Below, one piece after another: positions 1 through 64,000 of a DNA stretch of 64,000 bases. The notes beneath the pieces were generated by a model. The model worked only from the letters and a program-made list of their open reading frames with translations, searched no databases and was not told where the DNA came from. Within the stretch, counting starts at the first letter, position 1, and the number at the start of each line of letters is the position of its first letter. Made by a program: the position numbers and the translations under genes. Where the stretch lies: NCBI RefSeq assembly GCF_003258595.1, contig NZ_QHHQ01000008.1, forward strand, positions 124,001-188,000, in the 5' to 3' direction. Source of the DNA: Acuticoccus sediminis (GTDB taxonomy: Bacteria; Pseudomonadota; Alphaproteobacteria; Rhizobiales; Amorphaceae).

Positions 1-69
1 ATCAATACCATCAAGGCTGAGGGGGCCGGCGCGCCCCGCGCCTCATCCGAGCGTGAGGACAGGACATGA
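1..69 (+). CDS. ccoQ: CcoQ C-terminus (cbb3 oxidase small subunit), partial
   Basis: An open frame enters from the left edge, encodes 22 residues (beginning INTIKAEG, ending SSEREDRT) and stops at TGA 67-69. The stop overlaps the ATG of ccoP as ATGA. Position and overlap match the ccoNOQP order, where CcoQ (FixQ) is a small one-helix subunit with a charged, poorly conserved tail. The membrane helix lies outside the window, so the name rests on context. Confidence 0.7.
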   Translation: MNTIKAEGAGAPRASSEREDRT

Positions 70-947
70 AGCCGAACGGCAAACCGGTCGACGAGGTGAC
101 CGGCACGGAGACGACCGGCCACAGCTGGGACGGCATCTCCGAGCTCAACAATCCGCTGCCGCGCTGGTGGCTGTACCTCTTCTACGCGACCATCGTCTTC
201 GCGGTGGTCTACTGGGTGCTCTTCCCGTCGTGGCCGCTCCTGACCCGCGGCACCACCGGCGTGCTCGGCTGGTCGAGCCGCGGCATGCTGATCGACGAGA
301 TGGCGACGGTGGCGGCCGCCCGGGCCGACTTCGACAACAAGATCGCCGACCTTTCGTTCGCCGACATCAACAACGACCCGGCTCTGGCGGACTACGCGAT
401 CCGCTCCGGCGCCTCGGCGTTCAAGATCGTCTGCACCCAGTGCCACGGCTCGGCCGCGCAGGGCAGCCAGGAGTACGGCTACCCCAACCTTTCGGACGAC
501 GACTGGCTCTGGGGCGGCACGCTCGAGGACATCTTCTTCACGGTCAGCCACGGCATCCGCAACGAAGAGGACCCGGACGCCCGCTTCTCCGAGATGCCGG
601 CCTACGGTGCGCTCGACATGCTGAGCCGCGACGAGATCCGCGACGTCGCCAACACGGTGCGCTCGCTCTCCGGTCTCGACCACGACCAGGCGGCGGCCGA
701 GCGCGGCCGGGAGACGTTCGAGACCCAGTGCGCCGCCTGCCACGGCACGGACGGCGAGGGCAGCATCGACGTCGGCGCCCCTGCGCTCAACGACGCGATC
801 TGGCTCTACGGGTCGGACCTCGACCAGATCGTCGCGCAGATCAACAATCCGCGCATGGGCCAGATGCCGCCGTGGTCGGAACGCTTCGACGAGGCGACGC
901 GCAAGAAGCTGACGCTCTACGTCCACTCGCTGGGCGGCGGCCAGTAG
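66..947 (+). CDS. ccoP: cbb3-type cytochrome c oxidase subunit III (CcoP), di-haem
   Basis: Membrane-anchored di-haem cytochrome c subunit of cbb3 oxidase, which passes electrons to the CcoO/CcoN core. The 293-residue protein has a short cytoplasmic N-terminus, an aromatic-rich membrane helix at about residues 33-54, and two periplasmic cytochrome c domains. Their haem-binding motifs are CTQCH (123-127) and CAACH (222-226). Methionines in SEMPAY (177) and MGQMPPW (264/267) are candidate axial ligands. Length and domain order fit the family. The start codon overlaps the ccoQ stop, implying translational coupling in ccoNOQP. The ccoGHIS maturation genes follow, after one intervening gene. Confidence 0.96.
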   Translation: MKPNGKPVDEVTGTETTGHSWDGISELNNPLPRWWLYLFYATIVFAVVYWVLFPSWPLLTRGTTGVLGWSSRGMLIDEMATVAAARADFDNKIADLSFADINNDPALADYAIRSGASAFKIVCTQCHGSAAQGSQEYGYPNLSDDDWLWGGTLEDIFFTVSHGIRNEEDPDARFSEMPAYGALDMLSRDEIRDVANTVRSLSGLDHDQAAAERGRETFETQCAACHGTDGEGSIDVGAPALNDAIWLYGSDLDQIVAQINNPRMGQMPPWSERFDEATRKKLTLYVHSLGGGQ

Positions 948-1005
948 GTTTGTCGTGCCGCGGGGGTCGGGTGTACCCTTGCGGCACGATCCGGAGCGGG
1001 GCGGC

Positions 1006-1647
1006 ATGGTTGAAAGCGACTTTGCCAGGTTCGACGGGGTGATCGGCAGCGAAACCGAGCTGGCCGAGCTCATCGGCACGCCACCGCCCAAGGTGGTGGA
1101 CAAGGTGATCGACCGGCTCGACGACATCTGCCGCGCCTTCATCGCCCGCTCACCGTTCTGTATCATCGCCACCGCGACGCCCGGAACGCACATCGACGTC
1201 TCGCCGCGCGGCGACCCCGCAGGCTTCGTCACGGTGCTGGACGACCGGCACGTCGCCATCCCGGACCGGCCGGGTAACCGGAGGGTGGACACCTTCCGCA
1301 ACATCCTCGCCGATCCGCACGTCGGCCTCATCTTCCTCGTGCCGGGCAAGGGCGAGACGCTACGTCTGCGGGGGGAGGGCCGCATCGTGCGCGACGAGGC
1401 GCTGCGCCGGTCGATGGCGGTCGACGGCAAGGTCCCGGCGCTGGCGCTGGTGGTGCGCGTCGACGAGGCGTTCGTGCACTGCCCCAAGGCGTTCATCCGC
1501 AGCGGCCTCTGGGACACGAACACCTGGCCGCAAACGGACACGCTGCCCGACATCGGCCGTGCGATGATCCGCCACGCCGGGCTCGACCAGTCGCCGGACG
1601 ACCTGTTCGCCGAGGCGACGGCGGAAGGCCTGACGACACTCTACTGA
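1006..1647 (+). CDS. Pyridoxamine 5'-phosphate oxidase-family (split-barrel flavin) protein
   Basis: Split-barrel flavin-binding protein of 213 residues, of the kind often annotated as the MSMEG_1061-like PNPOx subfamily. Visible family marks are FCIIATATPG, the SPRGDP motif, the VAIPDRPGNRR stretch, and a C-terminal FVHCPKAFIRSGLWD block. ATG 1006 is chosen because GGAG lies about 10 nt upstream at 993-996 and conserved sequence begins just after it; an in-frame GTG at 955 would add 17 unlikely residues. It sits between ccoP and ccoG on the same strand, which may be coincidental. Members bind FMN, F420 or haem; the true substrate is unknown. It is unlikely to be the PLP-biosynthetic PdxH, since the typical C-terminal PdxH motif is absent. 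Confidence 0.8.
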   Translation: MVESDFARFDGVIGSETELAELIGTPPPKVVDKVIDRLDDICRAFIARSPFCIIATATPGTHIDVSPRGDPAGFVTVLDDRHVAIPDRPGNRRVDTFRNILADPHVGLIFLVPGKGETLRLRGEGRIVRDEALRRSMAVDGKVPALALVVRVDEAFVHCPKAFIRSGLWDTNTWPQTDTLPDIGRAMIRHAGLDQSPDDLFAEATAEGLTTLY

Positions 1648-1709
1648 CGCCGGGTCACGACCGCCCGGCGCCGTGCCGCCCGTCCCGGCGGGGACCGGCC
1701 GACGTGGAA

Positions 1710-1723
1710 TTGATCTAAGTCAA
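1710..1723 (+). promoter_or_regulatory. FixK/FNR-type anaerobox upstream of ccoG
   Basis: TTGATCTAAGTCAA matches the alphaproteobacterial FixK/FnrL consensus TTGAT-N4-ATCAA with one mismatch. It lies 60 nt before the ccoG start codon, a usual place for low-oxygen activation. Operons encoding cbb3 assembly factors are classic FixK/FnrL targets. Confidence 0.75.
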
Positions 1724-1783
1724 CGCCCGCGCAACCGTGTGGGCGTACGGCGTGGCCTTCGCGAGTTTTCAGGAGTTTCTGAA

Positions 1784-3400
1784 ATGTCTGTTACTCTGGT
1801 CGGAAACCGCACCCCCTCGGGCACCGCGCCGGAGCGTGCGAACGGCATTTCACCGTCGGTGGCCGACCCGGTGCCCGGCGCGCCGGTCAACCCGTCCGGC
1901 GTCCGCCAGTATCCCGACCAGGCCGTCAACAAGGGCAGGAAGCCGAAGCTCTACAAGGGCCGCGAACCGATCTATCCTCGCCGCGTCCACGGCCGGTTCC
2001 GGACGCTGAAGTGGATCATCATGGCGGTGACCCTGACGATCTACTACGTGGCCCCCTGGGTGCGCTTCGACCGCGGTCCCTATGCCCCGGACCAGGCGAT
2101 CCTCGTCGACCTCGCGAACCGCCGCTTCTTCTTCTTCTGGGTCGAGATCTGGCCGCAGGAGTTCTTCTACGTCGCCGGCCTGCTCATCATGGCGGGCATC
2201 GGGCTGTTCCTGGTCACGTCCGCCGTCGGGCGCGCGTGGTGCGGCTACGCCTGCCCGCAGACGGTGTGGACCGACCTCTTCATCTGGATCGAGCGGCTGG
2301 TGATCGGCGACCGCAACGCGCGCATCAAGCTCGACAACTCGCCCTTCTCGGCCCGGAAGGCGCGCCTCAAGATCACCGTGCACACCATCTGGCTGCTGAT
2401 CGCGGTGGCGACGGGGGGCGCCTGGATCTTCTATTTCGCCGACGCGCCGACGCTGGCCAAACAGTTCATCCGCGGTGAGGCGCCGGCAACGGCCTACATC
2501 ACCGTCGCGATCCTCACCTTCACGACCTACACGCTCGGCGGCCTGATGCGCGAGCAGGTGTGCACCTACATGTGCCCGTGGCCGCGCATCCAGGCGGCGA
2601 TGATGGACGAGCACTCCCTCACCGTCACCTACAACGACTGGCGCGGCGAGCCCCGCTCGCGGCATGCCAAGCGGATGGAGCGCGAGGGCAAGGTCGTGGG
2701 CGACTGCATCGACTGCAACGCCTGCGTGGCCGTCTGCCCGACCGGGATCGACATCCGCGACGGCCAGCAGCTCCCCTGCATCACCTGCGCCCTGTGCATC
2801 GACGCCTGCGACGAGGTGATGGAGAAGGTCGGCAAGCCCCGCGGCCTCATCTCCTACACGACGCTGTCCGACTACGCCGCGAACGCCGCGCGCGCCGCGA
2901 CCGAGGGCGTCGAGGCGGCCAAGGCCGGCCAGGTCCTGCCCGGCTGGCGGGAGGTCATGCGTCCCCGTGTCTTCCTGTACTTCGGCTTGTGGAGCGCCAT
3001 CGGCATCGGCATGGTGATCGCGGTTCTGGCGCGCGACCGGCTCGACCTCTCGGTGGCGCACGACCGCAACCCGCGCTTCGTCCAGCTGTCGGACGGCGAG
3101 GTGCGCAACGGGTACACGGTGAAGATCATGAACATGGAGCCCGAGCCGCGGGAGTTCGATTTCGGCATCGAAGGCCTGCCCGGCGGCCTGATGTGGAGCC
3201 CCAACATCGTCGACGAGCCGGCACGCCGCTTCGCCGTGCCGGTCGGGCCGGACCAGGTGCGCGAGTTCCGCGTCTTCGTGAAGGCCGACCCGAAGGACCT
3301 CGACAGCGAGACGACCCCCTTCAACTTCCGCACCTATGAGATCGGCGGGCGCGAGAACTCCGAGTTCGACGCCGTGTTCGATGCGCCGCCCAGGCGATAG
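1784..3400 (+). CDS. ccoG: Cytochrome c oxidase accessory protein CcoG (FixG family)
   Basis: Membrane ferredoxin-like protein of 538 residues required for cbb3 oxidase assembly; the family has been linked to copper reduction. Four to five membrane helices carry FixG cysteine motifs including WCGYACPQTVWTD and CTYMCPWPRIQ. Two [4Fe-4S] ferredoxin motifs follow (CIDCNACVAVCP and CITCALCIDACD), then a periplasmic Ig-like C-terminal domain. ATG 1784 is preceded by AGGAG at 1771-1775 and begins MSVTLVGN; the longer upstream frame has no ribosome site. A FixK/FNR box lies 60 nt upstream, so expression probably rises at low oxygen. ccoH follows after an 18-bp gap. Confidence 0.95.
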   Translation: MSVTLVGNRTPSGTAPERANGISPSVADPVPGAPVNPSGVRQYPDQAVNKGRKPKLYKGREPIYPRRVHGRFRTLKWIIMAVTLTIYYVAPWVRFDRGPYAPDQAILVDLANRRFFFFWVEIWPQEFFYVAGLLIMAGIGLFLVTSAVGRAWCGYACPQTVWTDLFIWIERLVIGDRNARIKLDNSPFSARKARLKITVHTIWLLIAVATGGAWIFYFADAPTLAKQFIRGEAPATAYITVAILTFTTYTLGGLMREQVCTYMCPWPRIQAAMMDEHSLTVTYNDWRGEPRSRHAKRMEREGKVVGDCIDCNACVAVCPTGIDIRDGQQLPCITCALCIDACDEVMEKVGKPRGLISYTTLSDYAANAARAATEGVEAAKAGQVLPGWREVMRPRVFLYFGLWSAIGIGMVIAVLARDRLDLSVAHDRNPRFVQLSDGEVRNGYTVKIMNMEPEPREFDFGIEGLPGGLMWSPNIVDEPARRFAVPVGPDQVREFRVFVKADPKDLDSETTPFNFRTYEIGGRENSEFDAVFDAPPRR

Positions 3401-3418
3401 GCGGCTGAAAGGCGAGCG

Positions 3419-3910
3419 ATGGCGACGAAGACACCCAACGTGAAGGGGCCGCGGGAGTTCACCGGGCTGCACATGCTGATCGTCATGGTGACGTTCTTCG
3501 GCGTGGTCATCACGGTGAACGTCATCATGGCGGTCTACGCCAACACCACCTTCACGGGCCTGACGGCGAGGAACGGCTACGTCGCCTCCATCGACTACGC
3601 CAAGGACATCGAGAACCGCGCCCGCGCCGCCGAACTCGGCTGGACCGTCGACATCGTCGCCGACCATCACCGCATCGGCGTCGACCTCACCGGCCGCGAC
3701 GGTGCGCCGCTGGTCGCCGTCGTGACGGGCACGATCGAGGCGATGGTCCGCCATCAGGAGCCGATCCCGCTCGAGTTCAGCGCCGTCGGCACCGGCCGCT
3801 ACCGGGCCGATTCGCCGGTCCCCGCCGGGGAGTGGGTGGTCCGCGTCACTATCGAGCGCAACGGCGAGACGCTCGCCTGGCACGCCCCGCTGGAGACGTA
3901 CACGCCGTGA
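3419..3910 (+). CDS. ccoH: FixH/CcoH family cbb3 oxidase assembly protein
   Basis: A 163-residue protein with one N-terminal membrane helix (about residues 18-42, GLHMLIVMVTFFGVVITVNVIMAVY abridged to its ends) and a periplasmic domain. The motif A-N-T-T-F-T-G-L after the helix is typical of FixH. CcoH helps assemble the cbb3 complex and stays close to CcoN. It lies between ccoG and ccoI, and its stop TGA overlaps the GTG start of ccoI, the expected ccoGHIS order. Length fits the family. Confidence 0.92.
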   Translation: MATKTPNVKGPREFTGLHMLIVMVTFFGVVITVNVIMAVYANTTFTGLTARNGYVASIDYAKDIENRARAAELGWTVDIVADHHRIGVDLTGRDGAPLVAVVTGTIEAMVRHQEPIPLEFSAVGTGRYRADSPVPAGEWVVRVTIERNGETLAWHAPLETYTP

Positions 3911-6096
3911 GCTGCTGCGCGGACCCTCGCGCCGGCTTCTCCAACCAGTGGGGCACGCTGCCCGACTCGATCCGGGCCGCCATCACGCCGGAGGGGACCG
4001 GGGGACGGCTCGTCCTCCATGTGCCGGACATTCATTGCGCGGCCTGCATCTCCACCATCGAGGGCGCGCTCGCCCCGTGCGGCGGCAACGCGCGTGTGAA
4101 CCTCACGCGCAAGACCGTCACGCTGGGGTGGGACGCACCGACCTTCGACCCGTCGGTGCCGGTCGGGGTCCTGCGCAACCTCGGCTACACGCCGCAGCCG
4201 CTCGCCACCACGACCGAGGTTCGTGACCGGCGCGGCGCGGAGCTGATGCGCTGCGTCGCCGTCTCCGGCTTCGCGGCGATGAACGTGATGCTGCTCTCGG
4301 TCTCCGTCTGGTCCGGCGCCGACGGGTCGACGCAGCAGCTCTTCCACTGGTTCTCGGCGCTGATCGCGCTGCCGGCGCTGGCCTACGCCGCGCGGCCCTT
4401 CTTCCGCTCCGCCTTCGGGGCGCTGCGCCACGGCCGCCTCAACATGGACGTGCCGATCACGCTCGCGATCGTGCTCGCCGCAGCGCATTCCCTCGCGACG
4501 ACGATTTCCGGCGAGGGCGAGACCTACTTCGACGCGGCGATCACGCTGACCTTCTTCCTGCTGATCGGCCGCCTGCTCGACCACCTGACGCGGGAACGCG
4601 CGCGGCTTTCGGTGACGCGCCTCGCCGCGATGCGCCCGCCCTTCGCGCATGTCGTCACGGCCTCCGGCGTCGCGCCCGTCGCGGTGGAGGAGATCCGGCC
4701 CGGCAGCGTCATCGAGGTGGCGGCGGGCGAGCGCGTGCCGCTCGACGGGCGCCTCCTGCTGGGCGAGGCGGCGTTCGACACATCGCTCGCCACAGGGGAG
4801 TCGCATCCGGAGACGGTCGCCGCCGGCGGGGAGATCATGGCCGGCGCGCTGGCCGTCACCGGGCCGCACCGGCTCACGGTGCTGCGTCCCTCGGCGGACT
4901 CGTACGTCTCCCGCCTCGCGGCGCTCCAGGCGGCGGCGGAGAACGTGCGCTCGCGCCATGCCCGGATCGCCGACCGTGCCGCGGTGGTCTACGCGCCGAC
5001 CGTGCACATCCTGGCGCTGGCGACCTTCGTCGGCTGGCTCGCGGCCGGTGCCGGTCCGGGCGCCGCGCTCACCACCGCGATCGCCGTCCTCGTCATCACG
5101 TGTCCCTGCGCGCTGGGGCTCGCGGTGCCGGCGGTCCACGTGGCGGCGTGCGAGCGGCTCTTCCGCCAGGGCCTCGCCATCAAGGACGGTGCGGCGCTGG
5201 AGCGGCTGGAGCGCATCGACGAGGTGGTCTTCGACAAGACCGGCACGCTCACCGTCCCTTCGCTCGCCGAACCGTCCGCCATCGCCCCGCGGGACCTCGC
5301 CGCGGCGACGGCCCTCGCGCGCCACTCCACGCACCCCGTCTCGCGCGCCATCGTCGAGGCGGCGGAGGCACAGGACCTGCCGCGCGTCATCGCCACGGAC
5401 GTGACCGAGCTGCGGGGCCGCGGCATGGAGGGACGCATCGACGGCCGCCGGGTCTTCCTCGGCCAGGGCGCCCCGGCATGGGCCGAGGCCGCCGGCGAGG
5501 GGCTCGTCTTCGTGCGCGAGGGCGAGGCGCCGCTCGCCATCGCCGTCGAGGAGCGGCTGCGCCCCGGTGCCGAGACCCTGGTGGGCGACCTCAAGGGCCG
5601 GGGCCTTCCGGTCACGATCCTCTCCGGCGACCGGCCCGAGGCCGTGGCGCGCGTCGCCGGCGAGCTGGGCGTCGCCGACTGGCGCGCGCAGCTCACCCCG
5701 TCGGACAAGGTCGACCATCTCGCCGCCCGCCAGCGTGCCGGCGCGAACCCGCTGATGGTCGGTGACGGCCTCAACGACGGTCCGGCACTCGCCGCGGCGA
5801 CGGCCTCGATCGCGCCCGCCGGAGCCTCGGACCTCTCCCAGACGGCGGCGGACCTCGTCATGACCGGCACCTCGCTGTCGGGCGTCTGGACCGCGCTCGC
5901 CACGGCCCGTGGAGCGCACCGGATCGTCCTGCAGAACCTCGGCGTCGCGCTCGCCTACAACTGCATCGCTGTGCCGATCGCGGTTTTGGGGTATGCCTCG
6001 CCCCTGGTGGCGGCGATCGCGATGTCCTCGTCGTCGATCGTGGTGACCCTCAACGCGCTGCGTCTCGTGCGCGGCCCGAGCGAAGGGAGGGAATAA
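3907..6096 (+). CDS. ccoI: Heavy-metal P-type ATPase CcoI (copper transport for cbb3 oxidase)
   Basis: P1B-type ATPase of 729 residues. In this family it moves copper across the inner membrane for insertion into the CcoN haem-copper centre. It has an N-terminal heavy-metal domain with CAAC at residues 44-47, a paired SCC at the very N-terminus, the membrane metal site CPC at 399-401, the phosphorylation motif DKTGT at 443-447 and the hinge motif GDGLND at 619-624. GTG 3907 is preferred: it overlaps the ccoH stop as GTGA and starts fMet-SCCADP, like other FixI/CcoI proteins. An upstream in-frame start would lie inside ccoH. Its stop TAA overlaps the ATG of ccoS. Confidence 0.95.
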   Translation: MSCCADPRAGFSNQWGTLPDSIRAAITPEGTGGRLVLHVPDIHCAACISTIEGALAPCGGNARVNLTRKTVTLGWDAPTFDPSVPVGVLRNLGYTPQPLATTTEVRDRRGAELMRCVAVSGFAAMNVMLLSVSVWSGADGSTQQLFHWFSALIALPALAYAARPFFRSAFGALRHGRLNMDVPITLAIVLAAAHSLATTISGEGETYFDAAITLTFFLLIGRLLDHLTRERARLSVTRLAAMRPPFAHVVTASGVAPVAVEEIRPGSVIEVAAGERVPLDGRLLLGEAAFDTSLATGESHPETVAAGGEIMAGALAVTGPHRLTVLRPSADSYVSRLAALQAAAENVRSRHARIADRAAVVYAPTVHILALATFVGWLAAGAGPGAALTTAIAVLVITCPCALGLAVPAVHVAACERLFRQGLAIKDGAALERLERIDEVVFDKTGTLTVPSLAEPSAIAPRDLAAATALARHSTHPVSRAIVEAAEAQDLPRVIATDVTELRGRGMEGRIDGRRVFLGQGAPAWAEAAGEGLVFVREGEAPLAIAVEERLRPGAETLVGDLKGRGLPVTILSGDRPEAVARVAGELGVADWRAQLTPSDKVDHLAARQRAGANPLMVGDGLNDGPALAAATASIAPAGASDLSQTAADLVMTGTSLSGVWTALATARGAHRIVLQNLGVALAYNCIAVPIAVLGYASPLVAAIAMSSSSIVVTLNALRLVRGPSEGRE

Positions 6097-6236
6097 TGTC
6101 GGTCCTCGTCTTCCTCATCCCGATTGCCCTGCTCCTGGGCGGTCTCGGTCTTGTCGCGTTCATCTGGTCCGTCCGCTCGGACCAGTATTCGGACATGGAG
6201 GGTGCCGCGCGCCGGATCCTCAACGACCCCGACTAG
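6096..6236 (+). CDS. ccoS: cbb3-type cytochrome oxidase assembly protein CcoS
   Basis: A 46-residue single-helix protein beginning MSVLVFLIPIALLLGG and ending DMEGAARRILNDPD. The helix followed by W-x-V-R-S-D-Q-Y-S/D-D-x-E-G-A-A-x-R-I-L is the CcoS signature; the family is needed for cofactor insertion into cbb3 oxidase. ATG 6096 overlaps the ccoI stop by one base, and a GGAGG-like site (AGGGAGGG) lies at 6084-6091. It ends ccoGHIS. Its TAG stop shares the palindrome CTAG with the stop of the convergent transporter gene on the other strand. Confidence 0.93.
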   Translation: MSVLVFLIPIALLLGGLGLVAFIWSVRSDQYSDMEGAARRILNDPD

Positions 6237-7414
6237 GCCGGCACGGGGCGCGGCGCGTCCATCCCGATCAGCCCGCGCATCCTCACCCCGGCGATGGAGC
6301 CGAGGAAGGCGAACGCGAACCAGCCCCACCCGTGGAGGCTCCCCGAGGCGACGCCCGACAGCAGCGCGCCGATGTTGCAACCGGTGGCGATGCGAGCGCC
6401 GTACCCCATCAGCAGGCCGCCGACGACGGCGGTCGCGATGTCGCGGAGGGAGAGGTTGAAGGTCGGCGCGAACCGTCCGGCGAGACCGCTCGCCAGCATG
6501 GCGCCGGCGATGATGCCGAAGTTCATGACCGACGTGCCGTCCGCCAGCAGCGGCGCCTCGACCCGGTCCATGCCGGAGCGCCAGTAGGTCCACGTCTCGA
6601 TCGGCACGCCCGCCACGTGGGCCAGCTTCGCGCCCCACAGCGTGAACCCCGAGGTGATCCCCCAGGGCCGGCCCAGGATCACCAGCGTCGCGGCGACCAC
6701 GAGCGCCAGCGACAGCGCCCCCAGCCGGGGCGACCAGCGCGCGAGGGAGGGGGCGAGGTCGCCATGACGCGCCTTCTCCGCCCGCACGGTGGCGACCGCG
6801 ATGACGCCGCACACCGCGAATGTCAGCAGGATCGCCCCCGGCACGCCGAAGAGTGTCGCAAGGCCGATCGCCGGGAGCCGGGGGAGGGCGGACCAGAAGT
6901 CCCAATGGGCGGTCGCGATCACCCCGCCGGCGATGAAGAAGACGAGCACCAGGACCATCCGGACCGATCCGCCGCCCACGGTAAAGAGCGTTCCCGAGGC
7001 GCATCCGCCGCCGAGCTGCATGCCGAGCCCGAACAGGAACGCCCCGACCGCCACCGCGACGCCGAAGGGAAAGACCCAGCCGCCGGCGTGAATGCCGAGG
7101 AGATCGCCGCCGTGGATGATCGGCAGCGCGAAGAGCGCGGCCAGCATCAGCATCAGGCATTGCGCGCGAATGCCGGCGCCGCGCCGCTCGACGATGAAGC
7201 GCCGCCAGGACCCGGCGAACCCGTACGCCGAGGAGACCAGAGCGAACCCCGCGAACGCGCCGATCAGCAGAGCGGGTCCGAACTCCGGCCGCTGCCGCGC
7301 GGCGGCGATGGTCAGCGCCGCGATCGCGGCTGCCGCGACGGCGACGACGAGCGGCTGGCGCTGCGGCGGTGTGCCCGCCGGCCGGGGCTCGTCGCGCCGT
7401 GTGGCGTTGCGCAT
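6233..7414 (-). CDS. YeeE/YedE family sulfur-compound transporter
   Basis: Integral membrane protein of 393 residues with about ten helices. It carries both family hallmark blocks: LGGGCASGTLFTVGGGS near residue 130 and ATGCNIGALLSGVASGS near the C-terminus, each with a glycine-flanked cysteine thought to handle thiosulfate or persulfide in YeeE. ATG 7414 is chosen from the MRNATRRDEP start with GAGAG just upstream; an in-frame upstream start would add 12 residues. It stands alone on the minus strand, convergent with ccoS. Thiosulfate is a substrate of characterised YeeE proteins; selenium and other sulfur species have been proposed for relatives, so the ligand is uncertain. Confidence 0.85.
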   Translation of the reverse strand: MRNATRRDEPRPAGTPPQRQPLVVAVAAAAIAALTIAAARQRPEFGPALLIGAFAGFALVSSAYGFAGSWRRFIVERRGAGIRAQCLMLMLAALFALPIIHGGDLLGIHAGGWVFPFGVAVAVGAFLFGLGMQLGGGCASGTLFTVGGGSVRMVLVLVFFIAGGVIATAHWDFWSALPRLPAIGLATLFGVPGAILLTFAVCGVIAVATVRAEKARHGDLAPSLARWSPRLGALSLALVVAATLVILGRPWGITSGFTLWGAKLAHVAGVPIETWTYWRSGMDRVEAPLLADGTSVMNFGIIAGAMLASGLAGRFAPTFNLSLRDIATAVVGGLLMGYGARIATGCNIGALLSGVASGSLHGWGWFAFAFLGSIAGVRMRGLIGMDAPRPVPA

Positions 7415-7580
7415 GGATCTCTCGCGGGTTCGGTCGGGGAGGCAGAGCAAGGCTCTAGCACGCCAATAATCACATCCGCTTCAAACAAGAGTGATGTGGT
7501 TTCAAAGCCTCTCCGGAAATCGGTTCGTACATGATGTGTGCAACGGGCTCACCACGATGGCCCGAACTTGCGAGGATATC

Positions 7581-8903
7581 ATGGTCGAATACACGGCGCC
7601 GCCGGTGCCTGCGTCCTTGCGCGGGCACGTCTCAGCGTGGACGTCCCTGACATCCGGCGTGCTCCAGCATGCCGCAAGTCTTCCCCGGACGCTCGGTCGC
7701 GCGCTCGACGAGGCGCCGGAGGCCCCGGCGCTCCTCGCCGCCAAGGGCATCATCATGATGCTCGCCGGACGCCGCGAGACCGTGTGCGAGGCGCGGGCCG
7801 CCGAGCGGGCCGCGGTGCGCGCGCTCGAGCGCTCCCGCGACCCTCACGACGCGGCCTACGTGCGTGCCCTCTCGCTCTGGCTGGAGGGACGCCCGTCCGA
7901 GGCGGCGGACGTGTTCGACGCCCTGCTGGAGCGCTGGCCCGGCGACGCGCTGGCGCTGAAGTTCGGCCAGGCCATCCGCTTCATCTACGGCGACGTCGGC
8001 GGCATGCGCGCCTCGGCGGACGCCGCCATCGACGCCTTCGCGGACGATCACCCCCACGCGGGCTACGTCCACGGGTGCCGCGCCTTCGCGCTGGAGGAGA
8101 GCTTCGGCTACGACGCCGCGCTCGAGGCCGGCTACCGCGCGCTGGCGCTGTGCGACGACGACGCATGGGGGCTCCACGCGGTGGCGCACGTCTACGAGAT
8201 GACCGGCGCGCCGGAGGAGGGGCGGGCCCTCATCGCGGCGAACCGCCGGGCCTACGAGGGATGCAGCACCTTCCGCCATCACGTCGACTGGCACGCCGCG
8301 CTGTTCGAGCTGGAGCTCGGCAACACCGACGCGGCGATGGCGCTGTACGACGGCGCGGTGCGCTTCGACCGGACCGACGACTACCGCGACATCGCCAACG
8401 CGGTCTCGCTGCTCGCGCGGCTGGCGGCCGAGGGGGTCGACGTGGGCGAGCGGTGGGAGGAGCTCGCCGACATCGCCGAGCGGCGCGCCGACGATGCCTG
8501 CATCACCTTCGCGGACCTTCACTATCTGATGGCGCTCCTCGCAGGCGGCCGGGAGGAGGCGGCGGGCCGGATGCTCGCGCGCCTCGCCGGACCGAGCGAC
8601 GGGACCGAACCCGGCGACATCGCCGCAGCGGCGGGCGGCCCGGCCTCCTCGGGGCTCGCGGCGTTCTACCGGGGGCGCTACCGCGCCGCGCTCGACAGCC
8701 TGCTCGCGGCGGGGGAGGTGATGCAGCGCGTCGGTGGCAGTCATGCGCAGCGCGACGTTTTCGCGCGGATCACCATCGACGCAGCGGTAAGGGCCGGGCG
8801 GCCTGATGTCGCACGCCGGCTGATCGCGGAGCGCGCGTCCATGCGGGGTCGCGACCGGTTCGCCCGCTCGCGCCTCTCCAAGTGCCTGCGGAGCGTCGCG
8901 TGA
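7581..8903 (+). CDS. TTC38-like tetratricopeptide repeat protein
   Basis: Soluble helical protein of 440 residues resembling the TTC38 family. Recognisable points are the TPR-like helix pairs from about residue 60, the WGLHAVAHVYEMTG motif and the HVDWHAALFELELGNTDAA motif. The conserved histidines in HAVAHVYE and HVDWH are typical and hint at a metal or catalytic site, but no activity is established for bacterial members. ATG 7581 is chosen because GAGG lies 5 nt upstream at 7572-7575; two in-frame starts further upstream lack such a site. opgC follows on the same strand after about 150 bp. Confidence 0.72.
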   Translation: MVEYTAPPVPASLRGHVSAWTSLTSGVLQHAASLPRTLGRALDEAPEAPALLAAKGIIMMLAGRRETVCEARAAERAAVRALERSRDPHDAAYVRALSLWLEGRPSEAADVFDALLERWPGDALALKFGQAIRFIYGDVGGMRASADAAIDAFADDHPHAGYVHGCRAFALEESFGYDAALEAGYRALALCDDDAWGLHAVAHVYEMTGAPEEGRALIAANRRAYEGCSTFRHHVDWHAALFELELGNTDAAMALYDGAVRFDRTDDYRDIANAVSLLARLAAEGVDVGERWEELADIAERRADDACITFADLHYLMALLAGGREEAAGRMLARLAGPSDGTEPGDIAAAAGGPASSGLAAFYRGRYRAALDSLLAAGEVMQRVGGSHAQRDVFARITIDAAVRAGRPDVARRLIAERASMRGRDRFARSRLSKCLRSVA

Positions 8904-9051
8904 GACACCGGGCTTGTGGAGGCGCTTGGTCGCTGGGCTTGCGTTCAGCTTATCGTGTTACCTTTGTGGCGGGTCGCTCGACGCCGCCCTGCGTCGCGCC
9001 CATCCACATGGAGCCTGGAATGCCGTCACCGATCCCATCCGTGGACCGTTC

Positions 9052-10317
9052 GTGAGCACGCACCAACGGGCGCGCCGCCCACGCGATCTTCGGCTCGACT
9101 TCTTCCGGGGTCTGGCGATGTTCATCATCTTCATCGCCCACGTGCCCCACAATCCATGGAAGGCCTGGATACCGGCGGCGTTCGGCCCGTCCGATGCGAC
9201 GGAACTCTTCGTGTTCTGCTCCGGCATGGCCTCGGCCATGGCGTTCGGCTCGCTGTTCCGCGACCGCTCCTTTTTCCTGGGAACGGCGCGCACGGCCTAC
9301 CGGGTGTGGCAGGTCTACTGGGCGCATGTGTGCCTCTTTGCCGTGATGGTGACCATGATCGCCATCTTCGATCAGATGCACGGCGACGACTTCTACTCGA
9401 CGCGCCTCTACACGCGCCCGATCTTCGACGACACGGCGCGCCACCTCATCGGGTTCATGACCCTGCAGTACGTGCCGAACTATTTCGACATCCTGCCGAT
9501 GTACATGGTCATCCTGATGATGATGCCGGTCGTCATGGCGCTCAGCCGGATCAGCCGGTGGGCGGTGTTCGCCTTCATCGGCGGCGTCTGGTTCCTGACC
9601 CAGTTCGACATCCTGCAGCTCGGCGCGGAGGTGCGCGAGGGCAACGACCGCGAGTGGTTCTTCAACCCCTTCGGCTGGCAGATCATCTTCTTCCTGGGGT
9701 TCAGCTTCGTCATGGGCTGGATCAAGCCGCCGCCGCGCTCCTGGTGGCTCGTGCTGGCGGCGGCGGTGATCGTCGGGCTCGGCGTGCTCACCGCGTCGCG
9801 TTACGGCTGGGGCAACTTCGACTGGGTGATCCCGTTCCGGCGCGCCAACCGCTGGCTCTTCTGGAAGACGGACCTCGGCATCTTCCGCATCGTCCACTTC
9901 CTGGCGGTCTGCTACCTCGCGTGGTTCGTCGTCGGTGAGGGGGGCAAGCGGCTCGCGATGTCGGGCATCCCCGGCCGGATCGTCGACGTGATCCGCAAGG
10001 TGGGGCAGCAGTCGCTGGCGGTGTTCGTGTCCGGGATGGTGCTGTCCCAGTTCATGGGCGCGGCGCTGGACCAGACGGCGGAGCGGGGGCCGGTGGCGCT
10101 CGCCTGGGCCAACCTGACGGGCTGCGCGATCCTCATCGGCATCGCCTACCTGGTGGGCTGGTACAAGTCCGAGCCGTGGCGGCGCGAGGTGGTTGTGCCG
10201 GCCAAGCGCGTCGCCGAGCCGAGGGCCGAGCCGCGGTCCGAGGCCCGCGGCGGCGAGGCCACGTCCGCCGAGGTCCGCACGCTGGAGCCGCGGACGAAGG
10301 GGCGTGCCGCCGTCTGA
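9052..10317 (+). CDS. opgC: OpgC family membrane acyltransferase (periplasmic glucan succinylation)
   Basis: Polytopic inner-membrane protein of 421 residues with about ten helices, of the OpgC family that succinylates osmoregulated periplasmic glucans. Diagnostic sequence is RDLRLDFFRGLAMFIIFIAH at the N-terminus (the D-x-x-R-G-L start shared by acyltransferase-3 and OpgC proteins) and the ATELFVFCSGMASAMAFG block. Conserved YFDILPMY and WFFNPFGWQ(I/L)IF segments follow. GTG 9052 is proposed because conserved sequence starts soon after it (STHQRARR); no strong ribosome site is visible, so the start is uncertain. The C-terminal 50 residues are Arg/Glu/Ala-rich and non-conserved. No glucan synthase gene is nearby. 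Confidence 0.82.
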   Translation: MSTHQRARRPRDLRLDFFRGLAMFIIFIAHVPHNPWKAWIPAAFGPSDATELFVFCSGMASAMAFGSLFRDRSFFLGTARTAYRVWQVYWAHVCLFAVMVTMIAIFDQMHGDDFYSTRLYTRPIFDDTARHLIGFMTLQYVPNYFDILPMYMVILMMMPVVMALSRISRWAVFAFIGGVWFLTQFDILQLGAEVREGNDREWFFNPFGWQIIFFLGFSFVMGWIKPPPRSWWLVLAAAVIVGLGVLTASRYGWGNFDWVIPFRRANRWLFWKTDLGIFRIVHFLAVCYLAWFVVGEGGKRLAMSGIPGRIVDVIRKVGQQSLAVFVSGMVLSQFMGAALDQTAERGPVALAWANLTGCAILIGIAYLVGWYKSEPWRREVVVPAKRVAEPRAEPRSEARGGEATSAEVRTLEPRTKGRAAV

Positions 10318-10374
10318 GTGCTTGCGGGGCGCCGGCCGGCGGGGTACGGCGCCTTCGCACCAACGAGGACGGCG

Positions 10375-11169
10375 ATGCGAATCCTAATCACCAACGACGA
10401 TGGCGCGCGCGCTCCGGGCATCAAGCTCCTGGAGGAGATCGCGCGGTCTTTCACCGACGACGTCTGGATCGTCGCTCCCGAGTTCGACCAGTCCGGGGTC
10501 AGCCACGCCATCAGCCTGCACGAGCCGCTGCGCGTGCACCACGAGGGCGAGAAGCGCTATTTCGTGCGCGGCACCCCGGCGGACTGCGTGATCCTGGCGG
10601 TCGAACACCTGATGGACGGCAAGCCCGACCTCGTCCTGTCGGGCGTCAACCGCGGCGGCAACATGGCCGATTCGATCGCCTATTCCGGCACCGTCGGTGC
10701 GGCCATGACGGCGCTTACCGTCGGCGTCCCGGCGATGGCGCTCAGCCAGTACTTCCAGGGCACCGAGGTGAAGTGGGAGTGCGCTCGCGCCTACGCCAAG
10801 CCGCTGATCGAGCGCCTCCTCGAGGTCAAATGGCCGTCGAGCGTGGTGCCGAACATCAACTTCCCGCACCGCGCGCCGGGTGAGATCGCCGGCGTGAAGC
10901 TCTGCCATCCGGGGCACGGCTTCATCAGCGGCGTCAACGTGGTGGAGCGCGTCGACGTGCGCGGCCTCTCCTACCACTGGCTGCAGTTCCGCCGGGCGGC
11001 GGAGGACATCGACGATCCCGAGTGCGACATCAGCCTGCTGCGCGACGGCTACATCACCATCACTCCGCTGCGTCCGGACCGGCACGGCGAGTGGAACTGG
11101 GGCGATATGCGCGCCGAGTTCGGCGACCTCCTGACCGTCGCGCCGCTCGCCGACCTCAGCGGCGACTGA
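10375..11169 (+). CDS. surE: 5'/3'-nucleotidase SurE
   Basis: Metal-dependent nucleotidase of 264 residues that dephosphorylates nucleoside 5'- and 3'-monophosphates. The N-terminal MRILITNDDGARAPGI carries the paired Asp (residues 8-9) that bind the metal, and LVLSGVNRGGNMADSIAYSGTVGAAMTA is the family core with the second set of ligands (cited in fragments: SGVNRG, GTVGAAM). ATG 10375 is supported by GAGGAC about 8 nt upstream. In many alphaproteobacteria surE sits with pcm and serS; here those neighbours are missing and it stands alone behind opgC. A clear intrinsic terminator follows at 11211-11241. Confidence 0.93.
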   Translation: MRILITNDDGARAPGIKLLEEIARSFTDDVWIVAPEFDQSGVSHAISLHEPLRVHHEGEKRYFVRGTPADCVILAVEHLMDGKPDLVLSGVNRGGNMADSIAYSGTVGAAMTALTVGVPAMALSQYFQGTEVKWECARAYAKPLIERLLEVKWPSSVVPNINFPHRAPGEIAGVKLCHPGHGFISGVNVVERVDVRGLSYHWLQFRRAAEDIDDPECDISLLRDGYITITPLRPDRHGEWNWGDMRAEFGDLLTVAPLADLSGD

Positions 11170-11210
11170 GCGGGGGAGGGGCGCGAGGCGCCTTTCGCCC
11201 ACCGATTTCA

Positions 11211-11241
11211 GCGCGGCGCGCCCGGCGTGCCGCGCTTTTTT
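11211..11241 (+). terminator. Rho-independent terminator after surE
   Basis: GCGCGGC (11211-11217) pairs with GCCGCGC (11229-11235), the stem extends inward with a few more pairs, and six T follow at 11236-11241. It lies 41 nt after the surE stop codon. Confidence 0.85.
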
Positions 11242-11270
11242 GTTCCCACGGTTGGGTGTAAGCTCCGCCT

Positions 11271-11549
11271 ATGGGAAAATGCTGGGCTGGCTTATCGGCG
11301 GCGCTCCTGCTTCTCCACCCGGCGAGCGGATGGGGGCAGCAGGTGGCTGCTCCAAATTTATCCCGCCCTCCACCGAAGGAGGGATATTCGTACCCGGAAT
11401 GCTACTGCACGGACTCGGATGGGGGACGCGTCGAGATCGGCGGCCAGGCGTGCCTGCGCCTCGGAGAGCGGCGCATCCTCGCCCGATGCGGGATGTCGCA
11501 GAACGTGCCCGCGTGGCGCAGGGAGGCCGAGGGGTGCCCGGTCAGCTGA
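11271..11549 (+). CDS. Small secreted cysteine-containing protein, function unknown
   Basis: A 92-residue protein with a signal peptide (MGKCWAGLSAALLLLHPASG, cleavage near WGQQ) and a mature domain of about 65 residues. The core reads PECYCTDSDGGRVEIGG, then CLRLGERRILARCGMSQN and a final Cys, so the mature part has five cysteines. The C-Y-C-T-D-S-x-G and A-R-C-G-M-S-x-N-x-P-x-W-R patterns occur in uncharacterised alphaproteobacterial exported proteins, from memory. It has its own position downstream of a strong terminator, so it is likely transcribed separately. Function is not known; disulfides in the periplasm are likely. Confidence 0.65.
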   Translation: MGKCWAGLSAALLLLHPASGWGQQVAAPNLSRPPPKEGYSYPECYCTDSDGGRVEIGGQACLRLGERRILARCGMSQNVPAWRREAEGCPVS

Positions 11550-11659
11550 CGGACCGTCGTCGCGGTCATCGCGGATCGATTCGCGGGCAGGGCGATACGG
11601 CGGCGTGCGGATACGTCGTCCGGCGACTTCACAACGAATTCTTATTGCGCCGATTGCGC

Positions 11660-11681
11660 CCGGATTTGCAGTTAAATCCGG
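11660..11681. repeat. Perfect inverted repeat upstream of the DUF423 gene
   Basis: CCGGATTT (11660-11667) and AAATCCGG (11674-11681) are perfect inverted arms around a 6-nt spacer. It lies about 140 nt before the next gene and after the small secreted protein gene. It could be an operator or an RNA hairpin; no T-run follows. Confidence 0.4.
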
Positions 11682-11823
11682 CATTTGATGGGCATGGACC
11701 CGGTGCGTCCCGGCCGAAGCCGCCAAAAAATCCAGACACCATGCATGGTTCTTGCTAGGCGGAGATGAGCGGTCCAGCCATCCACGGCTTGGCGGCAGCT
11801 GAACGGAAGACAAGAGGAATCTG

Positions 11824-12189
11824 ATGCGGGTTGTTGTGGTTGGCGCTCTCTATGGCGCACTTGCGGTAGGACTTGGCGCGATCGGGGCGCATGCGCTCGA
11901 CAGCAATTTCGTGCCGCAGAACGCCGAGATGTTCGACAAGGCCGTCTTCTACCAGCTCATCCATGCGCTGGCGATGGTGGCGATCGGTGGGCTGAAGGAC
12001 CGCGTGCTGCCGGTTCTTCTCGGCGCGGCGTCGTGGGCGTTCGGGCTCGGCGTGCTGCTGTTCTCGGGCTCGCTCTACCTGCTGGCTCTCGGTGGTCCGG
12101 CCGACGTCATGTATGCGACGCCGATCGGCGGCGTCCTCCTGCTGCTGGGCTGGCTGATCCTCGCCGTCGCCGCCGCGCGGCGCATGTAA
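11824..12189 (+). CDS. DUF423 family small membrane protein
   Basis: A 121-residue inner-membrane protein with four predicted helices, matching the DUF423 (YgdD/TMEM256-like) family. Diagnostic blocks are GAIGAHALDSNF near the N-terminus, YQLIHALAMVAIG in the second helix region, and the GSLYLLALGGP plus ATPIGGVLLLLGWL tail. No biochemical role is established. GAGG (11814-11817) precedes ATG 11824. A perfect 16-bp hairpin follows at once and probably ends transcription, so the gene is likely monocistronic. Confidence 0.9.
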   Translation: MRVVVVGALYGALAVGLGAIGAHALDSNFVPQNAEMFDKAVFYQLIHALAMVAIGGLKDRVLPVLLGAASWAFGLGVLLFSGSLYLLALGGPADVMYATPIGGVLLLLGWLILAVAAARRM

Positions 12190-12193
12190 GCGT

Positions 12194-12240
12194 CCGGCCG
12201 ACGGCGTCCGGATCCGCAAGGACGCCGTCGGCCGGCTTTC
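12194..12240 (+). terminator. Strong hairpin terminator after the DUF423 gene
   Basis: CCGGCCGACGGCGTCC (12194-12209) and GGACGCCGTCGGCCGG (12220-12235) are perfect 16-bp inverted arms around a 10-nt loop, followed by CTTTC. It starts 5 nt after the stop codon. The T-run is short, but the stem is very stable. Confidence 0.75.
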
Positions 12241-12507
12241 CCTCCTCACCGACGCCGCGGCTCGCAGCGTCGATGTGCGGCCCGCCGGCACGGACCCGGC
12301 GAGTGGCGCAGGACCGGGCCGAGGTGCATGTCGACCGTGCACCGCCCTCCGCCGCCATGCGACCGGCTTCGCCGGCGACGCGTCCCCTGCCGGCCGCGAA
12401 GGCCAGGCATCGCCAACCGGGCGCGGGCGCTTTCAGACCTACCGATCAACCCCTGGCGGCGCCTTCATCAACTCTGGGTTACCTGAGAATTCCGTCCTCG
12501 CCGCGTT

Positions 12508-12523
12508 GAAGTGTCAACACTTC
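12508..12523. promoter_or_regulatory. Operator-like palindrome
   Basis: GAAGTGT and ACACTTC flank a 2-nt centre, a perfect 7+7 dyad. Its size fits a dimeric repressor site, but no adjacent gene starts near it, so its role is unclear. Confidence 0.3.
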
Positions 12524-12735
12524 GGTCTCGCGGTCCAGGCGGATCGGAATCCGGCAGTTCGATGGCGCCGCCGGTCGCAGAGGCCATCAGCGGGTCAGCC
12601 GGACCCGGCGATGCGGGTCGCCATCCTGTTCCTGACTGTTGATAAGTGGTCGTGACGCCTGCTTTGCGCGCGGCTCAGATATGCGGATTTGTGTTGGGTC
12701 TCCGCAGAATACAGTAGGGAAGTCGCCTATATTTG

Positions 12736-12754
12736 TAGAATTCGAGATATTCTA
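12736..12754. promoter_or_regulatory. Inverted repeat in AT-rich segment
   Basis: TAGAAT (12736-12741) and ATTCTA (12749-12754) are perfect inverted arms around a 7-nt spacer, inside the AT-richer part of the intergenic island. It could be a regulator site or the remains of a mobile element. Confidence 0.25.
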
Positions 12755-13060
12755 AGTCGATCTCGGAATGTACATCTAAAGCTATTGTAAAAAAGCTCGA
12801 TTGATCTCGTCCGCTCCGGAAATGCGGCAAAACCATGATGGATCGCGGGGGATTTCGGTCGATCCCCGGGAGGGAAAGGGACGGATCGTCGGCAGGAAAA
12901 TACAGCTTTCGGTTGCATGCTCCGTGATGCCAGGCGCCACCGTCGGGTCACCTCATCGGAATATTCGGTAGATGCGTACCGGGCAGCGAAACAGCGCGTG
13001 CGACAAACCCACGCGTATCGCGCCGGTCTCACACATCTCGAAGCTGCAGGAAGCTTGATC

Positions 13061-13344
13061 TGGTGCCGCAGGGGAGGATTGAACTCCCGACCTCACCCTT
13101 CGTACCACTTCGGCTTTCGCCGCCGCACCGAGGTGCGTTCGTGGTCTGGACTATCCCTTCACCCTTTTCCGGGAACCGGAAGGAGGGTGCCGCCCGTCTA
13201 GTCTCTACACCGTTCCGCCAAGCGGACTTGGCTCGGGATTGGCATTTCAGCTTTCCCCGAGTTTGAGCGGTTTTCATCCCACGGTTTCCCGTGGGTGAGG
13301 CAATCTGTTACCAAGGGTGCGCTCTACCACTGAGCTACTGCGGC
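13061..13344 (-). tRNA. tRNA-Thr(GGU), interrupted by a group I intron
   Basis: The 5' exon (13344 down to 13310) and 3' exon (13100 down to 13061) join into a 72-nt tRNA plus an encoded CCA. The acceptor stem GCCGCAG/CTGCGGC pairs perfectly, the D-stem is GCTC/GAGC, the anticodon stem CACCC/GGGTG encloses loop TTGGTAA with anticodon GGT, and the T-arm is GGGAG-TTCAATC-CTCCC; the discriminator is A. This matches alphaproteobacterial tRNA-Thr reading ACC and ACU. The 209-nt intron lies between U36, the last anticodon base, and A37. ACC is a frequent Thr codon in this GC-rich genome, so if this is the only GGU copy, splicing is probably essential. Confidence 0.95.
13101..13309 (-). ncRNA. Self-splicing-type group I intron (IC3-like) in tRNA-Thr(GGU)
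   Basis: The 209-nt intron folds into a complete group I core. Numbering is from its first base. P1 pairs exon GGU plus intron AA with UUGCC (7-11), putting a U-G wobble exactly at the 5' splice site, loop CAGA. P2 is CCCACGG-GAAA-CCGUGGG (15-32). P3 is CCGCUC (40-45) with GGGCGG (115-120). P4 is CUCGGG/CCCGAG (49-54/73-78), then a short P5 and P6. P7 is GACUA (107-111) with UAGUC (157-161). P8 is CACCCU/AGGGUG (121-126/145-150). P9 is ACCAC/GUGGU with two inner hairpins, one GAAA-capped. The last base is G, as omega-G. The P7 region, GUGUAGAGACUAGACGG, closely matches my memory of the Azoarcus tRNA-Ile intron. There is no ORF. Confidence 0.93.
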
Positions 13345-13354
13345 AACGGGGGCG

Positions 13355-13383
13355 TCTATAGCCGCTCTCGGAGCGTCCGTCCA
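13355..13383 (-). promoter_or_regulatory. Probable promoter of the tRNA-Thr gene
   Basis: On the minus strand TGGACG (13383-13378) and TATAGA (13360-13355) are spaced by 17 nt, a fair sigma-70 pair, with the -10 box ending 10 nt before the first tRNA base at 13344. Confidence 0.45.
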
Positions 13384-13871
13384 GTACCCTCTGTCTCTCT
13401 TTCCACCGGCCCGAGCGCTGCCGGTGATTGCATCATTTTGTTTCCAAGGATATGAATGACATGCGGACAGAAGCAGATGGTTACCTGTGAACGTCACGTT
13501 TTTGCCGCGAACGCGGTGAGCTGAAGTCAAAGATACCGCCGAAACAGCGCTGCCCCGCGAGTTTCAAAGTTCAAGTTGGGATGATTCTAAGAATACGGTC
13601 TTGAGCGGCCAGGCTGTCATCTGCCTGCGGCGTCACCACAAACCCTATAAATAGTCATTTCTTTCGGTGGCTTTGTGTAGAGACTGGTCATTCTTGGGTT
13701 GTCCAACGCGGACGTATCCGTTAGTTGCACAGCAGCTAACTTGTTGTGGATGTTGCCTTTCGTCGATGACACCCGCAACACCCTGCCCCACTTGCCTGAA
13801 TTGAGGCGCCTCGCCATTCAACGCGTAATGGCAAGTGGGTCGGATCCGATCGGTCGAAGAGGACGTGGGAA
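13384..13871. other. Intergenic region between tRNA-Thr and the XRE regulator gene
   Basis: About 490 bp with no convincing gene; small frames on both strands lack family features. The part around 13560-13760 is less GC-rich than the surroundings. A near-perfect stem-loop lies at 13720-13740, GTTAGTTGC-ACA-GCAGCTAAC with one mismatch, about 130 nt before the regulator gene. It probably holds the regulator's promoter, but no clear -35/-10 pair could be assigned. Confidence 0.5.
13720..13740. promoter_or_regulatory. Near-perfect inverted repeat upstream of the XRE gene
   Basis: GTTAGTTGC and GCAGCTAAC (one mismatch) flank ACA. It is a candidate operator for the XRE regulator encoded 130 nt downstream, or a leader hairpin. 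Confidence 0.35.
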
Positions 13872-14339
13872 ATGTCGACAGCTGTAAGCGAGCCAAGTCA
13901 GATGAGTGAGCCGCGCTCAGAACCTGTTCCCAATCAGAGGTCGGCCAACTCCGTCGACGGACATGTTGGCTCCCGGGTGCGCCTCCGCCGGCTCGAGCTC
14001 GGCCTCAGCCAGGAGAAGCTCGCCGAGCAGCTCGGGATCACCTTCCAGCAGGTGCAGAAGTACGAGCGCGGCACCAACCGCATCGGTGCCAGCCGGCTCC
14101 ACCAGATCGCGATCGTGCTCCAGGCACCGATCACCTATTTCTTCGAAGGGGCCACTGACGCCGGGATCTCCCGCGTCAACGACGCCACGCCGCTCTCGCA
14201 GGCGCTGAGCGATCCGGCCACCGTCCGCCTGGTGCGCGCCTTCGCGACCATCTCCGATCCGCAGCTCAAGCAGAAGGCTGTCGGGATCATCGAGGCCATC
14301 GCCGAGACGCCGGCCCTCAAGAACGGCACGGACGGATAA
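13872..14339 (+). CDS. XRE family transcriptional regulator (PraR/SinR-like)
   Basis: DNA-binding regulator of 155 residues. A disordered N-terminus of about 30 residues precedes an XRE helix-turn-helix (about residues 32-86) that reads VGSRVRLRRLELGLSQEKLA, then GITFQQVQKYERGTNRIGA. This is the very conserved alphaproteobacterial subfamily including PraR/PhrR of rhizobia. The C-terminal part contains a short helix pair (PATVRLVRAFATISDPQLKQ). Relatives control quorum sensing, acid stress or biofilm genes; the targets here are unknown. It is followed by fumC 74 bp downstream on the same strand; whether they share a transcript is unclear. Confidence 0.88.
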   Translation: MSTAVSEPSQMSEPRSEPVPNQRSANSVDGHVGSRVRLRRLELGLSQEKLAEQLGITFQQVQKYERGTNRIGASRLHQIAIVLQAPITYFFEGATDAGISRVNDATPLSQALSDPATVRLVRAFATISDPQLKQKAVGIIEAIAETPALKNGTDG

Positions 14340-14413
14340 CGGATCCACGCTCAAGAGCGTTGGACCCCTGCCGAAAACTTGGTAACTGACGCGGGCACGC
14401 AAGAGGCCCGCTG

Positions 14414-15802
14414 ATGACCACCCGCACAGAAACGGATTCCTTCGGACCGCTCGAAGTCCCGAGCGAGCGCTACTACGGCGCTCAGACCGCCCGAAGCCTG
14501 ATCAACTTCAAGATCGGCGAGCAGAAAATGCCCGCCCCTCTGGTCCGCGCTCTCGGCGTCATCAAGAAGGCCGCCGCGCTCGCCAACAAAGAGCTCGGCA
14601 ACCTCGACGCCAAGATCGCCGACGCCATCGCCGACGCCGCCCAGGACGTGATCGACGGCAAACGGGGCGAGGATTTCCCCCTCGTCATCTACCAGACCGG
14701 CTCCGGCACGCAGTCGAACATGAACGCCAACGAGGTCATCTCGAACCTCGCGATCGAGCGTCTCGGCGGCGTGATCGGCTCCAAGGACCCGGTTCACCCG
14801 AACGACCACGTCAACCGCTCGCAGTCGTCGAACGACACGTTCCCGACCGCGATGCACGTCGCCGCCGCCGAGGAGATCACGCACAAGCTGATCCCGGCGA
14901 TGACGCACCTGCGCGACGCGCTGAACGCCAAGGCGGAAGAGTTCGCCGACATCATCAAGATCGGCCGCACCCATACCCAGGACGCGACGCCGCTCACCCT
15001 CGGCCAGGAATTCTCCGGCTACGTCGCGCAGCTCGACTTCGCGATCCAGCAGGTGACGGCCTCGCTGGGCGCCCTCTATCCGCTCGCCCAGGGCGGCACC
15101 GCCGTCGGCACCGGCCTCAACGCCAAGCCGGGCTTCTCCGAGGCGGTCGCCAGGCACATCGCCGAGATCACCGGGCTGCCGTTCGTCACCGCGCCGAACA
15201 AGTTCGCCGCGCTCGCCGGCAATGACGGCTACGTCGCCGCCCACGGCGCGCTGAACACCGCCGCCACCGCGCTCTTCAAGATCGCCAACGACATCCGCTT
15301 CCTCGGCTCCGGTCCCCGCTCGGGCCTCGCCGAGCTCTCGCTGCCGGAGAACGAGCCGGGCTCGTCCATCATGCCGGGCAAGGTCAACCCGACCCAGTGC
15401 GAGGCGATGACGATGGTGGCCTGCCGCGTGTTCGGGAACCAGACCACGCTGACGGTCGCCGGCAGCCAGGGCCACTTCGAGCTCAACGTCTACAAGCCGG
15501 TGATGGCGGACGCCTTCCTGCAGTCGACGCGCATCCTCGCCGACGCCTGCGTGAGCTTCACCGACAACTGCGTCGTCGGCATCGAGGCGAATCGCGACCG
15601 GATCAAGGACCTGATGGAGCGCTCGCTCATGCTGGTCACGGCGCTGGCGCCGGAGATCGGCTACGACAACGCCACGAAGATCGCAAAGACCGCCCACAAG
15701 AAGGGCACTACGCTGCGCGAGGAGGCCGTCGGCGGCGGCTACGTCACCGAGGAGACCTTTGACCGGGTCGTGCGTCCGGAGAAGATGACGGGTCCTTCGT
15801 GA
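14414..15802 (+). CDS. fumC: Class II fumarate hydratase
   Basis: TCA-cycle enzyme of 462 residues that reversibly hydrates fumarate to L-malate; class II enzymes are iron-free homotetramers. Family marks are the [14 protein letters not shown] block (near residue 96), [40 protein letters not shown] and the signature loop [11 protein letters not shown] with its catalytic serine. Length is typical. AGAGG at 14402-14406 precedes ATG 14414. The stop TGA overlaps the GTG start of a small DUF4169 gene, and a ribbon-helix-helix gene follows, a trio often kept together in alphaproteobacteria. Confidence 0.97.
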
Positions 15803-15984
15803 CCGGCGAACTCGTCAACCTGCGGCGGGAGCGCAAGCGCCGCCAGCGGGATGCCGACCGGGAGGCCGCGGCCGAGAGCCGCGCCCGCCACGGACGGACC
15901 GCCGCACAACGCAACTCTGAGACGCTGAGCAAGGAGCGCGAAGATGCCCGGCACGAAGCGCACAAGCGCGACCGGACTTCATAA
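15799..15984 (+). CDS. DUF4169 family protein
   Basis: A 61-residue, very basic protein ([20 protein letters not shown]) matching DUF4169: V-N-L-R-x-x-R-K at the start, then a charged helix with R-x-x-H-G-R-T. It starts at GTG 15799, overlapping the fumC stop, and itself overlaps the next gene by 41 bp in another frame. Function is unknown; the charge suggests nucleic-acid or ribosome contact, but that is a guess. Confidence 0.82.
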
Positions 15985-16192
15985 GCGCTCGGTCACTCTG
16001 CATGGCCACGCCACCAGCGTGGCCCTTGAGCCGGCCTTCTGGGATGCGCTCCAGCTCTGGGCGCACGAGGAGGGGGTGTCGCTGGCGGCGCTGATCGCAT
16101 CGATCGACCGCCGCCGCGAGGACGGATCCCTCGCCTCGGCCCTGCGCCTCGCCGTGCTCGCCTATGCCTTCGCCCGCGAGCCCAGCCGCTGA
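15944..16192 (+). CDS. Ribbon-helix-helix domain protein
   Basis: An 82-residue protein with an RHH_4-type domain. A basic N-terminus leads to the strand [20 protein letters not shown], then helices with WDALQLWAHEEGVSLAALIASI and a tail ASALRLAVLAYAF. This family typically lies right after fumC and DUF4169 in alphaproteobacteria. It overlaps the DUF4169 gene by 41 bp, which suggests coupled translation. ATG 15944 is preceded by AAGGAGCG. A strong terminator follows 10 nt after the stop. Target sites are unknown. Confidence 0.85.
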   Translation: MPGTKRTSATGLHKRSVTLHGHATSVALEPAFWDALQLWAHEEGVSLAALIASIDRRREDGSLASALRLAVLAYAFAREPSR

Positions 16193-16201
16193 AGCCTCCA
16201 G

Positions 16202-16227
16202 GCCGCCGCCCCCCGCGGCGGCTTTTT
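16202..16227 (+). terminator. Rho-independent terminator after the fumC operon
   Basis: GCCGCCGC (16202-16209) and GCGGCGGC (16215-16222) form a perfect stem around a 5-nt C loop, followed by TTTTT at 16223-16227. Confidence 0.9.
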
Positions 16228-16445
16228 CTTTCGGAAGGCCAGGGCACCGCCGCGACGGTTCCGGTTGACGGTCGCCACATAGCAGTTATCGCCCGCGGTC
16301 CTGCCGATTTCGTCGGATACAGCGTACCGGCGCCCATCCCCCCGTCACCCGAAGCGGCGCGGGGCGTGTCCCACCGCCGGTCGTCACGTGCGCCGTCATT
16401 TGTCCCCGATCCTTGCGAGCGCCCTCCGGTGGCGCTCCGCTCGCG

Positions 16446-19400
16446 TCAGTCGGCGAGCGCCGGCTCGCGCGTGGCGCCGCCCGCCGGCCCCGGGCCGTCC
16501 GCGGCAGGATCCCCCGAGGGCTCGCGCGATTCGTAGGTCGTGACCGGCGGGTCGAGCGAGTGCGTGTTGCGGATGTAGTCGCCGACCGGGTCGGACGAGG
16601 CACCGGAATTCTCGGACCGCTGGGCGGGCGTCGCCTCCGCAGGGCCTGCCGGCGCCGCCGGAGTTGGCGCGCCGGTCCCGGCGCTCCGCCCGTCCTCCGG
16701 CGGCGCCGGGAGCGCGGGCGGGGGCGATGGGGTCGTTGCCCCGGCCGGGTCCGGGCCTCCGTCCTGCCCGGCCGAAGGGGCGGCCGGCGTCCCGGGCGCA
16801 ACGCCCAGCTCTTCCAGCGCGCGGGAGGACGGTGCGCCCTGGGCGTCGGCCTCGGCGGCCAGCGCCTCGTTGTCGCTCTCCACCGCCTCGACCAGCCGCT
16901 CGATGCTGCGCAGCGCCGCCCAGGCGGTGAGGCGCGAGACGTCCACGGCCCGGTCCGGCTCGCCCATCGGCCCGGCGAAGATCACGCCGATCGGCACCGC
17001 CGGCGTCCCGGAGACGATCGTGCGCAGCGAAACGTCGGCGCGGAGCTGCCACGCGCCGAGGTCGAACGTCGCCGTCGAGACCGTCAGCTCCTGCGGCGGA
17101 TCGAACGCGACGTGGCTGAGCCGCGCGGTCCCGTTGGCAATGGCGATGTCCGCTGTCAGCGTGTCGAATCGGGTGTCGGCCGCGCCGAGGTGCTGCACGA
17201 AGTCGTCGCGGACCTCTCCCTCCTGCGGCGCCGCGCCGGAGGCGTCGGGCCAGTCGAAGGGCGCGGCGTTGAAGGCGCGCAGCCGGCCGTCCGCCACGCT
17301 GAGCGTCCCTTCGCCCTCCAGTGCCGTGACGAGGTCGGCAACGGTGTAGCCGCGCGACATGAAGCGCGTCGCGAGCGACAGCGCCCCTTCGGCGACGGGT
17401 TCGCCGCCGGACGTCCACAGCAGCGGCGCAACGTTCGCGCCGGTGAGGTCGAACGCACCGCTCAGCTCCGCCGCGGCGCCGTTGCGCGCGATCTGGAGCG
17501 AGCCGCTCGCCTCGCCGTCCGCGAGGCGGCCGCTCGCGTCGGAGATGGTGAGGCGATCCCTGGCGAGGTCCAGCTTGAACCGGGCGTCGGCGAGGCTGTT
17601 GCGACCGAGCGCCAGGCTGTCGGCGGCGATGTCGAGCGTGACCGGGAGCGCCGGTCCCTCGATGCGTGCGAAGGCCGTGGCCGGCCACGCCGCGCCGTCC
17701 CCCGTGCCGGTCCAGGCGTCCGGGCCCAGGATCAGCGACGTCAGCGCCGCGAGGTCGGCCGCCCCGATGTCGAGCGATCCGCTGATCCCCTCGCGCGTCG
17801 CGCGCAGGCCTCCGGCGACGGCGACGCCGTCCACCATGCCGGAGATGTTGTCGAGCACGACCGCGTCCTCGGTGCGGACGTCGGCGCCCAGCGAGAGGGC
17901 GGCACCGGCCGGCAGCGGCAGATCGGTGAGGGAGGCGAGGGGGCCGAGCGTCTCGGCGTCGGCGGTCAGGTGGCCGTCGAGCCCGGTGTCCTCGCCGTAC
18001 CGCAGGCCGCCGGCATAGCCGAGCGTCGTGCCGAAGGCGGTAAGCCGGACCTCCGTGTCGGCACCCGTCGCGGGCGTTCCGTCGACGCGGACGGTCAGCG
18101 ATCCGGGTCCCGATCCCTCCGGCGGGACCAGGCCGAACTGCTGTGCCAGAATCGACGCGTCGGCGTTCGCGACGTCGAGCGAGAGGCTCGCCGGACGGCT
18201 CGTCCAGTCCGGGTCGAAGGGGTTCCCCGCCGTCTCGAGCGTCAGCGACGTCCCGTTGGCGCTCCCGTCGAGCGAGACGGCGAGCTTCGGCGCGTCCGGC
18301 GCGGTGTCGCCGACGATCCGGAAGGAGAAGTCGCCCGGCGCGAGGTGCGGGGCGATCGCGCCGAACCGCCGCGCCATGTCGCTGAGCGGGAAGAGCTGGC
18401 GCACGCTGGCGGCGAGCGCGTCGCCGTCGACGACCTTGATCGTTCCGGTGATGGAGCCGATCGGCTCGTCCTTCAGATCGCCGAGCTGGCCGATGGCGAA
18501 TACCGATATGCCGCCGAACCGGTCCGCCTCCAGCGCGTCGATCTGCAGCGTCCCGTCGGCGTAGCTGGCGTTGACGTTGAGCGTGGACCCTTCCACCGAA
18601 CCGATCACCACCCGGTCCACCGTCAGATTGACGGAGACGTCGGTGCCGTTGGTGGGCACGAGGCGGCGGGGCATGATCGCGACGGCGTCCATCACGTCGT
18701 CCACGTCGACGATGGGCGCTCCGAGCGAGATGTCGACCTTGCGGCCCGCCGGCGTCGAGCGCATCCGCCAGCGCCCGGTGGCGCGACTGTCGCCGACACG
18801 GATGGAAAGCCGCCGCGCGTCGAGCGATTGCGAGGTCGCGTCGATGTCCGCCTCGACGAGGATCGGGTCGACCACGGCCCCCGCGAACTCCTCTCCCGAC
18901 CACCAGTGCGCGAAGATCGAGGGCTGCGAGGCGGATACGCGCACCGCTCCCGCGTACCCGTCAGACGTGATGCGGCCGTTGGTCTCGACGTGGGTGTCGC
19001 CCGGCAGCAGCGCCTCCGCGCGCTCCACCGTGAGCCCGCTGGCACCGGTCGCGAGCCGCACCGAGACGTCCCGTGTCACCGCGCCGCCGGCGATCAGCGT
19101 GCCGATGTCGATGTCGGCGGTGATCGGCACGTTCGGGAGCGTCAGGGAGCCGAGGCCGGAGACGGCGGGGGAGAGGTGGTCGACGAGCCGGTCCAGCATG
19201 TCCGCCGGGGCCGTCGGCTCCTCGGTCTCGCGCAGCGCGCGGTCCACCCGGTCGAGGTCCATCTGGCGGGCGGCGAAGGCGAGGGCGATCGGATCGGATT
19301 TCGTGAGGTTGTAGACCGCGCTGCCCGCGAGCTGCATCGGCGTATCGCCCTCGCCGTAGCTCAGCGTGGCGCGCCCGAGCCGCAGCGCGACGGGGTCGAG

Positions 19401-20174
19401 CGCCATGTCCCCCTGGATCGACCACGGCACGCCCGACGCGCTGGTGACGGCGAACGACCCTGCGAGGCCCGGCGCCGTCGGCTGGGGCGACAGGGCGCCG
19501 TCGAACGTCATCGCGACGCTCGTCCCCACCGGCGCGAGGCGGACGGACAGGGGGATCGTGCCATTGTCCAGCGCACCGGCCGAAATGCTGACGTTCTGGG
19601 TCCAGCCGTCGGCCTTGAGGCTGCCGGCGAGGTTGAAGGGCCCCTTCAGGGACCGCGCGCTTCCCGAGAGGGTGATGTTGTCCAGGGTGCGCCGGACGCC
19701 GGTCCGGTCGTCGACCACCACCAGCGTGGCGTCGGTGAGCGTGACGGTGTCGATCATCACGTCCGAGACGTCGAAATAGGACGCGATGGTGTGCTCGGCG
19801 GTCAGGTCCGGCAGCTCCATCCGCCCGTTCGGGGAGATGCGGGCGAAGATGATCGGCGCCTCGATGGCGAGGTTGGTGATCTGGATCTCGCGCTTCAGCA
19901 GCGGCGTCAGCTCGAGCTGCATCTCCACCCGCCGCGCCATCATCAGCGGGCGGGACGCGGGGCCGAGAGTGACGTTCTCCACGGTGACGCGCGGACGCGG
20001 CAGGATGCGCACGTCCGCGCCGCCGGCGAAGGCGACCTCCGTGCCCAGCGCGCGCTCGGCGTTCGCCTCGATCTGCGCGCGATAGAGGGTCCAGTCGATG
20101 AAGTGGGGGCCGACGACAGCGGCGGTCAGCGCCAGCACGATGGCCACGCCGACGCTGATTATGAACCAATTCAC
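16446..20174 (-). CDS. AsmA family envelope protein
   Basis: Very large envelope protein of 1,242 residues. An N-terminal membrane anchor (VNWFIISVGVAIVLALTAAV) is followed by the AsmA-type start GPHFIDWTLYRAQIEANAER and a long beta-rich periplasmic repeat region. The AsmA_2-type part lies around residues 800-1050. The C-terminal 130 residues are rich in Pro, Ala and Glu and likely disordered. AsmA-like proteins are bridge-like and linked to lipid transport and outer-membrane integrity. GTG 20174 is favoured over GTG 20183 because GAGG sits about 7 nt upstream of it. It is preceded by a hairpin that may separate it from the dehydrogenase gene. Confidence 0.85.
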   Translation of the reverse strand: MNWFIISVGVAIVLALTAAVVGPHFIDWTLYRAQIEANAERALGTEVAFAGGADVRILPRPRVTVENVTLGPASRPLMMARRVEMQLELTPLLKREIQITNLAIEAPIIFARISPNGRMELPDLTAEHTIASYFDVSDVMIDTVTLTDATLVVVDDRTGVRRTLDNITLSGSARSLKGPFNLAGSLKADGWTQNVSISAGALDNGTIPLSVRLAPVGTSVAMTFDGALSPQPTAPGLAGSFAVTSASGVPWSIQGDMALDPVALRLGRATLSYGEGDTPMQLAGSAVYNLTKSDPIALAFAARQMDLDRVDRALRETEEPTAPADMLDRLVDHLSPAVSGLGSLTLPNVPITADIDIGTLIAGGAVTRDVSVRLATGASGLTVERAEALLPGDTHVETNGRITSDGYAGAVRVSASQPSIFAHWWSGEEFAGAVVDPILVEADIDATSQSLDARRLSIRVGDSRATGRWRMRSTPAGRKVDISLGAPIVDVDDVMDAVAIMPRRLVPTNGTDVSVNLTVDRVVIGSVEGSTLNVNASYADGTLQIDALEADRFGGISVFAIGQLGDLKDEPIGSITGTIKVVDGDALAASVRQLFPLSDMARRFGAIAPHLAPGDFSFRIVGDTAPDAPKLAVSLDGSANGTSLTLETAGNPFDPDWTSRPASLSLDVANADASILAQQFGLVPPEGSGPGSLTVRVDGTPATGADTEVRLTAFGTTLGYAGGLRYGEDTGLDGHLTADAETLGPLASLTDLPLPAGAALSLGADVRTEDAVVLDNISGMVDGVAVAGGLRATREGISGSLDIGAADLAALTSLILGPDAWTGTGDGAAWPATAFARIEGPALPVTLDIAADSLALGRNSLADARFKLDLARDRLTISDASGRLADGEASGSLQIARNGAAAELSGAFDLTGANVAPLLWTSGGEPVAEGALSLATRFMSRGYTVADLVTALEGEGTLSVADGRLRAFNAAPFDWPDASGAAPQEGEVRDDFVQHLGAADTRFDTLTADIAIANGTARLSHVAFDPPQELTVSTATFDLGAWQLRADVSLRTIVSGTPAVPIGVIFAGPMGEPDRAVDVSRLTAWAALRSIERLVEAVESDNEALAAEADAQGAPSSRALEELGVAPGTPAAPSAGQDGGPDPAGATTPSPPPALPAPPEDGRSAGTGAPTPAAPAGPAEATPAQRSENSGASSDPVGDYIRNTHSLDPPVTTYESREPSGDPAADGPGPAGGATREPALAD

Positions 20175-20194
20175 GCAGTTCACCTCGTTTTCGC

Positions 20195-20217
20195 CGGGCT
20201 CAGCTTAGCTGAGCCCG
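20195..20217 (-). terminator. Hairpin between the dehydrogenase and asmA-like genes
   Basis: CGGGCTCAGC and GCTGAGCCCG are perfect 10-bp arms around a 3-nt loop. It lies 50 nt after the stop of the upstream minus-strand dehydrogenase gene and 20 nt before the asmA-like start. There is no T-run, so it may act as an attenuator or RNA-stability element rather than a full terminator. Confidence 0.45.
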
Positions 20218-20267
20218 TGCGGTCGACATCCAGTCGCCCAAGCCGCGCCGATTGCTATCCTCGTCTT

Positions 20268-21671
20268 TTATTGAAAGATTTTGCCGGGATTGAGGAGCCC
20301 GTCCGGGTCGAGAGCGGTCTTGATGGCGCGCATCACGTCCACCGTGCCGCCCAGCTCCCGGCGCAGGTACTTCATCTTGCCCTGGCCGACGCCGTGCTCG
20401 CCGGTGCAGGTGCCGTCCATGTCGATGGCCCGCTTGGCGAGACGCTCCAGGAACTCCGAGGCGCGGTCGCGCTCGGCCATGTCCTCAGGATCCATCAGGA
20501 TGAGAACGTGGAAGTTGCCGTCGCCCACGTGGCCGACGATCGGGCCGATGAGGTCGAGCACCTCGAGGTCGGCCCGCGTCTCCTCCACGCATTCGGCGAG
20601 GCGCGAGATCGGCACGCACACGTCGGTCGAGAAGACCGTGCAGCCCGCGCGCAGGCCGATGGCGGCGAAGTAGGCGTCATGGCGCGCCTGCCAGAGGCGC
20701 GTGCGTTCCTCCGCGCGGGTGGAGAAGTGGAAGGGGCCGCCGCCGAGATCCTCCGCGATCGCGGCCACCGCCTCGCTGTCAGCCGCGACGCCCGCCGCCG
20801 AGCCGTGGAACTCGAGGAACAGCGTCGGCGTCTCGGCGAGGTCGAGCTTGGAATGGGCGTTGACGGCCTTCATCTGCAGCGCGTCGAGAAGCTCGATCCG
20901 GGCGACGGGAATGCCGGACTGGATGGTCGCGATCGTCGCCTGGCACGCTGCCTCGACGGAGGGGAAGGGGCACACGGCGGCCGAAATCGCCTCCGGGATG
21001 CCCGAAAGCTTGAGGGTGACGGCGGTGATGATGCCGAGCGTCCCCTCCGACCCGATGAGCAGGCGGGTAATATCGTAACCCGCGGACGACTTCTTCGCCC
21101 GGCTCGCGGTGGTGATCTTTTCGCCGTTCGCCATTACGGCCTCCAGCGAGATCACGTTGTCGCGCATCGTGCCGTAGCGCACGGCGTTGGTGCCGGACGC
21201 GCGGGTCGCGCACATGCCGCCGATGGTGGCGTCCGCGCCCGGATCGATGGGGAAGAAGAGCCCCCGGTCGCGCAGGTACGCGTTGAGCGCCTTGCGGGTG
21301 ATGCCCGGCTCCACCGTGCAGGTGAGGTCCTCGTCATGGACGTGGAGAACCCGGTTCATCCGGCTGAAGTCGATGCAGACGCCGCCGAGGGGGGCGTTGA
21401 CGTGCCCTTCCAGCGAGGTGCCGACCCCGAAGGGGACGATCGGGACGCCGTGTTCGCGGCAGATGTCGACGACGGCGGTGACGTCGTCGGCGCTCTCGGC
21501 GAAGACCACCGCGTCCGGCGCCTCTGTGGGAATCCAGGTGGTTGTGTGGCCGTGCTGTTCGCGGATGGCCTGTCCGGTCTCGCACCGATCGCCGAATCGC
21601 TGCTTTAATATCGGCACGGCAAGGTGAATTCCGGAGTCGTTTCGTGATTGGCGCGTGAGGGGCGCGGCCAT
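20268..21671 (-). CDS. FAD-linked oxidase, probable D-lactate dehydrogenase (cytochrome type)
   Basis: Flavoenzyme of 467 residues with an N-terminal PCMH-type FAD domain and a C-terminal FAD-oxidase domain. It shows VVPFGVGTSLEGH-like sequence (IVPFGVGTSLEG), the pyrophosphate loop DPGADATIGGMCAT, LIGSEGTLGIIT, and the C-terminal CTGEHGVGQGKMKYL. The pattern fits D-lactate dehydrogenase (cytochrome) and the related glycolate oxidase GlcD. It feeds electrons from a D-2-hydroxy acid to the respiratory chain. No glcE or glcF is adjacent, which favours the single-subunit D-lactate type. ATG 21671 (MAAPLTRQ) is preferred to the upstream frame start. It is divergent from the thioesterase gene. Confidence 0.85.
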   Translation of the reverse strand: MAAPLTRQSRNDSGIHLAVPILKQRFGDRCETGQAIREQHGHTTTWIPTEAPDAVVFAESADDVTAVVDICREHGVPIVPFGVGTSLEGHVNAPLGGVCIDFSRMNRVLHVHDEDLTCTVEPGITRKALNAYLRDRGLFFPIDPGADATIGGMCATRASGTNAVRYGTMRDNVISLEAVMANGEKITTASRAKKSSAGYDITRLLIGSEGTLGIITAVTLKLSGIPEAISAAVCPFPSVEAACQATIATIQSGIPVARIELLDALQMKAVNAHSKLDLAETPTLFLEFHGSAAGVAADSEAVAAIAEDLGGGPFHFSTRAEERTRLWQARHDAYFAAIGLRAGCTVFSTDVCVPISRLAECVEETRADLEVLDLIGPIVGHVGDGNFHVLILMDPEDMAERDRASEFLERLAKRAIDMDGTCTGEHGVGQGKMKYLRRELGGTVDVMRAIKTALDPDGLLNPGKIFQ

Positions 21672-21752
21672 TGGAAGAGTCCCGTTCGTGTGGCTTATGC
21701 GGCACACTAACAAAAGCCAGCACCTGCACAAAGGGAGCCGACCGCGTCCATT

Positions 21753-22256
21753 ATGCTTTCGCCGAACGAGCCCCCCTTCGGTCCGGACGGACTGATCTGG
21801 TCAGAGCCCTACGACATCGAGCTCGATTGGCTGGATTATAACGGCCACCTGAACATGGCCTACTACCATGTGATGTTCGACCGGACGGTGGACATCGCAT
21901 TCGATATCCTGGGCCTCGGCCGCGCCTACCGGTCGAGCCAGCAGGCCTCTATCTTCAACGTCGAGACGCACGTGGTCTACCGCCGCGAGGTCTCGGCGCA
22001 CGATCAGGTGCGCGTGAGCTTCCACCTCATCGGCCGGGACGACAAGCGCCTGCACGGCTTCCAGACGATGGTGCGGCTCGGCGACGACCAGCTCGCAGCG
22101 ACCTCCGAGTCGCTGTTCATCCATGTGGACATGACGAGCCGCCAGGTCTCGCCGCTCCCGGCGCGGGGGATCGCGGCGGCCGACGAGATGATCGCGCGGC
22201 AGGCCGGTGTCGGCATGCCCGCCATGGCAGGACGACGCATCGCGCCGCTCAACTGA
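21753..22256 (+). CDS. Hotdog-fold thioesterase family protein
   Basis: A 167-residue single-hotdog protein of the 4-hydroxybenzoyl-CoA/acyl-ACP thioesterase superfamily. The motif LDWLDYNGHLNMAYYHVMFD carries the D-x-x-x-N-x-H-x-N-N/M-x-x-Y catalytic pattern, followed by VETHVVYRREVSAHDQVRVS. Relatives include YbgC-like and betainyl/carnitinyl-CoA thioesterases. The acyl group here is unknown. Its stop TGA shares one base with the ATG of the ClC gene, so the two are translationally linked although their roles are not obviously related. Confidence 0.82.
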   Translation: MLSPNEPPFGPDGLIWSEPYDIELDWLDYNGHLNMAYYHVMFDRTVDIAFDILGLGRAYRSSQQASIFNVETHVVYRREVSAHDQVRVSFHLIGRDDKRLHGFQTMVRLGDDQLAATSESLFIHVDMTSRQVSPLPARGIAAADEMIARQAGVGMPAMAGRRIAPLN

Positions 22257-24034
22257 TGACGCCCGACGACAAAGACCAGACCGACCCTTCCGCCGACGAC
22301 GACGCCGAAGAAAGCGCCGACGCCATGGGAGAGGAGCTCGCCGACCTCGTCACCGGCCCCGTCGAACCGACGCCGCCGGCCCGCCGGTTCGAGCGCATCG
22401 CGACCAAGCTCGCCAAGATCAGCACCTGGTCGCTCGAACAGTACCGACGCTCCGCCGAAAACTTCTCGACCTTCCTCGCCGACCGGCAGCCGGGCCTCTG
22501 GCTCATCGCGTTGGCGGTGGGGCTGGCGATCGGCACCGCCGCGGTGGTCTTCCGCATCGGCATCGGCTGGGTCCAGTGGCTGTGGGTGGGGGAAACGAGC
22601 GAGTACGTCATCGACCATATCCGCGGGCTGCCGCGCTGGGTGGTCTTCTTCGCGCCGGTGGCGGGCGGTCTCGTGGTGGGGCTCCTCAACCAGTTCGTCC
22701 TCTCCGGCCGCCGCGCGGGGGCCGTCGCGGACGTGATCGAGGTGTCGGCCCAGGGCGGGCGGGGGCTCGGCCTCGCCAACGGGCTCTGGTCGGCGCTCGC
22801 GACGGTCATATCCCTCGGCGCCGGGGCGAGCGCGGGGCGCGAGGGGCCGGTGGTCCACCTCGGCGCCACCCTCGCGACGACGATGACGCGCGCGTTCAGC
22901 TACCCGGCCCCGGCCGCGCGCATCATCCTCGCCTGCGGTGTCGCCAGCGCCATCTCCGCGTCCTTCAACGCCCCCATCGCCGGCGTCCTCTTCGCCCACG
23001 AGGTGGTGCTGCGGCACTACGCGGTGTCGGCGTTCGTGCCGATCGTCATCGCCTCGGTGGCCGGAACGCTCGCCGGGCGGGTGCTCTTCATCGGCGACAT
23101 GGCCGCGTTCCAGATCCCGGCCTACGCCATCGGCTCCTACTGGGAGATGCCGGCCTTCGCGCTCCTCGGCCTGACCGCGGCGGTGGTGGCGATCAGCTTC
23201 CAGTTCGCCCTCATCGTCTTCGACCAGACCGCGCGCTCGATCATGATGCCGGCGTGGTCGCGCCCGGTCGTGGGCGGCGCCGTCATGGGTCTCTTCGGCC
23301 TGACGCTGCCGCAGGTGCTGGGCGTCGGCTACGAGGCGACGGACATCGCGCTTCACGGCGGCTTCGGCCTCTGGATGATGATCACGCTGCTGGTCGCCAA
23401 GATCATCGCGACGTCGGTGGCGCTGGCCTTCCGCTTCGGCGGCGGCATCTTCTCGCCCGCGCTCTACCTCGGCGCGATGACGGGCGGCTCGTTCGGGATG
23501 ATCGCCGCCGCGCAGGCCCCGGACCTCGCCTCCGACCACGGCCTCTACGCGATCCTCGGGATGGGCTCGGTCGCGGCGGCGCTGCTCGGTGCGCCGATCT
23601 CCACGACGGTGATGGTGTTCGAGCTGACCGGCGGCTACGCGCTGTCCATCGCGCTCTTGTTGTCGGTGTCGATCGCGACGGGGCTCCACCTCGCGATCCA
23701 TGGCCGCTCCTACTTCTACCACCAGCTCGAGACGCGCGGCGTCGTCCTGGCGGAGGGGCCGCACCGCTTCTTCCTGAAGACGGTGACGGTCACCTCGTTC
23801 ATGAGCCCGCTGGAGGAGGAGGCGAGCCTCACCGACCGCGGCGACCCCCGGACGGTGCGTGAGTTCGACACGCTGGAGACGGTCCTGCGCGTCTTCAACG
23901 AGACGGGCGCCGATGCGCTCGCCGTCATCTCGTCGCGGGATCCGGAGCTCGTCGTCGGCACCGTGACCCACGTGCAGGCCCTTCGCGCCTACAACCGCCG
24001 CCTGGTGGAGACGAGCGTCGAGGAGCACCGCTAG
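22256..24034 (+). CDS. ClC family chloride channel/antiporter with C-terminal CBS-like region
   Basis: ClC-type protein of 592 residues with about 10-12 membrane segments between residues 75 and 490. The GASAGREGPVVHLGA block holds the gating glutamate (GREGP), and GGGIFSPALYLGAMTGG is the G-x-F-x-P motif of the chloride site. The first selectivity motif GSGIP is not seen in its usual place (ADVIEVSAQGG instead), as in some bacterial ClC subfamilies. A charged N-terminus of about 70 residues and a C-terminal tail of about 90 residues resembling a CBS domain (VREFDTLETVLRVF, then DALAVIS) flank it. It follows the thioesterase gene with a 1-nt overlap. Confidence 0.92.
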   Translation: MTPDDKDQTDPSADDDAEESADAMGEELADLVTGPVEPTPPARRFERIATKLAKISTWSLEQYRRSAENFSTFLADRQPGLWLIALAVGLAIGTAAVVFRIGIGWVQWLWVGETSEYVIDHIRGLPRWVVFFAPVAGGLVVGLLNQFVLSGRRAGAVADVIEVSAQGGRGLGLANGLWSALATVISLGAGASAGREGPVVHLGATLATTMTRAFSYPAPAARIILACGVASAISASFNAPIAGVLFAHEVVLRHYAVSAFVPIVIASVAGTLAGRVLFIGDMAAFQIPAYAIGSYWEMPAFALLGLTAAVVAISFQFALIVFDQTARSIMMPAWSRPVVGGAVMGLFGLTLPQVLGVGYEATDIALHGGFGLWMMITLLVAKIIATSVALAFRFGGGIFSPALYLGAMTGGSFGMIAAAQAPDLASDHGLYAILGMGSVAAALLGAPISTTVMVFELTGGYALSIALLLSVSIATGLHLAIHGRSYFYHQLETRGVVLAEGPHRFFLKTVTVTSFMSPLEEEASLTDRGDPRTVREFDTLETVLRVFNETGADALAVISSRDPELVVGTVTHVQALRAYNRRLVETSVEEHR

Positions 24035-24070
24035 CGCCGTCCGGTCCCCGCCCGCACGCCGCGGGCGGCG

Positions 24071-24847
24071 TCAGTCGCCGACGAGGCCGCGCCACTCGCG
24101 GACGCTGGCGTCCGCCGCCGCCGCCAAAAGGCGCACGTCGCCGGAGACCGTCGTCATGTCGAAGCCCCAGGCGATGGCCTTCGCGGCGTATTGGGCCGAG
24201 CCGCAGTGGAGGGCCGCCCGTTTCCCCGCGTCCTTCGCCGCGGCGAGGATGGACTTGATCACGGTGACCATCTCCTCCTCCTGCCGGTCGAAGCCCGGGG
24301 GGAGGCGCCCCTTGGTGACGCCGAGCGTGAGGTCGGCGGGGCCGATGTAGAGGCCGTCGAGGCCCGGCGTCGCGGCGATCTCGGCCACGTTCTCCACCGC
24401 CTCGGCCGTCTCGATCATCGCGAAGGCCAGGATGGAGGCGTTCGCCTCCCCATAGTAGCCGGGGCCGGCGCCGACGGAGACGCGGGTCGGACCGTAGGAG
24501 CGCGCGCCGTCGGGCGGGTAGCGCATGGCGGCGACGAGCGCCTCCGCCTCGGCGCGGCTGTTGACCATCGGGCAGATGATGCCTTCCGCGCCCGCGTCGA
24601 GTGCCTTCATGATGATGCCCGGCTCGTTCCACGGCACCCGCACCAGCGGTGTCACCCCGGTGCCGCGCAACGCCTGCAGCATGGGAAGGGCCATGGAGTA
24701 GTCGAGCGCGCCGTGCTGGATGTCGATGCAGACGCTGTCATAGCCCTGCGCGGCCATGATCTCGGCGGTGAAGGGGCTGCCGATCGAGCACCAGCCGTTG
24801 ATCGTTCCCCGGCCGTCCGCCCAGATTTCTTTGAGTTTATTTGGCAT
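24071..24847 (-). CDS. HpcH/HpaI family class II aldolase
   Basis: Metal-dependent pyruvate aldolase of 258 residues. The core shows GYDSVCIDIQHGALDYS with the catalytic His, VRVPWNEPG(I) with the substrate Arg, GAEGIICPMVNSRAEAE with a metal-ligand Glu, and IGPADLTLG near residue 180. Members include 4-hydroxy-2-oxoheptanedioate and 2-dehydro-3-deoxyglucarate aldolases; the true substrate cannot be told from sequence. It is convergent with the ClC gene, 36 bp away, and no pathway partners are next to it. Confidence 0.88.
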   Translation of the reverse strand: MPNKLKEIWADGRGTINGWCSIGSPFTAEIMAAQGYDSVCIDIQHGALDYSMALPMLQALRGTGVTPLVRVPWNEPGIIMKALDAGAEGIICPMVNSRAEAEALVAAMRYPPDGARSYGPTRVSVGAGPGYYGEANASILAFAMIETAEAVENVAEIAATPGLDGLYIGPADLTLGVTKGRLPPGFDRQEEEMVTVIKSILAAAKDAGKRAALHCGSAQYAAKAIAWGFDMTTVSGDVRLLAAAADASVREWRGLVGD

Positions 24848-25021
24848 CGTCGTTTCCGCGTTTCGCCATTGGTGGCAGAACCCGGCACCCGTGTCGACGC
24901 CGCGCCTGGCGATCCCGGCGGGGCGTAACCGACCCTTTCGACGCAGCGTGCCAGAGGAATGGCAGCGGCCGGATCAGCGGTCCGGCGCCCCGAACGGCCG
25001 GGTGCGCGGGCGGCTTCACGC

Positions 25022-25052
25022 AAAAAAGAGACCGTCCGGCACGCGGACGGTC
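25022..25052 (-). terminator. Rho-independent terminator of the OmpA-family gene
   Basis: On the minus strand GACCGTCCG and CGGACGGTC form a perfect 9-bp stem around a 5-nt loop, followed by TCTTTTTT. It lies about 30 nt after the OmpA-family stop codon at 25081. Confidence 0.9.
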
Positions 25053-25080
25053 CTTCGGGGCGGCCCGGCCGGTGACGGCC

Positions 25081-26439
25081 TTACTGGTGGCCCTCGCGCG
25101 GGTCGCAGGCGACCGGCGTGCGGTAGCCGCCGAAGTCGTCGAGGTTGTGGCGCGGCGGGCGGGAGTCGTAGTAGCCGCGCGCCGTGGCGCAGACCGGGTT
25201 GTAGCCCATCGGCATCATCGGCTGCGGATGCATGTCGTAGAGCGGGGCGATCGACGCGGTGTAGGCGAAGTCGTCGAGGCCGTAGCCCGGCGCGATGGGG
25301 ACCTCGGCCAGCGGCGCCATGCTGCGCGCGGAGGGATCCTCGATCAGCGTCACCTCGATGCGGCGGTTGACCGGGTCAGTGCCGTCGACGGCGTTGAGCG
25401 GGTAGTCCTCGCCGAAGCCGACCGCGACCAGACGTTCCGGCGCGATGTTGTGCTCCATGATGAGGAAGGCGCGCACCGCGTGGGCCCGCTTCTCGGAGAG
25501 CCAGTGGTTGTAGTCCGCCTCGCCGGTGGTGTCGGTGTGACCGCCGATGAGGTAGCGCTCGCCCTCCACGCCGGGTGCGGCGAGGGCGTCGGCGAGAACG
25601 TCGAGCTCGATCATCGCCTCGGGCGTCAGCGCGTATTCGCCGGTCTCGAACGGAAGCGGGATCACCTGCGAGTGGTTGGTGTTGAGGATGAACGTGCGCG
25701 CGACGCGCGGGCTGCGCGGATCGTGGTGCATCTCCTCGGCGATGTCGGGACGCATCATCGTCGGCGTGCGGTAGATGTTGCGCAGGTACTCCGTGCGCCC
25801 GTAGTCGACGCTGGTCCCCGGCGTCAGGACCGATTCCATCTCGGCGGCCGACATCGACGGCATCTCGTGGATCACCATGTCCACCTCGTCCATCGCCATC
25901 TCGGGGATCTCGTCGCCATCCGCCTCGACGATGCCCTCGGGGCCGTCGTCGCGCCCGACCTCGACGTCCTCGTCCTGATCCCCGGCGTCGGCCGGATCGG
26001 GCGCTGCGGCCGTGGCGACGTCGGTGTCGACGGGCTTGCCGGCGTCGGGGTCGAAGCCATCCGCCGTCTCGGTCACGGCTTCGTTTTCAGCCTCGGTGGA
26101 CGGCGCGGTGCTCTCCGGAGCCGCCGCCGGAGCCGCCTCGGGCGTCGCCTCCGCCTGTTCGACCGGCATCGCCGCCGGCTCGGCGGCTGGCGGTGTCTGC
26201 TCGATCGGCGCCACGGCTTGCTCACGGGCGGCCTGCGTCTGCTGTTCGGCCACCGGGGGCGCGGCAAGCGCCTCGGCCTGCGGGCCGGCGGCAGGGGCCT
26301 GTTCGGGCATCGCGGCGGCGTCCTGAACGGTCTCCTGCGCGGCGACGGGTGTGTCAGGCGCAGGATTCGTCGTCTGGGCCATCGCAACGATGGGGGTCGT
26401 CGTCAGTAAAGCGGCAAGTAAAATACGTGTCGTCAACAT
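25081..26439 (-). CDS. OmpA family outer-membrane/peptidoglycan-binding protein
   Basis: Secreted protein of 452 residues. A signal peptide (MLTTRILLAALLTTTPIVAMAQ) is followed by about 150 residues rich in Ala, Pro, Glu and Gln, an acidic linker, then an OmpA_C domain at about residues 260-365. The domain has LIGGHTDTTGEADYNHWLSE and RAHAVRAFL, the classic peptidoglycan-binding core. A 90-residue C-terminal extension is not part of that domain. The low-complexity stretch could span the periplasm. It is monocistronic, with a strong terminator, and the genes upstream on the same strand start 76 bp away. Confidence 0.88.
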   Translation of the reverse strand: MLTTRILLAALLTTTPIVAMAQTTNPAPDTPVAAQETVQDAAAMPEQAPAAGPQAEALAAPPVAEQQTQAAREQAVAPIEQTPPAAEPAAMPVEQAEATPEAAPAAAPESTAPSTEAENEAVTETADGFDPDAGKPVDTDVATAAAPDPADAGDQDEDVEVGRDDGPEGIVEADGDEIPEMAMDEVDMVIHEMPSMSAAEMESVLTPGTSVDYGRTEYLRNIYRTPTMMRPDIAEEMHHDPRSPRVARTFILNTNHSQVIPLPFETGEYALTPEAMIELDVLADALAAPGVEGERYLIGGHTDTTGEADYNHWLSEKRAHAVRAFLIMEHNIAPERLVAVGFGEDYPLNAVDGTDPVNRRIEVTLIEDPSARSMAPLAEVPIAPGYGLDDFAYTASIAPLYDMHPQPMMPMGYNPVCATARGYYDSRPPRHNLDDFGGYRTPVACDPREGHQ

Positions 26440-26515
26440 CGGGAACTCCTCTCACCGGCCGGACCGGCCTCCTGAACAGGGGATGGAGAGCCCAGAGAGT
26501 TTTGCGCGCGGCGCC

Positions 26516-27055
26516 CTACCTGTCGACGAACGAAAGCGTGAACGTCTGGACATCTGCGCGTGATGCGGTTCCGGACCAGAAGACGTCGACAGGGACGTCG
26601 AGCCGGCCCACCGGCAGATGGCGGAGCGGGACGGTCGTGGTCTGGTTCGGCACCAGCGTCAGGCCGCGGAAAAGACGTTGGTCGGCGGTGATGGCGAGCG
26701 TCGCGAGGTCCTCGCCGACGCGCAGCTCCAGCGTGCGGTCCGGCGCGTCGTTGCGGAACTCCACCAGGCAGAGCCCGCCGAGCTCCAGCGCCAGGGCGTC
26801 GCCGGCGGAAGCCTCGAACCGGGTGCGCACCAGCGGGCGCGCGTCGAAGAGGGCGTCGCGGCAGGTTTCGCCCGGCAGGGGACGCCCGAGGATGATCCGC
26901 AGCGCGCTCACAGCCTCGTCGGTGACGGGATAGGCCTCCCTGGCCTCGCCCGACGGCCCGGCCGCCTCGCCGATGGCCGAGTTGATCGCGTCCTGCTGCG
27001 CGCCAGCCGGTCCGGCGGCCAGCAGCAGCGCGAGGGAGACGGCGAGGGCGCGCAT
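26516..27055 (-). CDS. Secreted protein of unknown function with C-x30-C domain
   Basis: A 179-residue protein with a signal peptide (MRALAVSLALLLAAGPAGAQ). I recognise no named family. The mature part contains a domain from ETCRDALFD to the C-terminus with two cysteines exactly 30 residues apart, followed by beta-rich sequence (CLVEFRNDAPDRTLELRVGE). The same C-x30-C layout, with nearly gapless similarity over about 85 residues, is found at the C-terminus of the preceding gene's product, so the two are probably paralogous domains. The ATG overlaps the upstream stop as TGATG, which implies an operon. Probably periplasmic, with a disulfide. Confidence 0.6.
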   Translation of the reverse strand: MRALAVSLALLLAAGPAGAQQDAINSAIGEAAGPSGEAREAYPVTDEAVSALRIILGRPLPGETCRDALFDARPLVRTRFEASAGDALALELGGLCLVEFRNDAPDRTLELRVGEDLATLAITADQRLFRGLTLVPNQTTTVPLRHLPVGRLDVPVDVFWSGTASRADVQTFTLSFVDR

Positions 27056-28179
27056 CACCGGTCCTCCGCGCCGAAGGCGAGCGTCCTGCGCTCCTCCCGG
27101 CCGCCCGCGCCGAGCGTCAGCCCGGTGGTCCGGCCCGCCGGCGAGGCGCGGAAAACCAGCGTGTAGTGCGAACCGTTGACCACCGTGATCGCACGCCCGA
27201 CCGGGGCGTCCGCTGCGATCAGCGTGTCCTGGAGGCGGTCGTCGAAGCGCACCGTGACCGGGGTGGCGCCGAGGGTCACGAACCGCAGCGCGCAGGTCGC
27301 CGGCGTGGCGGGGATCTCCAGCACCGGTTCGTCCAGCGGCAGGCGCCTCGCCGTCAGCGCTCCGCCGGAGAGGACCGCGTCGATACACGCCTCCCGGGTG
27401 GGCGCGGTGAGCTGTTCCATCCTGATCATCGCCGCGAGGCGCTCCCCTGTGCCGGTCTCCTCACCCAGAATGGACACGCCAAACGCGATCGCGGCAGCGA
27501 GCGCCGCCAGCACCGCCGCGCGAATCAGGATCGCGGCGGGCTTCGCGGTGCGGACCTCGCCCTTGCCGGCGGGGGGATTCGCGGGCGCGGGCGTGCGTGA
27601 CCCGATGACCGCGTCGAGCATGCGCTCGATGTCCTCGAACGTCGAGAAGGTGTGGGCCGTGCCGCCGATCCGGCGGGCGGCTTCCGCGACCAGCGCGCCG
27701 TCCGGCGCATCGACGGCGACGAGAAAGTGCGCGCGCGGCCCCGCCACGTCGAGGGACGGCGCGCTGTGGGCGAGCTTCTCGGCGAGGTAGCGCGCCTCGC
27801 CGGCGGGCGCGAGCGCTGCGTCCACCGCGCCCGTCGCCCAGATCACCGTGTCGGCCTCGGTCACGTCGCTGAGCCGGGCGCCACGGGCGACGGCGCGGTG
27901 GGCGAGGACCACCGGAAGCTCCCAGCTCCGTCCGGTGTCGATGCGCTCGGTGAGGGCGAGGTGCCAGGGCGTCGGCGCCTCGTCGTGCGTGGCAAGGGGG
28001 CCCTCGACGAGACGGTGGTAGCCCTCCGCGATGGGGAGCGGACGGAAGTCGTCGACGTGCGTCGCCATCGAGCGGGCGAGGCGCGGGCGCCGCTCCAGCG
28101 AGGCGACGCGCGCGCATCCCCCCGTGGTCGGGACCAGGATCGCCAGCCGGGGCGGTTCGGGAGCGTGAGGCGTTTGCAC
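27055..28179 (-). CDS. Single-pass membrane protein of unknown function with C-x30-C domain
   Basis: A 374-residue protein with a cytoplasmic N-terminal domain (about 1-215), a membrane helix near 222-243 (LIRAAVLAALAAAIAFGVSI) and a periplasmic C-terminus. That C-terminus has EACIDAVLSGG followed 30 residues later by CALRFVTLG, aligning with the secreted protein encoded downstream. The N-terminal domain has GRSWELPVVLAHRAVA, WATGAVDAAL and YLAEKLAH, loosely like the Ser and Lys blocks of Lon/S16-type domains; this is a weak resemblance only. The start is GTG with no good ribosome site. It belongs to a four-gene minus-strand run. Confidence 0.55.
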   Translation of the reverse strand: MQTPHAPEPPRLAILVPTTGGCARVASLERRPRLARSMATHVDDFRPLPIAEGYHRLVEGPLATHDEAPTPWHLALTERIDTGRSWELPVVLAHRAVARGARLSDVTEADTVIWATGAVDAALAPAGEARYLAEKLAHSAPSLDVAGPRAHFLVAVDAPDGALVAEAARRIGGTAHTFSTFEDIERMLDAVIGSRTPAPANPPAGKGEVRTAKPAAILIRAAVLAALAAAIAFGVSILGEETGTGERLAAMIRMEQLTAPTREACIDAVLSGGALTARRLPLDEPVLEIPATPATCALRFVTLGATPVTVRFDDRLQDTLIAADAPVGRAITVVNGSHYTLVFRASPAGRTTGLTLGAGGREERRTLAFGAEDR

Positions 28180-28224
28180 CGGCCCGGTATGGGGCCGCTC
28201 CGCCCGCCCGTCCAGCGCGTCCCG

Positions 28225-28713
28225 CTACAGCAGGAAGATCGCGGTCGACGGATTCTCCAGGAGCGCGATCGCCTCGCGGCCCGCGAAGGTGGATCGGGAG
28301 AAGCCGACCTGCTGGACGCCGTCGATCGGCGGGTCGAGCGGCAGTCGCACCACGTTTCCCTCCGGGCCGACGAGCTCAAGCGTGACGGGGACCTCGGTGT
28401 CGCCGAGCTCGATCACCAGCCAGGTGACGTCCTCCTCGTGGACGGTGCGCAGGGTGACGCCGCCGACCGTCCGCTCCTGGTCGACCCCCGTGGCCGCCGC
28501 GCGCGCCATCGGGGAGGCGACGACCGCCTGGCTCGCCCGCAGCGCGCGGTAGAGCGGCAGCGCCCCGATGGGAATGACGCTCGGCCCGGTCCCGTCCGCG
28601 GCCAAGGCGCCGGAGACGATGGAGGAGACGGGGAGGGCGTTGCCGGGCCCGGCCTCGTCCGCCTCGGCGACGAGGGTCGCGGCGGCGAGGCGGTCGATGT
28701 AGTCGCGGGTCAT
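28225..28713 (-). CDS. Conserved-looking protein of unknown function
   Basis: A 162-residue soluble protein with no recognised family. The N-terminal half is alanine-rich and probably helical; the C-terminal half is beta-rich (VTWLVIELGDTEVPVTLELV, then LPLDPPIDGVQQVGFS). It has no signal peptide or membrane helix, so it is probably cytoplasmic. Its ATG overlaps the stop of the 501-residue gene upstream by 4 bp (ATGA), and the membrane-protein gene follows after 45 bp. Context puts it in one operon with the other three unknown genes. Confidence 0.55.
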   Translation of the reverse strand: MTRDYIDRLAAATLVAEADEAGPGNALPVSSIVSGALAADGTGPSVIPIGALPLYRALRASQAVVASPMARAAATGVDQERTVGGVTLRTVHEEDVTWLVIELGDTEVPVTLELVGPEGNVVRLPLDPPIDGVQQVGFSRSTFAGREAIALLENPSTAIFLL

Positions 28714-30215
28714 TGAACGCCTCCCTCCGGGTCGTCTGCTGCGTCGTCGTGTAGGGCGTCGCTGTCCGGCCCGCCGCGGCCGAGGTAGCGCCTGGCAAAC
28801 TCGGCGGCGAAGACCTCGCGGTCGTCCGCGAAGGTGGACTGGAGCCGCCCGCCCTCAGGGCCGTCGAAGGCGGCGACCACGCCGCGCACGTCCGCCGTCA
28901 TCTCGGCGAGCGCGACCAGACTGGGCGCGATGCGCGAGAAGTGGGCGGCAAGCTCCGCCGGAGGGCGCGCGAACGACTTCGATCGCGACCGCGACAGGAG
29001 CATCGCCCCGGTGCGCGCGATCGCCGAGCGGTCCTCGCGCTGCGGAGTGCCGGCGGTCAGCGCGTAGTGGGCCGCGAGCCAGCCGGCGGTCTTGTCCTGC
29101 AGCGCGTCGATGCGCTCCAGGACCTCTCGGTACGTCGCCGCTTCCACGCAGGTCACCCTCTCTTCGACGGGCACCTTCGCCCGGCCGGTACGAAGGGTGT
29201 TGGAAAGGCCAGACTGGATCGGGTGGAACGCCAGGAGCCGCAGGACCGAGCGAACGTTGAGCCGGGCATCCGGCCACACGCTCTCGAGGAGGTCCGCGAA
29301 GTCCACCTCGGCCCTGGTGTAGACGTTGAGCGGCGTCGACTTCAGCGCCATCAGCATCGAGCCGGGATCGATGTCGGCGGTGTAGAGCAGGGCGAGCGGC
29401 GAGGGCGGGCCGCCGCCGTCGTCGTCCGGCACGATGCCGCGGTCGTTGCCGGGCTCGTCGACGGAGCCGGCGCCGGTGACCGCGGCGCGCTCCTCCACCT
29501 CGCGGCGCGACTTCAGGAAGGCGAGCGCGGCCGCGAAGGCGGTCCGGTAGGTGCCGAAGTGCGAATTGTCCGCGTCCGTCCAGAGGGCGAGGATGTCCGC
29601 GTCGGTCGGGGTCGCCTGGCCCAGCTTGCGGCGCACGTAGTCGAAGCTCGACGCAGCGTGCCCCTCGGCGAAGTGGGTCTTGCGGTACTCGTAGAGACGG
29701 CGGGCGAGGCTGCGGACCCCCTCCTTCAGCGTTTCCTGCGAGGGGCCGCGGGCCAGCGTCTCGAAGGTGGCGACGACCTCGGCCGCCCTCGCGTAGCCGT
29801 CCGCGGCGATCAGGAACTCCGCGATCTTGCGCAGGAGGCCGAGCCGCGTCCGGCTGAGGACGATGCTGGCCTCGTTCACATGGAGGCGCACGGCGGTGTG
29901 GCTGGCGGCGGAGGCGATGCCGGGCAGCCCGCGCTCGGCCGCCTCGAGCAGGCTGGAGAGCACGTCGCTCGGCCGCATCGCCAGGATCTCGAGACCGCTG
30001 GGGCGGCGCTGTGTCGTGCGGCCGAGCGCCTCGACGACGAGGGCGAGCGCCCAGACCGGCTTGTCGCGGTTCGGCGGCCAGCCGCGGATCAGTGCATCCG
30101 CGACCTTCTCGATGAACACCGGGGCATGATCGGCGTCCTCGAACAGCGCGGCGAACTCGTTCTGCGCCGTGTCTGACCAGTAGCGTGGCTTCAGCATGCG
30201 CGTCACCGATTGCAT
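28710..30215 (-). CDS. Large soluble helical protein of unknown function
   Basis: A 501-residue, mostly alpha-helical protein with no recognised domain, signal or membrane segment. Distinctive stretches are LKPRYWSDTAQNEFAALFED near the start, PNRDKPVWALALVVEALG, and YEYRKTHFAEGHAASSFDYV in the middle. A low-complexity acidic linker (GNDRGIVPDDDGGGPPSP) separates two halves at about residue 275. ATG 30215 is tentative: it could start at TTG 30251 or at ATG 30197, and none has a convincing ribosome site. It is the first gene of the four-gene run (30215 to 26516). Confidence 0.5.
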   Translation of the reverse strand: MQSVTRMLKPRYWSDTAQNEFAALFEDADHAPVFIEKVADALIRGWPPNRDKPVWALALVVEALGRTTQRRPSGLEILAMRPSDVLSSLLEAAERGLPGIASAASHTAVRLHVNEASIVLSRTRLGLLRKIAEFLIAADGYARAAEVVATFETLARGPSQETLKEGVRSLARRLYEYRKTHFAEGHAASSFDYVRRKLGQATPTDADILALWTDADNSHFGTYRTAFAAALAFLKSRREVEERAAVTGAGSVDEPGNDRGIVPDDDGGGPPSPLALLYTADIDPGSMLMALKSTPLNVYTRAEVDFADLLESVWPDARLNVRSVLRLLAFHPIQSGLSNTLRTGRAKVPVEERVTCVEAATYREVLERIDALQDKTAGWLAAHYALTAGTPQREDRSAIARTGAMLLSRSRSKSFARPPAELAAHFSRIAPSLVALAEMTADVRGVVAAFDGPEGGRLQSTFADDREVFAAEFARRYLGRGGPDSDALHDDAADDPEGGVQ

Positions 30216-30314
30216 CGCCGTCACAATGGCCGCGCGCAGGCCATTGGGCAACGCTCCGGCCCCGGTGCGTCCCTCATGCGGCCGTCCGCCGGTGAGCGGA
30301 CGGCGTCGTTCCGC

Positions 30315-31097
30315 CTACTCGATGCCCAGCTTGGCGAGCGCCGCCTCGACCCGCGGCACGTCCTCGGGGTTGTTCACCTCCCAGAACATGCTCTGCCGCG
30401 ACTCGACCGTGACGCACTGAACGTCGATGCCGTTCTCGAGGAAGCGGAGCTGCTCGAGCCCCTCGTGCGTCTCCAGCGGGCCCGGCTCGAAGCCGACGTA
30501 CTGGCGCAGTGCCGCCGGGCGGTACGCGTAGAGGCCGACGTGATGGTAGACCGGCGGGGCCGGCTTGTCGTCGGCGACGTAGGGGATCACTTCCTTGGAG
30601 AAGTACAGCGCGCGGCCGGCGCGGGTCATGACCGCCGTGGTGCCGCCGACGCGGCCGGCGGCACGGTCCTGGCGAAAGCGCGAGAGCGTCTCGTCGTCGC
30701 ACAGGAGGGCAGGCGTCGCGACCGCGGCGTCGCCGATCCCGTCGATCAGCTCGGTCACGAAGTGCGCCGGCGTCAGCGGGGCGTCGCCCTGGAGGTTGAC
30801 GACGAGGTCCGGCTCGGACGGCAGCTTGTCTAGGGAGTCCTCGCACCGCTCGGTGCCGTTGCGGCACTGGTCGGACGTCATCAGCACCTTGGCGCCGAAG
30901 GTGTCCGCGTGTTCGGCGATGCGCTCGTCGTCGGTGGCGATATAGACGGCGTCGATCCCGGGAACGCGCAGGGCCACGTCGTGGGTGCGTTGCAGGAGGG
31001 TCTTGGCGACCCCGGTGGCGCCGCGAAGCGGTTGCAACGGCTTCCCGGGGAACCGCTGGGACGGAAACCGCGCCGGGATGATAATGACGGTACCCAA
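30315..31097 (-). CDS. kdsB: 3-deoxy-manno-octulosonate cytidylyltransferase (CMP-KDO synthetase)
   Basis: Activates KDO with CTP for lipid A-core assembly. The 260-residue sequence has the N-terminal [17 protein letters not shown] nucleotide-binding loop, [17 protein letters not shown] and [10 protein letters not shown], and the C-terminal [16 protein letters not shown]. The usual start codon is missing: the frame begins at TTG 31097 ([11 protein letters not shown]), with a strong GAGGGAG site 6 nt upstream, so a TTG start is very likely. A start further upstream has no site. It is divergent from kdsA across 127 bp, so the KDO-making and KDO-activating enzymes share a control region. Confidence 0.93.
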
Positions 31098-31224
31098 TTG
31101 TGACTCCCTCAGAGGCGAGGCTCGGCCATACAAGCTGACCGGAACGGCTGCAACCGCGTGGATCTTGTCGGCGCCGCCCAAGAGGGGCATTGAGACGCCG
31201 CAATCCCAACCCAGCGAGGCGATG

Positions 31225-32070
31225 ATGGACCAACCGACGACCGTTCAACCCTCCAGCCGGGTCGACGTCGGCGGCGTCACGTTCGCCAACGACGCGCCGC
31301 TGACCCTGATCGCCGGTCCCTGCCAGATGGAGAGCCGCCAGCACGCCTTCGACATGTGCGGCGCGCTGGTGGAGATCACCGGCAAGCTCGGCATCGGCCT
31401 CGTCTACAAGTCGAGCTTCGACAAGGCGAACCGCACGTCGCTGAAGGGCGTGCGCGGCATGGGCCTCGACAACTCGCTCCCGGTCTTCGCCGACCTGAAG
31501 CGCGAGTTCGGCGCCCCGGTGCTGACCGACGTCCACACGGCCGAGCAGTGCGCCGTGGTGGCCGAGACATGCGACATTTTGCAGATCCCAGCCTTCCTCT
31601 GCCGCCAGACGGACCTTCTGGTGGCCGCGGCCGGGACCGGACGCGTCGTCAACGTGAAGAAGGGCCAGTTCCTGGCGCCTTGGGACATGACGAACGTCGT
31701 GCGCAAGGTGACCGAGAGCGGCAACCCGAACGTGCTCCTCACCGAGCGCGGCGTTTCCTTCGGCTACAACACGCTGGTCTCGGACATGCGCTCGCTGCCG
31801 ATCATGGCGGAGACCGGGGCGCCGGTGGTGTTCGACGCGACGCATTCGGTGCAGCAGCCGGGGGGGCAGGGCGGCTCGTCCGGCGGGGAGCGGCGCTTCG
31901 TGCCGACGCTGGCGCGGGCGGCCGTCGCGGTCGGCGTCGCGGCGGTCTTCGTCGAGACCCACCAGGACCCGGACAACGCCCCGTCCGACGGCCCGAACAT
32001 GCTTCCCCTGACCGACATGCCGGCGTTCCTGGAAACGCTGATGACGCTCGACAGGGTCGTCAAGGGCTGA
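31225..32070 (+). CDS. kdsA: 3-deoxy-8-phosphooctulonate synthase (KDO-8-phosphate synthase)
   Basis: Condenses phosphoenolpyruvate with arabinose-5-phosphate to KDO-8-phosphate, feeding lipopolysaccharide. The 281-residue protein shows [13 protein letters not shown], the [12 protein letters not shown] loop, [45 protein letters not shown] and [18 protein letters not shown]. The N-x-K-K-G-Q motif and the early Cys suggest the metal-dependence type could be judged by structure; this is not settled here. ATG 31225 is chosen over ATG 31222 because AGG at 31217-31219 is better spaced. Divergent from kdsB. In many alphaproteobacteria kdsA lies near pyrG and eno, which are absent here. Confidence 0.95.
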
Positions 32071-32173
32071 CGCGGCGCACCGGCCGCCCGGCTCGCGGGG
32101 CGGCCGCGGCGCGCTCCCGCGGGCACGGCAGGGCGCCCGTCCACGCCGAGACCCGTGCGACGCCGGGCCTCGG

Positions 32174-32662
32174 CTACCCGGCGGCCTTCTTGAGGTCCTT
32201 GATCCCGCGCCGGGCGAGCTCGTCGGCGCGCTCGTTCTCCGGGTGTCCGGCGTGGCCCTTGACCCACTTCCAGGTCACGTCGTGGCGCTCGGTGAGCTCG
32301 GAGAGCTCGCGCCAGAGGTCGTCGTTCTTGACGGGTTTCTTCTCGGCGGTCTTCCAGCCGTTGCGCTTCCAGCGCTGGAGCCACTGGGTGATGCCCTGCC
32401 GCACGTACTGCGAGTCGGTGACGATATCGACCTCGGTCGGGCGCTTCAGGGCTTCGAGGCCCCTGATGGCCGCCGTCAGCTCCATGCGGTTGTTGGTGGT
32501 GTGCGCCTCGCCGCCGTAGAGCTCCTTCTCGTGCGGTCCGAATGTGAGGATCGCACCCCAGCCGCCCGGACCCGGATTCCCGCTGCAGGCGCCGTCCGTA
32601 TAGATGACGACCCTTGCGGGCGCGGAACGCTCCTCGGGGGCCGGGCTGGCGTCGGCGGTCAT
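32174..32662 (-). CDS. rnhA: Ribonuclease HI
   Basis: Cleaves the RNA strand of RNA-DNA hybrids. The 162-residue protein carries the acidic catalytic set: [15 protein letters not shown] (Asp), [10 protein letters not shown] (Glu), VTDSQYV (Asp) and [16 protein letters not shown] (His/Asp), as well as the basic-protrusion sequence [18 protein letters not shown] 32662 is supported by GAGG 5 nt upstream. It closes the ispH-thrB-rnhA operon, a well-kept alphaproteobacterial order; thrB starts 103 bp upstream of it on the same strand. Confidence 0.96.
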
Positions 32663-32764
32663 GGGGGCCTCATCGATGGGGTACGCGACGGGTGGTGGAA
32701 CCACGGCCACCGCCCCCGCGCAACCGTCGCGGCGGCGGCGCGCACAGCCGCGCGCCGGTCGGCG

Positions 32765-33724
32765 CTACAGTCCGTACTCGGTGGCGCTGGAGACGCTGCG
32801 GTGGAAGCGCAGGCGCTCGTAGTAGGGACGCGGATCCTTCGGCGTCACGAGAGCGTCCTCCGGCACGCGCAGCCAGTCGTGCAGGCGCGTGAGGCAGAAG
32901 CGCAGCGCCGCGCCGCGGCACAGCAGCGGCAGCGCGTCCCGCTCGGCCGCCGACAACGGCCGCACGGCGTTGTAGCCCTGGATCATCGCCCGCGCCTTGG
33001 TGACGTTGAAGGCGAGATCGTCCTCGAAGCACCAGGCGTTGATGCAGATGGCGAGGTCGTAGGCCAACGTGTCGTTGCAGGCGAAGTAGAAGTCGATCAG
33101 CCCCGACAGCGCATCGCCGATGAAGAACACGTTGTCCGGGAAGAGGTCGGCGTGGATGACGCCCTGCGGAAGGTCCGTCGGCCAGGAGGCGTTGAGGACG
33201 CCGAGCTCGTCGTCGACGAGGGCGACGAGACCCGGCACCACCTCGTCCGCCTGATCGCGCGAATCGGCGAACAGTGGCCCCCAGGAGGCGACGCCGAGCG
33301 CGTTGGGCCGGCGCAGCCCGAAGTCGAGCGTCGCGTCGTGGAAGGCGGCGAGGCCCCGACCCAGCTCGGCGCAGTGCAGCGGCTTGGGTTTGCGCGTCGC
33401 CATCCCGTCGAGATAGGTGACGATGGCGGCGTGGCGGCCGCACAGCTCGCCCAGCAGCGTGCCGTCCTTGCGCGGCAGCGGCTGGGGTGTCGCGATGCCC
33501 TTGTCCGCGCAATGGTTCATCAGGTTGAGGAAGAACGGCAGGTCCGCCGCATCCACACGCTGCTCGTAGAGCGTGAGGATGTAGGTCCCCTCCGTCGTCA
33601 TCATCACGTAGTTGGTGTTCTCGACACCCTCGGCGATGCCCTTGGCGGACAGCAGGTCACCGATGTCGTAGTCGTGAAGAAAGGCCGTCAGCGCTAGATC
33701 GTCGACGGCGGTGTAGACCGCCAT
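32765..33724 (-). CDS. thrB: Homoserine kinase (ThrB type II)
   Basis: Phosphorylates L-homoserine in threonine biosynthesis. The 319-residue protein belongs to the aminoglycoside-phosphotransferase-like ThrB2 family rather than the GHMP type. It shows GIAEGVENTNYVMMTTEGTY (the glycine-containing N-lobe), VIHADLFPDNVFF with the catalytic Asp, and LIDFYFACNDTLAYDLAICIN, the DFG-like region. ATG 33724 lies 7 nt after the ispH stop, so translation is likely coupled. Length fits. Confidence 0.95.
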   Translation of the reverse strand: MAVYTAVDDLALTAFLHDYDIGDLLSAKGIAEGVENTNYVMMTTEGTYILTLYEQRVDAADLPFFLNLMNHCADKGIATPQPLPRKDGTLLGELCGRHAAIVTYLDGMATRKPKPLHCAELGRGLAAFHDATLDFGLRRPNALGVASWGPLFADSRDQADEVVPGLVALVDDELGVLNASWPTDLPQGVIHADLFPDNVFFIGDALSGLIDFYFACNDTLAYDLAICINAWCFEDDLAFNVTKARAMIQGYNAVRPLSAAERDALPLLCRGAALRFCLTRLHDWLRVPEDALVTPKDPRPYYERLRFHRSVSSATEYGL

Positions 33725-33730
33725 GGAGTG

Positions 33731-34723
33731 TCAGCCAGAGACGGATTCGGTCAGCGACGGCTCGACCGGCTTGGTATCGCGCAGCGCGCGGGGGAGGGCG
33801 AACTCGATGTTCTCGTCGGCCGTGCGGGAGGTGGTCACTTTGATGTCGAAAGCCTCTGCAAAGCGATCCAGCACCTCCTCGACGAGAGCCTCCGGGGCGG
33901 AGGCGCCCGCGGAGATGCCGAGGGTCTTCACGCCGGCATACTGGGTCAGGTCGATCTCCGCCGCGCGCTGGATGAGCTTTGCATTACGGCAACCCGCCCG
34001 CAAGGCGACTTCGCGCAGGCGCTGCGAGTTGGACGAGTTCGGCGCACCGACGATGATCATCGCGTCGCACCCGGCGGCGACGGCCTTCACCGCCTCCTGC
34101 CGATTCGTCGTCGCGTAGCAGATGTCGTCCTTGTGGGGGCCGACGATGGCCGGGAACCGCTCGTTGAGCGCGGCGACGATATCGCGCGTGTCATCCACAG
34201 AAAGCGTCGTCTGGCTGATCCAGGCGATGTTCTCCGGGTCGCGGGGGGCGAGGCCGGCGACGTCCCGCACCGTCTCCACCAGGGTGACCGCGCCCTCGGG
34301 GAGCTGGCCCATGGTGCCGATGACCTCGGGGTGGCCGCGGTGGCCGATGAGGATGATCTCGCGCCCGCGCCTGAAGTGAATCTCGGCTTCCTTGTGTACC
34401 TTGGAGACGAGCGGGCAGGTGGCGTCGAGGTAGAAGAAGTTCCGCGAGGCCGCGTCGGACTTCACCTCCTTGGGCACGCCGTGGGCGGAGAAGATCACCG
34501 GGCGGTCGTCCTCCTCGATCTCGTCGAGCTCCTCGACGAAGACGGCGCCCTTTTCCTCGAGCGAGGTGACGACGTACCGATTGTGGACGATCTCGTGCCG
34601 CACGTAGACTGGAGCGCCGAATTTTTCCAAAGCGATTTCAACGATTTGAATAGCTCTATCAACGCCGGCACAGAAGCCGCGGGGCGCACACAGGACGACG
34701 TTGAGTTCGGCACGCTCGGACAT
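33731..34723 (-). CDS. ispH: 4-hydroxy-3-methylbut-2-enyl diphosphate reductase
   Basis: Last enzyme of the MEP isoprenoid pathway, an oxygen-sensitive [4Fe-4S] protein making IPP and DMAPP. The 330-residue protein has the three cluster cysteines in [28 protein letters not shown] and [16 protein letters not shown] (with a Cys just before, in [10 protein letters not shown]). It also has [23 protein letters not shown] and the TTLSVDDT motif. ATG 34723 starts [16 protein letters not shown] with GGAG about 10 nt upstream; an upstream in-frame start gives an implausible 94-residue extension. It heads the ispH-thrB-rnhA operon and is divergent from a lipoprotein gene. Confidence 0.96.
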
Positions 34724-34805
34724 CACGGCGTCACTCCGGATTTGATTGGCGTTCACGAACGTCATACAGGAGCGAAGCGCGACGAAGTCAAGGAGCGCAA
34801 GCGTG

Positions 34806-35390
34806 ATGGAGTGGGATCGGCGTGAAACGTCGCATCGGACTTTGAAGACGAGTTTGGCCAAACGCCTCCTGCCAGCCGCGGCTTTGAGCGTCGCGTTGGC
34901 GCTGTCGGGGTGCGGCGCGGCAAACGACGCCGCGTCCGGCGTCGCCTCGGTGCTCAACATGGGCGCCGGGCCCGACAAGCCGCCGCCCGCACCGGTCGAG
35001 GACAAGCCCGACGTGTCGTGCCCGCAGGTCTACGTCCTCCCCGACAAGGAGGTGATTCGCCGCGAGGCCGCCGGCGGCGGTGCCGGGGCGCTGCAGTGGC
35101 AGGCGACGATCGGCAAGACCGCGCGGGAATGCGAACCGGGCGGCCAGGGCGTCGTCGTGCGCGTCGGTATCTCCGGCCGGCTGGTGCAGGGCGCCAAGGG
35201 CGGCAGCGGGACGCTGAGGCTGCCGGTCCGCGTCGCCGTGCGCGAGGGTGACCAGACCACCTACGACAAGACGCACACGATCACGGTCCAGCTCGATGCG
35301 CCCTCCAAGGACTGGGCCTTCGTGGACGAGAACGTCACCGTGAGCACGCCGCGCCGGGCGCAGATCTTCGTCGGCTTCAACGAGACCTGA
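34806..35390 (+). CDS. Probable outer-membrane lipoprotein, function unknown
   Basis: A 194-residue exported lipoprotein with a long basic N-region, a hydrophobic core ([13 protein letters not shown]) and a lipobox LSGC at about residues 32-35, predicting Cys35 as the first mature residue. The rest has beta-rich sequence with two further cysteines ([29 protein letters not shown]) and a proline-rich linker (PPPAPVEDK). I recognise no named domain, though similar DUF lipoproteins occur next to ispH in related genomes. ATG 34806 is preceded by AGGAG at 34791-34795. It is divergent from ispH. Confidence 0.72.
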
Positions 35391-35426
35391 CCGGGTCACG
35401 GTCCGGTCCCGGCCGCTGGCGGCGCC

Positions 35427-36350
35427 TCAGGCGCGGCGCCGGCGGCGGCTGAGGAAGCCGATCGAGGTGAGGAGCCCGACGACGACGACCGCGATGCCGA
35501 CGACCTGCATCGTCGTCGGCCATTCCCCGGTGATGGGCACACCGATCAGGATCGCGATTCCCGGCACGAGGGCCGGGAAGGCGGATGCGCGCCCCGCCCC
35601 GATGAGCTGGGCCGTGCGCGTGAACGTGATCGTCGCGATCAGGCCCGACAGCACCCCCTGGACCAGAACCTGACTGACGAGGCTCGGTAGCGGCAGCGCG
35701 AGGATGCGGTCGAACGTGTCCGTCAGCAGGAAGAAGGGCACGAACACCACCCCCGACAGGACGGAGATGACCGCGGTCGCGGCGAGCGGCTGCACGGCCC
35801 AGCGCTTGGCGAGCGCCGTGAACAGACCCCAGGAGCTGCCCGCGGTGAAGAACAGGAGATCGCCGAGCCAGGCATGGTTTCCGCCGCGGAAGAGGTTCGG
35901 CCCCGCCACCAGCGCGAGGCCGGAGATGATCACGACGAGACCGATGATCTGGGTGGGGCGGATCGTCTCGCCGAGGATCACGGTGCCGAGCACCAGGCCG
36001 GAGATGATGAGCCCCGACGGCTGGAACACCGCGCCATGGGCGAGCGGGGAGAAATAATACCCTCCCACCGCCAGGTACATGAAGCTTGGCCCGAGGATGA
36101 GGGCGAAGAGGATCCCGCGCGGCCAGCCGATGCCGGCGAGGTTGGCCGGGTCGTGTCGCAGCAGCCAGGGGCCGAGGATGAGCATCGCCGGTCCGAAGCG
36201 CAGCAGGGTGAGGTCCGCCATCGTCAGCCCGGAGGCCGTCCCGAAGCGGTTCATGGCGAGGTATGCACCCCAGATGCATACCGTGACGAGGCCGAGGACG
36301 AGGCCCAACTGCGTGTCCGACAGCGCCTGACGGCGGTCGAGGACGGTCAT
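35427..36350 (-). CDS. EamA/DMT family transporter
   Basis: A 307-residue membrane protein with ten predicted helices arranged as two EamA repeats, typical of drug/metabolite exporters such as RhaT- or YedA-like proteins. Recognisable features are the paired PxxL/GE motifs: GTVILGETIRPTQIIGLVVI in the first repeat and IAILIGVPITGEWPTTMQVV in the second. ATG 36350 has AAGGAG immediately upstream at a good distance. No substrate can be assigned. It stands alone on the minus strand, between a lipoprotein gene and a thioesterase gene. Confidence 0.85.
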   Translation of the reverse strand: MTVLDRRQALSDTQLGLVLGLVTVCIWGAYLAMNRFGTASGLTMADLTLLRFGPAMLILGPWLLRHDPANLAGIGWPRGILFALILGPSFMYLAVGGYYFSPLAHGAVFQPSGLIISGLVLGTVILGETIRPTQIIGLVVIISGLALVAGPNLFRGGNHAWLGDLLFFTAGSSWGLFTALAKRWAVQPLAATAVISVLSGVVFVPFFLLTDTFDRILALPLPSLVSQVLVQGVLSGLIATITFTRTAQLIGAGRASAFPALVPGIAILIGVPITGEWPTTMQVVGIAVVVVGLLTSIGFLSRRRRRA

Positions 36351-36606
36351 GGGCACTCCTTGGGTTCGCACGGGACCGAGCGGCAGACGCGGCGCGGCGC
36401 AATTTGCGTGTCGTGGCACAGATTGTCGGGCCGGGGTACCTCGTGAATCGCGATACCGTCATTCGCTGACGGCGTGGCGCTGTCTTGCCGCAGGCGAGGG
36501 TCGGTTGACTTGGGGGCCGGGTCGGCGAAGCGGATGGCCAGACCCTTGCGGGGCCGAGCGGGGGGATGACAGACTGCCGCCGAGAGCAACAACGTCAGGC
36601 GGCACG

Positions 36607-37071
36607 GTGGCTGAAAGCAAGATCGACGGCGATGCCGTCCGTTCCCGGGTCGAGACCGCGCTCGCCACGAACGCCCCCGGCTTCGAGACGTTCTTCCTCG
36701 CCCGCCTCCTCGACGCTTCGTTTCGCTACCTTCCGGAAGGCGTTGCCGATTCGGACGTCGAGGTCTGTCTGGTGAGCTTCCCCGTCGCACCGTTCCTGTT
36801 CAATCCACAGGGCACGCTGCACGGCGGGATCATCGCCATGGCGATGGACATCTCGATGGGCCACCTCCTCAACAAGGCGACCGGGGCGACCGGCACCGCC
36901 ACCATCGAGATGAAGACACAGTACATGCGTCCCATCGGCGTGGGGACGGCGACCTGCGAAGGCCGCTTCCTGCGCCGGGGCCGCACCATGTGCTTCATGG
37001 AAAGCCGCCTGTTCGACGAGGCCGAGCGCCTCTGCGCCCACGCCACCTCCACCTGGAAGCTGCCGGGCTGA
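36607..37071 (+). CDS. PaaI family hotdog thioesterase
   Basis: A 154-residue thioesterase-superfamily protein. The signature NPQGTLHGGIIAMAMDISMG is the HGG motif of PaaI-type enzymes, followed by TIEMKTQYMRPIGVGTATCE and GRTMCFMESRLFD. It probably hydrolyses acyl-CoA thioesters; the acyl group is unknown. The start is GTG 36607, since conserved sequence begins shortly after it and no ATG fits; the ribosome site is weak. It is convergent with the acyl-CoA synthetase gene 76 bp away. Confidence 0.85.
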   Translation: MAESKIDGDAVRSRVETALATNAPGFETFFLARLLDASFRYLPEGVADSDVEVCLVSFPVAPFLFNPQGTLHGGIIAMAMDISMGHLLNKATGATGTATIEMKTQYMRPIGVGTATCEGRFLRRGRTMCFMESRLFDEAERLCAHATSTWKLPG

Positions 37072-37115
37072 CGACGCGCCCCCAAGCGGACGACGCGCCC
37101 GCGGGCGGCCGGAGA

Positions 37116-37135
37116 GCCGCCGCCGGGGCGGCGGC
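37116..37135. terminator. Possible bidirectional terminator hairpin
   Basis: GCCGCCGC (37116-37123) and GCGGCGGC (37128-37135) flank a 4-nt loop between two convergent genes. There is no T-run on either side, so strength is doubtful. Confidence 0.35.
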
Positions 37136-37146
37136 CCGGGGCAGGC

Positions 37147-39324
37147 TCAGGCCGGCTCGACCTGAGCCTCGCCGGAGACCTCCGCGGCGCCGGCCGTCAC
37201 GATCAGCGCGTCCACGGCGATGATGTCCGTGCCGCGGCAGATCAGCGGGTTGACGTCGAGCTCGGCGATCGCGCCCGCATGGTCGGCCGCGAACTCGGAC
37301 ACCCGGGCGACGATGTCGGCGAGCCGCTCCACGTTCACCGCCGGGAGGTCGCGGAAGCCCTCGAGGATCGCGCGCCCGCGCAGCCGGCCCAGCATGTCCC
37401 GCGCCTCGCCCGGCGTCACGGGGGCGGGCGCGGCGACGCTGTCCTTCAGCAGCTCGACCAGCACGCCGCCGAGGCCGACCACCACGATGGGGCCGAACGC
37501 GGCGTCCACGGTGGCACCGACCACGATCTCGACCCCCTTCGGGATCATCGGCTGGAGGAGGACGCCGTCGAGCCGCGCGGAGGGGGCCGCGGCGGCGACC
37601 CTCTCCATCATCTGCGTGAAGGCGCTTTCGACGGCGTCGGGCGTCGAGAGGTCGAGGGCGATCCCGCCGACCTCGGTCTTGTGGGGCAGGTCGGGCGAAT
37701 CGATCTTCATGACGAGCGGCATGGCGAGGCGCTCGGCGATGGCGCGCGCCTCCTCGGCGGTGCGTGCGCGCTCCTCGGTGACGACGGGGACGCCGTAGGC
37801 CGACAGCACGCGCTTGGCGTCGCGCTCGGCGAGCGTGCGCCCCGCGGCCGCGAGGTCCGGCGCGACCCGCGCCGCGGCGTCCGGATCGGAGATGCGGCCG
37901 CTCTGCGTCGACCGGCCTCGCCTGGCATGCCAGTCGGTCCACATCCTGATCGCCTTGAAGGTGAGGTTCATCGAGCGGGTGAGGATGAGGTGGCGCGCCT
38001 CCTCGACCTCCAGCGAGCCCGGCCCCTCGAGCCACGCCGTCAGCCACGGCACGATGATGGGCTTGCCCGCCTCGCCGGCGATCTGGTCCATGAGCGCGAT
38101 GCGCGGCAGGCTCGTCTCGTAGGCGAGGACGTGCGGGACGATGACCGAGTTGTACTCGGCCTGGCCCATCACCGAACGGATGCATACCTCCAGCGATTCC
38201 ATGTCGTTGATCACCTGTGCGGTGACGTCGCACGGGTTGCGCGCCGAGCCGAACTCGGGGATGCGCGCGGCGAGGGTCGCCGAGACCTCTGCGTTGGGCT
38301 GGGGAAGGGGAACGCTCGCCAACTCGGCCGCGTCCGCGGCCATGATCGCCGCGCCGCCCGATGTCGCGATGACGACGGTGCCGTTCGCGGCGGGCGTCCC
38401 GGCCTTGCCGAAAAAGGCGGTAACCTCGAGGAGCTCCTCGTAGCTTTCCACGAACACGCCGCCGGCTCGCTCCACCATCGTGCGGTAGGCGTCCTCCGAC
38501 CCGGCGAGGTTGCCGGTGTGGGAGGCGGCGGCGCGCGCGCCTTCCTCGCCCTTGGCCATCTTGTAGAGGACGACGGGCTTGCCGGCCTCCGTGGCACCGC
38601 GGATCGCCGTCTCGATCTGCCGCGGATGGGGCATCCCTTCGAGCAGGCAGCCGATCACCGCGGTGTCCTCGTCGCTGGCGAGGTAGGCGATGCAGTCGGC
38701 GAGGTTCACGTCGGCGGAATTGCCGCAGGTCAGGATGGAGCTGAAGTAGACGCCGCGCTGCGCCGCCTGGCTCGCCGCGAGCCCGAGCGCGCCGGACTGG
38801 CTGATGAAGCCGATGCGCCGCAACTCGCGCGGCCGGTCCCAGCAGCGCTCGAAGGCGAGGTCGGACAGGAAGGTCGCCGCACAGCGCGATTCGTAGGCGA
38901 CGAAACCGATGGTGTTGGGCCCGTTGAGCCGCACGCCGCTTTCGGCCGCCCGCGCCGCGAGGCGCGTCTGGATCGCCGCGGTCTCGGCATCGCCGGTCTC
39001 GGCGAAGCCCGAGGCGATCACCACGGCGCCACCCGCCCCGACCGCGATGCACTCCTCGAAGATCGGCTCCACCTGCTTGAGGTCCGTCGCGATCACCACG
39101 CAGTCGGGCGCCTCGGGCAGGGAGGAGAGCGACGGATAGCAGCGGCGGCCGTAGAGCTCGTCGCGCTTCGGGTTGATGAGGTAGAGCGTGCCGGTGAAAG
39201 CGTAGAGGTTGGCGACGAAGCGGGCGCCGAACGACGTCTCGCGCGAGGAGACGCCGACGATCGCGATGCTTTTCGGGTTGAAGAGTCGCCGCAGCGACTG
39301 TCCGGGATAGGGGTCGCGTGTCAT
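37147..39324 (-). CDS. ADP-forming acyl-CoA synthetase (acetate-CoA ligase family)
   Basis: A 725-residue NDP-forming acyl-CoA synthetase. Its order is CoA-binding domain (RRLFNPKSIAIVGVSSRE), succinyl-CoA-ligase-like domain (IGFISQSGALGLAASQAAQR), then an ATP-grasp domain (PLVMKIDSPDLPHKTEVGGI). The phospho-histidine is expected in the SHTGNLAG block (ASHTGNLAGSEDAY). The C-terminus has VGLGGVLVELLKD and DVNPLICRG. Members activate acetate, pimelate-like or other acyl groups; the substrate is unknown. ATG 39324 is favoured over an in-frame upstream start. A perfect 19-bp palindrome lies about 60 nt upstream, suggesting regulation by a dimeric repressor. Confidence 0.87.
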   Translation of the reverse strand: MTRDPYPGQSLRRLFNPKSIAIVGVSSRETSFGARFVANLYAFTGTLYLINPKRDELYGRRCYPSLSSLPEAPDCVVIATDLKQVEPIFEECIAVGAGGAVVIASGFAETGDAETAAIQTRLAARAAESGVRLNGPNTIGFVAYESRCAATFLSDLAFERCWDRPRELRRIGFISQSGALGLAASQAAQRGVYFSSILTCGNSADVNLADCIAYLASDEDTAVIGCLLEGMPHPRQIETAIRGATEAGKPVVLYKMAKGEEGARAAASHTGNLAGSEDAYRTMVERAGGVFVESYEELLEVTAFFGKAGTPAANGTVVIATSGGAAIMAADAAELASVPLPQPNAEVSATLAARIPEFGSARNPCDVTAQVINDMESLEVCIRSVMGQAEYNSVIVPHVLAYETSLPRIALMDQIAGEAGKPIIVPWLTAWLEGPGSLEVEEARHLILTRSMNLTFKAIRMWTDWHARRGRSTQSGRISDPDAAARVAPDLAAAGRTLAERDAKRVLSAYGVPVVTEERARTAEEARAIAERLAMPLVMKIDSPDLPHKTEVGGIALDLSTPDAVESAFTQMMERVAAAAPSARLDGVLLQPMIPKGVEIVVGATVDAAFGPIVVVGLGGVLVELLKDSVAAPAPVTPGEARDMLGRLRGRAILEGFRDLPAVNVERLADIVARVSEFAADHAGAIAELDVNPLICRGTDIIAVDALIVTAGAAEVSGEAQVEPA

Positions 39325-39379
39325 GTCCGTTTCTCGTGTCCTTGGGCTTTTTGCGGACACTTTAAACGGTTTGACGAAT

Positions 39380-39398
39380 TTCGAAACTCAGTTTCGAA
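39380..39398. promoter_or_regulatory. Operator-like 19-bp palindrome
   Basis: TTCGAAACT and AGTTTCGAA are perfect inverted arms around a single C. It lies 56-74 nt upstream of the acyl-CoA synthetase ATG (minus strand), in the right place for a TetR- or MarR-type operator. Confidence 0.5.
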
Positions 39399-39401
39399 GT
39401 G

Positions 39402-39434
39402 CGAGTGGCGGCGGGCCGTCGCGGCCGCCACTCG
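39402..39434 (-). terminator. Hairpin after the FecR-domain gene
   Basis: CGAGTGGCGGC and GCCGCCACTCG are perfect 11-bp arms around an 11-nt loop, starting 7 nt beyond the FecR-gene stop. No T-run follows, so it may be Rho-dependent or a stability hairpin. Confidence 0.45.
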
Positions 39435-39440
39435 TTCCGG

Positions 39441-42400
39441 TCAGCGCTGGCCGACGAAGGTGCCGTTCGCCCGCCATCCGCGCTCGGACGCGTCGAACGA
39501 TCCGATGACGCCCTGGGCGTGGGTCCGGGGACCGTCGACGAAGGCGCCGGTGACGTTGCCGGTCAGGCTCGGGAACTCGCCGCTCGTGTCGCCGCCGCTG
39601 ACGCGGCCGCCGAACTGGTTCAGCGCCGAAGGGGCGTCCTGCATGCCGACCGCGCCGCCGAAGTTGCGCCCGTCGAAGTTGTTGAACTGGATGTTGCCGG
39701 CGCGCTCGCCGAAGTCGAAGTCCATCTTGACCTGACCGACGGCGACATAGTGCGCCGTGCCGGTCTCCGTCGCAGCGGCGACGTTGCCGACGGCGTGCCC
39801 GTTGAAGGTCGCCGAGCCGGAGGTGGGCATGTCGACCTGACGCGTCACGTCGCCGGCCGCCCAGGTGCCGAGGTGGACGAAGTCACGCCGCGTCTCGCCG
39901 TCGGCGACCTCGGTCTCCGTCTGCGTGCCCCACCAGCCCCATTCCAGGAACTTGCACTCGCACTCGGTGACCCCGGCGCTCTCGAAGAGCTCCTTCTGCG
40001 GCACCAGCGTCGAGGGGATCATGTACGTCGCCGGGCTCGTGCCGGCCACCTGGGGGGCGGACGTGCCGGCGTCGGTGGTGATCTTGGTGTCGGGGCTGCC
40101 GGGCCGGTTGTTGTAGCCGGCCTCGATCGCCGCATAGGTGTCGTGGTCGACGTAGGTCTCGGTGGTCGTGCTGCCGCGCACGATGGGCACGGCCGCCTCG
40201 GTCTGCCCGGTGATGTCGCTGCGTCCGGAGAGGTCGATCGTGCCGAGGCCGAACGGGACCTGCAGGGCCGCCACCGTGTCGTCGAGGTTCTGCGAGTCCT
40301 CGACGATGACGACGCCGCCGACGCCGGAGCGCTGCACCAGGGTCTGGAGCACGAACTGGCCGGTCTCCACCGACCGCATCGGGACCGCCCGGCCGTTGTC
40401 GGTCTCCATCATGCCGGCGGCGAAGCCCTCGAACTGGCCGACGACACGGTCGAACGCCGTCACCGGCGTCTCGCGCACCAGGTTGGCGAGAAGGCCGGTG
40501 CCGCTGGTCAGCTCGTTGTCGCCGAGGAAGCCGCCGCTCGACGGCTGCACGTCGACGAAGCCGACCGTCGGGTCGCGGAGCGGCTGTACCGCGTCGTCGG
40601 CGTAGACCTGATCGCCGTTCTGCGCCGCGCCTGTGCCGATGACGAAGGTCTCGCCGTTGGCGCCGTAGATCGTGCGCGGCTTGCCGTCGACGATGAAGTC
40701 GGCGTTGGAGATCGCGCCGGTCATCGCCGCCGCGCCGTAGTCGGACGAGACGCGGTAGGTGCCGCGGCGGCTGCCGATGGCGAACACGCCGGCATCGTCC
40801 GTGTCCTCGAACGTGCTGCTGACGAAGCCGACGCCGAGCGACAGCACCGAGCGCTGGTCGAAGCCCGAACCGCGGATGACGAGACCGGCCTGCAGGAAGC
40901 CCGGCTGCGCGCTGAAGTCGTTGGCGTCGACCATCAGCAGATCGGTGGTGCTCGCCGACAGGAGAGACCGGCCGAACTCGCGTGCCACGAGCGGATTGAG
41001 GAGCGGCAGCTGCGAGTTGAGATCCTGGCGCCGCCACTGCGGATTGGAGTCGATGCGGTAGGTGCGCACCAGCGGGTCGCGCTCGCCGGCCTCCGGGAAG
41101 AAGACGTCGAGCGGCGTCGCGACTCCGCCGTAGCCCGTGAACATCACCTGCTCGAACGCGCCGTTGGGCGTCGCCGGCTGGAGATAGTAGAGCACGAACC
41201 CGTCGGCGCGGCGGATCAGCAGGCCGTTCGACGGGTCGCCGTTGTTGAAGCCGAGCGTGTTGGACGGCAGGCGGAAGCGCCGGTCGCCCTCGGCCTCCGT
41301 GTACGGGAGCGAGGTGCCGCTTTCGGTGCGGATGCGGACGATCTCGCCTTCCTCGTTGCGCACATAGCTCGCCTCCTGGCGCACCGGATCGTTCACCAGC
41401 AGCGTCAGCGCGGCGGCAGCGCCCTCCTGGCCGGGGACGACGGGTGTGCGCGCGGAGCGCATCGTGAAGTCGTTCTCAGGCGGCGGAGGGGGCGGCGGCG
41501 GCGGAGGCGGGGGAGGAGGAGGCGGCGGGGGCGGCGGCTCGGCATTGTTGATCGCGTCGTCGCGGATGACGTCCGACGTCGCCTGCTCGACGATCGTCGT
41601 CTCGATCTGGTTGGTGACGGTCGGGATACCGACCTCGTTCTCTTCGGGCGCGAAGCCGCTGCGCACGATCTCCGGGCGCGGGCGCGGCAGCACCGTCACC
41701 GGGGCGAGGTTCGAGTTGGCGTCCGGGATGAGGCTCGCGACCACGTCCTCGTTGGTCGGGATGACCGTGGCGCCGCCGTTCCTGCCGGGGCGGCCGGACA
41801 GGCGGCTCTGCAGCCGCGACTGGTCGAGCCGCGAGGTCGGCACCGTCTCGACCGTCACGCCGGCCCCGGTGCCGAAGAAGGCGAAGGAGTAGCCCTTCTG
41901 GTAGATGCGCCGGCTCGGCCCGCCGCCGTCGGGGTTGAGCAGCAGCTCGTCGCCGAAGACGAGGGAGGCGGTGGCCGACGGGCAGCGCCCGTCGTCGAGG
42001 CAGGACGGCTCGAGGTCGATGTTGACGATGCCGCCGCGCACGCCGAGCGTTCCGACCGGCGTGCCGAAGCGCACCTGGCTGCCGGTCTTGGACAGCTTGC
42101 CGCCGACGAAGCGCAGCGCGCCCTGCGTCACCTCGGCCGCCAGCGAGCCGCTGCCGGTCGACGGGTTGTAGACGAACTCGTCGATCACCACGCGCGAGTT
42201 GGAGGCGATCGTGAAGGCCGACCCGTCCACGAACATGATCTGCGCCAGACCGTCGTTGGACGTGATGACGCGGTCGCGGAAGAGGATGTTGTCGCCGATC
42301 ACCACGGTCTTGCGCACGGCGGTGCGCTCGACGTCGGTGCTCTGGTTGACGGCGGTGGTGACGCCGATGCGGTCCTGGGCCAGCGACGGCGCCGCGGCGA

Positions 42401-42464
42401 AGATCGTGGCGAGGGCGGTCGCGGCGAGGAAGGCCCGGCGGGGGGAGAAGGTGTGCGCCATCAT
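39441..42464 (-). CDS. FecR-domain surface protein with polyproline tract and TbpB-like C-terminus
   Basis: A 1,007-residue secreted protein. A signal peptide ends near SLAQDR; no lipobox cysteine follows. Next is a FecR domain (about residues 45-190: VVIGDNILFRDRVITSNDGL, then RFGTPVGTLGVRGGIVNIDL). Exactly 20 consecutive prolines lie at about 310-329. A central region of about 470 residues has no recognised fold. The C-terminal 200 residues resemble TbpB-like/Slam-substrate barrels: SATFNGHAVGNVA, QVKMDFDFGERAG, and GAFVDGPR leading to GWRANGTFVGQR. The adjoining gene encodes a Slam-like porin, supporting export to the surface. The TGATG overlap with the upstream gene shows co-translation. 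Confidence 0.75.
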   Translation of the reverse strand: MMAHTFSPRRAFLAATALATIFAAAPSLAQDRIGVTTAVNQSTDVERTAVRKTVVIGDNILFRDRVITSNDGLAQIMFVDGSAFTIASNSRVVIDEFVYNPSTGSGSLAAEVTQGALRFVGGKLSKTGSQVRFGTPVGTLGVRGGIVNIDLEPSCLDDGRCPSATASLVFGDELLLNPDGGGPSRRIYQKGYSFAFFGTGAGVTVETVPTSRLDQSRLQSRLSGRPGRNGGATVIPTNEDVVASLIPDANSNLAPVTVLPRPRPEIVRSGFAPEENEVGIPTVTNQIETTIVEQATSDVIRDDAINNAEPPPPPPPPPPPPPPPPPPPPENDFTMRSARTPVVPGQEGAAAALTLLVNDPVRQEASYVRNEEGEIVRIRTESGTSLPYTEAEGDRRFRLPSNTLGFNNGDPSNGLLIRRADGFVLYYLQPATPNGAFEQVMFTGYGGVATPLDVFFPEAGERDPLVRTYRIDSNPQWRRQDLNSQLPLLNPLVAREFGRSLLSASTTDLLMVDANDFSAQPGFLQAGLVIRGSGFDQRSVLSLGVGFVSSTFEDTDDAGVFAIGSRRGTYRVSSDYGAAAMTGAISNADFIVDGKPRTIYGANGETFVIGTGAAQNGDQVYADDAVQPLRDPTVGFVDVQPSSGGFLGDNELTSGTGLLANLVRETPVTAFDRVVGQFEGFAAGMMETDNGRAVPMRSVETGQFVLQTLVQRSGVGGVVIVEDSQNLDDTVAALQVPFGLGTIDLSGRSDITGQTEAAVPIVRGSTTTETYVDHDTYAAIEAGYNNRPGSPDTKITTDAGTSAPQVAGTSPATYMIPSTLVPQKELFESAGVTECECKFLEWGWWGTQTETEVADGETRRDFVHLGTWAAGDVTRQVDMPTSGSATFNGHAVGNVAAATETGTAHYVAVGQVKMDFDFGERAGNIQFNNFDGRNFGGAVGMQDAPSALNQFGGRVSGGDTSGEFPSLTGNVTGAFVDGPRTHAQGVIGSFDASERGWRANGTFVGQR

Positions 42465-43849
42465 CAGAACCTTCTGGAGAGACCGAGCGTGAAGATCGCG
42501 TTGGTGTACTCACGCGTGTCGTAGTTCGACGCCTGGTGGCGGATCTGGCTGGTGAAGAAGGCCGCGAAGTCGTGCTCCATCGGGACCGAGATGCCCGCCT
42601 CGGCCCACAGCGCGACGTCCTCCTCGGTGGTCCCCGGGTCGAGGACCGGGTCGGGACCCCAGTAGGGGCGGTAGGTGGCGCCGCCGGTCAGCGACAGCTC
42701 CCACGGCACGCTCCCCTCGAGCGGGCCGTAGTTGGGACCGAAGAAGCGGTAGGTGACGTTGCCGATGAGGTTGAGCTCGGCGAAGCTCTTGAAGTCCTCG
42801 CGGGCGTCGACGATGCGCGTGCCGAGCGCGAGCGAGGTGATCCACTGCGGCGACCACAGCCCCGTGATGCGCCCCGACGCGCGGTATTCCTGACCGGTCT
42901 GGAGACGCACGGTCGGGTAGTCGTCCGAGTTGTCGTAGTTGAGCGCCCGGACCTCGGCGCGCCCGTCGTAGAGGATGTTGTCGGCCAGCGAGCTCTGGAG
43001 GCGGACGCCCGCGCCGTAGGTGCCGGAGTACATCGAGTAGCCGAGCGCGTTGGCGCCGAGGATGCCGTAGACGCCGATGCGGGACGTATCGAGCCCCACG
43101 CGGCCGAGGCTGAAGGACGGACCGACCTGCGCCTCGATCAGGTTGAGGCTGAGCTGGTCCATGTCGAAGAAGACGCTGTTGTAGTTCGTCACGTCGACTT
43201 CGATCAGGTCGCCCTGGTTGCGAAGATCGTAGGAGAAGTGCACCCGGGCGAGGGAGAAGACGTTCCAGTCCGCAGTCGCCCGGGCGTCGTTGTTGAGGAC
43301 GACGGGGATGCCGTTGACGACGACCGTGTCGTCACCGGGCGCGGCGTTGGCGTTGGTCTGGTACTGCACGCCGCCCACGACTTGCGCCGACATCACGAGC
43401 CGGCGGTCCTGCTTCGTGATCGCGCCGAGGAAGGATTCGACGCGCTCGCGCACCGGAGCGGGGAGGTTGGGCTGCGCGGCGACCGCCTCGAGGTAGCTGC
43501 GCGCCATGTCGCGCGCGCCGATGCGGTAGTAAAGGACACCGAGTTCGAGCTGCACGCGCGGCAGGTTCGGCGCGAAGACGAGGATGCGCTCCAGGGTGGC
43601 GATGGCGCCCTCGTAGTCGCCGAGCTTGGCGGAGATGAGGGCGTACTCGAACGCGACGTCGAGGTTGTCGGGGTCGTTGAGGGTGGCGAGAAAGAGCTGG
43701 TCGCGCCGCGCCTCCAGCGCCGATGGACCCGAGGTTCCCGTCTGCGCCGATGCCGCGCTGCACAGACTGAACACAACCATCAGCGCCAGAGCACGAACGA
43801 GCCAACCCCCGCGAAAAGTGCGGCGGCGGACCGTCGACGTGCCGATCAT
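42464..43849 (-). CDS. TPR plus outer-membrane barrel protein (Slam/DUF560-like)
   Basis: A 461-residue exported protein. A signal peptide (region LALMVVFSLCSAASAQ) precedes TPR-like repeats at about residues 45-125 (PDNLDVAFEYALISAKLGDY, LPRVQLELGVLYYRIGARDM) and a C-terminal part of about 300 residues that alternates beta-strand sequence and ends in F (TNAIFTLGLSRRF), as outer-membrane barrels do. This matches the surface lipoprotein assembly modulator (Slam) layout: periplasmic TPR plus barrel. Slams move lipoproteins or related proteins to the cell surface. ATG 43849 has AAGGGG upstream. The stop overlaps the start of the FecR-domain gene. Confidence 0.75.
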   Translation of the reverse strand: MIGTSTVRRRTFRGGWLVRALALMVVFSLCSAASAQTGTSGPSALEARRDQLFLATLNDPDNLDVAFEYALISAKLGDYEGAIATLERILVFAPNLPRVQLELGVLYYRIGARDMARSYLEAVAAQPNLPAPVRERVESFLGAITKQDRRLVMSAQVVGGVQYQTNANAAPGDDTVVVNGIPVVLNNDARATADWNVFSLARVHFSYDLRNQGDLIEVDVTNYNSVFFDMDQLSLNLIEAQVGPSFSLGRVGLDTSRIGVYGILGANALGYSMYSGTYGAGVRLQSSLADNILYDGRAEVRALNYDNSDDYPTVRLQTGQEYRASGRITGLWSPQWITSLALGTRIVDAREDFKSFAELNLIGNVTYRFFGPNYGPLEGSVPWELSLTGGATYRPYWGPDPVLDPGTTEEDVALWAEAGISVPMEHDFAAFFTSQIRHQASNYDTREYTNAIFTLGLSRRF

Positions 43850-43954
43850 GGAAGACCCCTTCGCCAGGAACGCATATTCGTGCAATTTTCTACAGTCTAA
43901 CTTGACACTATGGGCGCTCGAACACATCCAACATTCGGTCGTGATTCTGCGATC

Positions 43955-43982
43955 TGTTGCCCTGTGTCGCGTATAGGCAACA
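43955..43982. promoter_or_regulatory. Inverted repeat in the divergent promoter region
   Basis: TGTTGCC (43955-43961) and GGCAACA (43976-43982) are perfect inverted arms, 14 nt apart, between the divergent Slam-like and cyclase genes. A TTGACA hexamer lies at 43902-43907. It is a candidate binding site shared by both promoters. Confidence 0.45.
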
Positions 43983-44012
43983 ATTTGGGGATGACGGCGA
44001 GGTCGCCAGCCG

Positions 44013-46301
44013 ATGCAACGCACCGTCGACGATGAAGATCTCGTCGCAGAGGCCCGTAATCGGCGCCGTTTGAAGCCGAATCGGTGGCGCCGCTCGCTCC
44101 GCCGGGTGGTGCCCCTGACGCTGATCACGCTGACCCTCGTGGTGATCGGCGTGCTCGTGCGGGTGGAAGATTATACCGCCCTCGAACGGCTGCGGACGAT
44201 CGTGTTCGATGAGTACCAGAACCTGTCGCCGCGGGCCTTCGACCCGGACGCGCCGGTTCGCATTATTGCCATCGACGAGGAGTCGCTGCGCCGTGTCGGC
44301 CAGTGGCCCTGGCCGCGCAGCCAGATCGCGACGATGGTGGACCGGCTGACGGACCTCGGCGCCGCCGCCATCGGCCTCGATATCATCTTCGCCGAGCCGG
44401 ACCGGATGTCGCCGGACAACATCGCCCGCCTGATGCCGGAGGGACCGGAGCGCGACCGTGTGGCCGCCGCGCTCCAGGGCGTGCCGCGCGGCGACGACAT
44501 GCTGGCCGTGTCGCTCCAGCGGGCGCCGTCCGTGGTGGGGGTGCTGCTGGAAGCGGACTCCGGTCAGCAGCCGTCCTCCGACCGCGGCTTCTCGGACCCG
44601 AAGGCCGGCTACGCCTTCGCCGGCGACCCGCCGCACGATTTCCTGCCGAACTACGGGCAGATCAAGGGGCCTCTCCCGGCGCTGGCGCAGGCCGCGGTGG
44701 GCCTCGGCGCGCTCAACTGGCTGCCGGGGACGGACCAGATCGTGCGCACCGTGCCGCTGATGTTCCATGCCGGCGACGGCGTCTTCATGCCCGGCCTCGC
44801 GGCGGAGACGCTGCGGGTGGCGCAGGGGGAGACCGGCTTCGTCATCCGCTCCTCCAATGCGAGCGGGCAGACGGCGTTCGGCGCGGAGACCGGCATCAAC
44901 GCCATCAAGATCGGCGCCTTCGTCGTCCCGACGACGCGCAACGGCAGCGTCCTCATGCACTACACCCCGCACGAGGACGCCCGGCACATCTCCGCCTGGC
45001 GCGTCCTGGACGGCGACGTGAAGCCGGAGGAGATCGCCGGGCGCATCATCCTCGTCGGTGCGACCGCGACCGGGCTCTTCGATCTCCAGGCGACGCCCAT
45101 CGACGTCGCGATCCCCGGAATCGAGATCAATGCCCAGCTCATCGAGCAGATCGTCGCCGGCGTCTGGCTCGAGCGGCCGGACTGGGCGGACGGGATGGAG
45201 ATCATCGTCTTCGTTCTGCTGGCGCTGCTGTTCGGCCTCGTGGCCGCGGTGCTCGCGCCGCAGACGGCGGCCGTCGTCGGCGTGACGACCATCGCGGTCG
45301 TCTTCGGGGCTAGCTACTGGGCGTTCACGCGCGAAGGTATCTTCATCGACCCGTCCTTCCCGTCGCTGGCGAGCGGGATCACGCTGTTCGCGATGACCGC
45401 GTGGGTGGCGGTGCGCGAGCGGGCGGACCGGCGCTGGGTGCGCCACGCCTTCAGCCGCTACGTCTCCAGCGACGTTGTCGAGAACCTCGCCGACGACCCG
45501 GCGCGCCTCACCCTCGGCGGAGAGATGCGGCCGATGACCATTCTCTTCACCGACATCCGCGGTTTCACCACCATCGGCGAGACGATGGATGCCGAGGCGC
45601 TGACGGCCTACCTCAACGCCTTCCTCACCGAGATGACGGGGGTGATCCTCGCCCACCGGGGGACCATCGACAAATACATGGGCGACGCGATCATGGCGTT
45701 CTGGAACGCCCCGCTCGACGACTTCGCCCACGCCGCGCACGCCTGCGAGACCGCCCTCAGCATGCTCGACGCGCTGGCCGCCTTCAACGCGTCGTCCGAC
45801 CGGGACTTTCCCGTGACCGCCATCGGCATCGGCCTCAACACCGGCGTCTGCTGCGTCGGCAACCTCGGCGCCGACCAGCGCTTCGACTATTCGGTGATCG
45901 GCGACGACGTGAATGTCGCCTCGCGCCTGGAAAGCCAGACGAAGACCTACGGCGTGCCGATCCTCGTCGGTCCGCGCACGGCCGAGCAGGCCCGCCCCGC
46001 CGGCTACGTCTTCGCGCTCGTCGACAACGTCCGCGTGAAGGGCAAGACGGCGCCGATCGAGGTGTTCGCGCTGATCGGCGGGCCGAACCACCCGCCCTCC
46101 GAGGCGCTGGAGATCGCGGGGGAGGCGGTCGACGCGCTCGCGACCGCCGCCGAGGTTGGCGACACCACGGCGATGAACGACGCGCTCGAGACACTCGACG
46201 CCCTGGGCAGCACGATGCTCGACACCGTCGTCGCGATCTACCGCAGCCGCTACCAGCGGCTGATGCGCAGCGAAATCGGCGACATCGCGGCGACCGACTG
46301 A
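44013..46301 (+). CDS. CHASE2-domain adenylate/guanylate cyclase
   Basis: A 762-residue membrane sensor cyclase. An N-terminal helix (about residues 32-48, PLTLITLTLVVIGVLV) leads to a periplasmic CHASE2 domain (about 50-380; IIAIDEESLRRVGQWPWPRS) and then three helices near 390-470. The class III cyclase domain is at about 500-680, with metal-binding Asp514 in MTILFTDIRGF and Asp558 in KYMGDAIMAFWN, preceded by a Lys that suggests ATP as substrate. It should make cAMP in response to an unknown outside signal. It is divergent from the Slam-like/FecR gene pair, a grouping seen in other alphaproteobacteria. Confidence 0.92.
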   Translation: MQRTVDDEDLVAEARNRRRLKPNRWRRSLRRVVPLTLITLTLVVIGVLVRVEDYTALERLRTIVFDEYQNLSPRAFDPDAPVRIIAIDEESLRRVGQWPWPRSQIATMVDRLTDLGAAAIGLDIIFAEPDRMSPDNIARLMPEGPERDRVAAALQGVPRGDDMLAVSLQRAPSVVGVLLEADSGQQPSSDRGFSDPKAGYAFAGDPPHDFLPNYGQIKGPLPALAQAAVGLGALNWLPGTDQIVRTVPLMFHAGDGVFMPGLAAETLRVAQGETGFVIRSSNASGQTAFGAETGINAIKIGAFVVPTTRNGSVLMHYTPHEDARHISAWRVLDGDVKPEEIAGRIILVGATATGLFDLQATPIDVAIPGIEINAQLIEQIVAGVWLERPDWADGMEIIVFVLLALLFGLVAAVLAPQTAAVVGVTTIAVVFGASYWAFTREGIFIDPSFPSLASGITLFAMTAWVAVRERADRRWVRHAFSRYVSSDVVENLADDPARLTLGGEMRPMTILFTDIRGFTTIGETMDAEALTAYLNAFLTEMTGVILAHRGTIDKYMGDAIMAFWNAPLDDFAHAAHACETALSMLDALAAFNASSDRDFPVTAIGIGLNTGVCCVGNLGADQRFDYSVIGDDVNVASRLESQTKTYGVPILVGPRTAEQARPAGYVFALVDNVRVKGKTAPIEVFALIGGPNHPPSEALEIAGEAVDALATAAEVGDTTAMNDALETLDALGSTMLDTVVAIYRSRYQRLMRSEIGDIAATD

Positions 46302-46768
46302 CCCGGCGCGGCGCCATTCTTCGTCGGCAATCGAAAGGCCTGCGGCGCGCCGGTTGCGGCTTCGACCGGCGCCCCGATGCACCCCGGTGCGCGGCGTGCG
46401 CGATTTAAGGGCAACCGGGCATCTGGATTGGCGTCGAGACCCGGGGCCGAGGTCGCAATCCGCCTCGACGAAACGCCGGAGGCCGGTCCCAGCCGCGGCA
46501 ACGACGCTCTCGTCGAGGCCCGGCCCGGCCTCGTGCCGGCCGTTGCCGGCGGGCTCGGCACCGGCGTCCTGCGCGCCGGCGCGTGATCGACCGGGAAAGC
46601 GAGGCCGTCCGGCGGCTCCGGCGATGCGGGGAGGGACGGCCGGTCCGCACCGTCCGCCGTGGCGAACGGCCCCCTGTTGGCATTGAGGTTGCAGTGCGTC
46701 CACCCACGCAACCCCGCCGGACTCACCTCCCGGCGCCCGGGCCGCGCAACACAGAATGGAGCACCGAA
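46302..46768. other. Intergenic region, no gene recognised
   Basis: About 470 bp of very GC-rich DNA between the cyclase gene and the amino-acid importer. Short frames exist on both strands but have no family features or ribosome sites. It should contain the promoter of the importer; no clear -35/-10 pair was assigned. Only the GGAG at 46758-46761 is a firm feature. Confidence 0.5.
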
Positions 46769-47629
46769 ATGATGGACGTGTCCAAATTCCTGACGGGCGC
46801 AGCCGTCGCCCTCACCCTCGCCGTGGCGCCGCTCGCTGCCAGCGCGGCCGATCTCGCCGAGATCAAGGAGCGCGGCTACATGAACATCGCGACGGAGGAC
46901 AACTACGCTCCGTTCGAGATCATGCAGGGCGACACGCCCACCGGCTTCACCCACGACATGGTCGCCGCCCTCAAGGAATACGCCCCGTTCGAGATCCACC
47001 AGGACATCCTGCCCTGGTCGGGCCTCCTCGCCTCGGTGCGCGCCGGCAAGTATGACGCGGCGATCACCGGCTCCATCATCTCGCCCGAGCGACTGCGCGT
47101 GTTCGACTTCGCCATCCCGACCGCGTCCGCGCAGCACTATTACATCAAGCGCGCCGATGAGGACCGGATCAACTCGATCGCAGACCTCGACGGGCTGACC
47201 GTCGGCGTCCAGGCCGGATCGGTGCTGCTGTCGCGCCTGCCCGAGCTCGAGGCCATGCTGAAGGAGACGGGCGGCTCCATGGGCCGGGTCGTCGAGTACA
47301 CCTCGTATCCGGAAATCTACGAGGACCTGAAGAACGGGCGCCTCGACTACACCGTGAACTCCATCATCTCCGCCAAGAGCCTCATCAAGGAGCGCGGCGA
47401 CGAGTTCGTCATCGGCGAGCCCGTCTCCGGCCCCGGCTTCCACGCCTATCCGGTGCCGAAGGGCAACGAGGAGCTGCTGGAGTTCGTCAACGGCTTCATC
47501 CTGGAGATGAAGGAGAGCGGCAAGCTCGCCGAGCTGCAGGAGAAGTGGTTCGGCCAGGCCTTCCCGGACCTCCCGGCCGAGCCGATCACCTCCGTCGAGC
47601 AGTACGAGAAGCTGATCTCGGTCGACTGA
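46769..47629 (+). CDS. ABC transporter periplasmic binding protein, polar amino-acid type (SBP family 3)
   Basis: Periplasmic ligand receptor of 286 residues with a signal peptide (VALTLAVAPLAASA, cleavage near ADLAEIKERG). The SBP_bac_3 fold shows NIATEDNYAPFEIM, the YDAAITGSIISPERLRVFDF segment and LDGLTVGVQAGSV. Typical ligands are polar amino acids or opines. ATG 46769 has GGAG 7 nt upstream; a second ATG lies 3 nt later. Two permeases and an ATPase gene follow in one direction, forming a complete importer operon. Confidence 0.92.
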   Translation: MMDVSKFLTGAAVALTLAVAPLAASAADLAEIKERGYMNIATEDNYAPFEIMQGDTPTGFTHDMVAALKEYAPFEIHQDILPWSGLLASVRAGKYDAAITGSIISPERLRVFDFAIPTASAQHYYIKRADEDRINSIADLDGLTVGVQAGSVLLSRLPELEAMLKETGGSMGRVVEYTSYPEIYEDLKNGRLDYTVNSIISAKSLIKERGDEFVIGEPVSGPGFHAYPVPKGNEELLEFVNGFILEMKESGKLAELQEKWFGQAFPDLPAEPITSVEQYEKLISVD

Positions 47630-47657
47630 TCCGGCCGGCGGGCAGGAGGCGGGACGG

Positions 47658-48299
47658 GTGACCGGCGCCGAATTCCAGATGCTCCTCTCGGGCGCGTGGA
47701 CGACGATATGGATCTCCGCGCTCGCCATCCTCGGTGGCGTCCCCCTGGGCCTCGTGCTCGGCCTGGGGCGCGTCGCCGGGATCCCCGTCCTGTCGCAGGT
47801 GCTGGCGCTCTACATCTCCATCGGCCGCGCCACGCCGCTGGTGACGCTGGTGCTGCTCCTGTTCGTGGGGCTCCCGGTGATCGGCATCAACATCGACGCC
47901 GTCACCGCGGGCGTGCTCACGCTGCTCCTCAACACCGCGACCTTCAACGCCGAGATCTGGCGCTCGGTCTACGAGTCGTTCCCGCGCGGCCAGGTCGAGG
48001 CGGCCCAGGCGGTGGGGATGACGAAGCCGCTCATCTTCCGCCGCATCATGCTGCCGCAGATGTCGATGGCGGCCCTTCCGGGCCTCATGAACGAGGCGAC
48101 GCTCCTCATCAAGGCGAGCCCGGCGATCGCCGTCATCGGCATCGTCGACCTGACGCGCGTGACGGATCGCATCTCGGCCCGCACCTACGAGCCGCTTCCG
48201 CCGATCATCGCGGCGGGCATCATCTACATGCTCATCATCGCCGGGATGGTGCGCCTGCAACGCATGCTCGAGAACCGGGCTGCGAAACGTGCCGTATGA
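47658..48299 (+). CDS. ABC transporter permease, polar amino-acid type (first)
   Basis: Inner-membrane permease of 213 residues with about five helices, of the His/Glu/Gln/Arg/opine family. The EAA loop reads EAAQAVGMTKPLIFRRIMLP (the conserved E-A-x-x-x-G motif facing the ATPase). GTG 47658 has AGGAGG upstream. It is the first of two dissimilar permeases and lies 28 bp after the binding-protein gene. The heterodimer is expected to pair with the next gene product. Confidence 0.9.
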   Translation: MTGAEFQMLLSGAWTTIWISALAILGGVPLGLVLGLGRVAGIPVLSQVLALYISIGRATPLVTLVLLLFVGLPVIGINIDAVTAGVLTLLLNTATFNAEIWRSVYESFPRGQVEAAQAVGMTKPLIFRRIMLPQMSMAALPGLMNEATLLIKASPAIAVIGIVDLTRVTDRISARTYEPLPPIIAAGIIYMLIIAGMVRLQRMLENRAAKRAV

Positions 48300-48308
48300 G
48301 GCCCTGGC

Positions 48309-48974
48309 GTGAGTGACTGGGATATCGTCTTCCAGGAGTGGCCAAGGTTCGCGCGCGGCTTCTCCAACACGCTGATCCTGTTCGGCGTCTCTACCGTCGG
48401 GGCGTTCATCCTCGGGGCGATCCTCGTCAACGCCCTGGTCTCGCGCAACCCGTCGACCCGCGGCGCGGCGCACGTCTACGTCGACGGCATGCGGATGCTG
48501 CCGTTCCTGATCTTCGCCTACCTCCTCTACTACGGGCTTCCCTCGGTCGGGATCCGCATGTCGGCGTGGACGGCGGGGCTCATCGGCCTCGTCCTCTACC
48601 ATGCGGCGTACGTGGCGGAGATCCTGCGCGGGGCATGGTCGCAGCTTCCCGCCGGGCAGACCGAGGCCGCACGGGCGATGGGCTTTCACGGCGCGAAGCT
48701 CTTCCTGCGGATCGTCCTGCCGCAGCTCGTGCTGGGGAGCGCGCCGATCCTCGGCAACCAGCTCATCTACATGTTGAAGGACACCGCTTTCCTGATGATC
48801 ATCACCGTGCAGGAGCTGACCTATGCGGCGTCCTCGGTGCAGTCGATGTACTTCGTTCCGCTGCAGCCCTTCATCGTCGCGATCGCCCTCTACTGGGTGA
48901 CGACGATGGCCATCGAAGGGCTCGTTTTCGTCGTCGGACGCTTTGCCAGGAAGAGGGGTCTCGGCCGTGCTTGA
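48309..48974 (+). CDS. ABC transporter permease, polar amino-acid type (second)
   Basis: A 221-residue permease of the same family as the preceding one. The EAA loop is [20 protein letters not shown], and the N-terminal helix follows [15 protein letters not shown] start at 48309, nine bases after the previous stop. Its end overlaps the ATPase gene by 8 bp, which shows strict co-translation. Confidence 0.9.
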
Positions 48975-49731
48975 CAGGACCGTACCGGCGCTCGAGGCCC
49001 GGCACATCTCAAAGACCTTCGGAGACCTCGAGGTGCTCCGCGACATCTCGCTGGTGGTGAACCCCGGCGACACGATCAGCGTGCTCGGCCCGTCGGGCTC
49101 CGGCAAGTCGACCATGCTGCGGTGCCTCAACTACCTGGAGACGCCGGACAAGGGGCAGGTCCTGCTCGGCGGCGAGCCCGTCGGGCGGCACCCCGACGGC
49201 AAGCTGATGAGCGACAGGGAGCTCGCCCGCAGCCGCGCCCGCATGGGAATGGTGTTCCAGAGCTTCAATCTCTGGCCGCACTTCACCGTGCTGCAGAACG
49301 TCATCGAGGCCCCGACGAAGGTGCTCGGCGTTCCGAGAAGCGACGCGGTGGCCCACGCCGAGATGCTGCTCGACAAGGTGGGCCTCGCCGACAAGCGCAA
49401 CGTCTACCCCTTCGCGCTGTCCGGCGGTCAGAAGCAGCGCGTCGCCATCGCCCGGGCGCTCTGCATGAAGCCGGACGTCCTCCTCTTCGACGAGCCGACG
49501 AGCGCCCTCGACCCCGAGCTCGTCGGCGAGGTGCTCGCCGTCATGCGCGGCCTCGCGCAGGAGGGTATGACCATGGTCGTCGTCACCCACGAGATGAGCT
49601 TCGCCCGCGACGTGTGCGACGAGGTCGTCTTCATGGACCGCGGCGTCGTCGTCGAGCACGCGCCGCCGAGCGAGTTCTTCACCGACCCGAAGACCGAGCG
49701 GGCCCGGCGCTTCCTGGCCCGTTACGCCTGA
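48967..49731 (+). CDS. ABC transporter ATP-binding protein, polar amino-acid type
   Basis: A 254-residue ATPase. Walker A is [10 protein letters not shown], the Q-loop lies in [17 protein letters not shown], the signature is [15 protein letters not shown], Walker B is [14 protein letters not shown] and the switch is VVTHEM. The sequence is the GlnQ/HisP type. GTG 48967 is used: it overlaps the permease stop, while an earlier in-frame start is less likely. It closes the operon, and the structured intergenic element follows. Confidence 0.94.
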
Positions 49732-50008
49732 CGCGGGCGCTTCGCCTCCGACCGGGGAGGCGGTCACGCGTCGGGAGTCGGAGCGAGGGGAGTTCCCCCC
49801 TCGCGCTCCCCCCGTCTCGCCGACGGGCAGGCGTTCAGTTCGGATGGCTGAAGGAGCCAGCCGACCTGAACACCGGATCGAGCGTGTGAGGAGGGATGCG
49901 GCGGCCTCAAGCACCCGTCCTCCCCATGCTCGCTCTGCGAGCTGCGCGTGGGTCCGGGCGGGCACTTGACCCCGCCGCATCCCTCCGGCCGCGCGGGCCG
50001 GATGGGGG
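49732..50008. repeat. Structured intergenic element with three nested/serial inverted repeats
   Basis: This 277-bp gap between two convergent genes has unusual secondary-structure potential. GCGAGGGG/CCCCTCGC flank a loop at 49783-49804. A 17-bp near-perfect stem (two mismatches) has arms at 49833-49849 and 49855-49871. A perfect 15-bp pair, GGAGGGATGCGGCGG at 49890-49904 and CCGCCGCATCCCTCC at 49972-49986, encloses further pairing such as CCCATGC with GCGTGGG. It looks like a REP- or MITE-like element or a long RNA stem-loop acting as a bidirectional terminator. No other copy was noticed in this window. Confidence 0.55.
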
Positions 50009-51796
50009 TCAGTGCTCCATCACGAAGTGCTCCGGGGCGACCTCGACCAGCGGCCGCTTCTCCGGCTCGTAGTCGAGCGGGCGCACCGTGCCCTTGATCT
50101 CGTCCGTCATCAGCGCCCGGCTGCCGTGCCGCTCCTCGGGATCGGCGATCGGCACGGCTTCGATGAGCTTCTGCGTATAGGGGTGACGCGGCGAGCCGAG
50201 CACGGCCGCACGCGGGCCGATCTCCACGATCTCGCCCAGGTACATCACCGCCACGCGGTGGCTCACCCGCTCCACCACCGCGATGTCGTGGCTGATGAAG
50301 ACGTACGCGAGGCCGAGGTCGCGCTGCAGGTCGAGCAGCAGGTTCACGACCTGCGCCTTCACCGACGCGTCGAGCGCCGACACCGACTCGTCCGCGACGA
50401 TCAGCGTCGGGTCGAGGGCGAGGCCCCGCGCGATGCAGACGCGCTGCCGCTGCCCGCCGGAGAACTCGTGCGGGAAGCGCAGGGCGTGGTCCGCGGAGAG
50501 GCCGACGCGCTCCAGCAGGTCGATGACCCGCTCCTCGGCCTCGACGGCGCTGGCGAGGCCGTGGACGCGGATGGGCTCGCTGATCGCCGCGCCCACGGTC
50601 TTGCGCGGGTTGAGCGAGCCGAACGGGTCCTGGAAGATCATCTGCATGCGCCGCCGGATGGTGCGCATCTCGTCCTGGCTCGCCGCCATCACGTCGCGGC
50701 CCTCGAAGGCGATGCTCCCGGCCGTCGGCTCGATGAGCCGCAGCAGCGAGCGGCCGGTGGTGGACTTGCCGCACCCGGACTCGCCCACCAGCGCCAGCGT
50801 CTCGCCGGCACGGACCTGGAACGAGACGTCCTCCACCGCGTGCACCTTGCCGACGGGCCGGCCGAGGAGGCCGCCGCGCACCGGGAAGCGCGTGACGAGG
50901 CCCGAGACGTCGAGGATCGGCTCGCCCCGCCGGTCGGGCTCCTGCGGCACCTCCACCGGCTCGGCCACGGTGAGATCGGCGAAGCGGCGCGGCGTCGTCG
51001 TCTCGCCGAGCGAACCGAGGCGCGGGACCGAGGCGAGGAGCATGCGCGTGTACGGCTCGCACGGGGCGGCGAAGACCTCGTGGACCTCGCCTTCCTCCAC
51101 CTTACGGCCCTTCAGCATGACGACGACGCGGTCCGCGATCTCCGCCACCACGCCCATGTCGTGGGTGATGAACATCACCGCCATGCCGATCTCCTTCTGG
51201 AGGTCGGCGATGAGCGAGAGGATCTGCGCCTGGATCGTCACGTCGAGCGCGGTCGTCGGCTCGTCGGCGATGAGGAGCTTCGGCCGGCACGCCATCGCCA
51301 TTGCGATCATGACGCGCTGCCGCTGTCCGCCGGAGAAGGTGTGCGGGTGCTGGTCGAAGCGCCGTTGCGCGTCGGGGATGCGCACCAGGTCGAAGAGGCG
51401 CAGCGCCTCCCTGCGCGCGTCCGAGGCCGACATGCCGCGATGGCGGCGCAGGGCCTCGGCGACCTGGAAGCCGGCCGTCAGCACCGGGTTGAGGCTCGTC
51501 ATCGGCTCCTGGAAGATCATGCCGATGTCGGCGCCGCGCACGTCCCGCATCGCGCCGTCGTCGAGTGCGGTCAGTTCGCGTTCCTCCAGCGAGATCCGGC
51601 CCCCGATCCGCGAGACGCCCTTCTGCAGGAGGCGCATGATGGAAAGCGCCGTGACGGACTTGCCGGAGCCGGACTCGCCGACGACGGCGACGGTCTCGCC
51701 GGCGTCGATGTGGAACGAGACGCCGTCCACCACGGTGAGCCAGCGGCCCTCGGAGCGGAAGGCGACGGACAGGTCGTCGACCGTCAGGATCCTCAT
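50009..51796 (-). CDS. Fused dipeptide/opine ABC transporter ATP-binding protein (two ATPase domains)
   Basis: A 595-residue protein with two complete ABC domains, a DppD-DppF fusion. The first has Walker A GESGSGKSVT, signature FSGGQRQRVMIAMAM and Walker B LLIADEPTTALD. The second has Walker A GESGCGKSTT, signature FSGGQRQRVCIARGL and Walker B LIVADESVSALD, with a linker at about 265-300. The C-terminus is the usual oligopeptide-binding-ATPase tail (GSPRHPYTQKLIEAV). The stop and start codons overlap neighbours by 4 bp. It drives the permeases encoded just upstream. In the reverse-strand operon the binding protein comes first. Confidence 0.93.
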   Translation of the reverse strand: MRILTVDDLSVAFRSEGRWLTVVDGVSFHIDAGETVAVVGESGSGKSVTALSIMRLLQKGVSRIGGRISLEERELTALDDGAMRDVRGADIGMIFQEPMTSLNPVLTAGFQVAEALRRHRGMSASDARREALRLFDLVRIPDAQRRFDQHPHTFSGGQRQRVMIAMAMACRPKLLIADEPTTALDVTIQAQILSLIADLQKEIGMAVMFITHDMGVVAEIADRVVVMLKGRKVEEGEVHEVFAAPCEPYTRMLLASVPRLGSLGETTTPRRFADLTVAEPVEVPQEPDRRGEPILDVSGLVTRFPVRGGLLGRPVGKVHAVEDVSFQVRAGETLALVGESGCGKSTTGRSLLRLIEPTAGSIAFEGRDVMAASQDEMRTIRRRMQMIFQDPFGSLNPRKTVGAAISEPIRVHGLASAVEAEERVIDLLERVGLSADHALRFPHEFSGGQRQRVCIARGLALDPTLIVADESVSALDASVKAQVVNLLLDLQRDLGLAYVFISHDIAVVERVSHRVAVMYLGEIVEIGPRAAVLGSPRHPYTQKLIEAVPIADPEERHGSRALMTDEIKGTVRPLDYEPEKRPLVEVAPEHFVMEH

Positions 51797-52713
51797 TCTT
51801 CACCCTTCAGGCGCGGGTCGATGGCGTCGCGCAGGCCGTCACCGAGGAGGTTGAGGGAGAACACCACGAGCAGGATGGCGATGGACGGGAAGACCGCGAG
51901 CCAGAACGAGTCGAGGATGTTCTCGAACCCTTCGCGGATCATGCCGCCCCAGGTCGGCGTCGGCGGGGAGACGCCGAGGCCGATGAAGGCGAGCGAGGCT
52001 TCGACGCGGATCGCCGTGGCGAGGTAGAGCGAGCCCATCACCAGGATCTCGGGGAGGATGTTGGGCAGGATGTGGCCCAGGATCAGGCGCCGGTTGGAAA
52101 AGCCGAGCGCGCGCCCCGCCTCCACGAACTCCCGTTCCTTGACCGAGATCGTCGGCGCCCGCGCGATGCGCGCGAACGGCGGGATGGCGGTGATCGCGAT
52201 CGCGAAGATGAGGTTCTCCACCGAGGGGCCGAGCATCGCCACGATGAAGAGGCCGAGGATCAGCGACGGGAAGGCGAGGAGGACGTCCATGATCTGCATG
52301 AGGACGATGTCGATCGCCCCGCCATAGTACCCCGCGACCATGCCGATGACCGTTCCCACGACGAGCGCGAGGCCGATGGCGAGGAGGCCGATGGTGAGCG
52401 AGATGCGCCCGCCGTAGAGGATGCGCGAGAGCGTGTCGCGCCCGTAGTAGTCGGTGCCGAACCAGTGCTCGGCCGACGGCGGCTTCAGGCGCTGCAGGAT
52501 GGACTGGTCGATGGGGTCGTAGGGCGCGATGTAGGGCGCCAGGATCGCCAGCAGGCAGACGAAGAGGAAGAGGCCGAGGCCCACCCACGACGTCTTGTTG
52601 GCGTTGAAGGCCTTGAGGAGGCCGGCGCCGAAGGCGCTCAGCATCCGCCGGACGTAGGCCATTCTGGACGTGGGCGCGCGCGGGGCGGCCGTGCGGGATG
52701 CGGCGCGGCTCAT
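51793..52713 (-). CDS. Dipeptide/opine ABC transporter permease (DppC type)
   Basis: A 306-residue DppC/OppC-type permease with about six helices. The N-terminal helix KTSWVGLGLFLFVCLLAILA is followed by the family's WFGTDYYGRDTLSRILYGGR motif, and the EAA-like loop is EAGRALGFSNRRLILGHILP. Its ATG overlaps the DppB stop by 4 bp, and its end overlaps the fused ATPase start as ATGA. Substrate is likely a short peptide, opine or other nitrogen-rich compound. Confidence 0.93.
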   Translation of the reverse strand: MSRAASRTAAPRAPTSRMAYVRRMLSAFGAGLLKAFNANKTSWVGLGLFLFVCLLAILAPYIAPYDPIDQSILQRLKPPSAEHWFGTDYYGRDTLSRILYGGRISLTIGLLAIGLALVVGTVIGMVAGYYGGAIDIVLMQIMDVLLAFPSLILGLFIVAMLGPSVENLIFAIAITAIPPFARIARAPTISVKEREFVEAGRALGFSNRRLILGHILPNILPEILVMGSLYLATAIRVEASLAFIGLGVSPPTPTWGGMIREGFENILDSFWLAVFPSIAILLVVFSLNLLGDGLRDAIDPRLKGEE

Positions 52714-53651
52714 TTGTATTTGATCCTCGGATCGATCAGCCCGTAGACGAGGTCGGTGGCGAGGTTCACCAGGACGACGATCAGCGTGTAGATGACCATC
52801 ATCCCCTGCAGCATCGTGTAGTCGCGCTGGTTGAGCGCGCCGACGATGAGCTTGCCGAGGCCGGGGCGGTTGAAGACGATCTCGGTCAGGACCGAGTTGC
52901 CGATGAGGTAGCCGAGGTAGAGGCCCACCACCGTCACCACCGGGATCAGCGCGTTGCGCAGGCAGTGGCGCCAGACGATGACGGCGAAGGCGAGGCCCTT
53001 CGCCTCGGCGGTGCGCACGTAGTCCTGGTTCAGCACCTCCAGCATCGCCGAGCGGGCGACGCGGGTGATGTAGGCGGCCATGATGAGGCCGAGGTTGATG
53101 GCCGGCAGCGCGAGGTCCGACAGGCGGTCGCCGAGCGTCGTGCCGCGCCCCGACGAGATCACCGGGAACCAGTCGAGCTGGATGGAGAAGGCGATCAGGA
53201 GCAGGATGCCCGACACGAACGCCGGCAGCGACAGGCCGAGCAGCGAGGAGATGCGGATCACGTAGTCGGTGAACTTGTTGCGCCTGAGCGCGGACCAGAC
53301 GCCGAGCGGGATGCCGAGCACCGCGCCGATGACGAGCGAGACGCCGGTGAGCTCCAGCGTCGCCGGGAGGACGTTGAGGACCTCCTGGATCACCGGCCGG
53401 CCGGAGACGAGCGAGGTGCCCCAGTCGCCCACCAGGACGCCGCCGAGGAACGAGAAGTACTGGACGATGAGGGGCTGGTCGAGGCCGAGGCGCGTGCGCA
53501 GCGAGGCCAGCGAGGCCTGGCTGGCCTGGTCGCCGAGGATGATGAGGGCCGGGTCGCCCGGCAGGACGCGCACGATGAAGAAGACGACCGTGAGGACGCC
53601 GAACAGCGTGATGCAGGCGAACCCGAGCCGCTTGATGACGAAGGCCGTCAC
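52710..53651 (-). CDS. Dipeptide/opine ABC transporter permease (DppB type)
   Basis: A 313-residue DppB/OppB-type permease. The N-terminus is typical (FVIKRLGFACITLFGVLTVV) with VRVLPGDPALIILG shortly after, and the EAA-like loop is RTAEAKGLAFAVIVWRHCLR. It pairs with the DppC-type protein. Between this gene and the upstream GFA-family gene lie 126 bp with no ORF of note; the binding-protein gene is further upstream on the same strand. Confidence 0.93.
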   Translation of the reverse strand: MTAFVIKRLGFACITLFGVLTVVFFIVRVLPGDPALIILGDQASQASLASLRTRLGLDQPLIVQYFSFLGGVLVGDWGTSLVSGRPVIQEVLNVLPATLELTGVSLVIGAVLGIPLGVWSALRRNKFTDYVIRISSLLGLSLPAFVSGILLLIAFSIQLDWFPVISSGRGTTLGDRLSDLALPAINLGLIMAAYITRVARSAMLEVLNQDYVRTAEAKGLAFAVIVWRHCLRNALIPVVTVVGLYLGYLIGNSVLTEIVFNRPGLGKLIVGALNQRDYTMLQGMMVIYTLIVVLVNLATDLVYGLIDPRIKYK

Positions 53652-53777
53652 CTGCGCTCGTGCCCCGAAAGAGGATGTCCCGTCATGGGATGGTCTCCAG
53701 CTTGAACGGACGGACCTCGGCGGCGGCGGACGGGCGCACGGCGCGGGACGCGGTGGTGCGCGCCCGCTCCGCCGACC

Positions 53778-54230
53778 TCATGCGCCGCTCTCCGCCGGGC
53801 GGTCCCGGTCGTAGGCGGGAAGGTCCGGGTCGATCCCGGCCCACGCGACCCGCGAGCGCATCCAGCTCTGGTGGGCCGGTGCGACCACGGCGTGGTCGTC
53901 GAACGCCCCGGCCTTCACGAAGATCCTGTCCGGATGATGGGGGGAGGAGGTGTAGAGCGGTGCTCCGCAGTCGGGGCAGAAGTGCCGGGTGAGCGCGTTG
54001 CCGCTCTCGGCGGTGGCGGTGAACCCCTTCGGCGTCCCCGACAGCAGCGCGAACGACGTGACCGGGACGCCGATACTGACGTTGAAGGCGCTGCCGGTCG
54101 TTCGCCGGCAGTCGCTGCAATGGCAGTATGCGGCGGGGCCGATGGGGCCCGCCACGACGAAGCGCACGGCACCGCACAGGCAGCCGCCCGTTGCGCCGCT
54201 CGCCGCGATGCCGGCCGTCTCCGTCTCCAT
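53778..54230 (-). CDS. GFA family protein (glutathione-dependent formaldehyde-activating-like)
   Basis: A 150-residue zinc-binding protein of the GFA (CENP-V/Gfa) family. The two metal-binding Cys sets are GGCLCGAVRF and YCHCSDCRRTTGS, followed by HFCPDCGAPLYTS. Gfa was described as glutathione-dependent formaldehyde activating, but most homologues are of unknown role. It sits inside the ABC importer operon, between the binding-protein gene and dppB, so it may handle an intermediate such as an aldehyde released by the demethylating flavoenzymes nearby. Confidence 0.88.
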   Translation of the reverse strand: METETAGIAASGATGGCLCGAVRFVVAGPIGPAAYCHCSDCRRTTGSAFNVSIGVPVTSFALLSGTPKGFTATAESGNALTRHFCPDCGAPLYTSSPHHPDRIFVKAGAFDDHAVVAPAHQSWMRSRVAWAGIDPDLPAYDRDRPAESGA

Positions 54231-54287
54231 CCTGATCTCCCTGCGAAGGCGGGCGACGGCCGTCCGGCCGCCACCCGCGACACGGCG

Positions 54288-55832
54288 TTATTCCGTGAAG
54301 TGCGCCTTCTCCGTCACCGCGGGGGAGAGGTTCAGCGAGGCGTGGATGTCCGCGCCGAGGTCCAGGTTGTCCTTCCAGGCCCAGAGCTGGAGGTTCTGGT
54401 AGATCGGCACGGCGCAGACCTCCTCCATGATCTTGCGCTGCGCGGTCGCCCAGAGCTCGAGCTGCTTCTCCGCGTTCGGCTCGGTGCGGGCCGCCTCGAT
54501 CTCCTCGTCCGCGACGTCGCAGTGCGAGAAGTTCGTGATGGCGGTCGGCGTGCCGACGATCGCGTCGGAGTGGAAGAACTGCGTCAGGTAGGTGTCGGCG
54601 ACCGGGAAGCGGGCGGCCGAGTAGTGCACCACCTGGCTGGCGTCCTCGCGGATCTGGCTGTGGAAGGTCGCGTGCTCGACCGTCTCGATCTCGAGGTTGA
54701 TGCCCGCCTCGCGCAGGAGCGCCTGGATCACCTCGATGGTCGCGAGCATGCCGGGGAGCGTGGTGTGGATGGCGTGGATCGTGATGCCGTCGGGGTAGCC
54801 GGCTTCGGTCAGCAGCGCCTTGGCCTTGTCGATCGAGTACTCGTAGACCGGCACGTCGTCGGAGTAGCCGAGGTAGCCTTCCGGCACCGGGGAGATCGCC
54901 GGCAGCGTCACGTCGCGGCCACGGAACTCGGTCATCGCGTCGATGTTGATCGCGTGGGCGATGGCCTTGCGCACGCGGATGTCGTCGAGCGGCGGCTTGG
55001 TCATGTTGAGGTGGAGGACCGACATCTCGCCCGGCGTCATTACCGCGACGTGGGTGTTCGGCACCTTCGAGATGCGCTCCACCCAGGTCTGGTCCTGGCG
55101 GCCGTAGATCATGTCGATCTCGCCGGCCTGGAAGGCGAGGTCACGCGCCGCGTCGGACGGAATGTAGCGGTAGTAGATCTCCTTGATCTGCGGCTCGCCG
55201 CGGAAGTACTCCGGGTTGGCGACCAGCTTCACGTACTGCTGCGGCTGGTACTCGGCGAACATGAACGGGCCGGTGCCGATCGGGTGGGTCTTGAAGTCGT
55301 CGCCCAGCGCCTCGACCGCGTCCTGACAGACGATGTTGCCGCCATGGTAGGGCACGAGGAGGCCGAGGAGGCTCGGGATCGCGTGCGCGAGGGTGATCGT
55401 CACCTCGTACTCGCCTGTCGCCTCGATGGACGAGATCGGCGCGTAGTCCTTCGCGAAGGACGAGGTGTCCGGGTTGGCCGAGCGCTTCAGCGAGTAGACG
55501 ACGTCCTCGGCATCGAGGTTGCCGTATTCGCCCTGGCAGTCGACGTCGTCACGCAGCTTGAAGGTCCAGGTGAGGCCGTCGTCGGACGTCGTCCAGCTCT
55601 CGGCGATGTCGGGCTCGATGAACTCCGGGCTCGCCTCGCCCGGCTTGATTCGCACGAGGCCGTTGAACATCCAGTGCAGCAGGCCCTTGTCCGGCGTCGT
55701 GGTGGCGACGTGCGGGTCGAGCGTGCCGGCGTCGGCCGTCCCCATGCCGACATTGAGTGTCGTTCCGTCGGCAAGGGCGGCACTGGCGAGAAGCGCGCCC
55801 GTGAGACCTGCGAGAATGGCGGTTTTTTTCAT
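54288..55832 (-). CDS. Dipeptide/opine ABC transporter substrate-binding protein (SBP family 5)
   Basis: A 514-residue periplasmic binding protein with a signal peptide (MKKTAILAGLTGALLASAALA). The SBP_bac_5 pattern is seen: DAGTLDPHVATTTPDKGLLH at the N-terminus, ESWTTSDDGLTWTFKLRDDV, GTGPFMFAEYQPQQYVKLVA and IAHAINIDAMTEF. This fold binds peptides, nickel, opines or glycosides; the ligand is unknown. It starts the minus-strand transporter operon and probably is strongly expressed. An AGGAGG-like site precedes ATG 55832. Confidence 0.93.
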   Translation of the reverse strand: MKKTAILAGLTGALLASAALADGTTLNVGMGTADAGTLDPHVATTTPDKGLLHWMFNGLVRIKPGEASPEFIEPDIAESWTTSDDGLTWTFKLRDDVDCQGEYGNLDAEDVVYSLKRSANPDTSSFAKDYAPISSIEATGEYEVTITLAHAIPSLLGLLVPYHGGNIVCQDAVEALGDDFKTHPIGTGPFMFAEYQPQQYVKLVANPEYFRGEPQIKEIYYRYIPSDAARDLAFQAGEIDMIYGRQDQTWVERISKVPNTHVAVMTPGEMSVLHLNMTKPPLDDIRVRKAIAHAINIDAMTEFRGRDVTLPAISPVPEGYLGYSDDVPVYEYSIDKAKALLTEAGYPDGITIHAIHTTLPGMLATIEVIQALLREAGINLEIETVEHATFHSQIREDASQVVHYSAARFPVADTYLTQFFHSDAIVGTPTAITNFSHCDVADEEIEAARTEPNAEKQLELWATAQRKIMEEVCAVPIYQNLQLWAWKDNLDLGADIHASLNLSPAVTEKAHFTE

Positions 55833-55963
55833 TGAACTCCTCCTTCGATATTTTTCGAATCGGTGCGGGTCCCCGGGCCGTCGACGGATCGGGGAGGTGG
55901 TGCTGCCGCGGGCCCGGTGGTGGGGCCGAGCCCGCGGCGCTCACGCCGGCGCCAGGCTACCCG

Positions 55964-56677
55964 TCAGAACAGGTCCTCCAGGCGGCAGTTGACGAGCATT
56001 TCCGCCATAACCGCATTGTTCGGCAGGGCGATGGCCGTGGCAATGAGCTCGGCGAGATCGTCGGGATCGATCATCTCCTCGCGCGTGACCGCGGTGACGC
56101 CGGCGGTGAGGTCGGTGGCGACGAAGCTCGGGCAGACGGAGGTGGCGCGCACGCCGTCCTCCCAGCCGATCCGCCGCGTCCCATGGGTGAGGGCGATGAG
56201 CGCGTGCTTCGTCATCGCGTAGGCGATGTTGTCGTTCTTCACGCGCTTGCCGGAGAGTGAGGCGACGTTGACGATCCGCCCGGAGCCCGCCTTGCGCAGG
56301 TGGGGAAGCGCAAGCCGCGTCATGTAGAGCGGGCCCTTGATGTTGATGGTGAAGAGCTGGTCGAGGTCGGCCTCGTCGCCGCTCTCGATGGTGAAGCGGT
56401 TGGAGGTGCCGGCGTTGTTGACGAGGCCGTCGATGCGGCCGAACTGCGCGACCGTGGCTTCGATCCAGGCCTGGTACGTGGCGCGGTCCTCCGCATCGTA
56501 CCTGACGGCGAGGAAGCGGCCGTCCGGCGCGTCGGGGATGGCGGCGGCCATGGCGTCCGGGTTCCGCGCGCCGGCCGACACGGTGTAGCCCTTCCCCAGC
56601 AGCGTCCTGGCGGCGGCGAGGCCGATACCGCGGCTCGCCCCCGAAATCATGATGACGCGGCCCTCGGGCTCAAGCAT
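55964..56677 (-). CDS. Short-chain dehydrogenase/reductase (SDR)
   Basis: A 237-residue NAD(P)-dependent SDR. It has the nucleotide motif ISGASRGIGLAAA, NNAGTSN, and the catalytic set Ser in IVNVASLSG, Tyr and Lys in NIAYAMTKHALIAL. Substrate is unknown; an alcohol or ketone intermediate of the neighbouring catabolic enzymes is likely. ATG 56677 is used (GGAGG about 9 nt upstream); it overlaps the preceding FAD oxidoreductase gene by 8 bp, so the two are co-translated. Confidence 0.9.
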   Translation of the reverse strand: MLEPEGRVIMISGASRGIGLAAARTLLGKGYTVSAGARNPDAMAAAIPDAPDGRFLAVRYDAEDRATYQAWIEATVAQFGRIDGLVNNAGTSNRFTIESGDEADLDQLFTINIKGPLYMTRLALPHLRKAGSGRIVNVASLSGKRVKNDNIAYAMTKHALIALTHGTRRIGWEDGVRATSVCPSFVATDLTAGVTAVTREEMIDPDDLAELIATAIALPNNAVMAEMLVNCRLEDLF

Positions 56678-57803
56678 ATCGGCGCTCCTCCGAAGCGGGT
56701 TGGAAACGATCGACGCCGAACGGCGTGATCGGGGCTGACGGAGGCCGCGCGTCGGCGATCTCCATGACGAGGCGGGCAACCAGCGGCGACAGCGCGAACC
56801 CGTGTGCGGAAAAGCCGAAGGCATGAATGAGGCCAGAAACCTTTCGGCTCGGCGAAATAACCGGCAAGCCGTCCCTGGTGATGCCTTCAAGGCCGGCCCA
56901 CGTGCGCACGATCCGCGCCGCGTCGAGATGGGGGAAGAGGCGCGCGGCGTTGGCGAGGTTCTCGCTGACGAGCGTCGGCCGCGGCCGGCCGATGCGGTGG
57001 GCGGCGTCGACGTGGCCGGCAAAGCCGCCGCCGATGACGACGTGGCCCGCAGCGCTCTGCTTCAGCGAGAGCATCCCGCTTTCCGTTCCCAGCACGGCGG
57101 CCACGAACGGGGCGACCGGCTCCGTCACGCTCATCTGCAGCGCCGTGGGGGTGACGGGGACGGTCTCGCCGACCAGCGCGGCGATGGCGTTCCCCCAGGC
57201 GCCGGCGGCGTTGACGACGAGCGGAGCGGTGAACTCGCCCGACTCGGTGACGACGATGAGGGGCGAGCCGGCGGCGAGGCCGATGACGCGCCGTCCTTCC
57301 TCGACGATGACGCCGGCGGCATGCGCAGCACGGGAGAGCGCGTGGATGGTCCTCAGGGGATCGGCGAAGCCGTCGTCGCGCACGACGAGGGCGCCGAGGC
57401 AGTGCGGCGCGAGCGCCGGCTCCAGGGCGAAGAGGGCGTTGGCGCCGACGATCTCCTCGTGCGTGTAGCCGAGGGCGCGGGTGGCGGCGGCGCGGTCTTC
57501 GAGGCGTGCCAGCCCGGCCTCGTCCTCGGCAACGCGGATCTGGCCGGAGGCGACGTATCCGACGTCCGCGCCGAGGTCGCGGGCGGCCTCGCGCCACAGC
57601 GGGAGGGCGGCGCGGGCGAGGGGGATCTCAGCCGGGTGGCGGTTGAGGCTGCGCACACCGCCGGCGCTGGCGGAGGAGGCGTGCCGGCCGATCGTCTCGG
57701 CCTCGAGGAGGCGGACCCGGCGGCCGTCGCGGGCCGCCAGGACGGCGGTCCAGAGGCCCATTAGGCCGCCGCCGATCACGATGAGGTCCGCGCCCTCCCT
57801 CAT
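56670..57803 (-). CDS. DAO-type FAD-dependent oxidoreductase (first)
   Basis: A 377-residue flavoenzyme of the D-amino-acid oxidase/glycine oxidase/sarcosine oxidase-beta superfamily. The N-terminus ADLIVIGGGLMGLWTAVLAA is the FAD-binding fold, SASAGGVRSLNRHPAEIPLA follows, and the C-terminus has TWAGLEGITRDGLPVISPSR and HAFGFSAHGFALSP. The order resembles the beta subunit of heterotrimeric hydroxyproline or cyanide-forming dehydrogenases (HcnC/OoxB-like). ATG 57803 overlaps the stop of the upstream HcnB-like gene by 4 bp. Confidence 0.9.
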   Translation of the reverse strand: MREGADLIVIGGGLMGLWTAVLAARDGRRVRLLEAETIGRHASSASAGGVRSLNRHPAEIPLARAALPLWREAARDLGADVGYVASGQIRVAEDEAGLARLEDRAAATRALGYTHEEIVGANALFALEPALAPHCLGALVVRDDGFADPLRTIHALSRAAHAAGVIVEEGRRVIGLAAGSPLIVVTESGEFTAPLVVNAAGAWGNAIAALVGETVPVTPTALQMSVTEPVAPFVAAVLGTESGMLSLKQSAAGHVVIGGGFAGHVDAAHRIGRPRPTLVSENLANAARLFPHLDAARIVRTWAGLEGITRDGLPVISPSRKVSGLIHAFGFSAHGFALSPLVARLVMEIADARPPSAPITPFGVDRFQPASEERRYA

Positions 57804-59167
57804 GCGCTGTCGGTGGCGGCGAGGGTGGCGTAGTCGGCGAGGAGCAGCGGCTTCAGCGGCGGGCGGATCCGGAGCGCGCCGACATCGCGCGGCGCACGCC
57901 CCGTCTCCTCGGCGACGAGGCGCGTGAGGTTGGCGCCGCAGATGCGCCCCTGGCACGGCCCCATCCCGCACCGCGTCGCGGTCTTGACCCGGTTCGGCCC
58001 CGTCGCGCCGTCGGCGATGACGCGGCGCACGTCGCCGAACGTCACGCTCTCGCACCGGCACAGCAGCGTGTCGTCGGCGGCGAAGTGGGACACCGGGAGC
58101 GGCGCGTAGAGGCGGTCGACGAAGGTGCGCGCCCCTGTGCCGCGCGGCGCGTCGCCGGCGGCCGGGATGGTCCCGAGCGCCCGGCAGATCGCCCGCGCTG
58201 TCGCCGCGCCCTGCGCCGCCGCCCGCTCCGCGCCGCCGATCCCGGCGCCGTCGCCGGCGACCCAGACGTTTTCGCGCGAGGAGAGCCCGTCGGCGTCCAC
58301 CTGTGGTGCGAACGCGGCCTGCCCGTCGATCCAGCGGTGCGCGAGGCCGAGGAGGCGGGTGAGCTGCGTGTTCGGGATCACGCCGTCGTGGACCGCGAGC
58401 CGCGTCGTCGGGATCGTCACCGTCTCGCCGGCCGCGCGGAAGCGCACGGCCTCGATGCGGCCGGCACCGACCGCCTCGAGATCGCGGATGTCGCGGTAGG
58501 CGCTGCCCGAGAGGAACCGGCGCGCGGCAAGCGCCGCGCCTTTCGCCACGAGACCGGGATCCGCGCCGATCGCCCCCGGCAGAGCCCCGAGCGCGGTCCG
58601 GGACGGGAACGCCGACGCGACGTCGAGCGTCGCCGCGATCGGCACGCCGAACGCCGCGAGCTGCTGCGCGACGAGGAGGAGAAGCGGTCCCTGACCGGCG
58701 AGCACGACCGGGCCGTCCGGAACCATGCCGCCCTGCTTCAGCGCGATCTGCAGCGCGCCGACGCCGGTCACGCCGGGCAGCGTCCACCCGGGGAACGGGA
58801 CCGGCCGTTCCATCGCGCCGGTGGCGACGAGGATCGCCCTGGCGCGAGTCTGGTGCAGCGTCCGTGCGGTCTTGTCGAACCACAGGACATCGCGGTCGGG
58901 GGAGACGTCGACGACCTCGGACTCCGTCGCGAACCGCGCGTGCTGGCGCGCGATGGCGATGGCGGCCATCGCGCCCCGGTAGCTGGACCCGAGTGCGGCA
59001 TGGCGCACCGGGTCGGCGCCGACCGCCTCGGCCGCACGCCAGATCTGGCCGCCGGGCGCGGCCTGCTCGTCGATCACCAGGGTGGAGAGGCCCGCTGCGC
59101 CGGTGACCGCGGCGGCGGAGAGGCCGGCGGGACCCGCGCCGACGATGAGGACGTCCACCGCCTTCAC
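57800..59167 (-). CDS. HcnB/OoxA-like FAD/NAD-type oxidoreductase with BFD-type [2Fe-2S] site
   Basis: A 455-residue protein of the alpha subunit type found in opine oxidase (OoxA), HcnB and D-hydroxyproline dehydrogenase. The N-terminal FAD loop is DVLIVGAGPAGLSAAAV, with VATGAMERPVPFPGWTLPGV in the middle and a C-terminal cysteine set CRCESVTF, then CGMGPCQGRICG, the BFD-like [2Fe-2S] site. GTG 59167 overlaps the stop of the 2Fe-2S subunit gene as GTGA. It should form a complex with that small subunit and one DAO-type subunit. Confidence 0.9.
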   Translation of the reverse strand: MKAVDVLIVGAGPAGLSAAAVTGAAGLSTLVIDEQAAPGGQIWRAAEAVGADPVRHAALGSSYRGAMAAIAIARQHARFATESEVVDVSPDRDVLWFDKTARTLHQTRARAILVATGAMERPVPFPGWTLPGVTGVGALQIALKQGGMVPDGPVVLAGQGPLLLLVAQQLAAFGVPIAATLDVASAFPSRTALGALPGAIGADPGLVAKGAALAARRFLSGSAYRDIRDLEAVGAGRIEAVRFRAAGETVTIPTTRLAVHDGVIPNTQLTRLLGLAHRWIDGQAAFAPQVDADGLSSRENVWVAGDGAGIGGAERAAAQGAATARAICRALGTIPAAGDAPRGTGARTFVDRLYAPLPVSHFAADDTLLCRCESVTFGDVRRVIADGATGPNRVKTATRCGMGPCQGRICGANLTRLVAEETGRAPRDVGALRIRPPLKPLLLADYATLAATDSA

Positions 59168-59427
59168 GACGCGGCCTCCGTGGTCACCGACAGTCCCTCG
59201 CGCACCGGCGTCATGCACGCCTGCTCGGACGGACGGCCGTCGATGGTGCAGAGGCAGCCGAAGCACACGCCCATGAGGCAGTAGGGCGTCGGCCCGGTGC
59301 CGATGGTGAGACGGCCGCTCGCCATCAGCGCCAGCGCCACGCTGTCGCCCTCGCGCGCCTCGACCGGTTTGCCGTCGACGAGGATGGTCACGCGCCGGGA
59401 CTCCCCGACGCGGGCGAAGCCGGTCAT
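59164..59427 (-). CDS. (2Fe-2S)-binding subunit, HcnA-like
   Basis: An 87-residue ferredoxin-like protein. The cysteines in PYCLMGVCFGCLCTIDG and a later C (EQACMT) fit the plant-type [2Fe-2S] pattern C-x4-C-x2-C-x(about 14)-C of HcnA and the gamma subunits of D-hydroxyproline dehydrogenase. ATG 59427 (MTGFARVGESRR) has AAAGG 7 nt upstream and overlaps the upstream DAO gene stop by 4 bp. With the next gene it makes an HcnA-HcnB pair; neither HcnC-like neighbour can be singled out from sequence. Confidence 0.88.
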   Translation of the reverse strand: MTGFARVGESRRVTILVDGKPVEAREGDSVALALMASGRLTIGTGPTPYCLMGVCFGCLCTIDGRPSEQACMTPVREGLSVTTEAAS

Positions 59428-60530
59428 GCCGATACCTTTGCAAATCGATCCGGTGAGAAGGCCGGGTAGCGCGCGGCGAGGGTGCCTGAGAGCACCGCCT
59501 CGGCAACTTCGCCGGCATGGGCGGCGGCGAGCGTGACGCCGCTGTGACAGGAGAGGGACATCGCGCCCGGATGCGTCCGGGACTGCGCGTAGATCGGCAG
59601 TCCGTCCGGGGACATCACCCGCAGCGCACCCCACTGGCGCACGATGCGCGCGTCGGCGAGGCAAGGGAACATCCTGAGCGCGCGCTCGGCCATCGCGCCG
59701 CCCACCGCTGGCGTCGTCCCGCGGTCGAAGCCGACGTCCTCCTTGGAGTCGCCGATGAGGACGCTGCCCTGGTTGGTCTGGCGCACCGTGAAGCATGCGG
59801 GGCCGAGGAAGGGGGCGAGCCTCTCCGTCACCAGGATCTGCCCGCGTTCCGGCCGCAGCGGTACGTCGAGGCCGAGCATCGCGGCGAGCGCGGTGGTGCC
59901 GTGGCCGGCGGCGAGCACGACCTTCCCGGCGCCGAACCGCTCCCCCTCCGCGAGGACGGTGAAGCCGTCCCCGTCGGGGACGATCCCGTCGACGCGGCGG
60001 CGCACGACCGCCGCGCGGGCGGTGGTCCTCAGCGCGATGCGCAGGGCGATGTGGGTCGCCAGCGGGTCGGCGTGACCGTCGGCGGCGCAGTAGGATCCGC
60101 CGACAGCCTCCGGACCGACGGAGGGGACGCGATCGACGAGCTCCTCGCGCGAGATCATCACGACGTCGTCCGAGCCCTGGTTGTGCAAACGGCGCACCGA
60201 GGCCTCGAGCGCCTCCATCTCGCTGTCGCCGAGGGCGATCTTGATGCCGCCGCACCGGTCGTAGGCAGGGTTCTTGCCCGATCGCCCGGCGATGTCGGCG
60301 GCGAAGTCCGTCCAGGCGGCGGCGGAGCGGCGTGAGAGGGCGGCGTAGTCCGGAGCGCCGACGCCCTTGCTCTGCACCCAGACGAGCCCGAAGTTGCCGA
60401 CCGAGGCATGCAGGTCGTCCGCATCCGGGTCGAACATGAGGACCGAAGCGCCGCGCGATGCGAGGCCGTAGGCGAGCGCGGAGCCGACGAGCCCGCCGCC
60501 GACGATCGCGATATCGGCGGTGCGGCTCAT
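59424..60530 (-). CDS. DAO-type FAD-dependent oxidoreductase (second, HcnC-like)
   Basis: A 368-residue DAO-family flavoenzyme. It begins TADIAIVGGGLVGSALAYGL, has SVGNFGLVWVQSKGVGAPDY, and toward the C-terminus GALRVMSPDGLPIYAQSRTH and SLSCHSGVTLAAAHAGEVAE. It is adjacent to the 2Fe-2S subunit, and in the order of OoxB or HcnC is the best candidate for the third subunit of the complex. The CHSGVTLA ending is typical of such subunits. Starts and stops overlap neighbours by 4 bp. Confidence 0.88.
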   Translation of the reverse strand: MSRTADIAIVGGGLVGSALAYGLASRGASVLMFDPDADDLHASVGNFGLVWVQSKGVGAPDYAALSRRSAAAWTDFAADIAGRSGKNPAYDRCGGIKIALGDSEMEALEASVRRLHNQGSDDVVMISREELVDRVPSVGPEAVGGSYCAADGHADPLATHIALRIALRTTARAAVVRRRVDGIVPDGDGFTVLAEGERFGAGKVVLAAGHGTTALAAMLGLDVPLRPERGQILVTERLAPFLGPACFTVRQTNQGSVLIGDSKEDVGFDRGTTPAVGGAMAERALRMFPCLADARIVRQWGALRVMSPDGLPIYAQSRTHPGAMSLSCHSGVTLAAAHAGEVAEAVLSGTLAARYPAFSPDRFAKVSA

Positions 60531-61690
60531 CCGTGCAGCGTCAGTTCGGCCGCGTTCGCCTCGAGCCCGGCGAAGCGGTCGAAGCGGAAGGCGTCCAGCG
60601 GGAATCGCGGCGCGCGGCCGAGAACGAGGTCGGCGGCGAGCGGTCCGGTGACCGGGCCGATTCCGAAGCCGTGCCCGGAGAAGCCGGCCGCGACGACCGC
60701 GTTCTCCAGCCCCGGCACGTGGTCGATCACCGGAAGAGCGTCCGGCGTCAGGTCGAGGAGGCCGCCCCAGACGGCCTGGAACCGCGTCTCGCCGACGACC
60801 GGCAGCACCTCGGCGACGCGGGAGATCGTCGTCGCGACCTGCTTGATGCGCGGGCGGGCGAGGGGCCGGCCGTTCTCCTCGACGAGGGTGTCGTCGAAGT
60901 CTTCCCGCCCGCTCGTGAGCCGGAAGCAGCCGTTCGCCTCCTGCCGAACCGCGAGGTTGGCGTTGGCAACGCCGAGCACCGGGCCGAGCGTCGGCGCGAC
61001 GGGCGTGGTCTGGACCACGGTGACGATCGGGACGGTCAGCGGGATCGTCTCGCCGAGCGGCTCGAGGAGGTCGTTGACGTGGATCCCGCCGGCGATCAGC
61101 ACCGCGCCGGCCGCGATCTTTCGCCTGTCGGTGACGGCGTGGGTGATGCGGCCGCCCTCGCGCTCCAGCGAGACGACGCGCTCGCCATAGGTGAGCCGCG
61201 CGCCGGCCCGCTCGGCGGCGGCGAGGAAGGCGGTCACGGTGGCGACGGGATCGGCGTGCCCGTCGGTCGGGCAGAACGAGGCCGCGATGACCTTGTCGGA
61301 GATGGCGGGCGCGACGGAGCGCACGTCCGACAGGGTGGGCAGAAAGGTGAGGTGGAGGCCGAGTGCGGACTGCGACGCCACCAGGCGCTTGATGATCTCG
61401 ACCTCGTCGTCGCTCCGGGCGAGGCGCAGGTTGCCCTCCTGGCGGTAGCGCGTCGGCGCGCCGAGCTTCTCATCGAGGTGCGGCCATTCGGCGACGGCGG
61501 CGAGCGCCAGCGGCAGCTCGGCCGGATCGCGGCCGGACTGGCGCACGCCCGCCAGCGTCCACCCCGAGGCCATCGCCGCCGGTCCGTATGCGTCGACCAC
61601 CTCGACCGAGAGGCCGGCCTCGGCGAGCGCGAGCGCGGCCGTCGCGCCGGTGATCCCGGCTCCGATGACGAGGACGTCGACGTGGCTCAT
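60527..61690 (-). CDS. DAO-type FAD-dependent oxidoreductase (third)
   Basis: A 387-residue DAO-family protein starting HVDVLVIGAGITGATAALAL. It shows GWTLAGVRQSGRDPAELPLA, VVGETRFQAVWGGLLDLTPD and the C-terminal VVAAGFSGHGFGIGPVTGPLAADLV (cited in two parts), a flavin-site ending shared with sarcosine-oxidase-beta-like enzymes. Its stop overlaps the next gene's start by 4 bp. It resembles the next upstream enzyme more than the HcnC-like one, suggesting duplication. Confidence 0.88.
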   Translation of the reverse strand: MSHVDVLVIGAGITGATAALALAEAGLSVEVVDAYGPAAMASGWTLAGVRQSGRDPAELPLALAAVAEWPHLDEKLGAPTRYRQEGNLRLARSDDEVEIIKRLVASQSALGLHLTFLPTLSDVRSVAPAISDKVIAASFCPTDGHADPVATVTAFLAAAERAGARLTYGERVVSLEREGGRITHAVTDRRKIAAGAVLIAGGIHVNDLLEPLGETIPLTVPIVTVVQTTPVAPTLGPVLGVANANLAVRQEANGCFRLTSGREDFDDTLVEENGRPLARPRIKQVATTISRVAEVLPVVGETRFQAVWGGLLDLTPDALPVIDHVPGLENAVVAAGFSGHGFGIGPVTGPLAADLVLGRAPRFPLDAFRFDRFAGLEANAAELTLHG

Positions 61691-62997
61691 TGCGCATCAC
61701 CCAGATGGCGGAACGACGAGAAGCGGGACAGGCGGAACGGGTCCGGGTCCACCACCGGAGTGCGCCCCATCAGGCGCTGCGATGCAAGCCGCCCGACGCC
61801 GGGGCCGATGCCGAAGCCGTGCCCGGAGAGGCCGGTCGCGATCCAGAGCCCCGGCGTGCCGGGGGTTTCGTCGATGATCGGGACCTCGTCCGGCGTGACA
61901 TCGATCATGCCGCCCCAGCTCTCGGCGATCCTGATGTCGCCGAGCTTCGGGTGCAGCCGCTTGGCGGTAGCGAGCATGTCGGCGAGGAGCTTGTGGTCCG
62001 GCTCGGGGTCGAGGATGCGGACCTTCTCCATCGGCGTGGCCTGGTCGTTGGTCCAGCGGGCATGGCCGAGCGGGCCGAAGAAGTCCGGTCCGATGCGGAT
62101 CTTCGCCATCCCCCAGCGGTGCCGCAGGGTCGGCACGAAGGTGAGGAAGTGCCGGAACGCGGCGGGGACGATCTGGAACGTGGAGGCGTTGGTGCGGCCC
62201 AGCGTGTAGCCACCGTCGAGCCGGCGGCGGAGCGAGGCGCCGGTCGCGCCGATGCCGCCGGGGTGGATCTCCGGCGCCGGCGTGGTGCGGCAGGCCTGCG
62301 AGCGGACGGCCAGCTGCGGGATGAAGACGCCGAGGTTCTCCAGAAAGGTGCGCGACCACGCCCCGCCGCCCAGGATCGCCGCCGAGCAGGCGATCGTGCC
62401 GCGCTCGGTGACGACGCCGGAGAGGCGGCCGCCCGTCGTCTCGACGCCGCGCGCCGCGCAGCCTTCGATCACGGTGACGCCCTCCGCCGCGGCCTGCCTG
62501 GCGAAGGCGGGGACAGCGAGGCTCGGCTCGGCCGTCATGTCCGACGGGGTGTGGAGCGCGCCGACGAACCGGCGGTCGTCGCGGCCGAGCAGCTCGTCCG
62601 TCTCGGCGGCGGTGAGCAGGCGCGTATCGAGCTGGTAGTCGCGCGCCGATTCCAGCCACGCCGCGCGCTCGGCGAGCTCGTCGTCGTTCATCGCGACGTA
62701 GGTGGTGGAGTGCCGGCCGAAGCCGATCTCGTCGCCGATGTCGCCCGCGAGCTCCTCCCACAGGCGCGCGCTCTCGATCATCAGCGGCAGCTCGATCGGG
62801 TCGCGGCCCTGCTTGCGGATCCAGCCCCAGTTGCGGGACGACTGCTCGGCGGCGATGCGCCCCTTCTCCAGCAGCGCGACCTTGAAGCCGTCGCGGGCGA
62901 GGAACCAGGCGGCGGTCACGCCGACGATGCCGCCGCCGATGACGACGACGTCGGCGGAGGCGGGAAGGGGAGCGGGCGGATTCGTCACGGGAGCCAT
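61687..62997 (-). CDS. DAO-type FAD-dependent oxidoreductase (fourth)
   Basis: A 436-residue DAO-family flavoenzyme. The N-terminus is ADVVVIGGGIVGVTAAWFLA, with QSSRNWGWIRKQGRDPIELP, and later ESWGGMIDVTPDEVPIIDET and ATGLSGHGFGIGPGVG. These features fit dimethylglycine/sarcosine-dehydrogenase-like or other N-methyl amino-acid oxidases. It is the first of a long overlapping run down to the SDR gene, and an ABC ATPase gene ends 7 bp upstream of it, so all may share one transcript. Confidence 0.88.
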   Translation of the reverse strand: MAPVTNPPAPLPASADVVVIGGGIVGVTAAWFLARDGFKVALLEKGRIAAEQSSRNWGWIRKQGRDPIELPLMIESARLWEELAGDIGDEIGFGRHSTTYVAMNDDELAERAAWLESARDYQLDTRLLTAAETDELLGRDDRRFVGALHTPSDMTAEPSLAVPAFARQAAAEGVTVIEGCAARGVETTGGRLSGVVTERGTIACSAAILGGGAWSRTFLENLGVFIPQLAVRSQACRTTPAPEIHPGGIGATGASLRRRLDGGYTLGRTNASTFQIVPAAFRHFLTFVPTLRHRWGMAKIRIGPDFFGPLGHARWTNDQATPMEKVRILDPEPDHKLLADMLATAKRLHPKLGDIRIAESWGGMIDVTPDEVPIIDETPGTPGLWIATGLSGHGFGIGPGVGRLASQRLMGRTPVVDPDPFRLSRFSSFRHLGDAQ

Positions 62998-63004
62998 TGT
63001 AAAG

Positions 63005-64000
63005 TTACAAACCGGTAAGGGGCTTTATGCAAGCGGCTCGCCGTTTGTCGCCGACGGGTGAGAGGGGCGGTTCGGCCTGCGCGCAACGCGCCTCGGCGAG
63101 AGGGCAGCGGGTGCGGAACGTGCAGCCGGACGGTGGCTGCACCGGGTCCGGCAGCTCGCCTGCGAGCGGCGGCTCGGTGGCGCGTGCCGTCATCGACGGC
63201 GTCGCCTCGATCAGCGCGCGCGTATAGGGGTGCGCCGGGCGGCTGAAGACGTCGCCCGCCGGGCCCTCCTCGACGATGCGGCCGAGGTACATCACCGCGA
63301 TCCGGTCGGAGAGGTGGCGCACGACATGGAGGTCGTGGCTGATGAACACGAGGGCGAGCTTGAGCTCGGCCCGCAGGTCCGCGAGGAGGTTGACCACCTG
63401 GGCCTGGATCGAGGCGTCGAGCGCGGACACCGGCTCGTCGGCGACGATGAAGTCGGGCCGGGTAGCGAGCGCCCGCGCGATGGCGATGCGCTGGCGCTGG
63501 CCGCCAGAATATTCGTGCGGCTTGCGCGCCGCGGCGGCCGGATCGAGACCGACGAGCGCGAGGAGCCGGGCGACCTCGGCCTTGATCTCGGCGTTCGGGA
63601 CGACCTGGTGGATGCGCAGGCCGTCGGCGATCTGCGCGCCGACGCTGCGGCGCGGGTCGAGGCTGGAGAAGGGGTCCTGGAAGACCACCTGCATCCGCGA
63701 CCGCAGCGCCCGCTTCGCCGCGCCGCTGCGCGCCGACAGCGGTTCGCCAGCGAAGCTGACCTCGCCCCCCGTCGGCCGGGCGAGGCCGAGGAGCAGGCGC
63801 CCCAGGGTGGACTTGCCGCAACCCGATTCGCCGACGACGCCGACCACCTCGCCGGGGAAGACGTCGAGGTCGACGCGGTCGACCGCGCGCAGCCACGCGG
63901 TGCGGGCGAAGAGGCCGCGGCGAATGGGGTAGGCGCGCGACACGCCCTTCGCCGATACGAGCGGTGCACGGGAGTGCGGACCGGGGGCGGGCGAAGCGGG
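63005..64000 (-). CDS. Peptide/opine ABC transporter ATP-binding protein, partial (runs off right edge)
   Basis: At least 331 residues of a DppF/OppF-type ATPase are present; the frame stays open to the window edge and the true start lies beyond 64000. Walker A is GESGCGKSTLG, the signature is YSGGQRQRIAIARAL, Walker B is FIVADEPVSALD, and the C-terminal oligopeptide-ABC tail has CTFRTRCPLAEARCAQ with cysteines. A GTG at 63943 is not the start, because conserved sequence (PLVSAKGVSRAYPIRRG) begins further upstream. This is a second peptide-type system next to the first and may feed the flavoenzymes. Confidence 0.92.
   Translation of the reverse strand, partial: PASPAPGPHSRAPLVSAKGVSRAYPIRRGLFARTAWLRAVDRVDLDVFPGEVVGVVGESGCGKSTLGRLLLGLARPTGGEVSFAGEPLSARSGAAKRALRSRMQVVFQDPFSSLDPRRSVGAQIADGLRIHQVVPNAEIKAEVARLLALVGLDPAAAARKPHEYSGGQRQRIAIARALATRPDFIVADEPVSALDASIQAQVVNLLADLRAELKLALVFISHDLHVVRHLSDRIAVMYLGRIVEEGPAGDVFSRPAHPYTRALIEATPSMTARATEPPLAGELPDPVQPPSGCTFRTRCPLAEARCAQAEPPLSPVGDKRRAACIKPLTGL

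Follow-up and report, generated by a model that had tools for sequence, protein, structure and literature searches.

A small, very probably self-splicing group I intron in the only tRNA-Thr(GGU) gene found in an Acuticoccus sediminis genome

The Azoarcus tRNA-Ile(CAU) gene harbors a small group I intron, inserted between positions 36 and 37, whose three-base guide pairs with the anticodon. Group I introns in tRNA-Arg(CCU) genes of Alphaproteobacteria (Agrobacterium) were reportedly described by Paquin, Heinfling and Shub in 1999. For the intron in tRNA-Arg(CCU) of Bartonella bacilliformis, splicing has been reported both in vivo and in vitro (PMC7717549). One review of bacterial group I introns deals with tRNA genes and mentions the tRNA-Ile intron of Azoarcus (PMC3984707), a second covers Leu(UAA), fMet and alpha- and betaproteobacterial cases (PMC4033280), and work on cyanobacteria reports Arg, Gly and Lys tRNA hosts with very short inserts (PMC5733544). 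Boundary rules for group I introns, a U.G pair and a terminal G, are given in a study of tmRNA introns (PMC11915505), and a group I intron database exists (PMC11835236).

The earlier note on this DNA had remarked that tRNA-Thr(GGU) is not among the classic hosts, and the partial texts above indeed name Leu(UAA), fMet, Ile(CAU) and Arg(CCU). A group I intron in a bacterial tRNA-Thr(GGU) is described in none of the matches listed in the open-access literature, subscription journals lying outside this search. The kind of intron is known, and tRNA-Thr(GGU) as its host seems unreported. Such genes may also lie beyond the reach of routine annotation: in the available description of tRNAscan-SE 2.0, self-splicing introns are excluded from the bacterial training set and their detection is outside the design, with fMet and Ile2 named as cases (PMC8450103). 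The A. yangtzensis genome paper used tRNAscan-SE, and the word 'intron' is absent from its text (PMC5747140).

We analyzed a 64-kb window of the A. sediminis genome, which is the whole stretch of DNA under study. On its minus strand, a tRNA-Thr(GGU) gene (13344-13061) is interrupted between U36 and A37 by a 209-nt insert (13309-13101). The insert is a group I intron. The 5' exon (13344-13310, 35 nt) ends with the anticodon G34 G35 U36, and the 3' exon (13100-13061, 40 nt) runs from A37 to the encoded CCA; joined, they form a 75-nt tRNA-Thr(GGU) including CCA, which ARAGORN reports as Thr(ggt)i(36,209) when introns are allowed. The boundaries proposed in the earlier note are correct to the base. 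Its identification of both halves as tRNA-Thr(GGU), and of a group I intron after the anticodon, was borne out by a covariance-model match (below the curated cut-off), covariation, exact reconstitution of the tRNA and an uninterrupted gene in the sister genus. We are highly confident that the only tRNA-Thr(GGU) gene detected in the genome carries, in its anticodon loop, a small group I intron that has no recognized ORF and very probably splices itself.

All elements of the intron lie on the minus strand. The anticodon GGU (13310-13312) provides the exon strand of P1 and places U36 in a U.G pair at the 5' splice site, as seen from fold and covariation. Its partner is the internal guide sequence UUGCC (13299-13303), recognized from an exon-blind alignment and guide pairing counts: GCC pairs with GGU to form P1, and UU may pair with A37A38 to form P10. 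The P2 hairpin with its GAAA loop (13274-13298) has double changes in 6 of its 10 pairs and 86.3% of cells paired. Covariation defines P3 (5' strand CCGCUC, 13265-13270; 3' strand GGGCGG, 13190-13195), while fold and covariation together define the P4-P5-P6-P6a domain (13209-13260), the P8 hairpin (13160-13189) and a P9 domain with two sub-hairpins (13104-13145). P7 (5' strand GACUA, 13199-13203; 3' strand UAGUC, 13149-13153), which we take to be the guanosine site as in group I introns, is located by the Rfam match and covariation. The intron closes with a terminal (omega) G at 13101, placed by the ARAGORN boundary and the genus comparison. The core elements listed in the earlier note (the U.G pair at the 5' splice site, P2 with a GAAA loop, P7 and the terminal G) are all present.

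Standard detection is less straightforward. With default settings, ARAGORN finds no tRNA in the whole window; the expectation that a tRNA finder would miss this gene therefore holds for default ARAGORN and fails once the intron option is used. Two further intron-mode calls, both tRNA-Ala (15090-15296 and 16657-16769), were taken as chance because they fall inside the fumC and 16446-20183 reading frames. Rfam at the gathering threshold returns no match anywhere in the window. In a permissive 601-base search, Intron_gpI (RF00028) aligns over the full model (1-253) to 13342-13126 on the minus strand, with an E value of 3.1e-9 and a score of 41.6 bits, below the curated cut-off of 50. Five other Thr introns lie on both sides of this cut-off, two above (57.5, 55.0) and three below (48.3, 41.1, 37.8). 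The precursor has a predicted minimum free energy of -131.1 kcal/mol (z -4.78; none of 200 shuffles as low), and this fold combines the tRNA arms with P1, P2, P3, P4/5, P6a, P8 and P9; P6 is absent, and P7 cannot appear because it crosses P3. Two mechanical ORFs overlapping the intron (82 and 94 aa) match no Pfam family, which agrees with the earlier claim of an intron without ORF and led us to reject a homing-endonuclease intron. A promoter and terminator scan gave no signal above chance. In 8/8 genus genomes, DUF423 flanks the interrupted gene on one side and an HTH_3 gene with fumC behind it on the other (11824-15802 in the window).

Sequence comparison reveals constraint on both exons and intron structure. 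Across eight genus members, none of the 75 exon columns varies, compared with 106 of 240 intron columns. The 62 named pairs are paired in 96.2% of cells, and double changes occur in 13 pairs and 23 cells (shuffles, 5.7 and 6.9; 0/500 as high), the structures having been drawn on the window's own row. Pairing is weaker at the two outer P2 pairs and in inner P8, which are often unpaired in this set. The U.G pair at the 5' splice site is found in 8/8 members; P1 comprises only three exon pairs, and the adjacent A-U pair fails in one member. A terminal G is present in 19/19 Thr introns, for which the boundary search itself demanded G. A wider alignment of 24 introns with Thr, Leu, Arg and Lys hosts, which was the basis of our covariance model R1, shows 27 core pairs paired in 100% of cells, with 38 double-change cells against 7.1 after shuffling; 11 pairs have double changes, and none of 500 shuffles is as high. 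This structure, too, was drawn on the window's own row and is to that extent favored over slid controls.

The source genome (G000; 7.76 Mb, 44 contigs, 97.25% complete) contains this intron as its only Intron_gpI match at E 0.001. Of 42 tRNA genes found by the tRNA model, all typed by ARAGORN, none is Thr(GGU), whereas Thr(UGU) and Thr(CGU) are intact. Since tRNA-Ile(GAU) and Ala(UGC) are likewise missing among the typed tRNAs, the assembly has gaps, and a second Thr(GGU) copy may have been overlooked in this genome alone. This is unlikely, because the other seven genus genomes also lack an intact arm: allowing up to three mismatches, an intact Thr(GGU) anticodon arm occurs in 0/8 Acuticoccus genomes and once in each of two genomes of the sister genus, whereas the reversed pattern, used as a control, occurs in none of the ten. 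In 8/8 Acuticoccus, the complete precursor is found at a single locus per genome, every one interrupted. In seven ORFs of the window, 189 Thr codons divide into 91 ACG, 87 ACC, 6 ACU and 5 ACA. With no intact Thr(GGU) among the 42 tRNAs, splicing would have to work for ACC and ACU to be decoded, and tRNA-Thr(GGU) would presumably be essential. A conserved place for the intact sister-genus gene was considered and rejected: in 12-13 kb from the two genomes (G008, G009), only an HTH homologue turned up, lying about 4 kb away in a different relative orientation.

We infer splicing, its chemistry and P10 from these observations. In the proposed pathway, the tRNA arms and the P3-P8 core of the precursor would fold together, and the guide GCC would pair with the anticodon GGU so that the U36.G pair marks the 5' splice site. 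A guanosine in P7 would attack after U36; the freed 3'-OH of U36 would attack after the terminal G, aided by pairing of UU with A37A38, and the joined exons would constitute a normal tRNA-Thr.

Judging from anatomy, covariation and the lack of another copy in the assembly, the intron is very probably active. Alternatively, the gene might be a tRNA pseudogene in decay, its intron dead and ACC and ACU read by another tRNA. A score below the Rfam cut-off, the incomplete assembly and the existence elsewhere of a decayed relative (second match in G405) could be cited in favor; that relative, L177, retains a recognizable tRNA-Leu-like 3' half only. Against decay speak exons identical in 75/75 columns of eight genomes, compensatory changes within the genus, and the lack of another Thr(GGU) gene in G000 or an intact arm in any genus genome, which make it very improbable. 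We give still less credence to removal of the insert by proteins at a bulge-helix-bulge, as in archaea, or to an assembly artefact. Anticodon-adjacent sites are also used by protein-spliced introns elsewhere, as stated in the accessible part of a review (PMC4033280), but a group I ribozyme core with covariation speaks against both views and led us to reject an archaeal-type tRNA intron, and the insert occurs in eight genus genomes, including three named strains, as well as in other families, which argues against an artefact. Finally, the intron may have gained a regulatory use, for instance coupling the supply of tRNA-Thr(GGU) to GTP or Mg2+ level. Such a role would suit a tRNA that reads a common codon and of which no second copy was detected; nothing in the sequence points to it, however, and similar introns occur in many different tRNAs, so that we hold regulation to be about as improbable as decay. 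An active, self-splicing intron remains our preferred reading.

The guide sequence varies with the host tRNA. In an introns-only alignment, free of exons and thus of circularity, the block preceding P2 is TTGCC in 11/11 Thr(GGU) rows, TTGAG or TGGAG in 10/10 Leu(UAA) rows and TTGGG in the single Arg(CCU) row; the blocks of Leu(CAA) and Lys rows are different once more. TTGCC pairs with GGU/AA, TTGAG with CUU/AA and TTGGG with CCU/AA (slash, splice site), and TGGAG retains the P1 part. At site 36/37, the guide is therefore complementary to the anticodon itself. In the tree set (see below), all 19 Thr guides form 3/3 pairs with the Thr tag and none (0/19) does so with that of Leu or Arg; thanks to G.U pairing, the Leu tag is matched by Arg guides as well (21/21). 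The own-host counts are partly circular, the best pairing with the own exon having been chosen. The automatic pick is unreliable for two hosts: it gives TTGGG in 10/21 Arg introns and fails in 3/5 Leu(CAA) introns, which are long and in which GGUC can be read further in.

Model R1 detects relatives widely. At E 1e-5, it matches 49/397 order, 48/385 class and 41/398 phylum genomes, the samples partly overlapping. Hosts were assigned from exon patterns and reading; ARAGORN intron mode mislabels several of them. The 113 introns retained for a tree occupy, at 36/37, Arg(CCU) (21), Thr(GGU) (19) and Thr(CGU) (2; L174, L175); Leu(UAA) at 34/35 (53) and Leu(CAA) at 33/34 (5; L049, L167, L168, L178, L179); and, among Lys tRNAs, Lys(UUU) at 35/36 (6, one doubtful), Lys(CUU) at 35/36 (4; L129, L132, L135, L180) and Lys(UUU) at 34/35 (3). 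Individual Lys(UUU) loci are L165 and L169-L172 at 35/36 and L162 and L176 at 34/35; the G765 intron is labelled Lys 35/36 in the tree, 34/35 being the better reading. Lys, Leu(CAA) and Thr(CGU) hosts are not named in the literature examined, seen in part, except for the cyanobacterial Lys claim. The tree omits G520 (Leu) and G403 (Arg), for which the rule failed although the host of each is evident on reading; the Thr introns of G470 and G483; duplicates L048 and L087; G719; the second matches of G405 and G403; G826; and eleven phylum loci with hosts that the rules left uncovered or miscalled (L189, L198-L203, L206, L209, L210, L212). Outside it, L200 reads as Leu(UAA). By reading, L189 (G1057), L203 (G890), and L198, L202 and L209, all from beyond the class, represent tRNA-Arg(UCU) at 36/37, a CAU tRNA at 36/37 and CAU tRNAs at 33/34.

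The Thr(GGU) intron is not unique to the A. sediminis genome. Carriers number 11/397 in the order sample (eight Acuticoccus, G162, G257, G390) and 6/385 in the class sample (G000, G519, G571, G666, G679, G756), where G470 and G483 also show the 5' half only, their contigs ending before the 3' exon. Whole interrupted genes extend over at least six alphaproteobacterial family codes (f1, f2, f14, f126, f175, f193) and three named records. A pattern scan of the named collection returned 10 matches: five Acuticoccus records, Pseudaestuariivita rosea, two alphaproteobacterial metagenome-assembled genomes (MAGs) and two (L082, L083) rejected as chance because CTTGGT is absent upstream. In the phylum sample, a Thr(GGU) host was assigned nowhere outside G000, with eleven loci unassigned by rule and one (G826) outside the set; viral contigs gave no match to the Thr pattern.

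Relatives also occur on mobile DNA. Among 72,556 plasmid records, 1272, mostly enterobacterial, contain a stretch 60-80% identical to the intron. In five plasmid regions examined (including L223, L224 and L225), the intron lies beside an aac(3)-II type gene in the four gammaproteobacterial ones and not in that of Bradyrhizobium. The intron of plasmid pCTX-M3 (L084, 4001-4194) sits within a complete tRNA-Leu(UAA); in the tree it groups, with weak support, with introns of the window's order. A further relative, in Gordonia phage Daredevil (L086, 2913-3150), interrupts a tRNA-Lys(UUU)-like gene with 5/7 acceptor pairs; the phage integrase gene is some 600 bases away.

How did the Thr(GGU) lineage arise? 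Host labels change 12 times on the 113-intron tree, compared with a mean of 55.1 after shuffling; lineages thus stay with their host, with few switches. For Thr(GGU), the unconstrained tree, in which bootstrap values are unsettled and several branches are long, implies four changes. Keeping all 19 of these introns in one group improves the score by 27.8 log units, and the resulting tree is not rejected (p-AU 0.817); the Thr-targeting lineage may therefore have arisen once. Two genomes carry two introns each, Lys(CUU) and Thr(GGU) in G519 and Leu(UAA) and Thr(GGU) in G756; within either genome the two lie apart on the tree and hence are no recent copies of each other. The 21 Arg introns form their own clade (support 100/99) with no Thr intron inside, and membership in the Arg(CCU) lineage was rejected on this basis and for the guide, GCC rather than GGG.

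A reading that we consider quite possible, if short of an even chance, is that one old Thr(GGU) intron descended vertically in Alphaproteobacteria and was lost many times, with no transfer between lineages. The single clade permitted by the tree is consistent with this, as is the intron's presence in all eight sampled Acuticoccus. However, the distribution is patchy: both sister-genus genomes have intact genes, and carriers make up only the 11/397 and 6 (+2 by 5' half)/385 noted above. The family as a whole occupies four adjacent sites, 33/34, 34/35, 35/36 and 36/37, in Leu(UAA), Leu(CAA), Lys(UUU), Lys(CUU), Thr(CGU), Arg(CCU) and Thr(GGU). We infer that the Thr(GGU) lineage arose by retargeting of a same-family tRNA intron to a new anticodon loop. 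More tentatively, and with somewhat greater doubt than attaches to vertical descent, we may picture one family of small introns that reads anticodon loops through a three-to-four-base guide and hops by rewriting it, the Thr(GGU) lineage being one such retargeting that later passed from one alphaproteobacterial family to another and, in Acuticoccus, was trapped in the single copy of an essential tRNA.

Annotation can overlook Thr(GGU) as a host: here, both default ARAGORN and the Rfam cut-off miss the gene, and such genomes therefore look devoid of a tRNA for ACC. Host tRNAs with matching guides also make intron host switching by reverse splicing directly testable. More interesting than the new host itself is the broader picture, in which guides are rewritten to suit one anticodon loop or another.

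The described systems differ in their likeness to the Thr(GGU) intron. Cyanobacterial tRNA and tmRNA group I introns share with it structural RNA hosts and differ in the hosts themselves and, for tmRNA, in a T-loop site, according to the accessible text of two studies (PMC5733544, PMC11915505). The tRNA-Leu(UAA) introns have the same core and are the commonest relatives (53 of 113 tree introns), but are inserted at 34/35 rather than 36/37 and use the guide GAG(U). Relatives are filed under subgroup IC3. The tRNA-Arg(CCU) introns of Agrobacterium and Bartonella (BbgpI; the Bartonella sequence stood outside the comparison) share site 36/37, the core and the use of the anticodon as a P1 strand, whereas their host, their guide GGG for CCU and their separate clade set them apart. 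The Azoarcus tRNA-Ile(CAU) intron, likened here by description, is similar in size, site and guide, and differs in its host.
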